DNA from: Acidisphaera sp. L21
GTDB lineage: Bacteria > Pseudomonadota > Alphaproteobacteria > Acetobacterales > Acetobacteraceae
Reading direction: 5' to 3'
Length of the DNA: 46,831 bases
NCBI RefSeq assembly: GCF_009765685.1
Contig: NZ_LMUY01000115.1
Span: 1,466 to 48,296 of the forward strand
The translations under genes were made by a program, and so were the position numbers. A model generated the notes under the pieces. That model did not search any database, was not told the origin of the DNA, and saw only the letters and a program-made list of their open reading frames with translations. The stretch's first letter is position 1, and every line of letters starts with the position of its first letter. Shown here in pieces: positions 1 through 46,831 of this stretch.

Positions 1-125
1 ACCGGCTCCAGAATCACCGCCTTGCCTTCCCGCCGCACCCGGACTTCCGTGCCCTCGAACCGAAACTCCTTCGGCAGCCGGACCGCCTGCGACCGACCGG
101 ACCAGAACACCTTCGCCGTCGCCAT
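1..125 (-). CDS. vapB: VapB-type antitoxin (AbrB/MazE-like), partial at window edge
   Basis: The minus strand from ATG at 125 reads [20 protein letters not shown], then a beta-rich stretch with [20 protein letters not shown], before leaving the window after about 41 codons. The pattern '[15 protein letters not shown].....G..V.L.P' is the swapped-hairpin AbrB-like DNA-binding domain of VapB antitoxins. Such proteins bind their own promoter and neutralise a PIN-domain VapC RNase. The C-terminal toxin-binding tail and any vapC lie beyond the left edge. The gene sits 50 bases downstream of an ABC permease on the same strand, and two copies of a 13-base tandem repeat lie just upstream of its start. 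The family call rests on the N-terminal domain only. Confidence 0.85.
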
Positions 126-137
126 GGCATCACCCCA

Positions 138-162
138 TGCTATATACCATTGCTATATACCA
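138..162. repeat. Tandem 12/13-base repeat upstream of vapB
   Basis: TGCTATATACCA occurs at 138-149 and again at 151-162, a period of 13 bases, 13 to 37 bases upstream of the vapB start. Each copy carries a TATATA core that could also serve as a -10 element. VapB antitoxins repress their own promoters by binding AT-rich repeats, so this is a candidate operator. That role is inferred from position. Confidence 0.6.
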
Positions 163-175
163 CCCCTGCCCGTCG

Positions 176-1036
176 TCACAACCGCCGCTGCCCCGCCCGC
201 AGCAGCGCCAGCGGCAGCAGCAGGCCCACCAGCATCACGTTCGCTAGCGCCGCCGCCATCGGCCAATCATGGTTGGCGAAGAACTCATTCCACAGCGCCC
301 GCCCGATCGTCTGCGCCGACGGCCCGCCCATCAGTTCCGGAATCACGTACTCGCCAACTGCGGGCATGAATACCAGCGCCAACCCAGCGGCGATGCCCGG
401 TGCCGACAGTGGCAGCGTCACCGACAGGAACACCCCGACCGGCCCGGCCCCCAAATCGGCGGCTGCTTCCTCCAACGCCGGGTCCAGCTTGGACAGACGG
501 GCGTAGAGCGGCAGGATCATGAACGGCACGTAGCAATAGACAATGCCGACATACATCGCGAACCGGGTGTACAGCATGTGCACCGGCGCCCCGACCAGGC
601 CCGACCACAGCAACACCGCATTGATCCAGCCATCATCCCCCAGCAGCCCGATCCACGCGACGATGCGCAGCAGAAACCCGGTCCAGAACGGCAGCATCAC
701 CAGCAGCAGCAGCAACGACCGCCACCTTTCCGGCGCCCGAGCTATCGCCAACGCCATCGGATATCCGATCAGCAGGCACAACACGGACGAGACGGACGCC
801 ACCAGCAAACTCTGCAACGCGGCATCGAGGTAGAAATCGTCCTGCACCAGCGTGACGTAATTGTCCGCCAGCAAATGCAGGCTCGGCCACCACCCAACCC
901 ACGTCACCAGCGGGTCGTACGGCGGCACGCTCGCCGCCGCCTGGGAGAAGGATAGCGCGAGCACGATCAGCGCCGGGGCGGCGATGAACAGCAGCAGCCA
1001 CGCCCAAACCGGGCCAAGAACCAACCAGCGCATCAT
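176..1036 (-). CDS. ABC transporter permease, PotB/PotH type
   Basis: This is an inner-membrane permease of a polyamine-type (spermidine/putrescine) ABC importer. The protein begins MMRWLVLGPVWAWLLLFIA with a first membrane helix and has further helices spread over about 286 residues. An EAA loop (EEAAADLGAG followed by VTLPLSAPGI) marks the ATPase contact site. I place the start at ATG 1036, where it overlaps the TGA of the ATPase gene (ATGA), rather than at an in-frame codon 33 bases earlier. This family normally works as a heteromer with a PotC/PotI partner, but no second permease follows. The next gene is vapB. The partner may lie outside the window, may have been lost, or the protein may form a homodimer. 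Confidence 0.9.
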   Translation of the reverse strand: MMRWLVLGPVWAWLLLFIAAPALIVLALSFSQAAASVPPYDPLVTWVGWWPSLHLLADNYVTLVQDDFYLDAALQSLLVASVSSVLCLLIGYPMALAIARAPERWRSLLLLLVMLPFWTGFLLRIVAWIGLLGDDGWINAVLLWSGLVGAPVHMLYTRFAMYVGIVYCYVPFMILPLYARLSKLDPALEEAAADLGAGPVGVFLSVTLPLSAPGIAAGLALVFMPAVGEYVIPELMGGPSAQTIGRALWNEFFANHDWPMAAALANVMLVGLLLPLALLRAGQRRL

Positions 1037-2091
1037 TCCGCCAGCAGGATGCAGGCGTCTGGCGTCCATGACACGCAGACCGCCTCCCCCGGCGGCAATG
1101 CGGCCACCCCGGCCCCGTCCCCCAGCGGCTGGCTGACCAGCAAAGCCGCCTCCCCCACCCGCACCCGGTGATCCACCACGATGCCGCGATAGGCGCTCTC
1201 GGCCACGACGCCGGCCACCGAATTCGGTCCACCAGCGGACGCCCGGGAAACACGCAGCCGCTCCGGCCGCAGCGCCAGGTGGATGTCGCCTGTCATGCCG
1301 CGCGTGTCCGCCTGCGCCACCACGCCCAGGCTGGGCAGATCCAACATGCCGGGCTCGCGCACCGTCGCCGGCAGGATATTGGCCGCCCCCATGAACGCGG
1401 CGACGCTGCGGCTCACCGGGCGCTCGTAGATCTCGGTCGGCGTCCCCACCTGCGCCAGCCGACCCTGCTCCAGCAGGCCAATCCGTGTCGCCATGGACAG
1501 AGCCTCCTCCTGGTCATGCGTCACCAGCACGAACGTCGTTCCAAGCTGCCGCTGCACCCGCACCAACTCGGCCCGCGTCGCCTCCCGCAGCCCGCGATCC
1601 AGCGCCGATAGCGGCTCGTCCAACAACAGCAATTCCGGGCGAGGCGCCAGGCTGCGCGCCAGCGCCACACGCTGCCGCTGCCCGCCGGAAAGCGCATCGG
1701 GCCGGCGGTCGGCAAACGCCTCCATCCGCACCAACGCCAGCAACTCGGCAACCCGGCGGTCGGTGTCGGCCCGGTTCATCCCCTGCCGCCGCAGCCCGAA
1801 CCCGACATTGGCGGCGACGCTCATGTGCGGAAACAGGGCGTAGGATTGGAACATCGTATTCACCGGCCGCTTATGCGGCGGCAACGTCGTGATATCGCGC
1901 CCACCCAGCATAATGCGCCCCGCCGCCGGCGCAATGAACCCGGCCAGCGTGCGCAACAACGTCGTCTTGCCCGAGCCGGAGCCACCCAACAACACGAACA
2001 ACTCGCCCCGGCCAATTCCGAGGTCCAGCCCCTCCAGCGCCGTCCAACCGCCGTAGCGAACTGTCAGCCCGGCGACATCGACATGACTCAA
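1033..2091 (-). CDS. ABC transporter ATP-binding protein, PotA/PotG type
   Basis: This ATPase energises the polyamine-type importer. The 352-residue protein has a Walker A (GGSGSGKTT, near residue 36), a Q-loop (NTMFQSYALFPHM), the signature LSGGQRQRVALARSL, a Walker B (LLLLDEPLSALD) and a switch histidine ([10 protein letters not shown]). A C-terminal TOBE-like beta domain follows, as in PotA/PotG. The likely start is a TTG at 2091, four bases after the binding-protein stop. No ATG lies near the conserved N-terminus (VAGLTVRYGG). The stop overlaps the permease start by four bases, so translation is probably coupled. Confidence 0.93.
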   Translation of the reverse strand: MSHVDVAGLTVRYGGWTALEGLDLGIGRGELFVLLGGSGSGKTTLLRTLAGFIAPAAGRIMLGGRDITTLPPHKRPVNTMFQSYALFPHMSVAANVGFGLRRQGMNRADTDRRVAELLALVRMEAFADRRPDALSGGQRQRVALARSLAPRPELLLLDEPLSALDRGLREATRAELVRVQRQLGTTFVLVTHDQEEALSMATRIGLLEQGRLAQVGTPTEIYERPVSRSVAAFMGAANILPATVREPGMLDLPSLGVVAQADTRGMTGDIHLALRPERLRVSRASAGGPNSVAGVVAESAYRGIVVDHRVRVGEAALLVSQPLGDGAGVAALPPGEAVCVSWTPDACILLAE

Positions 2092-2095
2092 ACGC

Positions 2096-3187
2096 TCAGT
2101 GCCCGGCCTTGAACTTCGCCCACATCCTGGTGCGCGCCCGAACCGCGGCTTCCTTCACCGCCGCCACGGTAAAGGACCGGCCTAAGGCCGCCGCGTCCGG
2201 ATACACGTTCGGATCATCGCGGACGGCAGGGTCCACCTTGTCGCGGCTTGCCGGAACGGCATTCGGATAATGCACCGTGTTGGTCACACCAGCGATCGTC
2301 CCCGGCTGTAGGATGAAGTTGATGAATTGCATCGCCAACGCGGCATGCGGCGCATCCTTCGGCACCGCCAGCATGTCGAACCAAAGCTGGGTAAACTCCT
2401 TCGGCGCCACATACGTCACCGCGTCCCGCTTGGCCTCCGCCGCCCGGGCGCTGGCCTGGATCACGTCGCCGGAATAGCTCATCACCAGACAGGTCTGCCC
2501 GGCGGCCAAAGCCTCTATCGCGCCGCCGCTGGCGAAGGTGCGGATATATGGCCGGATCGCCATCAGCGTCTTCTCGACATCCGCCAGATCCTTCGGGTCG
2601 GTACTGGCCGGATCGTGATGCAGGTACTTCAGCACCGACGGAATCACGTCGGTTGCGCTGTCCATCATGGTGATGCCGCACGGCGCCAACTTCTTCGCAT
2701 TCTCCGGCTTCAGCAGCAGGTCCCAGCTATCCAGCGGCGCATCGGCCATCAGCGGCTTGATCTTGGACGCGACCTCCCCCAGCCCGATCGTGCCCCACAG
2801 GTAGATCGCGCCATATTTGTTGCCAGGGTCGGATGTCTCGACCCGCTTCAGCAACGCCGGGTCCTCGCCAGCCATGGCCGGGATCTTGCCCCTGTCCAGC
2901 GGCTGCAACGCCCCGGCCGCGATCAGGCGGGAGAAGGTCGGCTCGGCCGTAGGCACGATGACATCGTAGCCCGAGTGCCCGGCGAGCATCTTCCCTTCCA
3001 GCGTCTCCAGCGAATCGTAGACGTCGTAGTGGACCTCGATGCCCGTCTCCTTCTTGAACCGCTCCAGCGCCGCCGGGTCGATGTAGTCGGTCCAGTTGTA
3101 GACGTTCAGCACCTTTTCCTGCGCATGCGCCCCGTGGACGATCGCGGACGAGACGAACAGTGCGGCAAGGGCGGCGCGAAGCAGCAT
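2096..3187 (-). CDS. Periplasmic polyamine-type solute-binding protein (PotF/PotD-like)
   Basis: This is the substrate-capturing component of the importer and the first gene of its operon. The 363-residue protein starts with a clear signal peptide (MLLRAALAALFVSSAIVHGA, cleavage expected after HGAHA). The mature protein begins QEKVLNVYNWTDYIDPAALE, close to the N-terminal signature of PotF/PotD ('L.IYNW.DYI.P'). Later landmarks include YDVIVPTAEP and LWFDMLAVPKDAP. An ATG at 3187 is chosen because the signal peptide starts there; the reading frame stays open far upstream without homology. Putrescine or spermidine is the family expectation, but other amines or small acids are possible. Confidence 0.9.
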   Translation of the reverse strand: MLLRAALAALFVSSAIVHGAHAQEKVLNVYNWTDYIDPAALERFKKETGIEVHYDVYDSLETLEGKMLAGHSGYDVIVPTAEPTFSRLIAAGALQPLDRGKIPAMAGEDPALLKRVETSDPGNKYGAIYLWGTIGLGEVASKIKPLMADAPLDSWDLLLKPENAKKLAPCGITMMDSATDVIPSVLKYLHHDPASTDPKDLADVEKTLMAIRPYIRTFASGGAIEALAAGQTCLVMSYSGDVIQASARAAEAKRDAVTYVAPKEFTQLWFDMLAVPKDAPHAALAMQFINFILQPGTIAGVTNTVHYPNAVPASRDKVDPAVRDDPNVYPDAAALGRSFTVAAVKEAAVRARTRMWAKFKAGH

Positions 3188-3219
3188 GGCGGAACCTGTC
3201 TTGAGGGTGGCGGACCGTA

Positions 3220-4065
3220 TCATGGCGCCACGCGATTGGAAGCGTCCCGCATCAGCACGCGAACATCCGCCGGCGTCCGTCCCGCCTCCCGCATACCACG
3301 CAGGCTGTCGGCACCGTCGCGCTTGGACAGACGGCGGCCATCTGGCCCGGTCAGCAGCGGCAGATGCACGTATTCTGGCTCGGGCCAGCCCATCAGCGCC
3401 TGCAGCACGCGATGAATGTCGGTCGCGGCTAGCAGATCGGTCCCGCGCGACACCAGCGTCACACCCTGCGCCGCGTCGTCGTGCGTCACGCACAGATGGT
3501 AGCTCCCCACCGCATCCCGGCGGGACAGCACGACGTCGCCAAATCGCTCCGGCTGGCAATCCACCCGCCCCCGCCCCTGCTCCACGAAGCTCAACCGTCC
3601 CGTTCGGATGCAGGCAGCGGCCAGATCCAGGCGCAGCGCGAAAGGCGCCCCCGATTCGATCCGCCGCGCGCGCTCGTCCGGGGACAGGTGCCGGCAGGTG
3701 CCGGGATACACGGCACCGTCCGGCCCATGCGGCGCGGTGACCGAGCGGGCGACGTCGGCCCGGGTGCAAAAGCACGGGTAGAGCAGCCGCTCGCCCTGCA
3801 GCCGGTCCAGCGCGATCCGATACTCCGGCAGATGCGCCGATTGCATGCGCACCGCGCCATCCCAATCCAGCCCGAGCCAGCGCAGATCTTCCAGCAGCGC
3901 CCGGGTATAGTCCGGACGGCACCGGTTGGCATCGATGTCCTCCACGCGCAGCAGGAACCGCCCGCCTGCCCGGCGCGCGCGTTGCCATGCATCCAGCGCC
4001 ACGAAGGCGTGCCCCAGATGCAGCATTCCGGTCGGACTGGGCGCGAAACGCGTCGTGATGGACAT
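3220..4065 (-). CDS. gluQ: Glutamyl-Q tRNA(Asp) synthetase
   Basis: This truncated class I glutamyl-tRNA synthetase paralogue attaches glutamate to queuosine at the wobble position of tRNA-Asp. The 281-residue protein has FAPSPTGMLHLGH (HIGH-type motif at residues 16-19), the ATP-site sequence RVEDIDANR, and a zinc ligand set (CFC near residues 90-95, then Y..GTC). The KMSKS-like motif is RRLSKRDGAD, around residue 248. There is no anticodon-binding C-terminal domain, which separates it from full GltX. It is divergent from the esterase gene, with 50 bases between the two starts. The binding-protein gene begins 32 bases after its stop and may be read from the same transcript. Confidence 0.95.
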   Translation of the reverse strand: MSITTRFAPSPTGMLHLGHAFVALDAWQRARRAGGRFLLRVEDIDANRCRPDYTRALLEDLRWLGLDWDGAVRMQSAHLPEYRIALDRLQGERLLYPCFCTRADVARSVTAPHGPDGAVYPGTCRHLSPDERARRIESGAPFALRLDLAAACIRTGRLSFVEQGRGRVDCQPERFGDVVLSRRDAVGSYHLCVTHDDAAQGVTLVSRGTDLLAATDIHRVLQALMGWPEPEYVHLPLLTGPDGRRLSKRDGADSLRGMREAGRTPADVRVLMRDASNRVAP

Positions 4066-4115
4066 GGCGGGGCTGCCGGCGATAGTGGGGCCACCGATCT
4101 ACACGGGAGGCGACG

Positions 4116-4766
4116 ATGGTGGAATTGCACGCAACACGCTGGGGCCCGGCTTCCGGTGGCATACCCAAGCAACTGATCGTGCTGTGCCACGGCGTGGGCG
4201 CGGACGGCCGCGACCTGATCGACCTGGCGCCGCATTGGGGCGCGGCCCTGCCGGACGCCGCCTTCACCGCCCCCGACGCGCCCGAGCCCTACGACGGCGC
4301 CCCCATGGGCCGCCAATGGTGGTCCATCGGCGACCGTGACCCGGCACGCATGGCCAACGGAGTCGCCAAGGCGCGCCCCCTGCTGGACGCCTTCATCGAC
4401 GCCGAATTGGCGCGCCTGTCCCTTCCCGCCGACGCCTATGCGCTGATGGGGTTTAGCCAAGGCGCCATGATGGTGCTGTATGCCGGGCTGCGCCGGGCCA
4501 CGCCGCCGCGCGCGATCCTGGCCTATTCGGGTGCCCTGGTGGCGCCCGAGCAACTGGCCGACCGCACGAACAGCGCCCCGGTTCTGCTGGTGCATGGCGA
4601 GTCGGACGATGTCGTGCCCGCCTTCCGCTCCCGCGACGCCGCCACCGCACTGCGGGCCGCAGGCGTGCCGGTGGAAACCGTGTTCACCGCCGGGCTGGGC
4701 CACAGCATTGATCCGCATGGATTGGCCAAAGGTGCCGCAATCCTGCGCACCGGGTTCGGTTTGTGA
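4116..4766 (+). CDS. Carboxylesterase/phospholipase, alpha/beta hydrolase
   Basis: This small serine esterase belongs to the carboxylesterase-2/lysophospholipase group. At 216 residues it has the usual family length. The nucleophile elbow is GFSQGA with Ser near residue 114. The acid is in GESDDVVPAF (Asp 164 or 165) and the histidine in GLGHSIDP (His 196). The oxyanion-hole region is LCHGVGADGRD and the family marker GRQWWSI is present. No signal peptide is visible, so it is probably cytoplasmic. The exact ester substrate cannot be read from sequence. It stands alone between gluQ (divergent) and the HNH gene. Confidence 0.9.
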   Translation: MVELHATRWGPASGGIPKQLIVLCHGVGADGRDLIDLAPHWGAALPDAAFTAPDAPEPYDGAPMGRQWWSIGDRDPARMANGVAKARPLLDAFIDAELARLSLPADAYALMGFSQGAMMVLYAGLRRATPPRAILAYSGALVAPEQLADRTNSAPVLLVHGESDDVVPAFRSRDAATALRAAGVPVETVFTAGLGHSIDPHGLAKGAAILRTGFGL

Positions 4767-4812
4767 CCGCCCCGTGAATCCTGGGGGGCTGCCTTGCGGG
4801 CAACGGGGCGGT
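4766..4812 (+). terminator. Candidate hairpin after the esterase gene
   Basis: ACCGCCCCGT at 4766-4775 pairs perfectly with ACGGGGCGGT at 4803-4812. A small nested TGCC/GGCA stem lies in the loop. It begins at the last base of the esterase stop codon. No run of T follows, so it may slow or protect the transcript rather than act as a classic intrinsic terminator. Confidence 0.4.
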
Positions 4813-4910
4813 CTGCGATAAGCGGGGCGGGTTTTGGCGGCGCATAGATCTGGCGGTCCGGCCTTCGTGTGATCCCAGTTCTTGATGCCGCTCCCGAGAA
4901 GGAGCACGCA

Positions 4911-5474
4911 TTGCCTGACGGCGGAATGCATTTCCCGGCTCTGGTCCTCAACGCGGATTTCCGCCCGCTATCCTATTTTCCGCTCTCGGTCTGGGCGTGG
5001 CAGGATGCGGTCAAGGCGGTCTTCCTGGATCGCGTCTCCGTGCTCAACGAGTACGAAACGGCGGTCCGCTCCCCTTCGATGTCAATGCGCCTGCCCAGCG
5101 TCATCGCGCTGAAGGAATACATCCCCGCAGCCCGGCGCCCAGCCTTCACCCGGTTCAACGTGTTCCTGCGCGACGCCTTCGCCTGCCAATATTGCAACGA
5201 CCGTTTGCCCACGCACGACCTCACGTTCGATCACGTGATCCCCCGCAGCCGAGGCGGCCGCACCACCTGGGAAAACGTCGTCACCGCCTGCGGCTCGTGC
5301 AATCTGGTCAAAGGCTCCCGCCTGCCCCGCGAATGCGGCATGCACCCACGGCAGGTCCCATGCCAGCCCACGACCTGGGAGTTGCAGGAAAACGGCCGCG
5401 CCTTTCCGCCGAACTACCTGCACGAAAGCTGGCGCGACTACCTCTATTGGGACTCGGAACTGCTGGACGGCTGA
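4911..5474 (+). CDS. HNH endonuclease family protein
   Basis: This protein of about 187 residues has a C-terminal HNH nuclease fold. It has the zinc pair CQYC, the catalytic core LTFDHVIPRSRGG, ENVVTACGSCN with the second CxxC, and the final N/H region. The N-terminal half (FPALVLNADFRPLSYFPLSV) matches the conserved domain of a widespread alphaproteobacterial HNH family of unknown role. I prefer the TTG at 4911 because AAGGAG at 4899-4904 sits six bases before it. In-frame alternatives are GTG at 4869 and ATG at 4926. No restriction partner is adjacent. The gene probably encodes a housekeeping nuclease rather than a mobile one, but its substrate is unknown. Confidence 0.88.
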   Translation: MPDGGMHFPALVLNADFRPLSYFPLSVWAWQDAVKAVFLDRVSVLNEYETAVRSPSMSMRLPSVIALKEYIPAARRPAFTRFNVFLRDAFACQYCNDRLPTHDLTFDHVIPRSRGGRTTWENVVTACGSCNLVKGSRLPRECGMHPRQVPCQPTTWELQENGRAFPPNYLHESWRDYLYWDSELLDG

Positions 5475-5480
5475 TCGAGT

Positions 5481-5610
5481 TCACCCTTCCACCATGGCCA
5501 GTAGCGGCCCAAGATTTCGCTGCACGGTGCGCCAGATCAGATTCTCCTCCACACTGTCGTAATCGTGCCGATGGACGTTCCGAACCCCATGACCACCTTC
5601 TACGGCAGCA
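5481..5610 (-). pseudogene. Remnant of HepT-like (DUF86) toxin, C-terminal part
   Basis: Minus-strand reading ending at TGA 5481-5483 gives GVRNVHRHDYDSVEENLIW, then RTVQRNLGPLLAMVEG and stop. This matches the C-terminal third of HepT/DUF86 proteins, including the R....HxY RNase motif and the following 'V...ilW..v...LP.L' helix. The N-terminal helices are missing. Upstream sequence in this frame has no recognisable homology or start, and no MntA nucleotidyltransferase gene is present. It lies between the convergent HNH gene and coq7 and looks like a decayed toxin-antitoxin locus. Confidence 0.7.
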
Positions 5611-5668
5611 AAGGCTAGCGGTCGCGCATGCCGGAGTGAAGCGGCGCGCTGCCTCCGGGAGACAGCGC

Positions 5669-6211
5669 CTAAACTTTCTTGCTGACGGCAATCGCAACCT
5701 TGCAGCCCAGCTTGATCACCCGACTCATCAGCGCATAGGCGGGCGCCAACTCCGCCTCGTTCGCCAGGCCGATGTCGCGATGCTCCAACTCCTCCTCGCG
5801 AAACTTCTCGATCGTGGAGCGCAAGCCCGCCTCGTCATCGTCCAGGCTGGCGGCCTGTTCGGCGTAATGCTCGTCGATCGCCTCCTCCACCGCCACGGTG
5901 CAGGCCATGGCGCCGCGCTCGCCGATCAGCGCCGTCGCCGCGCCCAACGCAAACCCGGCCAAGTGCCAGATCGGCAGCAGTGCCGTGGGGCGCACGCGAC
6001 GATCGGCGATCAGTTTGGCGAAGGTCTCGCGATGCACCTCCTCCTGCTCCAGCATGTGGCGCAGCATGTCGCCCTTGGCGCCCTTGCCCAGCACCGCCAG
6101 TTGCCCGGCATAGATCCGCACCGCGCCATATTCGCCGGCGTGATCGACGCGGATCATGCTGGCCAGGCGCTCGCGCCGCGTGGGGTCGCCGGGCAGTCTC
6201 GTCGCGCTCAT
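5669..6211 (-). CDS. coq7: Demethoxyubiquinone hydroxylase (Coq7 family)
   Basis: This membrane-associated di-iron monooxygenase catalyses the C6 hydroxylation step of ubiquinone synthesis. The 180-residue protein carries the iron ligands in order: Glu27 in VDHAGEYGA, Glu/His in MLEQEEVH near residues 57-60, Glu in VEEAIDEHY, and the EELEHRD pair. The central helix HLAGFALGAATALIGERGA fits the family's membrane-binding helix. The start ATG at 6211 overlaps the dsbB stop (ATGA), so it is probably co-translated with dsbB. A quinone-synthesis enzyme beside a quinone-reducing thiol oxidase makes functional sense. Confidence 0.95.
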   Translation of the reverse strand: MSATRLPGDPTRRERLASMIRVDHAGEYGAVRIYAGQLAVLGKGAKGDMLRHMLEQEEVHRETFAKLIADRRVRPTALLPIWHLAGFALGAATALIGERGAMACTVAVEEAIDEHYAEQAASLDDDEAGLRSTIEKFREEELEHRDIGLANEAELAPAYALMSRVIKLGCKVAIAVSKKV

Positions 6212-6708
6212 CCGTGCCTCCGTTCTTCTGGCCTGACCAACGAGATGGCGAGGAACAGCCCGAACACCAGGGACAGCAGGCCATTCATTGCCGCCATCGA
6301 CACCGGCAGCCCGGGCACCAGGTAGGTCGGGTCGTCACACGGCTTGGCGGGGCGCGCCGGCATGCGGGCGAGTCGCTCGGCCATACTGCCGCCACCCAGG
6401 TTCGGGGCCGCGCACTCCGGCAGCGGGCTGGGCCACCATCCCTGCTCCACCCCCACATGCACGCTGGCCGCGCCAAGCGAGAAGATCATGCACAGCACGA
6501 CGCCCCACAGGAACCAGCGGCCACGCAGCACGCGCCAGGGCACCAGCGCCGCTACGCCGAACACCAGGGCGATTCGGTAGGGCCACCGCTCCACCAGGCA
6601 CAGCGCGCAGGGCACCAGCCCGCCGTACTTCTCCGACCCAAGGGCCACGCCCAGCGCGGCAATGCCCACCAGGAGGGACAGGAAGGCCAGCACCTTGGTT
6701 CTCGTCAT
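6208..6708 (-). CDS. dsbB: Disulfide bond formation protein B
   Basis: This inner-membrane protein reoxidises periplasmic DsbA and passes electrons to quinone. The 166-residue protein has four hydrophobic helices. The first periplasmic pair is Cys34-Cys37 (VPCALC) and the second pair is Cys99 and Cys124 in the longer periplasmic loop (LPECAAPN; KPCDDP). The start is ATG 6708, directly before the first helix (MTRTKVLAFLSLLVG). An open frame extends further upstream but would overlap the divergent GST promoter region. No dsbA is seen in the window. Confidence 0.95.
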   Translation of the reverse strand: MTRTKVLAFLSLLVGIAALGVALGSEKYGGLVPCALCLVERWPYRIALVFGVAALVPWRVLRGRWFLWGVVLCMIFSLGAASVHVGVEQGWWPSPLPECAAPNLGGGSMAERLARMPARPAKPCDDPTYLVPGLPVSMAAMNGLLSLVFGLFLAISLVRPEERRHG

Positions 6709-6784
6709 ACGCGGGTTTTCGCCTGCTTCCGCGCCGCGTGCAAACGCCGTAGCGTGCGGGCGCAGCGAAATCGGGGTGCAAACT

Positions 6785-7411
6785 ATGCGCAAGCTATGGG
6801 GCCGGGCGAACTCGTCCAACGTCATGAAAACAATCTGGCTGCTGGAAGAACTGGCACTGCCCTACGAGCGGATCGACGTCGGCGGCGCATACGGCCGCAC
6901 CCACGATGCGGACTACCTGGCGATGAACCCGAACAGCATGGTCCCCACGCTGCAGGAGGAGAACGGCTTCACCCTGTGGGAGAGCAACGTCATCCTGCGC
7001 TACCTGGCCGCCGCCCACGCCGCCGGCACCCCGATCTGGCCGGAAGATCTACAAGCCCGCGCCAATATCGACCGCTGGATGGACTGGCAGCAGACCACCA
7101 TCACCGCCCCCGGCGGCGCCGTCTTCACCGGCCTGGTTCGCACCCCCGCGGCACAACGCGACATGCCGGCGATTGCGGCGGCGGTCGTCAAACTGGGGGA
7201 CGTCTGGTCCATCCTGGACCGGCACTTGGCCAAGCACGCCTACGTCGCCGGCCCCGACTTCACCATCGCCGACATCCCGGTCGGCGTGCATGTCCATCGC
7301 TGGTTCAGCTTCGACGTCGAGCGACCGGCCCAGCCAAACCTGCGCGCCTGGTATGACCGCCTGCTGGCCCGCCCCGCCTATCGCGACCACTGCGCCGGCC
7401 CGATGTCCTAG
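6785..7411 (+). CDS. Glutathione S-transferase family protein
   Basis: This cytoplasmic 208-residue protein has a thioredoxin-like N-terminal domain and an all-helical C-terminal domain. MRKLWGRANSSNVMKTIWLL carries the active-site Ser/Asn region, NPNSMVPTLQ carries the cis-proline, and WESNVILRYLAA is the glutathione gamma-glutamyl site. In the C-terminal domain, GPDFTIADIPVGV is the N-capping/hydrophobic-staple motif. The start ATG 6785 puts the first beta strand at the N-terminus. It is divergent from dsbB and followed two bases later by a glycosyltransferase. The substrate is unknown. Confidence 0.92.
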   Translation: MRKLWGRANSSNVMKTIWLLEELALPYERIDVGGAYGRTHDADYLAMNPNSMVPTLQEENGFTLWESNVILRYLAAAHAAGTPIWPEDLQARANIDRWMDWQQTTITAPGGAVFTGLVRTPAAQRDMPAIAAAVVKLGDVWSILDRHLAKHAYVAGPDFTIADIPVGVHVHRWFSFDVERPAQPNLRAWYDRLLARPAYRDHCAGPMS

Positions 7412-7413
7412 CC

Positions 7414-8382
7414 GTGCGTGTCGTTGCCGTCGCCCGGGTGCTGAACGAGGACGACATCATCGAGGCATTCGTCCGTCACACCTTGGCCTTCGTCGGGCAC
7501 ATCGTGCTGATGGACAATGGCAGCACCGACCGCACGTTGGAGATCCTGGCGGCGCTGCGACAGGAAGGGATGCCGCTGACGGTGATGCAATGCCGTTCGG
7601 TGTTCTTCAATGAAGCCGAATACAACACGCTGATCTACCGCGTGGCCGACGCGGCGTTCCAACCAGACTGGATCCTGCATCTGGACACGGACGAATTCAT
7701 CGACAGCCGCATGGGCGACCTGCACGCCGCCTTGGCCGCGATCCCGCCTGAAGCCGTGGCGGCCAAGCTATCGCTGCGCAATTACTTTGCCGATGGCCTG
7801 GATGCCAGCGAGTTGCTGATCCCGCGCCGCATGGTGCTGCGCGACGCAGCGGACCGGCGGGTCCTGAAATGCATGCTGCGCGGCGGATTGTCCGAATACA
7901 TCCATGTCGGCGCCGGCAATCACGACGCCACGTTCAGCGGCGACCCGGTGGCCGCAGTGGAACTGGTCGATATTCCGCTGGCGCACTACCCGGTCCGGCA
8001 TCCGGCCCAGTTCGTCATGAAGGCGACGCTGGGCCGGCTGAAGGTACTGGCCGCCGGCGCCCCCGCGGTGCAGGCCAACCACGCCGAGCACTACAATCAT
8101 ATGCTGGACGCCCTGTCCCGCAACCCGGGAGAGATCTTTCACGACGCAGCCCGCATGGCCAATGCCCTGCCCGCCATCCCGCTGGTGGAAGACCCGATCC
8201 GCTATCTGGGCAGCGAGCTGCGCTACACCACGGCCACCGACCACGCCATGAAGGCACTCCGCACCGCCGCAAACTATGCCGAGCAACTTGCCACATCGCA
8301 CGGCCGCCTGCTGGATGCATCGCCAGAAGCGCGCGCCCGGGCGCAGTCGGCCGCCATTCAGGCGGAACTGCTCGGTCTTTAA
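7414..8382 (+). CDS. Family 2-like glycosyltransferase
   Basis: This 322-residue protein begins at a GTG two bases after the GST stop and opens with a GT-A fold (VVAVARVLNEDDIIEAFVRH). The nucleotide-sugar region is MDNGSTDRTLEIL and the metal-binding DxD-type motif is LHLDTDEFIDS. These are typical of GT2-like transferases that extend surface polysaccharide or modify proteins. No membrane helix is apparent, so it is probably cytoplasmic. The C-terminal part (ARMANALPAIPLVEDPIRYL) is not recognised. The Hint-domain gene starts 145 bases downstream, but nothing proves that it is the acceptor. Confidence 0.85.
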   Translation: MRVVAVARVLNEDDIIEAFVRHTLAFVGHIVLMDNGSTDRTLEILAALRQEGMPLTVMQCRSVFFNEAEYNTLIYRVADAAFQPDWILHLDTDEFIDSRMGDLHAALAAIPPEAVAAKLSLRNYFADGLDASELLIPRRMVLRDAADRRVLKCMLRGGLSEYIHVGAGNHDATFSGDPVAAVELVDIPLAHYPVRHPAQFVMKATLGRLKVLAAGAPAVQANHAEHYNHMLDALSRNPGEIFHDAARMANALPAIPLVEDPIRYLGSELRYTTATDHAMKALRTAANYAEQLATSHGRLLDASPEARARAQSAAIQAELLGL

Positions 8383-8527
8383 CGGGTATTGGCAACAGAT
8401 CGGGCTTCGATACGGTTGGCCCGCTCAGTTCTGCATGCGAGTGTTGTGTTTCCGTCAATCTGACCCATCGGATGGATAGCAGGCCCGGCGAAGACGCCGT
8501 ATGGAGTGACGGTATCGAGGAGCGATA

Positions 8528-10195
8528 ATGGTCGACACTGCAATTTTCAGCATCTTCCATCGCCCGGCGCCCGCCCCGGCAGCGCCAGCGCCTGAGCCAG
8601 CCGCCAAAGAGCTGCCGCACGCTGAACCCACCCCAATCGCCGCCGCACCCGCCGAGCCGGAGCCAGTTCACGTCGAACCGCCTTCGCCTGAACCCGAACC
8701 GCTCGCAGTTGCGCCAGCAGAGCCGGAACCCGAGCCCGCCGCGCCAGCTCCGCAAGAACCGATCGCCGCCGCACCAGTCGAGCCCGAGCCGGTGCACGCT
8801 GAGCCGGTGCCCGCTGAGCCCGAGCCGGTCGTCGCCACACCGCCGGAGCCCGAACCGGTCCATGTCGAGCCGCCGCATATCGAGCCGCCGCATATCGAGC
8901 CGCTGCATGTCGAGCACGAACCGCACGAGCCCGTGGCCGATCCTGAACCGGTGCATGTCGAGCCGCCGCCCGTCGTGCTCGAGCCGCATGTCCACGCCGC
9001 GGCCGCGCTGGTCGAGCCGGAACCCGACTACGCCGACCCCCCGCCCGCCGTGCCGGAACCACACGAACCAGTTGCCGCACTGGCGGAGGCCCCCCTCGTC
9101 GAGGTTGAACCTGTCGTCACGGACGAGCCCGGCAACGAGCCCCCTGCACCGGCCCAGGCCAGCCTGTCTGAAGAACCAGAGGCCGAGCCGGCCGAAGACC
9201 CTCTGCACGCCCACGACGCATCCGAGCCGTTCGTCCTAGACGGTGACCTGTCACCCGAGGCCGAATCCGAGCCGGATCCGGAACCCGGCGACGTAGAACC
9301 CGAGCACGTCCAATACGAGCACGCCCAATACGAGCTCGCCCCGCTTGCCGAAGCCGCCGCCAATCCCGGTTGGGCGTTCGAACCCGAGGCCGAACCCGGG
9401 CCAGAGGCGGAGTTGCCCTACACCCCAGAACCCGGGGCAGCCGCCGAATACACCCTGGAAGAACACTCGTTCGAACCAGAGGAGCTTGCCGCCACAGACA
9501 GCTACGTCCCACCGCCGACGCTGGACGATTTGGCGCCATTGTATATTCCAGCGCCAGTGCCCGAGCCGCACTCTGAACCGGACACGATCTGGTCCGGGCC
9601 GGCCGAACTGACATCGATCCCGCTCGAGGCGGACCAGCTCGGCCTGGCAAACCCCATCGTCTTTACCGTCCTCGCCAGGCTCAGCGACTTCCTGCCGGTA
9701 GAACTAGATGCCTCCTACAGCGGCATCTACCGGCCACAAACCTTCCGCGCCGCGCCATGGAGCGGGTTCTCCTACGACCAGGCCGACGACGGGCGATCTG
9801 GCGTGGCAGCAGGCACACGCATCCTCACCTCCCGCGGAGAGTTGGAGGTGGAGAAGCTGCTGCCGGGCGATGCCGCCCTGTCGCTGCGGGCACCCGCCCT
9901 GCTGCCCATCGCCTGGATCGGCAAAAGCATCGCGACCGCGGCGCCGATCTGGTTCGACGCCGGGGCGCTGGGGCCGGATCTGCCGCGTCGCCCGCTTTGC
10001 CTGGCGCCGGATCAACCGGTCTATGTCGACCCGATCCCCGTCCCCGCCGCCCGGCTGGTGAACGGCACCACCATTTGCCAAATGGACTTGGGCCATGTCG
10101 ACCTGTTCCACGTCGATGTCGGCCGGTCCGAGATCCTGTTTGCCGAGGGAGTGCCGCTTTCCAGCAGCGACCGGTCGAGGCTGCACAGCACATGA
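8528..10195 (+). CDS. Pro/Glu/His-rich repeat protein with C-terminal Hint domain
   Basis: This is a 555-residue two-part protein. Residues of about 15-340 are very rich in Pro, Glu, Ala and His, with degenerate units such as EPEPVHVEPP, PPHIEPPHIEPLHVEHEP and PEPVHVEPP. This part is probably extended, acidic and unstructured. From about residue 426 a Hint-type (Hedgehog/intein) fold follows: AAGTRILTSRGELEVEKLLPGD, then LCLAPDQPVYVDP and AARLVNGTTICQ. Typical Hint_2 proteins start this domain with Cys and have a His in the SPDH motif. Here both positions are replaced (VAAGTRI; APDQPV), so self-cleavage looks unlikely. No signal peptide is seen. Its stop overlaps the fasciclin start (ATGA), suggesting coupled translation. 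The role is unknown. Confidence 0.88.
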   Translation: MVDTAIFSIFHRPAPAPAAPAPEPAAKELPHAEPTPIAAAPAEPEPVHVEPPSPEPEPLAVAPAEPEPEPAAPAPQEPIAAAPVEPEPVHAEPVPAEPEPVVATPPEPEPVHVEPPHIEPPHIEPLHVEHEPHEPVADPEPVHVEPPPVVLEPHVHAAAALVEPEPDYADPPPAVPEPHEPVAALAEAPLVEVEPVVTDEPGNEPPAPAQASLSEEPEAEPAEDPLHAHDASEPFVLDGDLSPEAESEPDPEPGDVEPEHVQYEHAQYELAPLAEAAANPGWAFEPEAEPGPEAELPYTPEPGAAAEYTLEEHSFEPEELAATDSYVPPPTLDDLAPLYIPAPVPEPHSEPDTIWSGPAELTSIPLEADQLGLANPIVFTVLARLSDFLPVELDASYSGIYRPQTFRAAPWSGFSYDQADDGRSGVAAGTRILTSRGELEVEKLLPGDAALSLRAPALLPIAWIGKSIATAAPIWFDAGALGPDLPRRPLCLAPDQPVYVDPIPVPAARLVNGTTICQMDLGHVDLFHVDVGRSEILFAEGVPLSSSDRSRLHST

Positions 10196-10770
10196 CGGCG
10201 CGGCTGCGGTGGGCCTTGGCAGCAGGGCTTGGCCTGGCCTTGGGGCACGCCGCGCCTGCCCTCGCTCAGAAGGGCGTGCCACCAACCTCGGTGATCGTCG
10301 GCGGCGCGGCGATGGTGTCGGACCACGACATCATGGACAACCTGTCGCACTCCACCGACCACACCACGCTGCTCGGCCTGCTGCAATTGGCCGGAATGAC
10401 GGAGGCACTACGCAGCCACGGCCCATTTACCCTGTTCGCGCCGACGAACGCCGCCTTTGCCGCCCTACCCGGCGGCATGCTCGACTCGCTGCGTAAGCCG
10501 GAGAACAAGAACACCCTGGTGGCGCTGCTATCCATGCAGATTCTCGAGGGCAACTACTCCTCCGCCCGGCTGCATTACTTGCTGCGCTACGGCAAGGGCA
10601 CCACCCAGCTCGATACCGTCAGCGAGGCCAAGCTGACGCTAACCACCAACGGGCCGCCCAACCTTATCCTGAAAGACCCGAGGGGCGGCACCGCGGATAT
10701 CATCCTCTACGACGCCAAGCAGGCCAACGGCGTCGTGTTCGTTATCGACCGGGTGTTGCAGCCGGGCTGA
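10192..10770 (+). CDS. Fasciclin (FAS1) domain protein, secreted
   Basis: This 192-residue protein has a signal peptide (MTARLRWALAAGLGLALG, cleavage near ALA-QKG) and one FAS1 domain. H1 is GPFTLFAPTNAAFAALP and H2 is NGVVFVIDRVLQPG at the very C-terminus. FAS1 domains act in adhesion or in extracytoplasmic protein contacts. The ATG at 10192 overlaps the Hint-gene stop. Its last 29 bases overlap the end of the convergent anti-sigma gene. Bacterial fasciclin genes are often found near ECF sigma/anti-sigma K pairs, so it may belong to that regulon (inference). Confidence 0.92.
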   Translation: MTARLRWALAAGLGLALGHAAPALAQKGVPPTSVIVGGAAMVSDHDIMDNLSHSTDHTTLLGLLQLAGMTEALRSHGPFTLFAPTNAAFAALPGGMLDSLRKPENKNTLVALLSMQILEGNYSSARLHYLLRYGKGTTQLDTVSEAKLTLTTNGPPNLILKDPRGGTADIILYDAKQANGVVFVIDRVLQPG

Positions 10771-11440
10771 TCGGGACCAGCCGGCCACCGAACAGCACCG
10801 CCCCCGTCGGCCCGCCCGTGGTCGATCCACCTGCCGGCTCATCGGAGACCAGCAATTGCTCCTGCGCGGAGGCACGGGCTGGCGGCGTCACGACCTGCGT
10901 GCCCGGCGTCAGCAGCCCAAGCGATACCGGCACAGCCGCCCCCTGCGGCAGGGCCCACAACTGATAGGCGCGACCGGACGGCGCCGGCGCGCCATCTAGG
11001 CTGGTGATGGCGATGGCGCCATCCGGGCGCGCCTCCGCCATGAACTTTGCGGGTGTGGCCAGTGGCGACAGAGCGGCCGCGAACCGCGCCGGTTCGGTTG
11101 GCTGGCCGGGCGGCCGCGGTAGGAACGCGAACAGCGCCAGGCTGGCCGCGATCGCCAACGACCCGGCGGTTGACGCCTGCCAGAACGCACGTCCGCTCGG
11201 TCGCGCCGGCTTGCCGATCCCTGTCGCCAGCGCCAGCCGGCTCCACAGGATCGCCGGCGGGGTCACGGGGGGCACCAGCATGTGCAGCGCGCCCAGCCGG
11301 GCCTGCCAGTTCACGATCTCGGCCGCGAATGCCGGGTCGCGTGCCGCTTGCGCCTCGGCCTCGCGCATGTCGGCCAGATCCAGGCAACCCAGCGCGTATT
11401 CGGCGGCGAACAAGGTCGGATCGTCGGTGCTATCGCTCAT
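10742..11440 (-). CDS. Anti-sigma factor, RskA-like
   Basis: This 232-residue membrane-anchored regulator should hold the adjacent ECF sigma factor inactive. The cytoplasmic N-terminus (FAAEYALGCLDLADMREAEA) fits the zinc-independent anti-sigma K domain. One membrane helix follows (AGSLAIAASLALFAFLP, about residues 92-110). The periplasmic RskA domain includes YQLWALPQGAAVPVSLGLL. Its start overlaps the sigma stop by four bases (ATGA), the usual arrangement for stoichiometric production. It converges on and overlaps the fasciclin gene. The signal it senses is unknown. Confidence 0.9.
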   Translation of the reverse strand: MSDSTDDPTLFAAEYALGCLDLADMREAEAQAARDPAFAAEIVNWQARLGALHMLVPPVTPPAILWSRLALATGIGKPARPSGRAFWQASTAGSLAIAASLALFAFLPRPPGQPTEPARFAAALSPLATPAKFMAEARPDGAIAITSLDGAPAPSGRAYQLWALPQGAAVPVSLGLLTPGTQVVTPPARASAQEQLLVSDEPAGGSTTGGPTGAVLFGGRLVPISPAATPGR

Positions 11441-12105
11441 GACCGCAGCACCTTGGCACCCTGCTCCAGGCAGGACCGCAGGGACATCAGCACCCGGCGT
11501 ATGGTGGACTTCACCGTGCCCAGCGGCTGATTGACGCGCACGGCGACCTCGCTCTGGGTCAATCCCTCGATAAAGGCGAGCACGATCAGGCGGCGGCGCG
11601 CCGGGTCGACGTCTTCCATGCAGTTGCGCAGGGCGGCGCCATCGGAATCGGCCACCAGCCGGCTGAGCGCGTCTGGGTCTTCGTCCACCTGCTCCGGCGC
11701 GTCGACGCCGGTGGTCTCACGGCCGTGCTTGCGGATCATGTCCAACGCGCGATACCGCACCAGGCTCACCAGCCAGCCATCGGCACTGCCGCGATCGGGA
11801 CTGTAACGGTCGGCATTGCGCCAAACCTGCAGCATCGCGTCATGCACCGCATCGCTGGCCAGCGCCGGGTTGCGCGTAATGCGGAGCGCCACGCCGTATA
11901 ATTTGGCCGAGCAGAGTTCGTAAAGCTGGCGAAATGCCTTCGCGTCCGCCTGGGCGCACTGCACCAAAAGCTGGGCGGTCTTGGATCCGGCTGCGTCACT
12001 CACGACGGTCAGGCGCGGTGGTGCTGCGTCGGGCTGCATTCTGTCAAAAGAGTTAGCCGTAACAAACCCCATCAGCAAGCCGCCGAGGGCAATTGAGCCG
12101 GTCAT
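11437..12105 (-). CDS. ECF RNA polymerase sigma factor, SigK-like
   Basis: This 222-residue sigma-70 family protein has region 2 (FRQLYELCSAKLYGVALRIT ... LQVWRNADRYSPDRGSADGW; LVRYRALDMIRKHGR) and region 4 (DPARRRLIVLAFIEGLTQSE, VNQPLGTVKSTIRRVL). The RskA-like gene follows with an ATGA overlap. The ATG at 12105 has GAAAGGAC upstream; internal ATGs at 12072 and 12039 are possible starts. Likely targets are its own operon and perhaps the fasciclin/Hint genes. No matching promoter pair could be proved by eye. Confidence 0.93.
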   Translation of the reverse strand: MTGSIALGGLLMGFVTANSFDRMQPDAAPPRLTVVSDAAGSKTAQLLVQCAQADAKAFRQLYELCSAKLYGVALRITRNPALASDAVHDAMLQVWRNADRYSPDRGSADGWLVSLVRYRALDMIRKHGRETTGVDAPEQVDEDPDALSRLVADSDGAALRNCMEDVDPARRRLIVLAFIEGLTQSEVAVRVNQPLGTVKSTIRRVLMSLRSCLEQGAKVLRS

Positions 12106-12255
12106 CGGAGCGTCCTTTCGCTAACGACCTGTGCTCCCGTAACGGGACCACTGCAGCTTTGGATGCAAAGCGCCCGCTAGCGTGTTGGTTGTCGCTTCGA
12201 TATGATGCCCGGGACAGGGCCCGAAAGCGGCTCGTCAGGGGAGTATCGGACGTCC
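12106..12255. promoter_or_regulatory. Divergent intergenic region, sigma factor / sugar ABC operon
   Basis: This 150-base spacer must hold the promoters of the ECF sigma gene (minus) and of the ABC operon (plus). A short palindrome, CCCGTAACGGG, lies at about 12136-12146. No convincing -35/-10 pairs were identified by eye. Confidence 0.35.
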
Positions 12256-13308
12256 ATGGCATCGGTCAGCATCCGGGGCATACGGAAGTCGTTTGGCAGC
12301 ACCACCGTCCTGCACGGGGTCGATGTCGAAATTGCAGACGGGGAGTTTTGCGTCCTCGTCGGGCCATCCGGCTGCGGCAAATCCACCCTGCTACGGATGA
12401 TCGCGGGGCTGGAGGCGATTGGCGCCGGGGAGATCGCGATCGGCGGCCAGGTCGTGAACAAGGTCCCCCCGAAGCAGCGCGACATCGCGATGGTATTCCA
12501 GAACTACGCGCTGTACCCACACATGACCGTACGCGACAACATGGCGTTCAGCCTGAAACTCGCCGGCGCGCCAAAGGCCGCGATGGACGAACGCGTGGGC
12601 CGCGCCGCCGACATATTGGGCCTGGATGCGCTGCTGGACCGCTATCCCCGCCAGCTTTCGGGCGGGCAGCGGCAGCGCGTCGCGATGGGCCGCGCCATCG
12701 TGCGCGACCCGCAAGTATTCCTGTTCGACGAGCCACTATCCAACCTGGACGCCAAGCTGCGCGTGAACATGCGGGCCGAGATCAAGGGCCTGCACCAGCG
12801 CCTGGGCACCACCACCGTCTACGTCACCCACGACCAGATCGAGGCGATGACCATGGCCGACCGCATCGTGGTGATGCAGGCCGGCCGCGTCGAACAGATC
12901 GGCACCCCGCTGGAGTTGTATGACCGCCCCGCGAATCGCTTCGTCGCCGGCTTCATCGGCTCCCCCGCGATGAACTTCATCGATGGCGAAGTCGTCGAGA
13001 ACGGCTTCCGCGACCAAGGCGGCGCCGTGTGGCCCCTGCCCCCTGGCGCCGAGCCAGGTCGCCCCGCGATCTACGGCGTGCGGCCCGAGCATCTGCGCCT
13101 GGCCGAGGGCGGCCTGCCGATGACGGTGCAGGTGCTGGAGCCGACAGGCTCCGAAACCCAGGTGCTGGGCCATGTCGGCGGCTCCCCCCTGCTGGGTGCG
13201 TTCCGGGAGCGGATTGCCGTGGCGCCCGGCGAAGCGATCGGCATCGGCGCCGACGCCCATCTTGCCCATCTGTTCGACCGCGACACGGGGCAACGCTTGC
13301 TGACCTGA
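12256..13308 (+). CDS. Sugar-type ABC transporter ATP-binding protein (UgpC/MalK-like)
   Basis: This is the ATPase of a carbohydrate importer. The 350-residue protein has a Walker A ([16 protein letters not shown]), a Q-loop ([20 protein letters not shown]), the signature LSGGQRQRVAMGRAIVR, a Walker B ([16 protein letters not shown]) and a switch region (YVTHDQIEAMTMADRI). A C-terminal regulatory TOBE domain follows (YGVRPEHLRL). ATG 12256 gives the canonical MASVSIRGIRKSFG start; an earlier in-frame ATG at 12202 would add 18 non-conserved residues. It leads a four-gene operon, and the binding-protein gene starts 32 bases downstream. Confidence 0.93.
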   Translation: MASVSIRGIRKSFGSTTVLHGVDVEIADGEFCVLVGPSGCGKSTLLRMIAGLEAIGAGEIAIGGQVVNKVPPKQRDIAMVFQNYALYPHMTVRDNMAFSLKLAGAPKAAMDERVGRAADILGLDALLDRYPRQLSGGQRQRVAMGRAIVRDPQVFLFDEPLSNLDAKLRVNMRAEIKGLHQRLGTTTVYVTHDQIEAMTMADRIVVMQAGRVEQIGTPLELYDRPANRFVAGFIGSPAMNFIDGEVVENGFRDQGGAVWPLPPGAEPGRPAIYGVRPEHLRLAEGGLPMTVQVLEPTGSETQVLGHVGGSPLLGAFRERIAVAPGEAIGIGADAHLAHLFDRDTGQRLLT

Positions 13309-13340
13309 CGCCAACAAAAACCAATAAGGGGGAAACAAGA

Positions 13341-14672
13341 ATGAATAGATGGACACGACGCGGCGCGCTGGGCCTTGGCGCCGGGCTGCTATCGGCTGGG
13401 CTGGTGCGTGGCGCACAAGCCGCGATCCCGACAGCGGACGTGCCGATGCCGAAGCTGGACATCGAAAAAGGCGCCAGCCTGCGCGTGCTGCGCCCGTCCA
13501 AATTCGTCGACCCGGACGAGGCGATCTTCACCGAAAACAGCAATCGCTTCGCCAGCCAGTTCGGCGTGTCGGTTCGCGTGGACTACGCCGGCTGGGAAGA
13601 TCTACGCCCGCAAACCGCCGTCACCGCCAATACCGGCGCGGGCCCCGACGTGGTGGTCGGCTGGACCGACGACCCGCATCTCTACGCCGACAAGGTTTTG
13701 GACCTGACCGATATCGCCGACTACCTCGGCAAGAAATACGGCGGCTGGTATCCGCTGGCCGAGCGCTACGGCAAGAAGTTCGGCACCGACCGCTGGATCG
13801 CGATCCCGATGGGCGGTTCCGGCGGCCCGGCAGTTTACCGCGAAAGTTGGGTGAAAGAAGCCGGCTACGACACCTTCCCCACCGACACCGACAAATTCCT
13901 GGACCTGTGCCGCAAGCTGAAAAAGAGCGGCCACCCAGCCGGGTTCACCACCGGGCACGCCGTCGGTGACTCCAACGGCTATTGCTACTGGCTGCTCTGG
14001 GCCTTCGGCGGCAAAATGGTGGACGAGAACCAGAAGGTCGTCATCAACTCCAAGGAAACGGTCGAGGCGCTGAAGTATAGCAAGGCGCTGTACGAGACCT
14101 ACATCCCCGGCACCCAATCCTGGCTGGACCCGTCCAACAACAAGGCGCTGATCGCCGGCGACATCGGCCTGACGCAGAACGGCGTGTCGCTGTATTTCTC
14201 CATCAAGAACTCGCCCGATCCGAAAGTGGCGGCGATGGCGGCGGACCTGAACCACGCCCGCATGCCGATCGGCCCCGTCGGCCATGCGACGGAGGTGGCA
14301 CTGGCGATCAACGCCATGGCGTTCAAGCACACCAAATACCCCAACGCCGCCAAGGCCTACCTCGCCTACATGATGGAGGCGCCGCAATACGACCACTGGA
14401 TGACCGACAGCTTCGGCTACTGGGCCCAGCCGCTAAAGGCCTACGCCGAAAGCGACGTCTGGAAGAAGGACCCGAAGATCGCGGCCTACAAGGACACGAT
14501 GCAGAACAGCCTCTGGCTGGGATACGCCGGGCCAATCAACGAGGCATCGGGTGCCGTGGTGGCGGACTACGTGGTGGTCGACATGGTCGCATCGGTCAAC
14601 AGCGGGGACGCCACCCCGGAGGAAGCCGCCAAGGAAGCCGAACGCCGAGCCAAGCGCTACTACAAGGCATAA
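13341..14672 (+). CDS. Extracellular sugar-type solute-binding protein
   Basis: This 443-residue periplasmic binding protein serves the adjacent importer. A GGGGGAAA ribosome site precedes ATG 13341. The N-terminus MNRWTRRGALGLGAGLLSAG has a twin-arginine-like pair before the hydrophobic stretch and an AQA cleavage site, so Tat export is possible. The body fits the family 1 solute-binding fold: TGAGPDVVVGW, AIPMGGSGGPAVYRESWVKE, AIAGDIGLTQNG-like pocket residues and YPNAAKAYLAYMM. The sugar or polyol cannot be named from sequence. The first permease starts five bases after the stop. Confidence 0.9.
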   Translation: MNRWTRRGALGLGAGLLSAGLVRGAQAAIPTADVPMPKLDIEKGASLRVLRPSKFVDPDEAIFTENSNRFASQFGVSVRVDYAGWEDLRPQTAVTANTGAGPDVVVGWTDDPHLYADKVLDLTDIADYLGKKYGGWYPLAERYGKKFGTDRWIAIPMGGSGGPAVYRESWVKEAGYDTFPTDTDKFLDLCRKLKKSGHPAGFTTGHAVGDSNGYCYWLLWAFGGKMVDENQKVVINSKETVEALKYSKALYETYIPGTQSWLDPSNNKALIAGDIGLTQNGVSLYFSIKNSPDPKVAAMAADLNHARMPIGPVGHATEVALAINAMAFKHTKYPNAAKAYLAYMMEAPQYDHWMTDSFGYWAQPLKAYAESDVWKKDPKIAAYKDTMQNSLWLGYAGPINEASGAVVADYVVVDMVASVNSGDATPEEAAKEAERRAKRYYKA

Positions 14673-14677
14673 CCCGC

Positions 14678-15658
14678 ATGTCGAACGCCGTGCGGGAGGG
14701 CGTACTCCCGATTGCCGAAGCGCACCCCTGGCGCTTCACCACGCGGGAGCCAACGCCGCTCGCGCGGCTGTTCGACAACAAGACCTTCCTGGTCGTGATG
14801 TGCCTCACCCCGGCGGTAGGGTTGCTGGTGGTGTTCCTCACCTACCCACTTGGGCTCGGCCTATGGCTGGCCTTCACCGATGCGAAGATCGGCCGCTCCG
14901 GCGTGTTCGTCGGGTTGGACAACTTCGACAGCCTGTTCCACGACCGCATCTTCTGGCTGTCAGTCACCAACACCCTGTTCTACACCGCGGCCGCCACGGT
15001 CGGAAAATTCGGGCTCGGGCTGTGGCTGGCCCTGCTGCTCAATCACAACATCCCGTTCAAAAGCCTCATCCGCGCCATCGTGCTAATACCCTGGATCGTG
15101 CCGACGGTGCTGTCCGCCATCGCGTTCTGGTGGATCTACGACCCGCAATTCTCGATCATCTCCTACCTGCTGAAGGCCATGGGGATCATCGATTACAACA
15201 TCGACTTCCTCGGCACGCCCTGGCACGCCCGCCTGGCCTTGGTTGCGGCGAATATCTGGCGCGGCATCCCCTTCGTCGCCATCAGCCTGCTGGCCGGGCT
15301 GCAAACCATCTCCCCCTCGCTCTACGAGGCGGCGATGCTGGATGGCGCGAGTTCCTGGGCACGGTTCCGCTATGTCACCCTGCCGATGCTGATGCCGGTG
15401 CTCTCGGTAGTGCTCACCTTTTCAGTCCTGTTCACCTTCACCGACTTCCAACTGGTCTACGCCATCACCCGCGGCGGCCCGGCCAATGCCACCCACCTGA
15501 TGGCCACCCTCGCCTTCCAGCGCGGCATCCCCGGCGGCCAGTTGGGCGAGGGCGCGGCCATCGCCATGGCAATGATCCCGTTCCTGGTCGCCGCCACGCT
15601 GTTCAGCTATTTCGGCCTGGCCCGGCGCCGCTGGCAGCAGGGTGAAGCCGATGAGTAA
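14678..15658 (+). CDS. Sugar-type ABC permease 1 (UgpA/MalF-like)
   Basis: This 326-residue inner-membrane permease has a cytoplasmic N-terminal tail, then about six helices starting with MCLTPAVGLLVVFLTYPLGL. The EAA loop is EAAMLDGASSWARFRYVTLP, the ATPase contact. TRGGPANAT just before the last periplasmic stretch is typical of the UgpA group. The stop overlaps the next permease by eight bases, so the two subunits should be made in equal amounts. Confidence 0.93.
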   Translation: MSNAVREGVLPIAEAHPWRFTTREPTPLARLFDNKTFLVVMCLTPAVGLLVVFLTYPLGLGLWLAFTDAKIGRSGVFVGLDNFDSLFHDRIFWLSVTNTLFYTAAATVGKFGLGLWLALLLNHNIPFKSLIRAIVLIPWIVPTVLSAIAFWWIYDPQFSIISYLLKAMGIIDYNIDFLGTPWHARLALVAANIWRGIPFVAISLLAGLQTISPSLYEAAMLDGASSWARFRYVTLPMLMPVLSVVLTFSVLFTFTDFQLVYAITRGGPANATHLMATLAFQRGIPGGQLGEGAAIAMAMIPFLVAATLFSYFGLARRRWQQGEADE

Positions 15659-16526
15659 ATCCTCCGACCAACCCGGCGCCCCACTCGGCTGGGAAAGCCT
15701 GCCCCGCAAGATCGTCACCGTCTACACACCGCTGATCCTGTTCATCATCGTGCTGCTGTTTCCGTTCTATTGGATGACCATCACGACGCTGAAGCCGAAC
15801 AACGAGCTGTATAATTACAAGGACTTCAACCCGCTCTGGGTCCACTCGCCCACCCTGGCGAACGTGAAGAAACTGCTGTTCGACACCGACTATCCACAAT
15901 GGCTGATGACCACGATGGGCGTGGCAGCGGCGGCGACCATCATCTCCGTCATCTCCAGCGTGCTCGCCGCCTATGCGCTGCAGCGGCTGCGGTTTCGCGG
16001 CTCCAACTGGGTGGGGCTGGCGATCTACCTCGCCTATCTCGTCCCCCCGTCGATCCTGTTCATCCCGCTGGCGACCATGGTGTTCCAACTGGGCCTGTTC
16101 GACACCCCCTGGGCGCTGATCCTGACCTACCCGACCTTCCTCATCCCGTTTTGCACCTGGCTGCTGATCGGCTACTTCAAGTCGATCCCCTACGAGTTGG
16201 AGGAATGCGCCCTGATCGACGGCGCATCCCGCCTGCAGATCCTGCGCCGCATCACCCTACCCTTGGCCGTGCCGGGCCTGATCTCGGCCGGCATCTTCGC
16301 CTTCACCCTGTCCTGGAACGAGTTTATCTACGCCCTGGCTTTCATCCAGAGCAGCGAGAAGAAGACCGTGCCCGTCGCCGTGCTAACGCAGTTGGTCCAG
16401 GGCGACGACTACCAATGGGGGGCGCTGATGGCCGGCGCATTGTTCGGCTCGATTCCGGTGGCCCTGCTCTACTCGTTCTTCGTAGAATACTACGTGTCCA
16501 GCCTCACCGGCGCGGTAAAGGAGTAG
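15651..16526 (+). CDS. Sugar-type ABC permease 2 (UgpE/MalG-like)
   Basis: This 291-residue inner-membrane permease completes the importer. It has a long first helix (LILFIIVLLFPFYWMTITTL), later helices around VGLAIYLAYLVPPSILFIPL, and the EAA loop ECALIDGASRLQILRRITLP. ATG 15651 overlaps the end of the first permease gene. An in-frame GTG nine bases earlier is less likely. A 100-base spacer without recognised features separates it from msrA. Confidence 0.93.
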   Translation: MSKSSDQPGAPLGWESLPRKIVTVYTPLILFIIVLLFPFYWMTITTLKPNNELYNYKDFNPLWVHSPTLANVKKLLFDTDYPQWLMTTMGVAAAATIISVISSVLAAYALQRLRFRGSNWVGLAIYLAYLVPPSILFIPLATMVFQLGLFDTPWALILTYPTFLIPFCTWLLIGYFKSIPYELEECALIDGASRLQILRRITLPLAVPGLISAGIFAFTLSWNEFIYALAFIQSSEKKTVPVAVLTQLVQGDDYQWGALMAGALFGSIPVALLYSFFVEYYVSSLTGAVKE

Positions 16527-16626
16527 CGAGAGCCGCGGTTTTGCGCCGTAGACGACAAGCGCGTGGATCTCGACATCGGCATCGTTCGTTACCACCTGCA
16601 TCAAACTGTTGGATGGGATGGGGTCA

Positions 16627-17172
16627 ATGGCGACAGAGACGGCGACACTGGGCGGAGGGTGCTTCTGGTGTCTGGAGGCAGTATACCGCGATCTGCGGGG
16701 CGTCACCTCGGTGAAGTCTGGCTATATGGGCGGCCGGGTGCCGAACCCGAGTTATGACGCCGTCTGTACCGGTATGACCGGCCATGCCGAAGTGGTGAAG
16801 ATCGAATTCGATCCGGCCCAACTCGACTACGCCGACCTGCTGCGGGTGTTTTTCACCATTCACGATCCCACCACGCTCAACCGCCAGGGCGCCGACACCG
16901 GCACCCAATACCGGTCCGTGATCTTCACCTACTCCGACGCCCAGGCCGAAATCGCGGCGTCGGTGATGGAGGAGATCCATGGCGCCAATATCTACGGCAA
17001 CGACATGGTGACGGAGATCGTCCCCGCGCCGGAATTCTATCCGGCGGAGGCCGAGCACGACCAGTATTTCGAGCGCAACCCCTACGCCGGGTATTGCCGT
17101 GCCGTGGTGGCGCCGAAGGTCGCGAAGTTCCGCAAGGTGTTCGCCGACCGGGTCCGCTCCGCCGCAGCCTGA
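16627..17172 (+). CDS. msrA: Peptide methionine-(S)-S-oxide reductase
   Basis: MsrA reduces methionine S-sulfoxide in oxidised proteins. The 181-residue protein has the catalytic GGGCFWCLEAVY motif with nucleophile Cys12, plus GYMGG, GHAEVVKIEFDP, DPTTLNRQGADTGTQYRS and the later YCRAVVAPKV. In many family members a C-terminal Cys acts as resolving residue; here the Cys in AGYCR is a candidate. ATG 16627 is chosen over an earlier in-frame ATG at 16609 because the conserved domain begins directly after it. The last 91 bases are antisense to the end of the methyltransferase gene. Confidence 0.95.
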   Translation: MATETATLGGGCFWCLEAVYRDLRGVTSVKSGYMGGRVPNPSYDAVCTGMTGHAEVVKIEFDPAQLDYADLLRVFFTIHDPTTLNRQGADTGTQYRSVIFTYSDAQAEIAASVMEEIHGANIYGNDMVTEIVPAPEFYPAEAEHDQYFERNPYAGYCRAVVAPKVAKFRKVFADRVRSAAA

Positions 17173-17894
17173 GCCGCCAGAACCGACTGGCCGATCGCCT
17201 GGCCGATCGCCTGGGCGACTTGGGGGACGACGGCGTTGCCCAGCGCCATCAACCTGGCCCGGCGGTTTCGGTCCAGCCCGGTGGGAAGCCCATCAACCAC
17301 TCGACCCAGGCCGGGTTCAGCCGGCCACCCACTGCATCGCTCAATGGGCAGGACCGGCGGCGGGTCTGCTGGCTGCGGCAACCCGCCTTCCAGTCGCGCG
17401 CCAGTGGCGTGGGCCAAAATGAAGACACGCTGCCGCCGGTGGGGCGCCCCGGCATGGACAGCACCCACCACGAGCGGCCAGCAGGCGTAACCCGCCGCCT
17501 CCAACCCGGCGAGCACTGCGTCGGCGCCGCGAACGCGCAGCGCAGGAACGTTCTCAACCACCACCCAACCGGGTCGGCATTCCTGCACCAGGCGCAGCAA
17601 CTCGCGCCACAATCCGCTGCGCCCGCCCTCCAGCCCAGCGCCCTTCCCGGCGGCGCTGACGTCCTGGCAGGGAAAGCCGCCGCACAGCAGCCCCGGCGCC
17701 GGAATGCCATCTGCCAGCAGCCCGACAGCGGACACGGTGCGGATGTCGGGGTAACAGGGCGTGCCTGGCCAATGGCGGCGCAAGACGGTGCGGGCAAACG
17801 GGTCTGCCTCGCAAAATGCCGCGATGTGGAACCCGGCGCGATGCAACCCGAGAGCCATCCCGCCGATACCACTGAACAGATCAAGGACGATCAC
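17082..17894 (-). CDS. DNA (cytosine-5) methyltransferase, orphan
   Basis: This 270-residue protein transfers a methyl group from S-adenosylmethionine to cytosine C5 in DNA. Motif I is LDLFSGIGGMALGLH, motif IV is GGFPCQDVSAAGKG with catalytic Cys76, motif VI is VENVPAL, motif VIII is PHRRQRVFILA, and motif X is ARLMALGNAVVPQVA. Only about 55 residues lie between motifs VIII and X, so the target-recognition region is very short, as in some phage enzymes. The start is GTG 17894. No restriction endonuclease is adjacent. Upstream are two direct repeats and a divergent XRE regulator. The C-terminal 30 codons are antisense to msrA. Confidence 0.93.
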   Translation of the reverse strand: MIVLDLFSGIGGMALGLHRAGFHIAAFCEADPFARTVLRRHWPGTPCYPDIRTVSAVGLLADGIPAPGLLCGGFPCQDVSAAGKGAGLEGGRSGLWRELLRLVQECRPGWVVVENVPALRVRGADAVLAGLEAAGYACWPLVVGAVHAGAPHRRQRVFILAHATGARLEGGLPQPADPPPVLPIERCSGWPAEPGLGRVVDGLPTGLDRNRRARLMALGNAVVPQVAQAIGQAIGQSVLAAQAAAERTRSANTLRNFATFGATTARQYPA

Positions 17895-17900
17895 AATTTT

Positions 17901-17922
17901 GTCTTAGGTAGATAGTCTTAGG
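17901..17922. promoter_or_regulatory. Direct repeats upstream of the methyltransferase
   Basis: GTCTTAGG occurs at 17901-17908 and 17915-17922 (period 14), beginning seven bases upstream of the methyltransferase GTG. A related inverted half (CCTAAGG) lies at 17996-18002, nearer the XRE gene. The arrangement suggests binding sites for the XRE protein over the methyltransferase ribosome-binding/promoter region. This is inferred only. Confidence 0.45.
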
Positions 17923-18045
17923 CAAACCGCATGTTCCGATTGAAAAAGATAGGATAGACCTAGCCTACGGGAGTTCGCAGTTGCAATAGGCGCACCCTAA
18001 GGCTAGACGAATGCAGGGATTTTCAACGTCCGTAGGAGGATACTC

Positions 18046-18381
18046 ATGGCGCGATCGACGCCCGCGACACGATTGAAGAAGATGCTGAAGGATCGTGGCA
18101 TGACTGCCGCCGACCTGGCCCGCAAGCTGGATGTCTCGCAGCCGACCGTTCACGCTTGGGTGACCGGGCTGCACGGCATGCGGCTGAACAACGCCCGCCG
18201 GGTCTCTAAAGTGATCGGCGTGCAGGCGTCGTGGTTGATGTTCGGCACCGATGCCAGCGCCGAGGGCGCGGCCCAGGGTGCTGAAGAACTGGCGCTGTTG
18301 CGCCTGTGGCGCGAATTGGGCGAGGAAGAACAGACCGCGGCCATGCGCCGGCTGACCGCCATCCGCAAGAAGCAGGGCTAG
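18046..18381 (+). CDS. XRE-family helix-turn-helix regulator
   Basis: This 111-residue protein has an N-terminal lambda-repressor-like DNA-binding domain (LKKMLKDRGMTAADLARKLD, VSQPTVHAWVTG) in about residues 8-65 and a short C-terminal helix. A strong GGAGG precedes ATG 18046. It lacks the peptidase domain of LexA/cI repressors. It is divergent from the methyltransferase gene with 151 bases between starts. The likely job is control of that gene and itself; the repeat spacing would be consistent with this. Confidence 0.9.
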   Translation: MARSTPATRLKKMLKDRGMTAADLARKLDVSQPTVHAWVTGLHGMRLNNARRVSKVIGVQASWLMFGTDASAEGAAQGAEELALLRLWRELGEEEQTAAMRRLTAIRKKQG

Positions 18382-18471
18382 CCAGCCCCGCCGGGCATAA
18401 CCCTTCGTGAGCACGGATGACCTCGCCACCCCAGCGCCCCACATCACTGCCGTATAGCAGGGGTCGCTGAC

Positions 18472-18954
18472 GTGAAGCGGATGTTGCGAGTGGTCGTGCC
18501 GTTGGCGATGGCGCTGGGTCTATCGGCCTGCGTTTACAGTCCGTATGGCGCTTATGGCGTGGCCGGCGGGTATGGCTATCCCGGCGCATACGCGACCTAC
18601 GATACGCCCTACGTGTTGGGTGCCAATACGGGCGGGTTCTATGGGCCGGATTATGGCTACATCGGCAACTTTGGCCCCATCGGCGGATATTACGGCGGCT
18701 ATGGCGGTTTCTACGGCCGTAGCTACGGCGGCTATTTCGGAGGCGGCTACGGCGGTGGGTTCCGCGGCGGTTTCGGCGGATACCGCGGCGGTGGCTTTGG
18801 TGGTGGTGGCTTTGGTGGTGGTGGCGGCGGGTTCAGCGGCGGCGGCGGTGGATTTCGCGGCGGTGGGTTCAACGGCGGCGGCGGTGGGTTTCGCGGCGGC
18901 GGGTTCGGCGGCGGAGGCGGGGGGTCTCGTGGCGGCGGTGGCGGCCGGCGCTAG
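18472..18954 (+). CDS. Glycine-rich lipoprotein
   Basis: This 160-residue protein has a lipoprotein signal peptide (VVVPLAMALGLSAC, lipobox LSAC with Cys near residue 20). A Tyr/Gly-rich segment (YGAYGVAGGYGYPG) follows, then a long Gly-rich tail with GGGFRGGGF-type units ending GGGGRR. Such tails are flexible and often arginine-dotted, as in some outer-membrane or RNA-binding proteins, but the function is unknown. The likely start is GTG 18472; ATG 18481 is an alternative. Its TAG stop shares a CTAG palindrome with the stop of the convergent amidase. Confidence 0.8.
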   Translation: MKRMLRVVVPLAMALGLSACVYSPYGAYGVAGGYGYPGAYATYDTPYVLGANTGGFYGPDYGYIGNFGPIGGYYGGYGGFYGRSYGGYFGGGYGGGFRGGFGGYRGGGFGGGGFGGGGGGFSGGGGGFRGGGFNGGGGGFRGGGFGGGGGGSRGGGGGRR

Positions 18955-20349
18955 TCCAACGCCACGACTGCAAACGCCCCGGCCTGCTCGATCGCCCATG
19001 CGCCGCGCAAGGCCAGGTCGTCGCGGTAGAGTGGGGCGGCAAGTTGCACCGACCGCGGCATCCCGTCCGCACCCGGACTCATCGGCACCGTAATCGCGGG
19101 CTGGCGCGACAGGTTGTACAGGACCGGTCCAGGGGGCCCACTCGGTCCACAGCGCGCACACCGGGTCCAGCGTCGGGGCATCGGCCAGCGGGGCGCCCTT
19201 CGCTACGGTGGGGCTCAGCACCAAATCGTACTGGGCGTGCAGCCGGGCCATGGCGTGCGCCACCTGGATCCGCAGCGTCTCCGCCGCAACGAAATCGGTC
19301 GCCAGCATACCGCCCTCCTGGGCCGCAACCTCCAGCAAACCGGGGTCCAGTTTACCGCGATCGCCCTCCGGGATGCTGGCCACCAGGCGTGACAGCGCCA
19401 CCCCCCACACCCGGCCGAACACGGCACAAATATTGGGCAAATCGGCCGAGGCCATTTCGAGTTCGGCCCCGGCATCCACCAGGATCTGCGCCGCCTCCTC
19501 CACCGCCGCAATGCTGTCGCCGTCCGCCGGGGCGTCGAAGCCGGGCTGGCGCAGGACGCCGATCCGCAGCCCCTGCACACCCTGGCTCAGCGTATCCCGC
19601 CAATCGCGGCCGTCATCGGGCAGGCAGAACGGGTCCCGCCGGTCGAACTGCGCCAGTACGCTCAGCATCAGCGCGCAGTCCCCGACGGTGCGGGTCATCG
19701 GCCCGGCACAGGCAACATTGGCGAACGCGCCCAGCGGCCATTGCGGAATGCGGCCGAAGCTCGGCTTCAGCCCAACCAGCCCGCACCACGCCGCCGGCAA
19801 CCGCACCGAACCACCGGCATCCGTTCCGATATGCAGAGGGCCAAAGCACGCCGCCCCCGCCGCACCCGCCCCGCAGGACGAGCCGCCCGGCGTTCGCGCC
19901 GGGTTCCACGGGTTGCGCGTGATGCCGTGCAGTGGACTATCGCCCGGCGTCTTCCAGCCGTATTCGGTGGTGGTGGTCTTGCCCACGATCACCGCGCCCG
20001 CATTCTTCAGCGCCGTCACGGCGGGTGCGTCCTCGCTCACCGGCTCGGGCGAGGTCAAGCGACTGCCGCGCCGGGTCGGGAACCCGGACAGGTCCAGCAG
20101 GTCCTTCACCGTGCAGGGCACGCCATCCAGCAAACCCAGCGGCCGCCCGGCGCGCCAGCGGGCAGCACTTTGCCCGGCGGCCTCCAACGCTTGCGGGTTC
20201 ATCACGGCAAACGCGTTCAGCCGCGGGTTGAACCGGGCGATCCGCTCGATCACCGCCTGCAGCGCCTCCACCGGGCTGAGCGTGCCGCGCCGGTAATGCG
20301 CCAACAGCAGCTCCGCCGGCATCAGCGCCGGGTCGGTCAGGTCGGGCAT
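18951..20349 (-). pseudogene. Amidase (amidase-signature family), frameshifted
   Basis: This is a Ser-cisSer-Lys amidase that would hydrolyse amide bonds. From ATG 20349 the protein shows the catalytic Lys region (LDGVPCTVKDLLDLSGF), TPGGSSCGAGAAGA and IGTDAGGSVRLPAA. The frame continues to LWTEWAPWT. There a one-base insertion (about 19121-19136, in or next to a run of five G) moves the rest into another frame: LYNLSRQPAITVPM ... SVQLAAPLYRDDLALRGAWA and a stop at 18951-18953. With one base removed, PWT-V-LYNLSRQPA restores the family's 'PFT...NL..QPA' motif. Either a true pseudogene or a sequencing error. Without correction the frame reads on into antisense of the lipoprotein. The small lipoprotein gene ends four bases upstream. 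Confidence 0.88.
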
Positions 20350-20353
20350 GGTG

Positions 20354-20611
20354 TCAGTTCAGGCAAGGTTGAGGCACGTCGGCCCCATTTCCCAACGCCT
20401 GCACGCCGGGCATCGGGCGGAAGCCGTGCGCCTGGCAGGCCGACAGGCACATGCGCGACACCAGATAGTCGGCCGAACTGCCACCGCTATCCGGCAGTTC
20501 ACAATCCACGGTGGCGCCGCTATGTGGGTTGACCATGACCATCTTCGGCCCGCTGGCGCAGCCGCCCAGTGTCAGCACGATGCAAAGCGCCGCCCATCGA
20601 CGGGCCGTCAT
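20354..20611 (-). CDS. Small lipoprotein of unknown function
   Basis: This is an 85-residue predicted lipoprotein (MTARRWAALCIVLTLGGC; lipobox LGGC, Cys near residue 18). The mature part has four further cysteines (VDCELPDS, RMCLSACQAHG, PQPCLN), enough for two disulfide bonds. It lies 24 bases after the gamma-glutamyltransferase stop and four bases before the amidase start, so the three probably form one operon. The protein is not recognised. Confidence 0.75.
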   Translation of the reverse strand: MTARRWAALCIVLTLGGCASGPKMVMVNPHSGATVDCELPDSGGSSADYLVSRMCLSACQAHGFRPMPGVQALGNGADVPQPCLN

Positions 20612-20635
20612 GCGGTGTAGGTCATCGGGTCACAA

Positions 20636-22207
20636 TCATGCTTGGGCAATCGCCGCCGACCAGGGGGACATCACGTCGCTGATGCCGGTTCGCTCGCCGC
20701 CCTGCTGGTGGATCAGGTTGGGGCAGGCGAAGTTCACGGGGACGACGCTGTGCTGGACGACGTCCACCGCGCCATCCGCCTGCAGCGCCGCCAGGACCTC
20801 CGCGGGGAGCCGGGAATCCGCGTTTACGCTGCCCGGGTCGGACACGTCGATGCGCGGGTGATGCGCTGCGGCGGACGGGACCATGCCGAAATCCAGCGTG
20901 AAGGCCAGCATCTGCGCCACCGCAGCCATGATCCGCCGGCCACCGGATGCGCCAGCCGCGATCATCGGCGCCCCGGCCTTGCTGACGATCACGGGCAGCA
21001 TATTGGTCAACGGCCGCTTGCCGGGTGCGGCGGAGTTCGGCTGGCCCGGGCGCGGGTCGAACCACATGACGCCGTTGTTCATCAGCACGCCGGAGCCAGG
21101 CAGCACCACGCGACTCCCCATGGAGGACAGCAGCGTCGTCGTCATCGCGACCATCGTGCCGTCCGCATCGCAAACGCTCAGATGGGTAGTGCAGCTTTCG
21201 GCCGCCTTGGGCTCAGACTCGCCAAGGCCGGCCAGGCGCTCGGCATAGGCATCTTTCATCACCCGGGCCAATGCGGCGAACCAGGCGGCATCGGGCGCGG
21301 CACCGCGCGGCACGTCGCGCATCCCTTCCAGCACCCGGGTGAAGGTCGGCCCGGCAGTCAGCCCGGTCGGCAGTTGGATGCTGCGGCCACCCCACTCGAC
21401 AGTGGTGGCGGGCAGGATGCGTGCCTCGCAGCGGCGCAGATCCTCCGCCGTCAGCAGCGCGCCGACGGTCTTGAAGTCGGCGGCCAGCGTGGCGGCGACG
21501 TCGCCCTCGTAAAAATCCCGCAACCCGGCGTGCGACAGCCGCTCCAACGTCTCGGCCAAATTGCCCTGGCGGAAATACCCGGGCGAGCCCTGATACGGCG
21601 GCACTGGCGGCAGCCCGCCAGGCAGGTATATCGCCGCACTCTCCTCATACAGCTTCAGCACCGAGGCCGAACTCGCCACCTTCAGCGTGGTGAACCAGTC
21701 CTGCGACAGGCCGCGCCGCGCCAGCGCGATCGCCGGGGCAATCACGTCGGACAGCGGCAGCACGCCCCAGCGGCCGTGCATGTGCGCATATCCGGCAACG
21801 GCGGATGGGATGGTGAAGGAGTGCGGGCCGTGGATGTTGGCGTTGCCCACCACCTCCGGCCAGGCGAACAGATCGTTCGTCATCCGCCCGGTCAGCTGGA
21901 ACGCATCCGGCTGCAGGGCGGCGGGCGCCACCGGGCCAAAATCCACCGTCTCCGCCGACGCCTGCCCGGCGCGATGCACCAGGGCGAAGCCGATGCCGCC
22001 CAGGCCGGAGTTCCAGGGCTCCGTCGTGGCCAGCGCCAGGGCGGTGCCGACCGCGGCGTCGATGGCGTTGCCGCCGGCGTCCAGGATGGCGACCCCGGCC
22101 ATGGCGGCGTCGGCGGATTGCGACACCACCATGCCCCGGCGCCCTGTGGCGGCCGGCTTGGTGACGGACCAGTGTTGCGTGGTGTGGGGTGGCGGCTCGT
22201 ATCTCAT
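20636..22207 (-). CDS. ggt: Gamma-glutamyltransferase family protein
   Basis: This N-terminal-nucleophile hydrolase cleaves gamma-glutamyl bonds, for example in glutathione. The 523-residue protein self-cleaves in this family; the expected new N-terminal Thr is Thr340 in SCTTHLSVCDADG. N-terminal landmarks are GMVVSQSADAAMAGVAIL, GGNAIDAAVGTALAL and SGLGGIGFALVH. The small subunit has MNNGVMWFDPRPGQPN and GKRPLTNMLP. No signal peptide is evident at MRYEPPPHTTQHW, whereas many family members are periplasmic. This may be a cytoplasmic variant or have a different export route. The exact substrate could also be another gamma-glutamyl compound. Confidence 0.93.
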   Translation of the reverse strand: MRYEPPPHTTQHWSVTKPAATGRRGMVVSQSADAAMAGVAILDAGGNAIDAAVGTALALATTEPWNSGLGGIGFALVHRAGQASAETVDFGPVAPAALQPDAFQLTGRMTNDLFAWPEVVGNANIHGPHSFTIPSAVAGYAHMHGRWGVLPLSDVIAPAIALARRGLSQDWFTTLKVASSASVLKLYEESAAIYLPGGLPPVPPYQGSPGYFRQGNLAETLERLSHAGLRDFYEGDVAATLAADFKTVGALLTAEDLRRCEARILPATTVEWGGRSIQLPTGLTAGPTFTRVLEGMRDVPRGAAPDAAWFAALARVMKDAYAERLAGLGESEPKAAESCTTHLSVCDADGTMVAMTTTLLSSMGSRVVLPGSGVLMNNGVMWFDPRPGQPNSAAPGKRPLTNMLPVIVSKAGAPMIAAGASGGRRIMAAVAQMLAFTLDFGMVPSAAAHHPRIDVSDPGSVNADSRLPAEVLAALQADGAVDVVQHSVVPVNFACPNLIHQQGGERTGISDVMSPWSAAIAQA

Positions 22208-22240
22208 GACGCGGATGCTATGCCGCCGCGCCGCCGCTTT

Positions 22241-22633
22241 CTAGCGCCGATCCAGTAGCAGGGTCGTGATCGCGGTCGTTGCGGTGCGGCAGATCGCAAC
22301 CAGCGCAATCAGCCACAGCCCGTCCGAAATCAGCGAGCTGGCCGAGTAATAGGACCCGCTCAGATACACATCATGTGGCACATGGTTGCGAACGTTCTGC
22401 AGCAGATCGGCGGCCGGCCCCTCCAGCGTGATAGCCTCCAGCGCCTTCGGCACGGCCCACCAGATGATCCCCGCCAGAATGAACAGTGGCGCCAGCAATT
22501 CGCCGATCTGCTCGCCAAACACCAACGCGGCGTTCAACACCGACCACACGGCGAGGCGGGCGTAGCGCCCCAGTTGCGGCAGGAAAGCCGGGGGTAGCGG
22601 CTCGTCCTCGATGTCCAAATGGCTGTAGCTCAT
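22241..22633 (-). CDS. Small membrane protein of unknown function
   Basis: This 130-residue protein has at least two hydrophobic segments: AVWSVLNAALVFGEQIGELL with LLAPLFILAGIIWWAVP, and GLWLIALVAICRTATTAITT at the C-terminus. A conserved domain was not recognised. The start is ATG 22633; a longer in-frame start upstream would add a short unconserved peptide. It stops 33 bases upstream of the ggt start on the same strand, so they may share a transcript. Confidence 0.7.
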   Translation of the reverse strand: MSYSHLDIEDEPLPPAFLPQLGRYARLAVWSVLNAALVFGEQIGELLAPLFILAGIIWWAVPKALEAITLEGPAADLLQNVRNHVPHDVYLSGSYYSASSLISDGLWLIALVAICRTATTAITTLLLDRR

Positions 22634-22698
22634 CGGCGGGCCCTCCGGGTCGGTCGGGCGGAGCCATCGCATAACGGGGCCTGCCGGGCAACGGAAAC

Positions 22699-22742
22699 CT
22701 CTCGTCTGGCGCGAGAGTTGCTCTCGTCTGGCGCGAGAGTTG
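22699..22742. repeat. Two tandem 22-base units, each an inverted repeat
   Basis: The unit CTCTCGTCTGGCGCGAGAGT plus TG occurs twice without interruption (22699-22720 and 22721-22742). Each unit contains CTCTCG and CGAGAG arms around a seven-base TCTGGCG loop. The repeats lie in the divergent spacer, 39 bases upstream of the solute-binding-protein start and 66 bases upstream of the small membrane protein start. They may be a tandem operator or paired RNA hairpins. Confidence 0.7.
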
Positions 22743-22780
22743 CTTAGGAACGAAACAAACCTGAAGAGGAAACGTCCCTT

Positions 22781-24379
22781 ATGCATGCCATTCGCCTGGC
22801 CGCTGCCCTGTTGCTGTCCACTGCGCTGTGCGCGGGCGCAGCGCAGGCCGCGGACGACACGCTGCGCATCGGCATGACCGCCTCCGACGTGCCAACCACG
22901 ACGGGCGCGCCGAATAACGGCTTCGAGGGCGTGCGTTTCCTCGGCTACCCGATCTTCGAGGGGCTGGTGCTGTGGGACCTGTCGCCGACCGGCAAGCCCG
23001 CCGTACTGCGCCCCGGCCTGGCGACAAGTTGGGAACAATCCGCCGACAAGCTGACATGGACGTTCCACCTGCGCCCCGGCGTCACCTTCCACGACGGCAC
23101 CAAGCTGGATGCGGATGCCGTGGTCTGGAACCTGGACCGCTTCTTCAAGACCGACAGCCCGCAGTTCGAGGCCGCTGGGTCCGGCCTCATGCGCGCGCGG
23201 GTGCCGGTGCTGGATACCTACCGCAAAGTCGACGACATGACGGTGGCGATCACCACGCGCGTCCCGGCGTCCTATTTCCCCTACCAGGCCGTCTACATCC
23301 TGTTCACCTCCCCCGCATCCTACGAAAAGGCCGGGCATGATTGGGGCAAGGTCGCCCTGCTTCCGCCGGCCGGCACCGGGCCGTTCCGCATCGACAGCGT
23401 GGTGTCGCGCCAATCCGTGACGCTGGGCCGGTGGGACAATTACTGGGATGCCGGGCACAAGGCGAAAATCGGCCACGTCCTGCTGCTGCCCATTCCGGAG
23501 GCGAATACCCGGTTGGCCGCCCTGCGCAATGGGCAGGTGGACTGGATCGAGGTGCCCCCGCCCGACGGCATCGCCTCGCTGAAGCAAGCCGGTTTCGTGG
23601 TCACCACCGGGTCCTACCCGCATGTCTGGCCTTGGTTCTTCGGCCTGGGCGAGAACAGCCCCCTGCGCGACGTGCGCGTGCGCCAGGCCCTGAACTACTG
23701 CGTCGACCGCGATGGCCTGGTGAGCCTGCTGAACGGCACGGCCGAACCGGCCGTTGGCTGGCTGAAGCCGTCCGACCCGAATTTCGGCAAGCCGGAAAAC
23801 CATTACGGCTTCGACCCGGCGAAGGGTAAGGCGCTACTGGCTGCCGCCGGGTTCACCGCCACCAAGCCGCTCTCGTTCAAGGTGATGATCAGCAACAGCG
23901 GCAGCGGCCAGATGGTGCCCCTGCCGATGAATGAGTTCCTGCAGGAGAACCTCGCCTCGGCCTGCGGGGTGAAGGTGGAGTTCGACGTGGTGGAGTGGCA
24001 GGTGCTGCTGACCGCCAGCCGCCAGGCGCCAGATAGCCCGACACTGAAGGGCGCGATCGCGTTGAACACCAGCTCCCCCTCCTCCGACGCCGGAATCCTG
24101 GCGCGGTATTTCCTCGCCAGCAGTTGGTCCCCCGCCGGCTTCAACTGGGAGCATTGGAAGGACGACCAGTTCGAAGCCGCCATGACCGCCCTGTCGGAGG
24201 CAACCGACCCAGCCGCCATCGCCGCCGCCTACCAGAAGGCGCACGAGCGGTTGGTCGATGATCCGCCCTGGCTGTATGTCGTGCACGACCTGAACCCGCG
24301 CGCGATGAGCAAGCGGGTACACGGGTTCGTTCCCGTTCAAAGCTGGTTCGTCGACCTCACAGCCGTCAGTCTGGAGTAG
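22781..24379 (+). CDS. Family 5 ABC solute-binding protein (peptide/opine/nickel type)
   Basis: This 532-residue periplasmic protein has a signal peptide (MHAIRLAAALLLSTALCAGA, cleavage AQA-ADD) and the DppA/OppA-like fold. Markers are LRIGMTASD, LRPGLATSWEQSADKLTWTF, LRPGVTFHDGTKLDADAVVW, and RVRQALNYCVDRDGLVSLL. A GAAGAGGAAA ribosome site precedes ATG 22781. No permease or ATPase gene accompanies it. The SDR gene begins 23 bases after its stop, so the binding protein may feed the dehydrogenase operon using transporter parts encoded elsewhere. Confidence 0.92.
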   Translation: MHAIRLAAALLLSTALCAGAAQAADDTLRIGMTASDVPTTTGAPNNGFEGVRFLGYPIFEGLVLWDLSPTGKPAVLRPGLATSWEQSADKLTWTFHLRPGVTFHDGTKLDADAVVWNLDRFFKTDSPQFEAAGSGLMRARVPVLDTYRKVDDMTVAITTRVPASYFPYQAVYILFTSPASYEKAGHDWGKVALLPPAGTGPFRIDSVVSRQSVTLGRWDNYWDAGHKAKIGHVLLLPIPEANTRLAALRNGQVDWIEVPPPDGIASLKQAGFVVTTGSYPHVWPWFFGLGENSPLRDVRVRQALNYCVDRDGLVSLLNGTAEPAVGWLKPSDPNFGKPENHYGFDPAKGKALLAAAGFTATKPLSFKVMISNSGSGQMVPLPMNEFLQENLASACGVKVEFDVVEWQVLLTASRQAPDSPTLKGAIALNTSSPSSDAGILARYFLASSWSPAGFNWEHWKDDQFEAAMTALSEATDPAAIAAAYQKAHERLVDDPPWLYVVHDLNPRAMSKRVHGFVPVQSWFVDLTAVSLE

Positions 24380-24402
24380 TCGCCAACTAAAAGGAGGATT
24401 CG

Positions 24403-25173
24403 ATGGATCGTGTGGTTTGGGTCACCGGGGCTGGCAGCGGGATCGGCCGCGCCACCGCCGTCGCATTCGCCAAGATGGGCGCGCGGGTCGCATTGACCGG
24501 GCGGCGAACGGAGGCTTTGGCCGACACCGCCGCCATGATCGGCGACGCCGCCATCGTGGTCGCCGCCGATTTGTCCGACCCGGCGGAGATCACTCGCGCG
24601 CATGCGGCCGTCGTCGCCAGCCTGGGCCCGGTGGAGGTCCTGGTGAACAACGCCGGCAGCAACACCAGGCATCGCCATTGGCACGAGCTTGCGCCCGAGG
24701 CGATGGCGACCATGATGGACGTGAACCTGCGTGCGCCATTTCTTTGCAGCATGGCGGTGCTTCCGGCCATGCGGGAAAGGAAGACGGGAACACTGATCCA
24801 CATTGCTTCCGTCTCCGCCGTCACGATGTTCCCCGCCTCAGGCCCGGCCTACGGGGCGTCCAAGGCCGGGGTGAGCATGATGAGCGCCCATCTGAATGCG
24901 GAGGAAGGCATTCACGGTATCCGCTCCATCTGCATCAACCCGGGCGAGGTCGCGACGGAGATTTTGGACCGCCGGCCGAAGCCACCCTCGGCAGAGGATC
25001 GGGCGCTGATGCTGCATGCCGACGATATTGCTGCGGCTGCGGTGTTCGCTGCCTCCTTGCCAGGACGTGCGACGGTCGCTGATATGACGATCCTGGCGAC
25101 CGACAATCAGATCTGGCGGCCGTTCGCCCGGGGAATCGCCCAAACAGCCGTCCAAGCAAACGCCAAAGGATAA
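24403..25173 (+). CDS. Short-chain dehydrogenase/reductase
   Basis: This 256-residue NAD(P)-dependent oxidoreductase has the cofactor motif TGAGSGIGRA at residues of about 8-17, the structural NNAG motif, a catalytic Ser in IHIASVSAVT and the YGASK pair. A strong AAGGAGG precedes ATG 24403. ALTGRRTE after beta-2 suggests NADP(H) preference. The substrate is unknown. The Ldh2-type gene follows three bases after the stop, so the two are almost surely one operon. Confidence 0.93.
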   Translation: MDRVVWVTGAGSGIGRATAVAFAKMGARVALTGRRTEALADTAAMIGDAAIVVAADLSDPAEITRAHAAVVASLGPVEVLVNNAGSNTRHRHWHELAPEAMATMMDVNLRAPFLCSMAVLPAMRERKTGTLIHIASVSAVTMFPASGPAYGASKAGVSMMSAHLNAEEGIHGIRSICINPGEVATEILDRRPKPPSAEDRALMLHADDIAAAAVFAASLPGRATVADMTILATDNQIWRPFARGIAQTAVQANAKG

Positions 25174-25176
25174 CCC

Positions 25177-26274
25177 ATGGCCGACCTGCCGACCCAATCT
25201 GTCCCAGTCGCCACGCTGCAGGACTTCATCGCCGCCATCTTCGCCAAGGCCGGCACCAGCCAGGAGGAAGGCGAGCGCATCGCCCACCACCTGATCGGCG
25301 CCAACCTCGCCGGCCATGACAGCCACGGTGTGATCCGCGTGCCGCGCTACGTGTTCTGGCTGCAGAACGGCTCGGTCGTCGCCGGGCGCACGTTGGAGGT
25401 GGTGAAGGAAAGCGCCACCCACGCGGTGCTGGATGGTGGTTATGGGTTCGGCCAAACGATCGGGCCGCTGGCCGTCGACATGGGCATCGCCAAGGCCCGC
25501 GAGGCGGGCATGGCGGTGATCGCGCTGCGCAACTCCGGACATATCGGACGCATCGGCGATTGGGCGGAGCGAGCGGCCCGGGCCGGGCTCGTGTCGCTCC
25601 ACTTCGTGAACGTTGCCGGTGGCGAGTTGGTGGCGCCCTTCAACGGTGTCGACCGTCGTTTCTCCACCAACCCGATGTGCATCGGCGCGCCGCAGCCCGG
25701 CACCGATCCGCTGATCCTGGATTTCGCCACCTCCACCGTGGCGGAGGGCAAGGTGCTGGTCGCCTCCAACGGCGGCAAGCCGCTGCCGCCCGGCGCGCTG
25801 ATCGATCCGGACGGCACGCTCTCCACCAACCCGGAATCGCTCTACGGGCCGATTGCGGGGACCAGTCTGCGCGACTCGGCCAATGGTGCCGGGGCGCTAC
25901 GGGCTTTCGGGGATCACAAAGGATCCGGTATCGCATTCATGTGCGAGATCCTGGCCGGGTGCCTGACCGGCGGCGCAACCTCCGGCCCCATCCCCGGGGG
26001 CCGCCGGGGGCGCATCGCAAACGGAATGCTGTCGATCTACTTGGACCCGGGGCATTTCGGCGCCCAACATTTCGCTGAAACCGCGCGGGAATACGCGCTG
26101 TATGTCAAGGCATCCCGCCCGGCCGTGCCGGATACCGAGGTGCTGATACCCGGTGAGCCGGAAGCTCGGACCCGCGCCACCCGTCAACGCGATGGGATTC
26201 CACTCCAACTCGGCACATGGGCTGCGATTCTCGAGACGGCTGAGAAACTGGGCATTTCCACACCAGCGTTCTAA
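25177..26274 (+). CDS. Ldh2-family malate/L-lactate-type dehydrogenase
   Basis: This 365-residue oxidoreductase belongs to the Ldh/YbiC/YiaK family, which reduces or oxidises 2-keto/2-hydroxy acids with NAD(P). Landmarks are ANLAGHDSHGVIRVPRY (catalytic His region), GYGFGQTIGPLAVDMG, ALRNSGHIGRIGDWAERAA, STNPMCIGAP and FGDHKGSGIAFMCEILAG. It likely acts on a 2-hydroxy acid linked to the pathway of its neighbours. The substrate cannot be set by sequence. Confidence 0.93.
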   Translation: MADLPTQSVPVATLQDFIAAIFAKAGTSQEEGERIAHHLIGANLAGHDSHGVIRVPRYVFWLQNGSVVAGRTLEVVKESATHAVLDGGYGFGQTIGPLAVDMGIAKAREAGMAVIALRNSGHIGRIGDWAERAARAGLVSLHFVNVAGGELVAPFNGVDRRFSTNPMCIGAPQPGTDPLILDFATSTVAEGKVLVASNGGKPLPPGALIDPDGTLSTNPESLYGPIAGTSLRDSANGAGALRAFGDHKGSGIAFMCEILAGCLTGGATSGPIPGGRRGRIANGMLSIYLDPGHFGAQHFAETAREYALYVKASRPAVPDTEVLIPGEPEARTRATRQRDGIPLQLGTWAAILETAEKLGISTPAF

Positions 26275-26388
26275 AATCGCGTCGAGTTGTAGAATAATAA
26301 AGAATACAACCGCGCTGCGCTGAGGTAACATAACCGTAAGGTCGCTGGAGCAACCCTTCGGCCAGAATGATCGGGAAGTGCGTTAATA

Positions 26389-26649
26389 ATGACAGACACA
26401 AAAGGTCGTCCCGTCGAGAACGCTTCCCTTGCAGCCGAGCGTCGGCGGCCTGGCCGCCGCGCTGTTCCCGCAGAACTGATCCCGCTGCTTCGGAAGCCGG
26501 CCGGGGACGGTGTGCTGTTCGAGCCATTGGAGCCCGATGTTGCGCTGCGACCCGGCCAGGATCCGGTGGCACCGGTGCGCGGGATCGCGATGAGCCTGCT
26601 ATTCTCTGTCCCGTTCTGGGGCCTGGTCGGGCTAGCCCTGCATCATTGA
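26389..26649 (+). CDS. Small hypothetical protein with C-terminal helix
   Basis: This 86-residue predicted protein has a basic N-terminal part (ERRRPGRRAVPAELIPLLRK) and a single hydrophobic C-terminal helix (MSLLFSVPFWGLVGLALHH). That layout suits a tail-anchored inner-membrane protein. It starts at ATG 26389, 115 bases after the Ldh2 gene. No family is recognised, and coding status rests on GC-position bias and the plausible helix. Confidence 0.55.
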   Translation: MTDTKGRPVENASLAAERRRPGRRAVPAELIPLLRKPAGDGVLFEPLEPDVALRPGQDPVAPVRGIAMSLLFSVPFWGLVGLALHH

Positions 26650-26724
26650 CCATCCTTGAGACGATTATAACGCGGTGCTAACCGGAAGCAGTGCTGCGAA
26701 GGTGACGCCAAGCTGTTGAGCCCT

Positions 26725-28143
26725 ATGCCGGTCGTCCCTGTTTCGGTGCCGATCTCCGATCGATATGACGTGCTGGTGGTCGGCGGCGGAAATGCCGCCC
26801 TCTGTGCTGCCATCAGCGCCCGCCGCGAAGGCGCTTCCGTTCTGGTGCTGGAAGCCGCACCGAAATTCTACCGCGGTGGTAACACGAGGCACACCCGGAA
26901 CATGCGTTGCGCGCATGATAGCGCCACCGACACGCTGTCCGGTCCCTATTCCGAAGAAGAGTTCTGGGACGACCTGCTGCGTGTAACGGGCGGCCGCACC
27001 GACGAAACCCTGGCAAAGATGATGATCCACGAGAGCAAGGACATGCTCCACTGGATTGCAGGCCAGGGCGTCCGCTTCCAGCCCTCGCTGGGTGGCACGC
27101 TCAGCCTCGGCCGCACCAACTCGTTCTTCCTCGGCGGCGGCCGCTCCATGCTGAACGCGCTGTATTTCACCGCCGAGCGGCTGGGTATCGACATCCGTTA
27201 CAACGCGGAGGTCACCGCGCTGGACATCCAGGATGGGCACTTCCTGTCCGCCACCGCGCGGATCGACGGCGTCGAGACGACGGTAAACGCCGGGTCGCTG
27301 GTGACGGCCTGCGGCGGCTTCGAGGCGAATATCGAGTGGTTGAAGGAAGGCTGGGGCGAGATCGCCGAGAACTTCCTCATCCGCGGCACACCCTACAACC
27401 GCGGCACCGTGCTGCGCATGCTGATCGACCACGGCGCCGAACAAATCGGCGACTCCACACAATGCCACGCCGTTGCCATCGATGCCCGGTCGCCAAAATT
27501 CGACGGCGGGATCATCACCCGGCTGGATTGCGTGGTGTTCGGCATCGTGGTGAACAGGCTGGCCGAACGCTTCTACGACGAGGGCGAGGATGTCTGGCCC
27601 AAGCGCTACGCCATCTGGGGCCGCCTGGTTGCCAAGCAGCCGGACCAGATCGCCTACATCATCTTCGACGCCCCATCCCTTCGGATGTTCATGCCGTCGC
27701 TCTACCCGCCAATCCAGGCCAGCAGCATCGCCGCGCTGGCCGGCGAACTCGGGCTGGACCCGGCGGCGTTGCAGGCAACGGCCGACGGCTTCAACGCCGC
27801 CGTGCGCCCCGGCACGTTCAACCACACCATCCTGGACGATTGCCGGACCGAGGGGCTGACCCCGCCCAAGACCCACTGGGCCCGCCGGATCGAAACGGCG
27901 CCGTTCTACGCCTACCCGGTTCGGCCCGGGATCACCTTTACCTATCTAGGCACCCGCGTGGACAAAGACTCGCGCATCGCCATGGCATCCGGCCGCCCAT
28001 CCTCCAACATGTTCGCCGCCGGGGAGATCATGGCGGGCAATGTGCTGGGCCAGGGCTACGCCGCCGGCATCGGCATGACGATCGGCAGCGTGTTCGGCCG
28101 CATCGCGGGTCGGGAGGCCGCCAGGAATGCACGCAACCGCTGA
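26725..28143 (+). CDS. tcuA: FAD-dependent tricarballylate dehydrogenase-like protein (TcuA)
   Basis: This flavoprotein belongs to the fumarate-reductase/succinate-dehydrogenase flavoprotein class. TcuA oxidises tricarballylate to cis-aconitate in Salmonella. The roughly 472-residue protein has a Rossmann FAD motif (YDVLVVGGGNAALCAAISAR), the acid-substrate region KFYRGGNTRHTRNMRCAHD, and the C-terminal FAD contact FAAGEIMAGNVLGQGYAAG. I choose ATG 26725; a TTG nine bases earlier is also in frame. It overlaps tcuB by 17 bases, which supports the TcuAB assignment. No tricarballylate transporter tcuC is present, so the true substrate may be a related tricarboxylate. Confidence 0.88.
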   Translation: MPVVPVSVPISDRYDVLVVGGGNAALCAAISARREGASVLVLEAAPKFYRGGNTRHTRNMRCAHDSATDTLSGPYSEEEFWDDLLRVTGGRTDETLAKMMIHESKDMLHWIAGQGVRFQPSLGGTLSLGRTNSFFLGGGRSMLNALYFTAERLGIDIRYNAEVTALDIQDGHFLSATARIDGVETTVNAGSLVTACGGFEANIEWLKEGWGEIAENFLIRGTPYNRGTVLRMLIDHGAEQIGDSTQCHAVAIDARSPKFDGGIITRLDCVVFGIVVNRLAERFYDEGEDVWPKRYAIWGRLVAKQPDQIAYIIFDAPSLRMFMPSLYPPIQASSIAALAGELGLDPAALQATADGFNAAVRPGTFNHTILDDCRTEGLTPPKTHWARRIETAPFYAYPVRPGITFTYLGTRVDKDSRIAMASGRPSSNMFAAGEIMAGNVLGQGYAAGIGMTIGSVFGRIAGREAARNARNR

Positions 28144-29239
28144 TCTGACCGAGGCGGACCGGCTGATGACGGTCTGCAATTCCTGCCGCTATTGCGAGGG
28201 GCTGTGTGCTGTATTCCCGGCCATGGAAATGCGGCGCGGCTTTGCCGATGCCGATCTGAACTACCTGGCCAATCTCTGCCATTCCTGCGGCGCCTGCTAT
28301 TACGACTGCCAGTTCTCCCCGCCGCACGAGTTCAATGTGAACGTGCCAGCGACGCTGGCAGCGGTGCGGGCGCAGTCCTATGCGCACTACGCATGGCCAG
28401 CCGCTATGGCCCCGATGTTTGCGCGCAACGGCCTGGCGATGGCGGTCGCGACCGCGCTAGGCGTGGCCCTGTTCCTGCTGGGCTTCGCCGCCGCGAACGA
28501 CACCGCGGCCCTATTCGGCCGCCACACCGGCCCCGGCGCGTTCTATGCGCTGATGCCGCACAATGCGATGGCGCTGCTATTCGGCGCGGCCTTCCTCTAC
28601 GCGATCCTGGCGCTCGGCATGGGCGTCCGCCGCTTCTGGCGCGACACTGGCGAGCCCACCTCGCGACCCGGCGTGCTGCGCTGGTTATGGCAGGCGCTGA
28701 AGGACTCTGCCTCGCTCCGCTACCTCGATGGCGGCGGCGTCGGCTGCATGAACGAGGACGACCGGCCAACCGATACGCGCCGGCTGTATCACCACCTGAC
28801 GGCCTATGGCTTCATGCTCTGCTTCGCCTCCACCTCGGTCGCCACGCTGTATCATTACCTCCTCGGGCGGGAGGCGCCGTTTGCCTGGTGGGACGTGCCG
28901 GTCGTGCTGGGCACGTTAGGTGGCGCCGGGCTGGTGGTGGGCACCGCCGGACTGTTCGCCGCCAAGCTGAAGCGCGACGTCGCCACACGCGACGAGACCC
29001 ATCGCGGCATGGAGCACGCCTTCATCGCCATGTTGTTCGCCACCGGGCTGACCGGACTGCTGCTGCTGCTGTTCCGCACGACGGGTGCGATGGGCGTTCT
29101 GTTGGCGATCCATTTGGGCGTCGTATTCGCCCTGTTCGTCACCATGCCCTACGGCAAGTTCGTCCACGGCATCTACCGCTTCGCCGCCCTGCTCCGCTAC
29201 GCGAAGGAGCGGGATGAGATGGTGCACGCCGCGGAGTAG
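28127..29239 (+). CDS. tcuB: Iron-sulfur/membrane electron-transfer protein (TcuB)
   Basis: TcuB reoxidises the flavin of TcuA and passes electrons to the membrane quinone pool. The 370-residue protein has two Cys clusters at the N-terminus (CNSCRYCEGLCAVFP and CHSCGACYYDCQFSPP), fitting two 4Fe-4S centres. About six hydrophobic helices follow, including MAVATALGVALFLLGFAAAN and MLFATGLTGLLLLLFRTTGA, with several conserved-looking His residues. A GGGAGG-like site lies before ATG 28127. It ends four bases from the convergent CitE-like gene. Confidence 0.9.
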   Translation: MHATADLTEADRLMTVCNSCRYCEGLCAVFPAMEMRRGFADADLNYLANLCHSCGACYYDCQFSPPHEFNVNVPATLAAVRAQSYAHYAWPAAMAPMFARNGLAMAVATALGVALFLLGFAAANDTAALFGRHTGPGAFYALMPHNAMALLFGAAFLYAILALGMGVRRFWRDTGEPTSRPGVLRWLWQALKDSASLRYLDGGGVGCMNEDDRPTDTRRLYHHLTAYGFMLCFASTSVATLYHYLLGREAPFAWWDVPVVLGTLGGAGLVVGTAGLFAAKLKRDVATRDETHRGMEHAFIAMLFATGLTGLLLLLFRTTGAMGVLLAIHLGVVFALFVTMPYGKFVHGIYRFAALLRYAKERDEMVHAAE

Positions 29240-29243
29240 CGGG

Positions 29244-30086
29244 TTATCGCACCCGGGCCAGCAGGCGCCGGGCGCGTTCGACGATCGGCAAATCGACCAT
29301 CTTGCCCTCGAAGGTGAAGGCTCCCACTCCGCGTGCGGCCTGTTCCTCGTAGACCGCGATCATCCGGCGTGCGGCATCCAGTTCGGCCTCGCCTGGGGAA
29401 AATGCGGCATTCAGGACCGGCACGACGTTCGGGTGAATGCAGGTGGCGCCATCGAAACCGAGCGCCCGCGCCTCAGTCGCGCTGGCAGTAATCCCTTCGA
29501 CATCCTGGAAGTTCGCGACCGACCGCATCAGCCCGACCGACAGCAACCCGGCGGATTTAGCAGCCAAATTCACCATTTGCTTCGGCAACCGCAGCAACTC
29601 CGGGCTTGGCTCTGCCCCCATCGCGGTCGCGAGGTCCTCTCCCCCGGTAATGAGCGCCAGGTTCCGCGGCGTGGCCATCGCGATCGGCCGCGCATCTAAC
29701 ACGGCCGCCGGGTCCTCCAGCACGGGAACGAAGCGCAGGGCCGGGCGGCCGAGCGACGCCTCGATTGGGGTTAGCCACTCCGCCAGCGCACGCAGCGCCG
29801 CCGGATCGCGCGTTTTGGCCAGCAGCACGCCATCCGCTCCGGCACGACAGGCCGCTTCGACGTCTTGGCGATGCCGCTCCGGCTCCGAATTCACCCGCAC
29901 CATGATTGTCGCCCCGCCCTTCCGTACGATCGGCACGGCGTCGGCCAGGGCGGCCCGGGCAGCGTCCTTCTCCGCCTCGGCCACACTGTCCTCCAAGTCC
30001 AGGATGATGGCGTCGGCACCACGCTCGGCCGCCTTTGCGACGAAGCGCGGTGCAATGGCGGGGACATACAACCAGGAACGGATCAT
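29244..30086 (-). CDS. HpcH/HpaI or CitE-like CoA-ester lyase
   Basis: This 280-residue TIM-barrel enzyme belongs to the citrate-lyase beta subunit/HpcH family. It starts [20 protein letters not shown], followed by [20 protein letters not shown], the Mg-binding region VMVRVNSEP..., and [20 protein letters not shown] with [13 protein letters not shown]. The family cleaves or makes citryl- or malyl-type CoA thioesters. ATG 30086 overlaps the anmK stop (ATGA), so it is the last gene of the mur/nag operon. Its relation to muropeptide salvage is unclear; the adjacent convergent TcuAB pair offers a possible acid-metabolism link (inference). Confidence 0.9.
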
Positions 30087-31210
30087 GCGACGGCCCTTCG
30101 TGACAGCGTGCCGCCGGTCATGACCGTGGGCACGCCCGTGGTGTTGGGAAAGCTGATGGGCAGGCCGCGCAGCGTGCGCACGGCGAGGAAGGCAAAGCAC
30201 TCGGCCTCGATCGCGTCACCTCGCCAGCCAGCCTCCTCCGCCATGATCGTCTCGACCCCCGCCCGTATGCGCAGCGCCTGCAAAATGGCCGGGTTCTTGC
30301 GCCCGCCACCACAAACGATGAGACGGGTGGGTCGCTGGGGCAAGAGGTCCAGCCCCCGCCCAACCGCCGCCGCTGTGAAGGCAGTGAGCGTGGCGGCGCC
30401 GTCTTCCAGGCTCAGCCCCTCGGCCATGTCGGCCTGGAAGCTGAAGCGATCCAGCGACTTGGGATAGGCCGCGGTGAAGAACGGGTGGTCCAGCAACCGG
30501 GCCAGCCGCGCCTCGTCCACCTGGCCGGCAAAGGCCAGCGCCCCTTCGCGATCCATGCCGTTCCCAGTGGCGCGTTCCACCCAATCGTTGATCGGGGCGT
30601 TAGCCGGCCCGGTGTCGAACGCTGCCAACGAACCGTCGGTCCCACGCCAAGTCAGGTTGGCAACGCCGCCAAGGTTCAGCACCGCGGTGGAGGCAGGCGC
30701 GCCCAAGGATCGCAGTAGCGCCGCATGGTAGCTGGCCGAAAGCGGCGCCCCCTGCCCGCCTGCCCGCACGTCGGCGGTGCGGAAATCATGCACCACGTCA
30801 ATTCCAGTCATTGCCGCCATCAACGCGCCGTCGCCTAGTTGGCGGGTATCACCGATGCGGCCGGGTTGCGGCGGCCGATGGAGCACGGTTTGGCCGTGGA
30901 ACCCGATGACCGCGATGTCCGCCGGTGACAGGCCGCACTCCGCCAAAAACTGCGTCACGGCAGCGGATTGCGCCCGGGTCAGCGCGTCCTCCGCCTGACG
31001 AAAGATCGCCGGGTCGGGGCCGCTGAACTGCCAGGCAGCGGCATCGGCCAGGGCCTGTGCCAGGACGGGGCGGATGTCCGGCGGATAAGGGGCCAGGATC
31101 CAGGGTCCGAATTCCTGCACCGTCTCCCCGTCGGTGCGCACCAGCGCCACGTCGATATTGCCGTCCAGTACGGTGCCCGTCATCAACCCTACGGCCCAGA
31201 CCGGATCCAT
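30083..31210 (-). CDS. anmK: Anhydro-N-acetylmuramic acid kinase
   Basis: AnmK opens the 1,6-anhydro ring of anhydro-MurNAc and phosphorylates it to MurNAc-6-phosphate during cell-wall recycling. The 375-residue protein has the ATP phosphate-1 motif [20 protein letters not shown], the catalytic Asp region ([15 protein letters not shown]), [11 protein letters not shown] and the adenosine motif [21 protein letters not shown] 31210 is chosen so the kinase motif lies at the N-terminus. murQ ends 13 bases upstream, and the CitE-like gene overlaps its stop. Confidence 0.95.
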
Positions 31211-31223
31211 GGCAGCCTCCCTT

Positions 31224-32126
31224 CTATCTGGCGGCGATAGCCCGGCGCACGAACCCGCCAGCCTCTTCCAGTCGCCTGTCTGCATCCGCCGCATCGAGTC
31301 CCGCCAGTAGGGCGACGATCGCCGGCTTCACCCGGTTGCCCGCCGCCGCCAGGGCTGCAGCGGCAATCGGTTCGTCGGCGCCAGTGATCTCCTGCACCAT
31401 GCGCAGCGCCCGGCGCCGGAGCTTCGCGTTGGTGGCGCGAACATCCACCATCCGTGCGCCATACGTTTTCCCCATCGCGATCATCACGGCGGTGCTGAGC
31501 GTGTTCAGCGCAATCTTCTGCGTCGTGCCCGCCGTCATCCGGGTGCTGCCGGCCACGATTTCCGCCCCGGTCAGGATCTCGACCGCCATCTCCGCGGCTT
31601 CGGCTGCCGGGCTGTCCGGGTTGTTGACGATGGCGACCGTCAAAGCGCCCACCCCACGCGCATGACGCAGCCCGCCGACGACGTACGGCGTCCGGCCCGA
31701 CGCAGCGATCCCGACCACGCAATCCCCGGGCGCCAATCCGTGCTGGCCCAACGCGAGTGCCGCGGCATCCGGGTCGTCCTCCGCGCCCTCTGCAGCGTGG
31801 ATCATCGCATTGGGGCCACCCGCCAGCAGCGGCACGACCAGGCCCGGCGGCGCGCTGTAGGTCGGGGCCAGTTCGGCCGCATCCAGCGTCGCCAACCGGC
31901 CAGGCGTGCCTGCGCCCAGGTAAAACAGCCGCCCGCCCGCCAGCATCCGCGTCGCCACCGCCTCTGCCGCGGCAGCCAGTTGCGGCTCGGCCCGGGCCAG
32001 GGCGACCTGCGCCTCCCGCTCCGCTTCCAGCAATACGCCGACCAGCGCGGCGGGGCTGCGCTGATCCAGATCCTCCAGCCCCGGGCGAACGCCTTCCGTG
32101 CCCAGGCGATCCAATGTGTCAGACAT
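31224..32126 (-). CDS. murQ: N-acetylmuramic acid 6-phosphate etherase
   Basis: MurQ cleaves the D-lactyl ether of MurNAc-6-phosphate, yielding GlcNAc-6-phosphate and lactate. The 300-residue protein carries a SIS domain ([20 protein letters not shown]), the catalytic acid region [31 protein letters not shown], and the family block [19 protein letters not shown] 32126 overlaps the end of nagA by eight bases. The product is the substrate of the adjacent NagA. Confidence 0.95.
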
Positions 32127-33261
32127 CCGGCACCTCCACCCCGCCGATCCAGACCCGGCGCGGCATCCAATCGGCATCCCACCACACCAGGTCTGCCAGC
32201 GCGCCGGGCGCAATGCGACCCAAATCGGGCCGGCGGATGGCGTCGGCAGCAGCCTCCGTTGCGGCATACATCACGGTGGCGGGCTCGATCCCGGCCGCGA
32301 TCATCCGCCGCACGCCCTCATCCAGCACAATCCCTGCGCCGCTGATCGTCCCGTCCAGCCGGCGGCCCAGCCCGGTGTCGTCCCCCCGCACCGGCATCCC
32401 GCCGAAATCCAGCGTCGTGCCTGGCGGCAACCCGGCGATGACAATCGAGTCGGTCACCGCCACCAGCCGCTTCCCCGCGGCCTGGAACGCCAGGCGACAC
32501 GCGATCGGGTCCACGTGCTGGCCATCGACGATGAGGCAGCAGGCCAGCCGTGCGTCCGTCAGCGCCACGCCGGGCAACGCAGGGTCGCGATGGCCCAGCG
32601 GCCGCATGGCGTTGAACAGATGCGTCACCATGCTCGCGCCAGCATCGATACCGGCCAGCACTTGCGCCGCATTGGCATCCGAATGGCCCAGCGACACCAC
32701 CACGCCCGCTGCCACGAACCGCCGGATTGCCTCCAGCGCATGGGGGCGCTCGGGCGCCAAGGTGACCGTGCACAGGCCGCGCGGAATGGCCAACAAGGCG
32801 TCCACCACACCCGGCTCGGGATCGGCCAGCCAATCCTGCCGATGCGCGCCGCGCTTGGCCGCGGCCAGAAACGGGCCTTCCAAATGCGTGCCCAGGATCC
32901 GCGTGACCGGCGATCCGGCCCATTCCTCCTGCCCTACCGCAATGCGACCCAATGCGGCCAGGATATCGGGGATTGGCGCGGTGATGATGGTCGGCTGCAC
33001 CGAGGTCACGCCACGCGCCGCCAGCCCGGTCAATACCGTGCTCCACCCCGGACCATCGGCCGCCGCGAAATCGACGCCGAACGCGCCGTTATTGTGCAAA
33101 TCCAGCAACCCAGCCGTCAGCACTCCACCGGACAGCGCGTTCGCGTCCGGCAACGCACCCGGCGACACCCTGACGATGCGCCCATCCGCGATGTCGACAG
33201 TCGCCGGACCCGTCCAGACACCACCCGGCGCCAGCAGCGCCGGCACGGCAAGCCGCGTCAC
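32119..33261 (-). CDS. nagA: N-acetylglucosamine-6-phosphate deacetylase
   Basis: NagA removes acetate from GlcNAc-6-phosphate to give glucosamine-6-phosphate. The 380-residue amidohydrolase has LTAGLLDLHNNGAFGVDF near the N-terminus, the metal-site HLEGPFL, the GHSDANAAQ and HLFNAMRPL His motifs, and catalytic Asp in VAVTDSIVIAG. The start is a GTG at 33261 overlapping the previous stop (GTGA). It is co-directional with the SIS-protein gene upstream and murQ downstream. Confidence 0.95.
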   Translation of the reverse strand: MTRLAVPALLAPGGVWTGPATVDIADGRIVRVSPGALPDANALSGGVLTAGLLDLHNNGAFGVDFAAADGPGWSTVLTGLAARGVTSVQPTIITAPIPDILAALGRIAVGQEEWAGSPVTRILGTHLEGPFLAAAKRGAHRQDWLADPEPGVVDALLAIPRGLCTVTLAPERPHALEAIRRFVAAGVVVSLGHSDANAAQVLAGIDAGASMVTHLFNAMRPLGHRDPALPGVALTDARLACCLIVDGQHVDPIACRLAFQAAGKRLVAVTDSIVIAGLPPGTTLDFGGMPVRGDDTGLGRRLDGTISGAGIVLDEGVRRMIAAGIEPATVMYAATEAAADAIRRPDLGRIAPGALADLVWWDADWMPRRVWIGGVEVPDV

Positions 33262-34304
33262 ATCGTGTCCGTGATCTTGCGGATGCTGCGAGGCGCGTCC
33301 GGGTTTTCGCCGCGAATCAATGCCAGATGAATCGCCAGCAACTGGAACGGCAGGATCTCCAGCAGCGGCGACAACTCCTCCGGCGCGCCCGGCGGCAATA
33401 CAAACCCGGCATCCGCCTGTGCCACGGCCTCCTGCGACCCGACCACGAACAGATCCGCCCCTGCAGTCCGGATCCTCGGCAACACCTGCTCCATCGCCGC
33501 CCCCGCCACGCCCGACGGCACGATCGCCAGCACCGGGATCTGCGCGTCCAGCATCGCCAGCGGACCATGCAGCAGATCTGCTCCGGAAAATGCCTGGGCG
33601 GAAATGTAGCTGGTCTCCATCAGCTTCAGCCCGGCCTCGCGCGCCGTTGGGTAGGCATAGCCACGGCCCGTCAGCACCATGCGCTGAGCGAACCGGTAGC
33701 GCGTTGCCAGCGGCGCCAGGTCCGCCTTGGCCAACAAAGCCTCCCCCAGATCCGGCACCCGATCGGCCGCCGCCCCGGTGCGGCCGCGGATATGGTCCAC
33801 CAGCAGATACAGCGCCAGCAATTGCGCGGTGTAGGATTTGGTCGCCGCGACCGCCCGCTCCGTGCCCGCGCCGACGTCCAGATGCAGCTGCGCCGCCCGG
33901 GCCAGCGGCGAGTCGGCGGTGTTGGTCACCGCGATCGTCAGCGCCCCGCCGCGCCGCCCGGTCTCGACGGTGCGAACCAGGTCCGGCGAGTGCCCAGACT
34001 GGCTCACCACCAGCAGCAGCACGTCGCGCATGTGCGGCTGGGTCGCATACGCCGTCATGGTGGAGGGCGAGACCAACCCGGCCGGCAGACCCAGCAGGAT
34101 CTCAACCAAGTACTTCGCATACAGCGCCGCATGGTCCGACGTGCCACGCGCAGCCAGCAGCACGAACCGCGGCGGGTGTGCGGCAACTTTGGCGGCAACG
34201 GTGGCGAACTCGGCGCGCCGGGCCAGCAGGGCGCGCCACAGTCGCGGCTGCTCGGCGATATCGGCCGCCATCAGCTCGCCGGCCGGCACGCCCTCGGCGG
34301 TCAT
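33258..34304 (-). CDS. SIS-domain glucosamine-6-phosphate deaminase/isomerase-like protein
   Basis: This 348-residue protein has two SIS domains and no glutaminase domain. The first has VLLAARGTSDHAALYAKYLV and VVSQSGHSPDLVRTVE; the second has LTGRGYAYPTAREAGLKLME, SAQAFSGADLLHGPLAML, and a C-terminal IRGENPDAPRSIRKITDTM tail. The layout fits the NagB-II/AgaS-like group, which converts glucosamine-6-phosphate to fructose-6-phosphate plus ammonia. Next to nagA and murQ it would supply the final step of MurNAc breakdown. ATG 34304 is preferred to an upstream in-frame start. It is 17 bases downstream of map and may lead or join that transcript. Confidence 0.9.
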   Translation of the reverse strand: MTAEGVPAGELMAADIAEQPRLWRALLARRAEFATVAAKVAAHPPRFVLLAARGTSDHAALYAKYLVEILLGLPAGLVSPSTMTAYATQPHMRDVLLLVVSQSGHSPDLVRTVETGRRGGALTIAVTNTADSPLARAAQLHLDVGAGTERAVAATKSYTAQLLALYLLVDHIRGRTGAAADRVPDLGEALLAKADLAPLATRYRFAQRMVLTGRGYAYPTAREAGLKLMETSYISAQAFSGADLLHGPLAMLDAQIPVLAIVPSGVAGAAMEQVLPRIRTAGADLFVVGSQEAVAQADAGFVLPPGAPEELSPLLEILPFQLLAIHLALIRGENPDAPRSIRKITDTM

Positions 34305-34321
34305 GTCCGCCTCAGTCCCGA

Positions 34322-35143
34322 CTAGACATAGGGCGGCTTGGTATATCCCGCCGGCGACATGGTGAAGATCTCGCACCCGTCCTCGGTCACGCCGACCATG
34401 TGTTCGAACTGAGCGGACAGGCTGCGGTCGCGCGTAACCGCGGTCCAGCCGTCATCCAGCACCTTCACCTCGGGGCGCCCGGCGTTCACCATCGGCTCGA
34501 CGGTGAAGAACATGCCCGGGCGCAGCACCGCACCCTCCCCCGGACGGCCGAAATGCAGCACGTTCGGTGCCTCGTGGAAGCGCCGGCCGATGCCGTGGCC
34601 GCAGAAATCCCGCACCACGCTGAACCGCTGGGACTCGACGTAGCTTTGGATCGCATGGCCCACATCGCCCAGCGTGCGCCCGGGCTTGATCGCCGCGATG
34701 CCCCGCATCAGCGACTCGTACGTCACATCCATCAGCACCCGTGCGCGCGTGCCGGGCTGCCCGGCAACGTACATCCGGCTGCTGTCACCGAACCAGCCAT
34801 CCAGGATCACGGTGACATCGATGTTGAGGATATCGCCCTCGATCAGCCGCCGCTCGCCAGGGATGCCGTGGCAGACCACGTGATTGATCGAGATACAGAC
34901 CGATTTCGGATAGCCGCGATAATTCAGCGGCGCCGGAGTGCTGTCATGGTCGACGATGTATTCGTGGCACAATTTGTCCAGATGGCCCGTCGTGACACCC
35001 GGCTTCACATGCTCGGTAATCATGTCGAGCGTCTCGGCCGCAAGGCGCCCCGCGGCGCGCACGCCGGCGAAATCGTCCTTCCCATACAGGGTGATGCGCC
35101 GCCCGTCCGTGCCGCCGTCCATTTCAGCCCCGCTTACACCCAT
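34322..35143 (-). CDS. map: Type I methionine aminopeptidase
   Basis: This cytoplasmic metallopeptidase removes the initiator Met from new proteins. The 273-residue protein shows the two-metal ligand set: Asp in LNIDVTVILDGWFGDSSR (two Asp), His in CGHGIGRRFHEAP, and Glu in FTVEPMV and in SAQFEHM. A His in NHVVCHGIP binds the substrate region. ATG 35143 gives the full form; ATG 35122, seven codons later, has GGGGCTGAA before it and may be the true start. A promoter probably lies in the 75 bases upstream of it, before the carboxypeptidase stop. Confidence 0.95.
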   Translation of the reverse strand: MGVSGAEMDGGTDGRRITLYGKDDFAGVRAAGRLAAETLDMITEHVKPGVTTGHLDKLCHEYIVDHDSTPAPLNYRGYPKSVCISINHVVCHGIPGERRLIEGDILNIDVTVILDGWFGDSSRMYVAGQPGTRARVLMDVTYESLMRGIAAIKPGRTLGDVGHAIQSYVESQRFSVVRDFCGHGIGRRFHEAPNVLHFGRPGEGAVLRPGMFFTVEPMVNAGRPEVKVLDDGWTAVTRDRSLSAQFEHMVGVTEDGCEIFTMSPAGYTKPPYV

Positions 35144-35218
35144 CCAGACTGCTGAAAATGCGCAAGCTACTCGCCCGGCGCAAGACCAAGCCGGGCAGCT
35201 ATGTCGATCTAGCCCAAA

Positions 35219-36403
35219 TCAGCCGCGCGGATGGGCCTGCGATGTGCTGGCCGTGGATCGGCCATTGCGGCTCGGGCGAACCAACGGCCGCAACTCCGGC
35301 TCCGGCCGGTTGCGCACCCGGCGCTCGCTTTCCTGGACACGCACCGGCTGTAGACGCGCCGGGGCCGCACGACGCTCGCCGCCGCGAGGCATCGCGCGCA
35401 TGGGCATCTCGGCCTCGCGCTCCCGCACAAACGTGCGGGCGCCGGCGTAATGCACCACCGGACGAGCACCCCGGTGCCAGGTCGGCGGCATCGAGGACGC
35501 GGGGAGCGTCGCAGCTGAGGCGGCGGCGATCAGACCCTGCGACCGGGGACGTCGCGGTTCCTCATGCGTGATCGGCACGCCCATTCGCTCGAACCCGGCG
35601 TCGAGCAGGGAGGCCATGTGGGTATCACGCTCCCAACCATTCTGCGCGCCCAACACGACCCCGATCATCCGGACATCGCCGCGAACGGCGGAGGTCACCA
35701 GGTTGCAGCCGGACGCATCGATATAGCCGGTCTTCAGCCCGTCTGCCCCGGGATAGGTCTGCAGCATACGGTCATGGTTCGGGATCACCCGGCCATGGAA
35801 CACGAAGGAGGGGACGCTGAAATAATGATATTCCTGCGGGTAATCCTGGATCAGGTGCCGGGCCAGCAGCGCCAGGTCGCGCGCCGTGGTGGTCTGCTCC
35901 AGATCGGGCAGGCCGGATGCATTGCGGAACGTGGTCCGGCTCATCCCCAGGGCGCGGGCCCGCAGGGTCATCATCTGGGCAAACCGGTCTTCGTCGCCGC
36001 CCATTAGCTCACCCAAAGCGGAGGCCGCGTCGTTGGCGGACTTCGTCACCAGGCCGAACAGCGCCTGCTCCACCGTAATGGACGTGCCCGGCACCAGCCC
36101 GAGCTTGGACGGCGGCATCGAGGCGGCATGGGGTGACACCGGAACCAGTTCGGTCAGGCTGACGCGCCGATCGCGCAGGGCCTCGAATAGCATATAGATG
36201 GTCATCATCTTGGTGAGGCTGGCCGGATAGCGCGGCTCGTCCGCATTCGCGGCGGACAGAACCTGGCCGGACGCAGCATCCATCACCATGGAGGCGTACC
36301 GGGCGGAGCCAACCTGCGCGGCGGCCTGCTTGGTCGGCATCATCGCCAGAAGGACAACAAGGCACGGCACTCCGCGTAGTCCAATCCGCAACCAGCGCAG
36401 CAT
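35219..36403 (-). CDS. D-alanyl-D-alanine carboxypeptidase (PBP5/6 family)
   Basis: This periplasmic serine peptidase trims the terminal D-Ala of peptidoglycan stem peptides. The 394-residue protein has a signal peptide (MLRWLRIGLRGVPCLVVLLA, cleavage near AAA-QVG), the nucleophile motif SLTK in YPASLTKMMTIY, the SAN motif (VTKSANDAAS), and KTG (GLKTGYIDASG). After the catalytic domain, about residues 265-394 hold an Arg/Pro/Glu-rich, low-complexity tail that is longer and more basic than in typical family members. ATG 36403 is preferred over an earlier in-frame start because it begins the signal peptide. Its gene faces the phasin promoter region. Confidence 0.93.
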   Translation of the reverse strand: MLRWLRIGLRGVPCLVVLLAMMPTKQAAAQVGSARYASMVMDAASGQVLSAANADEPRYPASLTKMMTIYMLFEALRDRRVSLTELVPVSPHAASMPPSKLGLVPGTSITVEQALFGLVTKSANDAASALGELMGGDEDRFAQMMTLRARALGMSRTTFRNASGLPDLEQTTTARDLALLARHLIQDYPQEYHYFSVPSFVFHGRVIPNHDRMLQTYPGADGLKTGYIDASGCNLVTSAVRGDVRMIGVVLGAQNGWERDTHMASLLDAGFERMGVPITHEEPRRPRSQGLIAAASAATLPASSMPPTWHRGARPVVHYAGARTFVREREAEMPMRAMPRGGERRAAPARLQPVRVQESERRVRNRPEPELRPLVRPSRNGRSTASTSQAHPRG

Positions 36404-36544
36404 GCCCGAATTCCCCACGTACGACGTTTGCACCCTAAATGCTCGCCCGACGGTATGTCCAGCAAAGACCAACTGTTTCGATGCGATGCCAGGATGTTAC
36501 GCGACGAATTTGGTTTCTTAGGTCCTGAACACCCTGAAAAGATT

Positions 36545-36563
36545 AATTGTGCAGCGCACAATT
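36545..36563. promoter_or_regulatory. Palindromic site A upstream of the phasin gene
   Basis: AATTGTGCAGCGCACAATT is a perfect inverted repeat with eight-base arms and a three-base centre. It shares the core TTGTGCA.YGCACAA with the site before the MFS gene at 40513. PhaR regulators of polyhydroxyalkanoate granules bind TGC-rich palindromes of this kind, so it is a candidate phasin operator. The regulator is not in the window. Confidence 0.6.
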
Positions 36564-36603
36564 TTTGTTGACTGGGTCGTCACTCCTCTCATACACGAAT
36601 ATT

Positions 36604-36620
36604 GTGTTGCAGTGCAGCAC
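36604..36620. promoter_or_regulatory. Palindromic site B upstream of the phasin gene
   Basis: GTGTTGCAGTGCAGCAC is an inverted repeat with one mismatch in eight-base arms, aligned with site A (TGCA-N-TGCA core). It is 70 bases before the phasin ATG and may be a second binding site of the same regulator. Confidence 0.55.
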
Positions 36621-36689
36621 GGTCACAGACGCCGAAGTTCAAAGAAACTGCCCGGCGGGACGATCAGCCACAACGGAGAGACGTAAAAA

Positions 36690-37163
36690 ATGAGCACGAC
36701 GATGACCAACGAAAATATTGACCGCACCGTTTCCGGCCTCAAGGACGGAATGGCCGGCGCCACCGCCGGGCTGGAGCAGGCGCAGGCCACCATGCGTGAT
36801 GGCATGCAGAAGGCCATGAAGTCCGCCGAGGAGATGTTCTCCTTCGGCCAGGGCAACCTTGAAGCCGTTGCCAAATCCAGCCAGATCCTGGCGACCGGCA
36901 TGCAGACCATGACGCAGAACTTCGCCGCGGTGGCCAAGGCCTCCATGGACGAAACCATGAGCATGTTCAAGGCGATGTCCGGCGTGAAGTCCATCAAGGA
37001 CGTTATGGACCTGCAGACCAGCCTAATCCGCAGCACCATGGAGAAGGCCGTCTCCCAGACCGGGCAGATCACCGACACCTCCATGAAGCTGTCGGAGCAG
37101 GTTTTCGCTCCCATTACCGCCCGCATGACTTTGGCAGCAGAGAAGTTCGGCCGCGTCGGCTGA
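36690..37163 (+). CDS. Phasin family protein (polyhydroxyalkanoate granule coat)
   Basis: This 157-residue amphipathic, helical protein is typical of phasins. Repeated heptad-like helices run through MFSFGQGNLEAVAKSSQILA, GMQTMTQNFAAVAKASMDET and MSGVKSIKDVMDLQTSLIRS, and it ends VFAPITARMTLAAEKF. Phasins coat polyhydroxyalkanoate granules and are controlled by PhaR. A GGAGAG site precedes ATG 36690. Two palindromes upstream and an intrinsic terminator 38 bases after the stop make it a single-gene unit. Confidence 0.93.
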   Translation: MSTTMTNENIDRTVSGLKDGMAGATAGLEQAQATMRDGMQKAMKSAEEMFSFGQGNLEAVAKSSQILATGMQTMTQNFAAVAKASMDETMSMFKAMSGVKSIKDVMDLQTSLIRSTMEKAVSQTGQITDTSMKLSEQVFAPITARMTLAAEKFGRVG

Positions 37164-37199
37164 TTTCTGGCCAAGCGCCTCTGGCGCCCCGCCGACTGG

Positions 37200-37231
37200 A
37201 AGGCCCGGGTTCATACCCCGGGCCTTTTTTT
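37200..37231 (+). terminator. Rho-independent terminator after the phasin gene
   Basis: A GC stem (AAGGCCCGGG at 37200-37209 paired with CCCGGGCCTT at 37217-37226) with a seven-base loop is followed by a run of seven T. This is a clear intrinsic terminator for the phasin transcript. Confidence 0.92.
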
Positions 37232-37361
37232 CTGTCCGGGCGCCGTAAAACTGGCCGGATCGCACTCCGCGGCCGGTCAAACGAACAGGGGCCTTTTCTG
37301 GCGCGCCGCCATTCCGATATGGTCGCACTATGAAAAGTCACGCGGCCCGGACTAACCCCTG

Positions 37362-37688
37362 ATGAGCGATACGGACAAACGAGACGGCGACGGCCCAGGA
37401 ATCGGCACCGTTACCAAGACACGGCCGAAAACCCGCAAGCCGGCCTTGTATAAAGTCTTGATGCTGAACGACGACTATACGCCCATGGAGTTCGTCGTGC
37501 ATGTGCTGGAGCGCTTCTTCCAAAAGACGCGGGACGAAGCGACGCGCATCATGCTGCACGTCCATCGCCGCGGCGTCGGGGTCTGCGGCGTCTTCACCTA
37601 CGAGGTCGCCGAAACCAAGGTGACCCAGGTCATGGACCTGGCCCGGCAGAATCAGCATCCCCTGCAATGCACGATCGAGAAAGAATGA
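37362..37688 (+). CDS. clpS: ATP-dependent Clp protease adaptor ClpS
   Basis: ClpS delivers N-degron proteins to ClpAP and changes ClpA specificity. The 108-residue protein has a flexible N-terminal tail and then the core [20 protein letters not shown] (N-degron pocket), [20 protein letters not shown] and [18 protein letters not shown]. clpA starts 142 bases downstream on the same strand. Confidence 0.96.
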
Positions 37689-37830
37689 GGGCTGCAAACT
37701 TCCCCCAGCACTCCCATGTCTGTGTCATGTCAACTCGATGAAACCGGCTGCACGTTGTTTGCGAACAAGGCTCGACAAGCCTGCGATTTGAGCGTGACGT
37801 AGTAGCCGGACGAAGGAGCAGCGTACCCCC

Positions 37831-40182
37831 ATGCTGTCACGTAATTTAGAACAGACGCTGCACCGTGCTCTGTCGTTCGCCAGCGAGCGGCGGCATGAAT
37901 ACGCCACGCTCGAGCATCTTCTGCTTGGCTTGGCCGATGATACCGACGCCGCCACGGTCTTGCGCGCCTGCGGCGTGGACCTGGACAAGCTACGTCAGGA
38001 ACTCGGTGAGTTCCTCGACAAGGACCTGCCCGGCCTTGCGACCGATCGCCCCGGCGACCCGAAGCCCACCGCCGGCTTCCAACGGGTCGTCCAGCGTGCT
38101 GCGATCCACGTTCAAAGCTCGGGCCGCGACGAGGTGACGGGCGCCAACGTGCTCGTCGCCCTGTTCAGTGAGCGGGAGAGCCATGCCGTGTATTTCCTGC
38201 AGTTGCAGGACATGACCCGCCTGGACGCGGTGAACTTCATCAGCCACGGCATCGCCAAGGCCCCAGGCCGCCAGCCTGCCCGTCCGCCCGCGGCCGAAAA
38301 GCCCGAGAGCGGCAATGGCCCCGAGAACGAGCGCGAGGAGAAGGGTGCCCGCCGCAACCAGGACGCGCTGTCCACCTACTGCGTAAACCTGAACAAGAAG
38401 GCGACGGCTGGGAAGATCGACCCGCTGATCGGGCGCGAGATGGAGATCGAGCGCACGATCCAGATCCTGTGCCGCCGCACCAAGAACAACCCCCTGTACG
38501 TGGGCGACCCCGGCGTCGGCAAGACCGCCATCGCCGAGGGCCTGGCCAAGCGCATCGTCGAGGGCGACGTGCCGGAGGTGCTGATCAAGAGCACCATCTT
38601 CTCCCTGGACATGGGCGCCCTATTGGCCGGCACCCGCTACCGTGGTGATTTCGAGGAGCGGCTGAAGGCGGTTGTGACCGAGCTTGAGGCGCAGCCGAAC
38701 GCTGTGCTGTTCATCGACGAGATCCACACCGTCATCGGCGCCGGCGCCACCAGCGGCGGCGCGATGGATGCGTCCAACCTGCTGAAGCCGGCCCTGGCCA
38801 GCGGCACCATGCGGTGCATCGGGTCCACGACCTACAAGGAGTATCGCAACTACTTCGAAAAGGACCGCGCCCTGGTGCGCCGGTTCCAGAAGATCGACGT
38901 GAACGAGCCGTCGATCGAGGACGCGATCAAGATCCTTCGTGGCCTCAAGACCAACTACGAGCGCCATCACAAGGTCCGCTACACCGACGAGGCGATCCGC
39001 GGTGCGGTGGAACTGGCGGCGAAGTATATTAACGATCGCAAGCTGCCGGACAAGGCGATCGACGTGATCGACGAGGTCGGCGCCAGCCGGATGCTGCTGC
39101 CCGAGGGCAAGCGCCGCAAGACCGTCACCCTGCGCGACGTGGAGGAAGTGGTCGCCAAGATCGCGCGCATCCCGCCCAAGAGCGTGTCCGCCGACGACAA
39201 GGAGACGCTGCGCAACCTGGAGCGTGACTTGAAGGCGATGGTGTTCGGCCAGGACAACGCGATCGAAGCGCTGTCCGCCGCCATCAAGCTGAGCCGTGCC
39301 GGCCTGCGCGAGGCGGAGAAGCCGATTGGCAACTACCTCTTCAGCGGCCCGACCGGTGTCGGCAAGACGGAAGTCGCGCGCCAACTTGCCTCCACGCTGG
39401 GGATCGAACTGATCCGCTTCGACATGTCCGAGTATATGGAGCGGCATAGCGTCTCCCGGCTGATCGGTGCCCCGCCGGGCTACGTGGGGTTCGACCAGGG
39501 CGGCCTGCTGACCGACGGGATCGACCAGCATCCCCATTGCGTGCTGCTGCTGGACGAGATCGAGAAAGCGCACCAGGACCTGTTCAACATCCTGTTGCAG
39601 GTGATGGACCACGGCAAGCTGACCGACCACAACGGTAAGTCAGTAGATTTCCGCAACGTGATCCTGATCATGACCACCAATGCCGGCGCGTCCGATATGG
39701 CAAAAGAAGCCATCGGGTTCGGCCGTACCGAGCGGCAGGGCGAGGATGAGGAAGCGGTCAAGCGCCTGTTCACCCCCGAATTCCGCAACCGCCTCGACGC
39801 TATCATCCCGTTCGCCGGGCTGACGGAAGAGACGGTCGGTCGCGTCGTCGAGAAGTTCGTCATGCAGCTTGAGGCCCAGTTGGCCGACCGCAACGTGACG
39901 ATCGAGCTATCCTCCGGTGCCAAGGAGTGGCTGGCCGAGCGCGGCTACGACAAGCTGTATGGCGCGAGGCCGCTGGCCCGCGTCATTCAGGAGCACATCA
40001 AGAAGCCGCTGGCCGAGGAATTGCTGTTCGGCAAGCTGGTCAAGGGTGGCTCGGTCAAGGTCAACCTCGTCGAAGGCAAGCTCGTGTTCGACGTGGCGGA
40101 AGCCGCGCTGAAGGATCAGCCGAAGCCCGAGAGCGGCGGCGACGAAGGCGGGACCGAGCGCGAGCCGGAAGAAGTCGAATGA
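37831..40182 (+). CDS. clpA: ATP-dependent Clp protease ATP-binding subunit ClpA
   Basis: ClpA unfolds substrates and feeds them to ClpP. The 783-residue protein has an N-terminal repeat domain ([20 protein letters not shown]), a first AAA+ module with Walker A GDPGVGKT (residues 225-232) and Walker [11 protein letters not shown], and a second module with GPTGVGKT (about 506-513) and [10 protein letters not shown]. The ClpP-contact loop is IGF at residues 628-630. The acidic C-terminal tail ([17 protein letters not shown]) is unremarkable. GAAGGAG lies upstream of ATG 37831. Its stop overlaps the DUF427 start (ATGA). Confidence 0.97.
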
Positions 40183-40457
40183 AGGCGACCTGGAACGGCA
40201 CCACCATTGCCGAAAGCGACGACATCGTGACGGTGGAGGGGAACGCCTACTTCCCCGCCGCCGCCGTGGTGCCCGGCGTGCTGAAGCCGTCCACCCTCAC
40301 CAGCGTGTGTCCCTGGAAGGGCACGGCGCATTATTACTCGCTCGATGTGGGCGGCGCGATGAACGAGAACGCGGTCTGGTTTTATCCGGAGCCAAAGACG
40401 GCTGCAGCAGAGATCAAGGATCGCGTAGCGTTCTGGAAAGGCGTCAAGGTCAGCTAG
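40179..40457 (+). CDS. DUF427 family protein
   Basis: This 92-residue protein starts [20 protein letters not shown] and contains LKPSTLTSVCPWKGTAHYYS and NAVWFYPEPKTAAAEIKDRV, the hallmark of the DUF427 family. The fold is a small beta structure; no activity has been assigned here. ATG 40179 overlaps the clpA stop by four bases, so translation is probably coupled, which is an unusual partnership worth noting. A role in proteolysis is only inferred. Confidence 0.9.
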   Translation: MKATWNGTTIAESDDIVTVEGNAYFPAAAVVPGVLKPSTLTSVCPWKGTAHYYSLDVGGAMNENAVWFYPEPKTAAAEIKDRVAFWKGVKVS

Positions 40458-40512
40458 GCGGACCTTCCCCACCAAACTGAGGGTTGAACCCGGCGCATCC
40501 GGCGGCCATTCT

Positions 40513-40529
40513 ATTGTGCACTGCACAAT
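40513..40529. promoter_or_regulatory. Palindromic site C upstream of the MFS gene
   Basis: ATTGTGCACTGCACAAT is a perfect inverted repeat (eight-base arms, one-base centre), 15 bases upstream of the MFS ATG. It aligns with site A before the phasin gene, sharing TTGTGCA.YGCACAA. The close spacing suggests a repressor site or an operator overlapping the promoter. Confidence 0.6.
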
Positions 40530-40544
40530 GGATTGCGAGACGTG

Positions 40545-41723
40545 ATGCGCCTTCCCCTCCTTGCCCTCGCTGTCGCGGCCTTCGGAATCGGCACGACCGA
40601 ATTCGTCATCATGGGCCTGCTGCCCGAGGTCGCGCAGACCCTGGCCGTGACCATTCCACAGGCCGGTTTGCTGGTGACCGGCTACGCGCTCGCAGTGGCG
40701 TTCGGCTCACCCTTGGTCGCCATCGCCACCGCTCGCCTGCCCCGGCGACAAACGTTGCTGGGTTTGATGGGCATCTTCATCGTCGGTAACACGCTGTGCG
40801 CCCTGGCGCCGAACTATTGGTCGCTGATGGGCGCCCGGGTCGTCACGGCGCTGGCGCATGGGGCATTCTTCGGCATTGGCTCCGTCGTGGCGACGCAGGT
40901 AGTCCCGCGCAACCAACGCGCCCAGGCGATTGCGCTCATGTTCATGGGGCTGACGCTCGCCAACGTCACAGGGGTTCCGCTCGGCACATTGCTGGGCCAG
41001 GCCTTCGGCTGGCGGGCGACCTTCTGGGCCGTATCGCTGATCGGCGTAGCCGCGGTGGCGGCGCTGTGGGTGTGGGTGCCGGCGATGCCCGTGGACAGGA
41101 GCGCAAACCTGCTGGCGGAATTCCGCACCCTTCGCCGGCCGCAAGTCCTGCTGGCGATGGGCATGAGCGTGTTGTCCTCGGTCAGCCTGTTCACCGCCTT
41201 CACCTACATCACACCGCTGCTGGAAACCGTCACCGGCCTCAGTGCTCACGCCGTCAGCCTGGTTCTGCTGGTGTTCGGTGCCGGGCTCACGATCGGCAAC
41301 CTCGTCGGTGGTCGCCTCGCCGATTGGCGGCTGATGCCTGCCGTGTTGGCGCTGTTCGCCCTGCTGGTCGTCGTGCTGCTCGGCTTCTACGTCGCCAGCC
41401 CGATGCCGATTCCCGCCATCGCGGTGATGGTCGTCTGGGGCGCCACGACCTTCGCCATCGCCTCCCCGCTGCAAATGCGTGTGGTCGACCAGGCCGTTGA
41501 CGGACCAAACCTGGCCGCCACGCTCAACCAAGGGGCGTTCAACCTGGGCAACGCCACCGGCGCTTGGATCGGCGCCATGGCGATCTCCGCCGGCTGGTCA
41601 TACCGCGATCTCCCGTTGCTGGGCGCATTGGTCGCCATGCTCGGCTTCGGCGTGACGGCCTTGTCCTACATCCTGGAACGGCGCGCCGCCTGGAGCGAGG
41701 CGGGAGCCGCCGCCCGGGGCTAG
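40545..41723 (+). CDS. MFS transporter, DHA1 (AraJ/NepI-like) family
   Basis: This 392-residue inner-membrane transporter has 12 predicted helices. The first helix is LLALAVAAFGIGTTEFVIMG, typical of DHA1 sugar or nucleoside efflux proteins (AraJ, NepI, SotB-like). Other markers are LVTGYALAVAFGSPL, RVVTALAHGAFFGIGSVVAT and VGGRLADWRLMPAVL. The start is probably ATG 40545; a TTG at 40533 is in frame. The substrate is unknown. The gene is preceded by palindromic site C, and its TAG stop shares CTAG with the stop of the convergent permease. Confidence 0.9.
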   Translation: MRLPLLALAVAAFGIGTTEFVIMGLLPEVAQTLAVTIPQAGLLVTGYALAVAFGSPLVAIATARLPRRQTLLGLMGIFIVGNTLCALAPNYWSLMGARVVTALAHGAFFGIGSVVATQVVPRNQRAQAIALMFMGLTLANVTGVPLGTLLGQAFGWRATFWAVSLIGVAAVAALWVWVPAMPVDRSANLLAEFRTLRRPQVLLAMGMSVLSSVSLFTAFTYITPLLETVTGLSAHAVSLVLLVFGAGLTIGNLVGGRLADWRLMPAVLALFALLVVVLLGFYVASPMPIPAIAVMVVWGATTFAIASPLQMRVVDQAVDGPNLAATLNQGAFNLGNATGAWIGAMAISAGWSYRDLPLLGALVAMLGFGVTALSYILERRAAWSEAGAAARG

Positions 41724-42553
41724 GCCCGCTTCGCCCGGCCGACGATCTGGGTCGGATTGACGAAGCGCAGCGCCAGCACCAGCCAGACCAGCGTCGTCGC
41801 CATATAGATGACGGCCATGGCGTCGATCGACTGCACCGCCCGCACGCCGGCCGCGAACACCGCGTAATACAGCGCCACCACCAACGTCTGGCTGGTCGGC
41901 CCGGCGGTCAGAAACGTCAGTTCGAACATCGCGATGGTGCGCACCAGCACCAACAGCAGCGCAGCTAACACGCCCGGCAACAGCAGCGGCAGCAGCACGT
42001 GCAGGAACAGCCGCGGCGTGTTGGCGCCGAACACGCGGGCCGCCGCCTCGATCCGTGGGTCGATCTGTTCGATGAACGGGATCATCACCAGCACCACGAA
42101 CGGCACCGTCGGCACCAGATTGGCCATCACCACGCCTGACAGCGACCCAGCGAACCCAGCCTGATACAGCACCGTCGCCATGGGAATACCGTAGGTGATC
42201 GGCGGGATCAGCAGCGGCAGCAGGAATAGCAGCATGACCAGCCGCTTGCCCGGGAAGTCCCGCCGGGCCAGCGCATAGGCAGCCGGAACGCCCAGCAGGC
42301 CGGAGATCAGCACCACCAGGAACACCGCCTCGAACGTCACGATCAGCACGTCGCCCAGTTGGAACTCGTCCCAGGCGGACCCGTACCAACGCGTCGTCCA
42401 ACCCAGCGGCAACCAGGTGCCCAGCCAACGGGACGCAAAACTGTCCAGCACCACCGTCGCGATCATGGCGAACAGGTTCAGGATGAAGAAGCCAACCAAT
42501 GCCCAAACCGCGGTTACCCACAGCCGCGCCAGCCAGGACGGGCGTTGAACCAT
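41720..42553 (-). CDS. ABC permease 2, PotC/PotI-like
   Basis: This 277-residue inner-membrane permease is the last gene of the LacI-linked importer. It has a first helix WVTAVWALVGFFILNLFAMI, further helices such as GDVLIVTFEAVFLVVLISGL, an EAA loop IEAAARVFGANTPRLFLHVL, and a C-terminal cluster of basic residues. The start shares one base with the stop of permease 1 (TGATG). The family moves polyamines, iron or small acids; the substrate here is open. Confidence 0.92.
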   Translation of the reverse strand: MVQRPSWLARLWVTAVWALVGFFILNLFAMIATVVLDSFASRWLGTWLPLGWTTRWYGSAWDEFQLGDVLIVTFEAVFLVVLISGLLGVPAAYALARRDFPGKRLVMLLFLLPLLIPPITYGIPMATVLYQAGFAGSLSGVVMANLVPTVPFVVLVMIPFIEQIDPRIEAAARVFGANTPRLFLHVLLPLLLPGVLAALLLVLVRTIAMFELTFLTAGPTSQTLVVALYYAVFAAGVRAVQSIDAMAVIYMATTLVWLVLALRFVNPTQIVGRAKRA

Positions 42554-43452
42554 CAGCCCTTCCCCCCGCTGGCACCACGATACAGAAGCCCTCGCCCGGC
42601 CAACACCACGACGACCACACCCAGTTGCACCGCGCCCATGATCATCGCGATGGCGGAGGCCAGGCCGTAATCATACTGCTCGAATGCAGCCTCGTAGGCG
42701 GCCAGCGAGATCACCCGCGTCGGCCCGGATGGTGCGCCCAGAAGAACGGCCGACGGAAACACGCTGAACGCCTGCACGAAGGACAGGCAGAAGGTGATCG
42801 CCAGGCCCGGCAACAACAGCGGCAGCAGAATGGTGCGGAACCGCGACGGCGCCCCGGCACCCAGCGTGGCGGCCGCGTTCTCCAACGCCGGGTCGACCCC
42901 GCTGACGTAGGACAGGGTCAGCAGGAAGGTAAACGGCAACCCGGTGATCAGCAGCGACAGGAACACGCCCCAATAATTATGCAGCAGCCGCACTGGCGAA
43001 CTGATCAGATGCGCCGCCATCAAAGTGCGGTTGAACCAACCCTGCGGCCCCAAATAGTTCAGCAGCCCCTGGGCCACCAAAACCGTCCCCAAGGTGATCG
43101 GGATAACGAGGATGGTGGTCAGCACGCGCTGCCGCCGCATCAGCCGCACGCGCAACGCGATGGGAACGGCGATCAGCAGGTTCACCAACGTCACCGGCAA
43201 CGCCAGGCGCAACGTGGACCAGATCGTGTCGTAGAGGAACGGATCGGAGAAGAACCGGCCATAATTGGCGAAGGCGCCGCCTTCCTTCGGCTGGAACGAA
43301 ATCCACAGCCCGTACAGGAACGGATACACGAACAGCAGCAACAGAAACGCCGCGGCCGGCAGCATCAGCAGCGTCAATGTATCGACCCCGCGCGCCGCCA
43401 GGGACATCCGCAATCCGAGGCGCTGCGGCAAGCTGGGCGCCAAAGCGGTCAT
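42553..43452 (-). CDS. ABC permease 1, PotB/PotH-like
   Basis: This 299-residue inner-membrane permease has a first helix LMLPAAAFLLLLFVYPFLYG, a conserved EAA loop (ENAAATLGAGAPSRFRTILL) and a last helix region AIAMIMGAVQLGVVVVVLAG. The start overlaps the ATPase stop (ATGA). Together with the second permease it forms a heteromeric channel. Confidence 0.92.
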   Translation of the reverse strand: MTALAPSLPQRLGLRMSLAARGVDTLTLLMLPAAAFLLLLFVYPFLYGLWISFQPKEGGAFANYGRFFSDPFLYDTIWSTLRLALPVTLVNLLIAVPIALRVRLMRRQRVLTTILVIPITLGTVLVAQGLLNYLGPQGWFNRTLMAAHLISSPVRLLHNYWGVFLSLLITGLPFTFLLTLSYVSGVDPALENAAATLGAGAPSRFRTILLPLLLPGLAITFCLSFVQAFSVFPSAVLLGAPSGPTRVISLAAYEAAFEQYDYGLASAIAMIMGAVQLGVVVVVLAGRGLLYRGASGGKG

Positions 43453-44507
43453 GCGAACACCAACGTCCGCTCGGGCGCCGGCCGCAAGCGGACGATGCTG
43501 CCGCGCGGCGCGCTGTGTTCGGAGTGGAATACCAACTCCGTCCCATCCGCCATGCGGGCAAACCCGGTATGGTCGCGCCCACGAAATTCGGTGGAGGTGA
43601 CGGTCGCCACCAGCGCACCATCGTCGGACGCCACCAGATCCTCCGGCCGCACAGCCAGCACCGCTTCCGCACCCGGCGCCAGATCCTCGCGCAATTGCGC
43701 CACCACCGTCGCGTTCTCGACCGCCACGATCACCTGGTCGCCGTCACGCTGGGCCACGCGACCGGGCACGCGATTGCGAAAGCCCATGAACTCCGCCACG
43801 TCCAGATGGGCCGGGCGATTATACAACTCGTCCGGCGTGCCGACCTGGCGGACGGACCCATCGCGCAGCAACACGATCCGGTCGGCCAGGGACAGCGCCT
43901 CCTCCTGGTCGTGCGTCACGTAGATCGTCGTGCCCCCCATGGTCGTATGGATGCGCCGGATCTCCGCCCGCATTTCCAGCCGCAACTTGGCATCCAGGTT
44001 GGACAACGGCTCGTCCATCAGCACCAACGGCGGTTCCACCACCACGGCGCGGGCAATCGCCACGCGCTGCTGCTGCCCGCCCGAGAGCTGACCCGGCAGC
44101 TTATCCTCCTGCCCTTGCAGCCGCACCAGCGCCACCGCATCCGCCACCCGGCGCGCAATCTCCGCCTTTGACACGCGGCGCATCGTCAGGCCGAAGCCGA
44201 TATTCTTTCGAACCGACATATGCGGGAACAGCGCGTAGTTCTGGAACACCATGCCGAAGCCGCGCTGCTCCGGCGGCAGGTTGTCGATGCGGCGATCGTC
44301 CAGGAAAATCCCGCCCCCCGTCGCCGGCAACAGCCCGGCCAGGCAGTTCAGCGTGGTCGACTTGCCGCAGCCGGATGGCCCCAGCAGCGCGATGAACTCC
44401 CCACGCCGGACCGTCAGCGACACGTCGTTCAGCGCGTTCATGGCGCCGAACTGGCGGCTCAGCCGGTCGAGCCGCAGCTCCCGAAAATCGGCGGCGTGGA
44501 TTGCCAT
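43449..44507 (-). CDS. ABC ATP-binding protein, PotA-like
   Basis: This ATPase serves the importer. The 352-residue protein has a Walker A ([17 protein letters not shown]), a Q-loop ([20 protein letters not shown]), the signature [17 protein letters not shown], a Walker B ([15 protein letters not shown]) and the switch His in [16 protein letters not shown]-terminal TOBE-like domain follows. The start is directly after the binding-protein stop (no gap). Confidence 0.93.
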
Positions 44508-45677
44508 CTACTTGGTCTTCCGCGAACCGATCTGTTCGTCCCATCGGCGGAATGCGTAGACGATCGCGTCCGGATCCAGCGGAATTTCCTTCGGCGCACT
44601 GTCGATCCACTGGGCGTATTCGGGGCGGCCATACTCGGCGATCGCCTTCTGACTCTCCTCCGGCGCCATGCTCAGCGGCACGTCCTTCACCGCCGGGCCA
44701 GGGTAGAAATACCCCTCGTCATACGCCACCGCCTGCTGCGGCTTCTGCAACATGAAGCTCATCAGGTCGAGCAACACGGCCATCCGCTCGTCCGACACGC
44801 CCTTCGGCACGTACATGTACTGCGCGTCCACCACCCAGTGGAATCCCTGCAGCGCCTGCACCTTCACCTCCTTTGGCACGATGCCCAGCACGCGCGGGTT
44901 GATGTCCCACCCCGTGGTGCTGACGATCATGTCGCGCGAGCCATCGCCCAGTTCCTTCATCACCGCGGCGGTGCCGGTAGGGTAATATTCGATGCCGTGA
45001 TCCATTTCCTGCAGGAACGCCCAGGTCTTGTCCCAGCCCTTCTGCGGATCCTTCGGGTTCGAATCGCCCAGCAGATACGGCAGCCCCATGATGAATGTGC
45101 GCCCCGGCCCGGAATTGGCCGGGCGGGCGTACATGAACCGGTTAGGATGCGCCTTCACCCAGTCCAGCAAGCCGGCCGCCGTCGTCGGCGGTGTCGGCAC
45201 GCGATCCGGCGCATATTCCAGTAGCGGACCGGACGGGTAATACACCACGACGCAGCCCTGCCCCTTCGTCAATTGCTGCATCTGCCACGCTGGCTCCAGC
45301 AGGATGTCCTTCAGATTCGGCAGCGAGGCAGCATGGGCCGGGAACAACTCAGTCCAGATACCCTGCGCGATGCCGGACGACATGATGTCGGTCCCGCCCA
45401 GCACCATGTCGATGTCCAGCCGCTTGGCATCCTGCTGCGCCTTCAGCTTGCCGGGCAGTTCGGGTGCGGGCGCTTTGGTGAAGACGAAGCGCGACACCAT
45501 CTCGGGCTTGGCCTTGCGATACGCCTCGAACGCCTTCTGCGTCAGCGCCAATGCGCCGCCCACATCGACGATGCTGATGGCCAGTGGCGATTTCGGCTTG
45601 GCGGTTTGGGCCATCGCCCCACCTGCCAATCCCACCGCCGCCCCTGCCAATACAGTCCGCCGTCCGATCAGCGCCAT
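44508..45677 (-). CDS. Extracellular solute-binding protein of LacI-linked ABC importer
   Basis: This 389-residue periplasmic binding protein is the first gene of the operon. A GGGGGAACGAGA stretch precedes ATG 45677. The N-terminus MALIGRRTVLAGAAVGLAGG has an RR pair and hydrophobic core, consistent with Tat or Sec export (cleavage near AMA-QTA). Markers of the family 1-type fold are LDIDMVLGGTDIMSSGIAQG and FHWVVDAQYMYVPKG. Paired with PotA/B/C-type transporters this group often binds organic acids or polyamines, but a LacI-type regulator suggests a sugar-related signal. Confidence 0.9.
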   Translation of the reverse strand: MALIGRRTVLAGAAVGLAGGAMAQTAKPKSPLAISIVDVGGALALTQKAFEAYRKAKPEMVSRFVFTKAPAPELPGKLKAQQDAKRLDIDMVLGGTDIMSSGIAQGIWTELFPAHAASLPNLKDILLEPAWQMQQLTKGQGCVVVYYPSGPLLEYAPDRVPTPPTTAAGLLDWVKAHPNRFMYARPANSGPGRTFIMGLPYLLGDSNPKDPQKGWDKTWAFLQEMDHGIEYYPTGTAAVMKELGDGSRDMIVSTTGWDINPRVLGIVPKEVKVQALQGFHWVVDAQYMYVPKGVSDERMAVLLDLMSFMLQKPQQAVAYDEGYFYPGPAVKDVPLSMAPEESQKAIAEYGRPEYAQWIDSAPKEIPLDPDAIVYAFRRWDEQIGSRKTK

Positions 45678-45727
45678 TCTCGTTCCCCCTACTCGGCGCC
45701 TGGTTGACCCGGCGTCCATTCATCTCA

Positions 45728-45743
45728 ATGGTAGCGATACCAC
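45728..45743. promoter_or_regulatory. LacI-type operator before the binding-protein gene
   Basis: TGGTAGCGATACCA at 45729-45742 is a near-perfect palindrome around a central CG (TGGTA/TACCA arms), the usual form of LacI-family sites. It lies about 52 bases upstream of the binding-protein start and 11 bases downstream of the lacI-type gene stop. It is likely the control site of the ABC operon. Confidence 0.65.
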
Positions 45744-45753
45744 GAAAATCCCG

Positions 45754-46764
45754 TCAAGGGTCGCGAAGGTTCCGCGTCGACCCACGCTCCTCGATCCGGA
45801 ACGGTATCGCGATGCGGCGCGGCCCCTCCTGCCCAGCCAGCCGGCCCAGCAGACAGCGCGCCGCGGTCCGGCCGATCTCCGCTCCATCGACGCTGACGGT
45901 GCTGATGGGCGGGTTCATCGCCCGCCCCACCTCCAGATCGCCGAACCCGCACACTGCCAGGTCGCCGGGCACTGCCACGCCACGCGACGCGGCCTCGATC
46001 ATCGCACCCGCCGCCGCAGCGTCGGAGGAGCAGAACAGCGCGATCGGCTCACCGGGGGGCAGCAGCCGAGCCATGGCGTCGCGCCCCCCCTGCATGCTGG
46101 CGGGGGCGGACAGAACATGGTCCAGCAACAGGCTGCCCGTCGGCAACGCATCGGTGAAGCCGCGGCGCCGGGCCACGGCGCGCGGATCGTCCGCCCCGAT
46201 CGCGGCAAACCGGCGGTAGCCCTGGCGTAGGAACATCGCCGCCACCGCCTGCCCCACGGCGCGATGGTCGAACCCCACGACCATGTCGGCGGGGTTGTCG
46301 ATCAAGTCCCAGATTTCCACCACCGGCACGCCGGCCAGCGCCAAATGCCGGCGGGTGATGGGCGAGTGCTCGGTCCCGGTCAGCAGCAGCCCATCGGGCC
46401 GGCGGCCCAGGATGGCGGCGACCAGCGCTTCCTCCGACTCGGCGGGGCCATAACCGCTGAGCCCCAGCACGACGTGATACCCGGCCGCCCCCAGCGCGTC
46501 GGTGAAGCTGGCCAGGCTGGCGGCGAAGATCGGGCTGGCCACGGTCGGCACGATGGCGGCAACGATGCGAGACCGGCTGGATGACAGCCCACCCGCCAGC
46601 AAATTCGGCACATACCCCAGGGACGCGATCGCGGCCCGCACCCGCTCGGCCGTATCCGGCGCCACCCGCTCGGGCGAGTTGAGCACGCGCGACACGGTCA
46701 TCGGGGCAACCCCCGCGGCCGCGGCGACGTCACTCAACTTCACCTGGGGGCGACGGATCGACAC
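45754..46764 (-). CDS. LacI-family transcriptional regulator (GntR-like)
   Basis: This 336-residue regulator has a DNA-binding helix-turn-helix (VKLSDVAAAAGVAPMTVSRV, residues 8-27) with hinge-helix region LGYVPNLLAGGLSSSRSR, and a periplasmic-binding-like effector domain (VAAIVPTVASPIFAA; FCSSDAAAAGAMIEAA; FGDLEVGRAMNPPISTVSVD). The start is GTG 46764. The binding-protein gene follows on the same strand 76 bases after its stop, with an operator-like palindrome between. It probably represses that operon; the effector is unknown. Confidence 0.94.
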   Translation of the reverse strand: MSIRRPQVKLSDVAAAAGVAPMTVSRVLNSPERVAPDTAERVRAAIASLGYVPNLLAGGLSSSRSRIVAAIVPTVASPIFAASLASFTDALGAAGYHVVLGLSGYGPAESEEALVAAILGRRPDGLLLTGTEHSPITRRHLALAGVPVVEIWDLIDNPADMVVGFDHRAVGQAVAAMFLRQGYRRFAAIGADDPRAVARRRGFTDALPTGSLLLDHVLSAPASMQGGRDAMARLLPPGEPIALFCSSDAAAAGAMIEAASRGVAVPGDLAVCGFGDLEVGRAMNPPISTVSVDGAEIGRTAARCLLGRLAGQEGPRRIAIPFRIEERGSTRNLRDP

Positions 46765-46831
46765 CGCGCCAGCCTAGCGAGGGCCGACCCGCCTGTCATG
46801 GCGCCTCAGCGAATGACGAAACTCAACGGCA

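Follow-up and report, generated by a model that had tools for sequence, protein, structure and literature searches.

A Hint_2 domain without its catalytic residues on an acidic Pro/Glu-rich arm in Acidisphaera sp. L21: a probable non-processing pseudo-Hint

Hint domains cut, splice or lipid-tag the protein that precedes them. Class 3 inteins are described as carrying a Trp-Cys-Thr motif whose Cys lies in block F (PMC7664689). An earlier survey described a poorly characterised bacterial Hint family from other bacteria (PMC2362128). More recently, a 2025 paper counted Hint (PF13403) among the functions that are enriched in marine Rhodobacteraceae with fast growth (PMC12487129). Our search of the open-licence PubMed Central literature, with subscription journals mostly outside its scope, listed no paper on Cys-less Hint_2 proteins. 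Here we describe such a protein, encoded in a stretch of 46,831 nucleotides of DNA from Acidisphaera sp. L21 (hereafter the window).

The initial annotation had placed an open reading frame directly ahead of a fasciclin gene, with a four-base ATGA overlap between the two; the list of open reading frames and Pfam agree with it on the frame, its coordinates and the overlap (Table 1). The frame is unbroken, making this an intact gene of 555 codons, and its G+C content by codon position is as expected for coding sequence. At third codon positions (GC3), the Hint part has a G+C fraction of 0.83 and the arm one of 0.72, versus 0.80-0.87 in eight other genes of the window. There is no room for an in-frame signal peptide, the open frame extending only 6 residues 5' of Met1.

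Table 1. Coordinates of the features discussed (positions in the window unless a locus is named).
Feature	Position	Strand	Basis
Gene for acidic arm, linker and Cys-less Hint_2 domain (555 residues)	8528..10195	+	ORF; Pfam Hint_2; codon-position G+C
GAGGAG, ribosome-binding-site-like	8517..8522	+	5 bases 5' of ATG; read in sequence
Acidic arm, residues 17-345	8576..9562	+	Composition
Linker, residues 346-424 (79 residues)	9563..9799	+	Mostly predicted disordered, except a short helix
Pseudo-Hint domain, residues 425-545	9800..10162	+	Pfam profile, alignment, predicted structure
Gly425 replacing catalytic Cys1	9800..9802	+	Alignment and structural alignments
A493-P-D-Q496 replacing S/T-P-D-H (block B; S/T-x-x-H)	10004..10015	+	Alignment
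Ser534 replacing block-F His	10127..10129	+	Alignment
Fasciclin-domain protein	10192..10770	+	PF02469, 81.9 bits
RskA-like anti-sigma factor	10742..11440	-	PF10099, 55.8 bits; convergent with fasciclin gene
ECF sigma factor, SigK-like	11437..12105	-	Pfam Sigma70_r2 and Sigma70_r4
Second-lineage Cys-less Hint locus	L325:2686-4661		
Second-lineage Cys-less Hint locus	L323:747-2788		
Second-lineage Cys-less Hint locus	L324:4268-6210		

A search for the whole protein in alphaproteobacterial genomes had also been proposed. Across 397 genomes of the family, with the best 8 candidates per genome scored, no whole-protein orthologue was found among the matches listed. A separate scan of genome contigs with the whole protein returned one match, in a Bacteroidales MAG; it spans residues 33-143, within the low-complexity arm, and we took it as a match of composition. 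NCBIfam gave 0 families for the protein and PHROGs likewise 0 (E up to 1). A plasmid search returned 49 records, all below 60% identity, with Acidisoma (Acetobacterales) and Pseudoroseomonas the best-ranked named matches.

Residues 427-545 match Pfam Hint_2 (PF13403) with 71.2 bits against a cut-off of 28.4, and the Hint domain first proposed from sequence features thus passes the profile test. We modelled residues 345-555 with AlphaFold2, using an alignment of 39 relatives. Model residues 81-200 (residues 425-544) form a block with pLDDT 91-97, a confidently predicted Hint fold, although the alignment consists of active relatives, which draw the model towards the fold that they have; pLDDT is mostly below 60 in the linker (model residues 1-80). 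Foldseek ranks BIL and intein structures highest for the model (best E 1.7e-4), and VIA-align gave Z scores of 14.2 to 6y75_A, 14.0 to 2lwy and 11.9 to hedgehog 1at0, several of the intein alignments beginning with model residue 81 (Gly425) on intein residue 1. The succession of strands resembles that of an active paralogue from the same genome. A phmmer search of the domain against PDB sequences had 0 matches (E up to 1). Among the matches listed, many active relatives continue beyond the domain with a further stretch; this protein lacks it, and the domain has no C-terminal Asn.

Autoprocessing Hint domains are defined by Cys or Ser at position 1, S/T-x-x-H in block B and a His in block F, the roles of the blocks being assigned here according to the intein literature (PMC7765530). 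At these places the domain has Gly425, A-P-D-Q and Ser534. We located the catalytic positions in an alignment of 143 distinct Hint_2 domains from the family of the window's genome, the window's own included. The replacement of Cys1 and of the His of the SPDH motif, already pointed out by the initial annotation, is real in this alignment; Ser534 is a third replacement that it did not mention. Among columns conserved in at least 90% of the domains, the protein retains 21 of the 25 that are non-catalytic and none of the 4 that are catalytic (Fisher p 0.003, with columns sorted post hoc and three conserved columns outside the aligned part excluded). This pattern fits a dead yet folded domain more than general decay. 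The block-F Cys that defines class 3 inteins (WCT motif) was looked for as well; FHVDVGRSEILFAEG contains no Cys, which rules out a class 3-like nucleophile.

Ahead of the linker, the arm consists of 25.8% Pro, 19.5% Glu and 17.3% Ala, with 77 Asp and Glu against 1 Lys or Arg. Its description as Pro/Glu/His-rich therefore stands for Pro and Glu, while the His part was overstated (18 His, or 5.5%). The arm carries H-[V/I/A]-E-P motifs, and its DNA holds only seven short tandem arrays, with periods of 6-33. We compared this composition among 222 distinct Hint ORFs, 207 of which extend 60 residues or more upstream of the domain; because many of the loci are cut short, this comparison is not a census. 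In the richest 100-residue segment 5' of the domain, Pro and Glu together account for a fraction of 0.54 here and at most 0.20 in the others. The architecture was called distinct from the start, and it is indeed absent from the other Hint ORFs examined.

How frequent is the loss of Cys1? We examined 194 distinct Hint_2 domains, a non-random sample picked by similarity to the query that includes the window's domain and in which both motifs are covered. Cys1 is present in 186 of them, the block-B His in 188 and the block-F His in 189; this tally leaves out the domains of loci L248-L292 and three domains of a second lineage, described below. Eight domains lack Cys1: the window's own, L192, L193, L199, L245, L297, L307 and L125, the last being unsure, with Cys residues close to position 1. 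All three catalytic residues are missing in five: the window's domain, L192, L193, L199 and L307. Catalytic loss is thus not unique to this protein, and the idea that its Cys loss has no parallel is ruled out by the further Cys-less Hint_2 domains of the sample. Judged from these sequences, catalytic loss in Hint_2 is rare but recurrent. L307 (G720:C50:67323-67721) belongs to another family of the class and has IPQQ instead of SPDH. L297 (G264:C146) has Gly at position 1, yet retains the block-B and block-F His.

Gly1 and APDQ are common to the window's domain, L192 and L193 (both from G019) and L199 (G264); G019 and G264 belong to one genus, and APDQ proteins were found in 2 of 5 genomes of that genus. 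In L192, L193 and L199, the Hint domain sits near the N-terminus, without a large passenger. L192 and L199 are same-locus orthologues; across 195 codons the two ORFs share 52% identity, dN is 0.45, and dS, at 1.53, is close to saturation. The resulting dN/dS of about 0.3 suggests that a Cys-less Hint protein is under purifying selection at this locus. These orthologues evolve faster than the two flanking ORFs, which are 81% and 83% identical with dN/dS of 0.08 and 0.14.

With a profile built from the four APDQ proteins, the members score 174-196 bits and the next match among those listed from the 397 family genomes scores 118, a gap that arises partly by construction. A class-wide profile search of 385 genomes gave matches at E up to 1e-12 in at least 11 of them, and no further APDQ protein was present among 20 loci taken from it; in each genome, the family and class searches scored the 8 or 11 best candidates, and what they show holds for the matches listed. 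In viral contigs, 43 pattern matches to the four-row profile were obtained and 0 were confirmed.

The second Cys-less lineage is represented in G264, G019 and G231, all of one genus, and has, by our reading, Ala at position 1. A methyltransferase-like gene lies upstream at each of its loci (Pfam on L325 and L323), and in both Pfam-scanned loci the ends of the two genes overlap. Pairwise dN/dS values of about 0.78, 0.38 and 0.57 give a less clear picture, with constraint that appears weaker.

For the descent of the window's domain, we built a tree of 73 Hint domains from 123 columns, the trait columns being excluded. It recovers the orthologue pair L192/L199 with support of 100/99 and places the window's domain apart from this pair with weak support (42/33). 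The AU test did not reject a tree in which the window's domain is constrained with the pair (p 0.46), and constraining all four APDQ proteins together was borderline (p 0.059). For the Gly1/APDQ set, a single origin is possible, and so is convergence.

In mycobacteria, SigK-RskA controls fasciclin proteins. The window holds a convergent sigK-rskA-fasciclin cassette, in which the fasciclin and rskA frames overlap by 29 bases and the stop of the Hint gene overlaps the fasciclin start (ATGA at 10192-10195). The fasciclin N-terminus looks signal-peptide-like by eye, and the NCBIfam matches of the SigK-like ORF lie under their cut-offs except for the general ECF model. We examined 20 fasciclin loci in 19 genomes, taken from the top of the match list, including the second copy in the window's genome and several that end at contig edges. 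The convergent sigK-rskA-fasciclin set is present in 9 of the 20, and none of the 20 has a Hint match (E up to 1e-5) beside the fasciclin gene. The Hint-fasciclin link is real in the window's genome but is not a conserved pair, and we discarded that idea. Because 9 of 20 loci have the cassette and none the Hint gene, the latter looks like an addition ahead of an older cassette. Elsewhere in the window, judged by eye, 17082-17894 (minus strand) encodes a cytosine-C5 DNA methyltransferase-like protein near a small helix-turn-helix-like ORF (18046-18381), and 4869-5474 (plus strand) an HNH endonuclease-type protein.

The genome contains six other Hint_2 domains (133-161 bits), none on the window's contig. 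Two active copies scanned with Pfam lie behind AIDA-like or subtilase passengers. One active Hint_2 gene is followed by a group 1 glycosyltransferase gene (L318:7079-8851) with overlapping ends, and by eye this glycosyltransferase has a GWA-type stretch resembling one found after several Hint domains.

We think it probable that the protein is a non-processing pseudo-Hint, whose folded domain would serve for binding or as a cap, carried on an extended acidic arm. With three catalytic positions replaced, the precursor would remain uncut, and the acidic Pro/Glu-rich arm would stay covalently joined to the C-terminal domain. Less certainly, the Hint fold may be reused as a binding or cap module, the polyanionic Pro-rich arm may act as an extended spacer, and the overlapping start may allow the Hint protein to be made together with the fasciclin protein. 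The binding role of the fold is purely what we infer. Cytoplasm is our default guess for its location, because no in-frame signal peptide fits and the C-terminal stretch after the domain is missing. Since a few similar Cys-less versions, presumably uncut as well, exist in other bacteria, they suggest that the fold is reused for something besides cutting. A broader proposal holds that Cys-less Hint proteins are recurrent, selectively kept regulators in these bacteria: by recognising either an active Hint_2 protein or the passenger of one, the dead fold would set the time of cutting or export, and here it would do so on a long polyanionic arm. We regard this proposal as improbable.

Alternatively, the gene may be a decaying paralogue on its way to loss: formerly an active Hint_2 gene, it would have shed the catalytic residues and the C-terminal stretch and acquired a low-complexity arm that drifts. 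The simultaneous absence of the three residues and of that stretch would fit this, as would an arm of degenerate repeats and the lack of an orthologue among the matches listed in the 397 family genomes, and inactive pseudogene inteins are on record (PMC3196547). However, the 555-codon frame is intact and has a ribosome-binding site, the other conserved columns are largely retained (21/25), the GC3 of the Hint part matches that of its neighbours, and conserved Cys-less orthologues exist elsewhere (L192/L199). Decay is possible on this evidence, though on balance doubtful. A pseudo-Hint that binds or regulates the active Hint_2 proteins present in its own cell would have the six other domains as potential partners, and in the three APDQ proteins elsewhere the domain lies close to the N-terminus and carries no large passenger, which would suit a trans-acting role; neither co-occurrence nor neighbourhood supports it, none of the six being on the window's contig, and we consider it unlikely.

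The arm had also been suggested to bind metal or to form a surface spacer. Its acidic character and H-[V/I/A]-E-P motifs are in line with this, and the adjoining fasciclin protein looks secreted, but a His content of only 5.5% and a frame in which no signal peptide fits make both roles quite unlikely. It is very unlikely that cleavage persists through a displaced nucleophile, by analogy with the block-F Cys of class 3 inteins. Inteins without a first Cys or Ser can be active (PMC7664689), and two candidates are close by, Ser424 adjoining position 1 and Cys491 adjoining block B; against them, block F has no Cys, the other three APDQ proteins have Arg or Val where this one has Cys491, and the block-B His is also gone.

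If the non-processing reading is true, the Hint fold has been kept without its chemistry in more than one lineage, with a conserved locus in one; such proteins would be natural non-catalytic controls and would make testable what the fold does beyond autoprocessing. Compared with alphaproteobacterial Hint_2 proteins (PF13403), the window's domain matches the profile, has the same predicted fold and keeps most of the conserved positions outside catalysis, and differs in lacking Cys1, S/T-x-x-H, the block-F His and the C-terminal stretch. Where active copies of the same genome follow surface-type passengers (AIDA-like, strand-loop-strand repeat or subtilase), it follows an acidic Pro/Glu arm. BIL domains and inteins are its best structural matches (6y75_A and 2lwy), but the window's domain has neither their catalytic residues nor their C-terminal Asn. 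It shares the missing Cys1 with class 3 inteins, not their block-F Cys. With the Gly1/APDQ proteins of G019 and G264 it has in common Gly1, APDQ and the missing block-F His, and two of these three also show a gap after WIG near the position of its own; they differ in having no Pro/Glu arm and different neighbours. Going by its residues, the protein is a Hint_2 by profile and not an autoprocessing Hint by the positions that define one.
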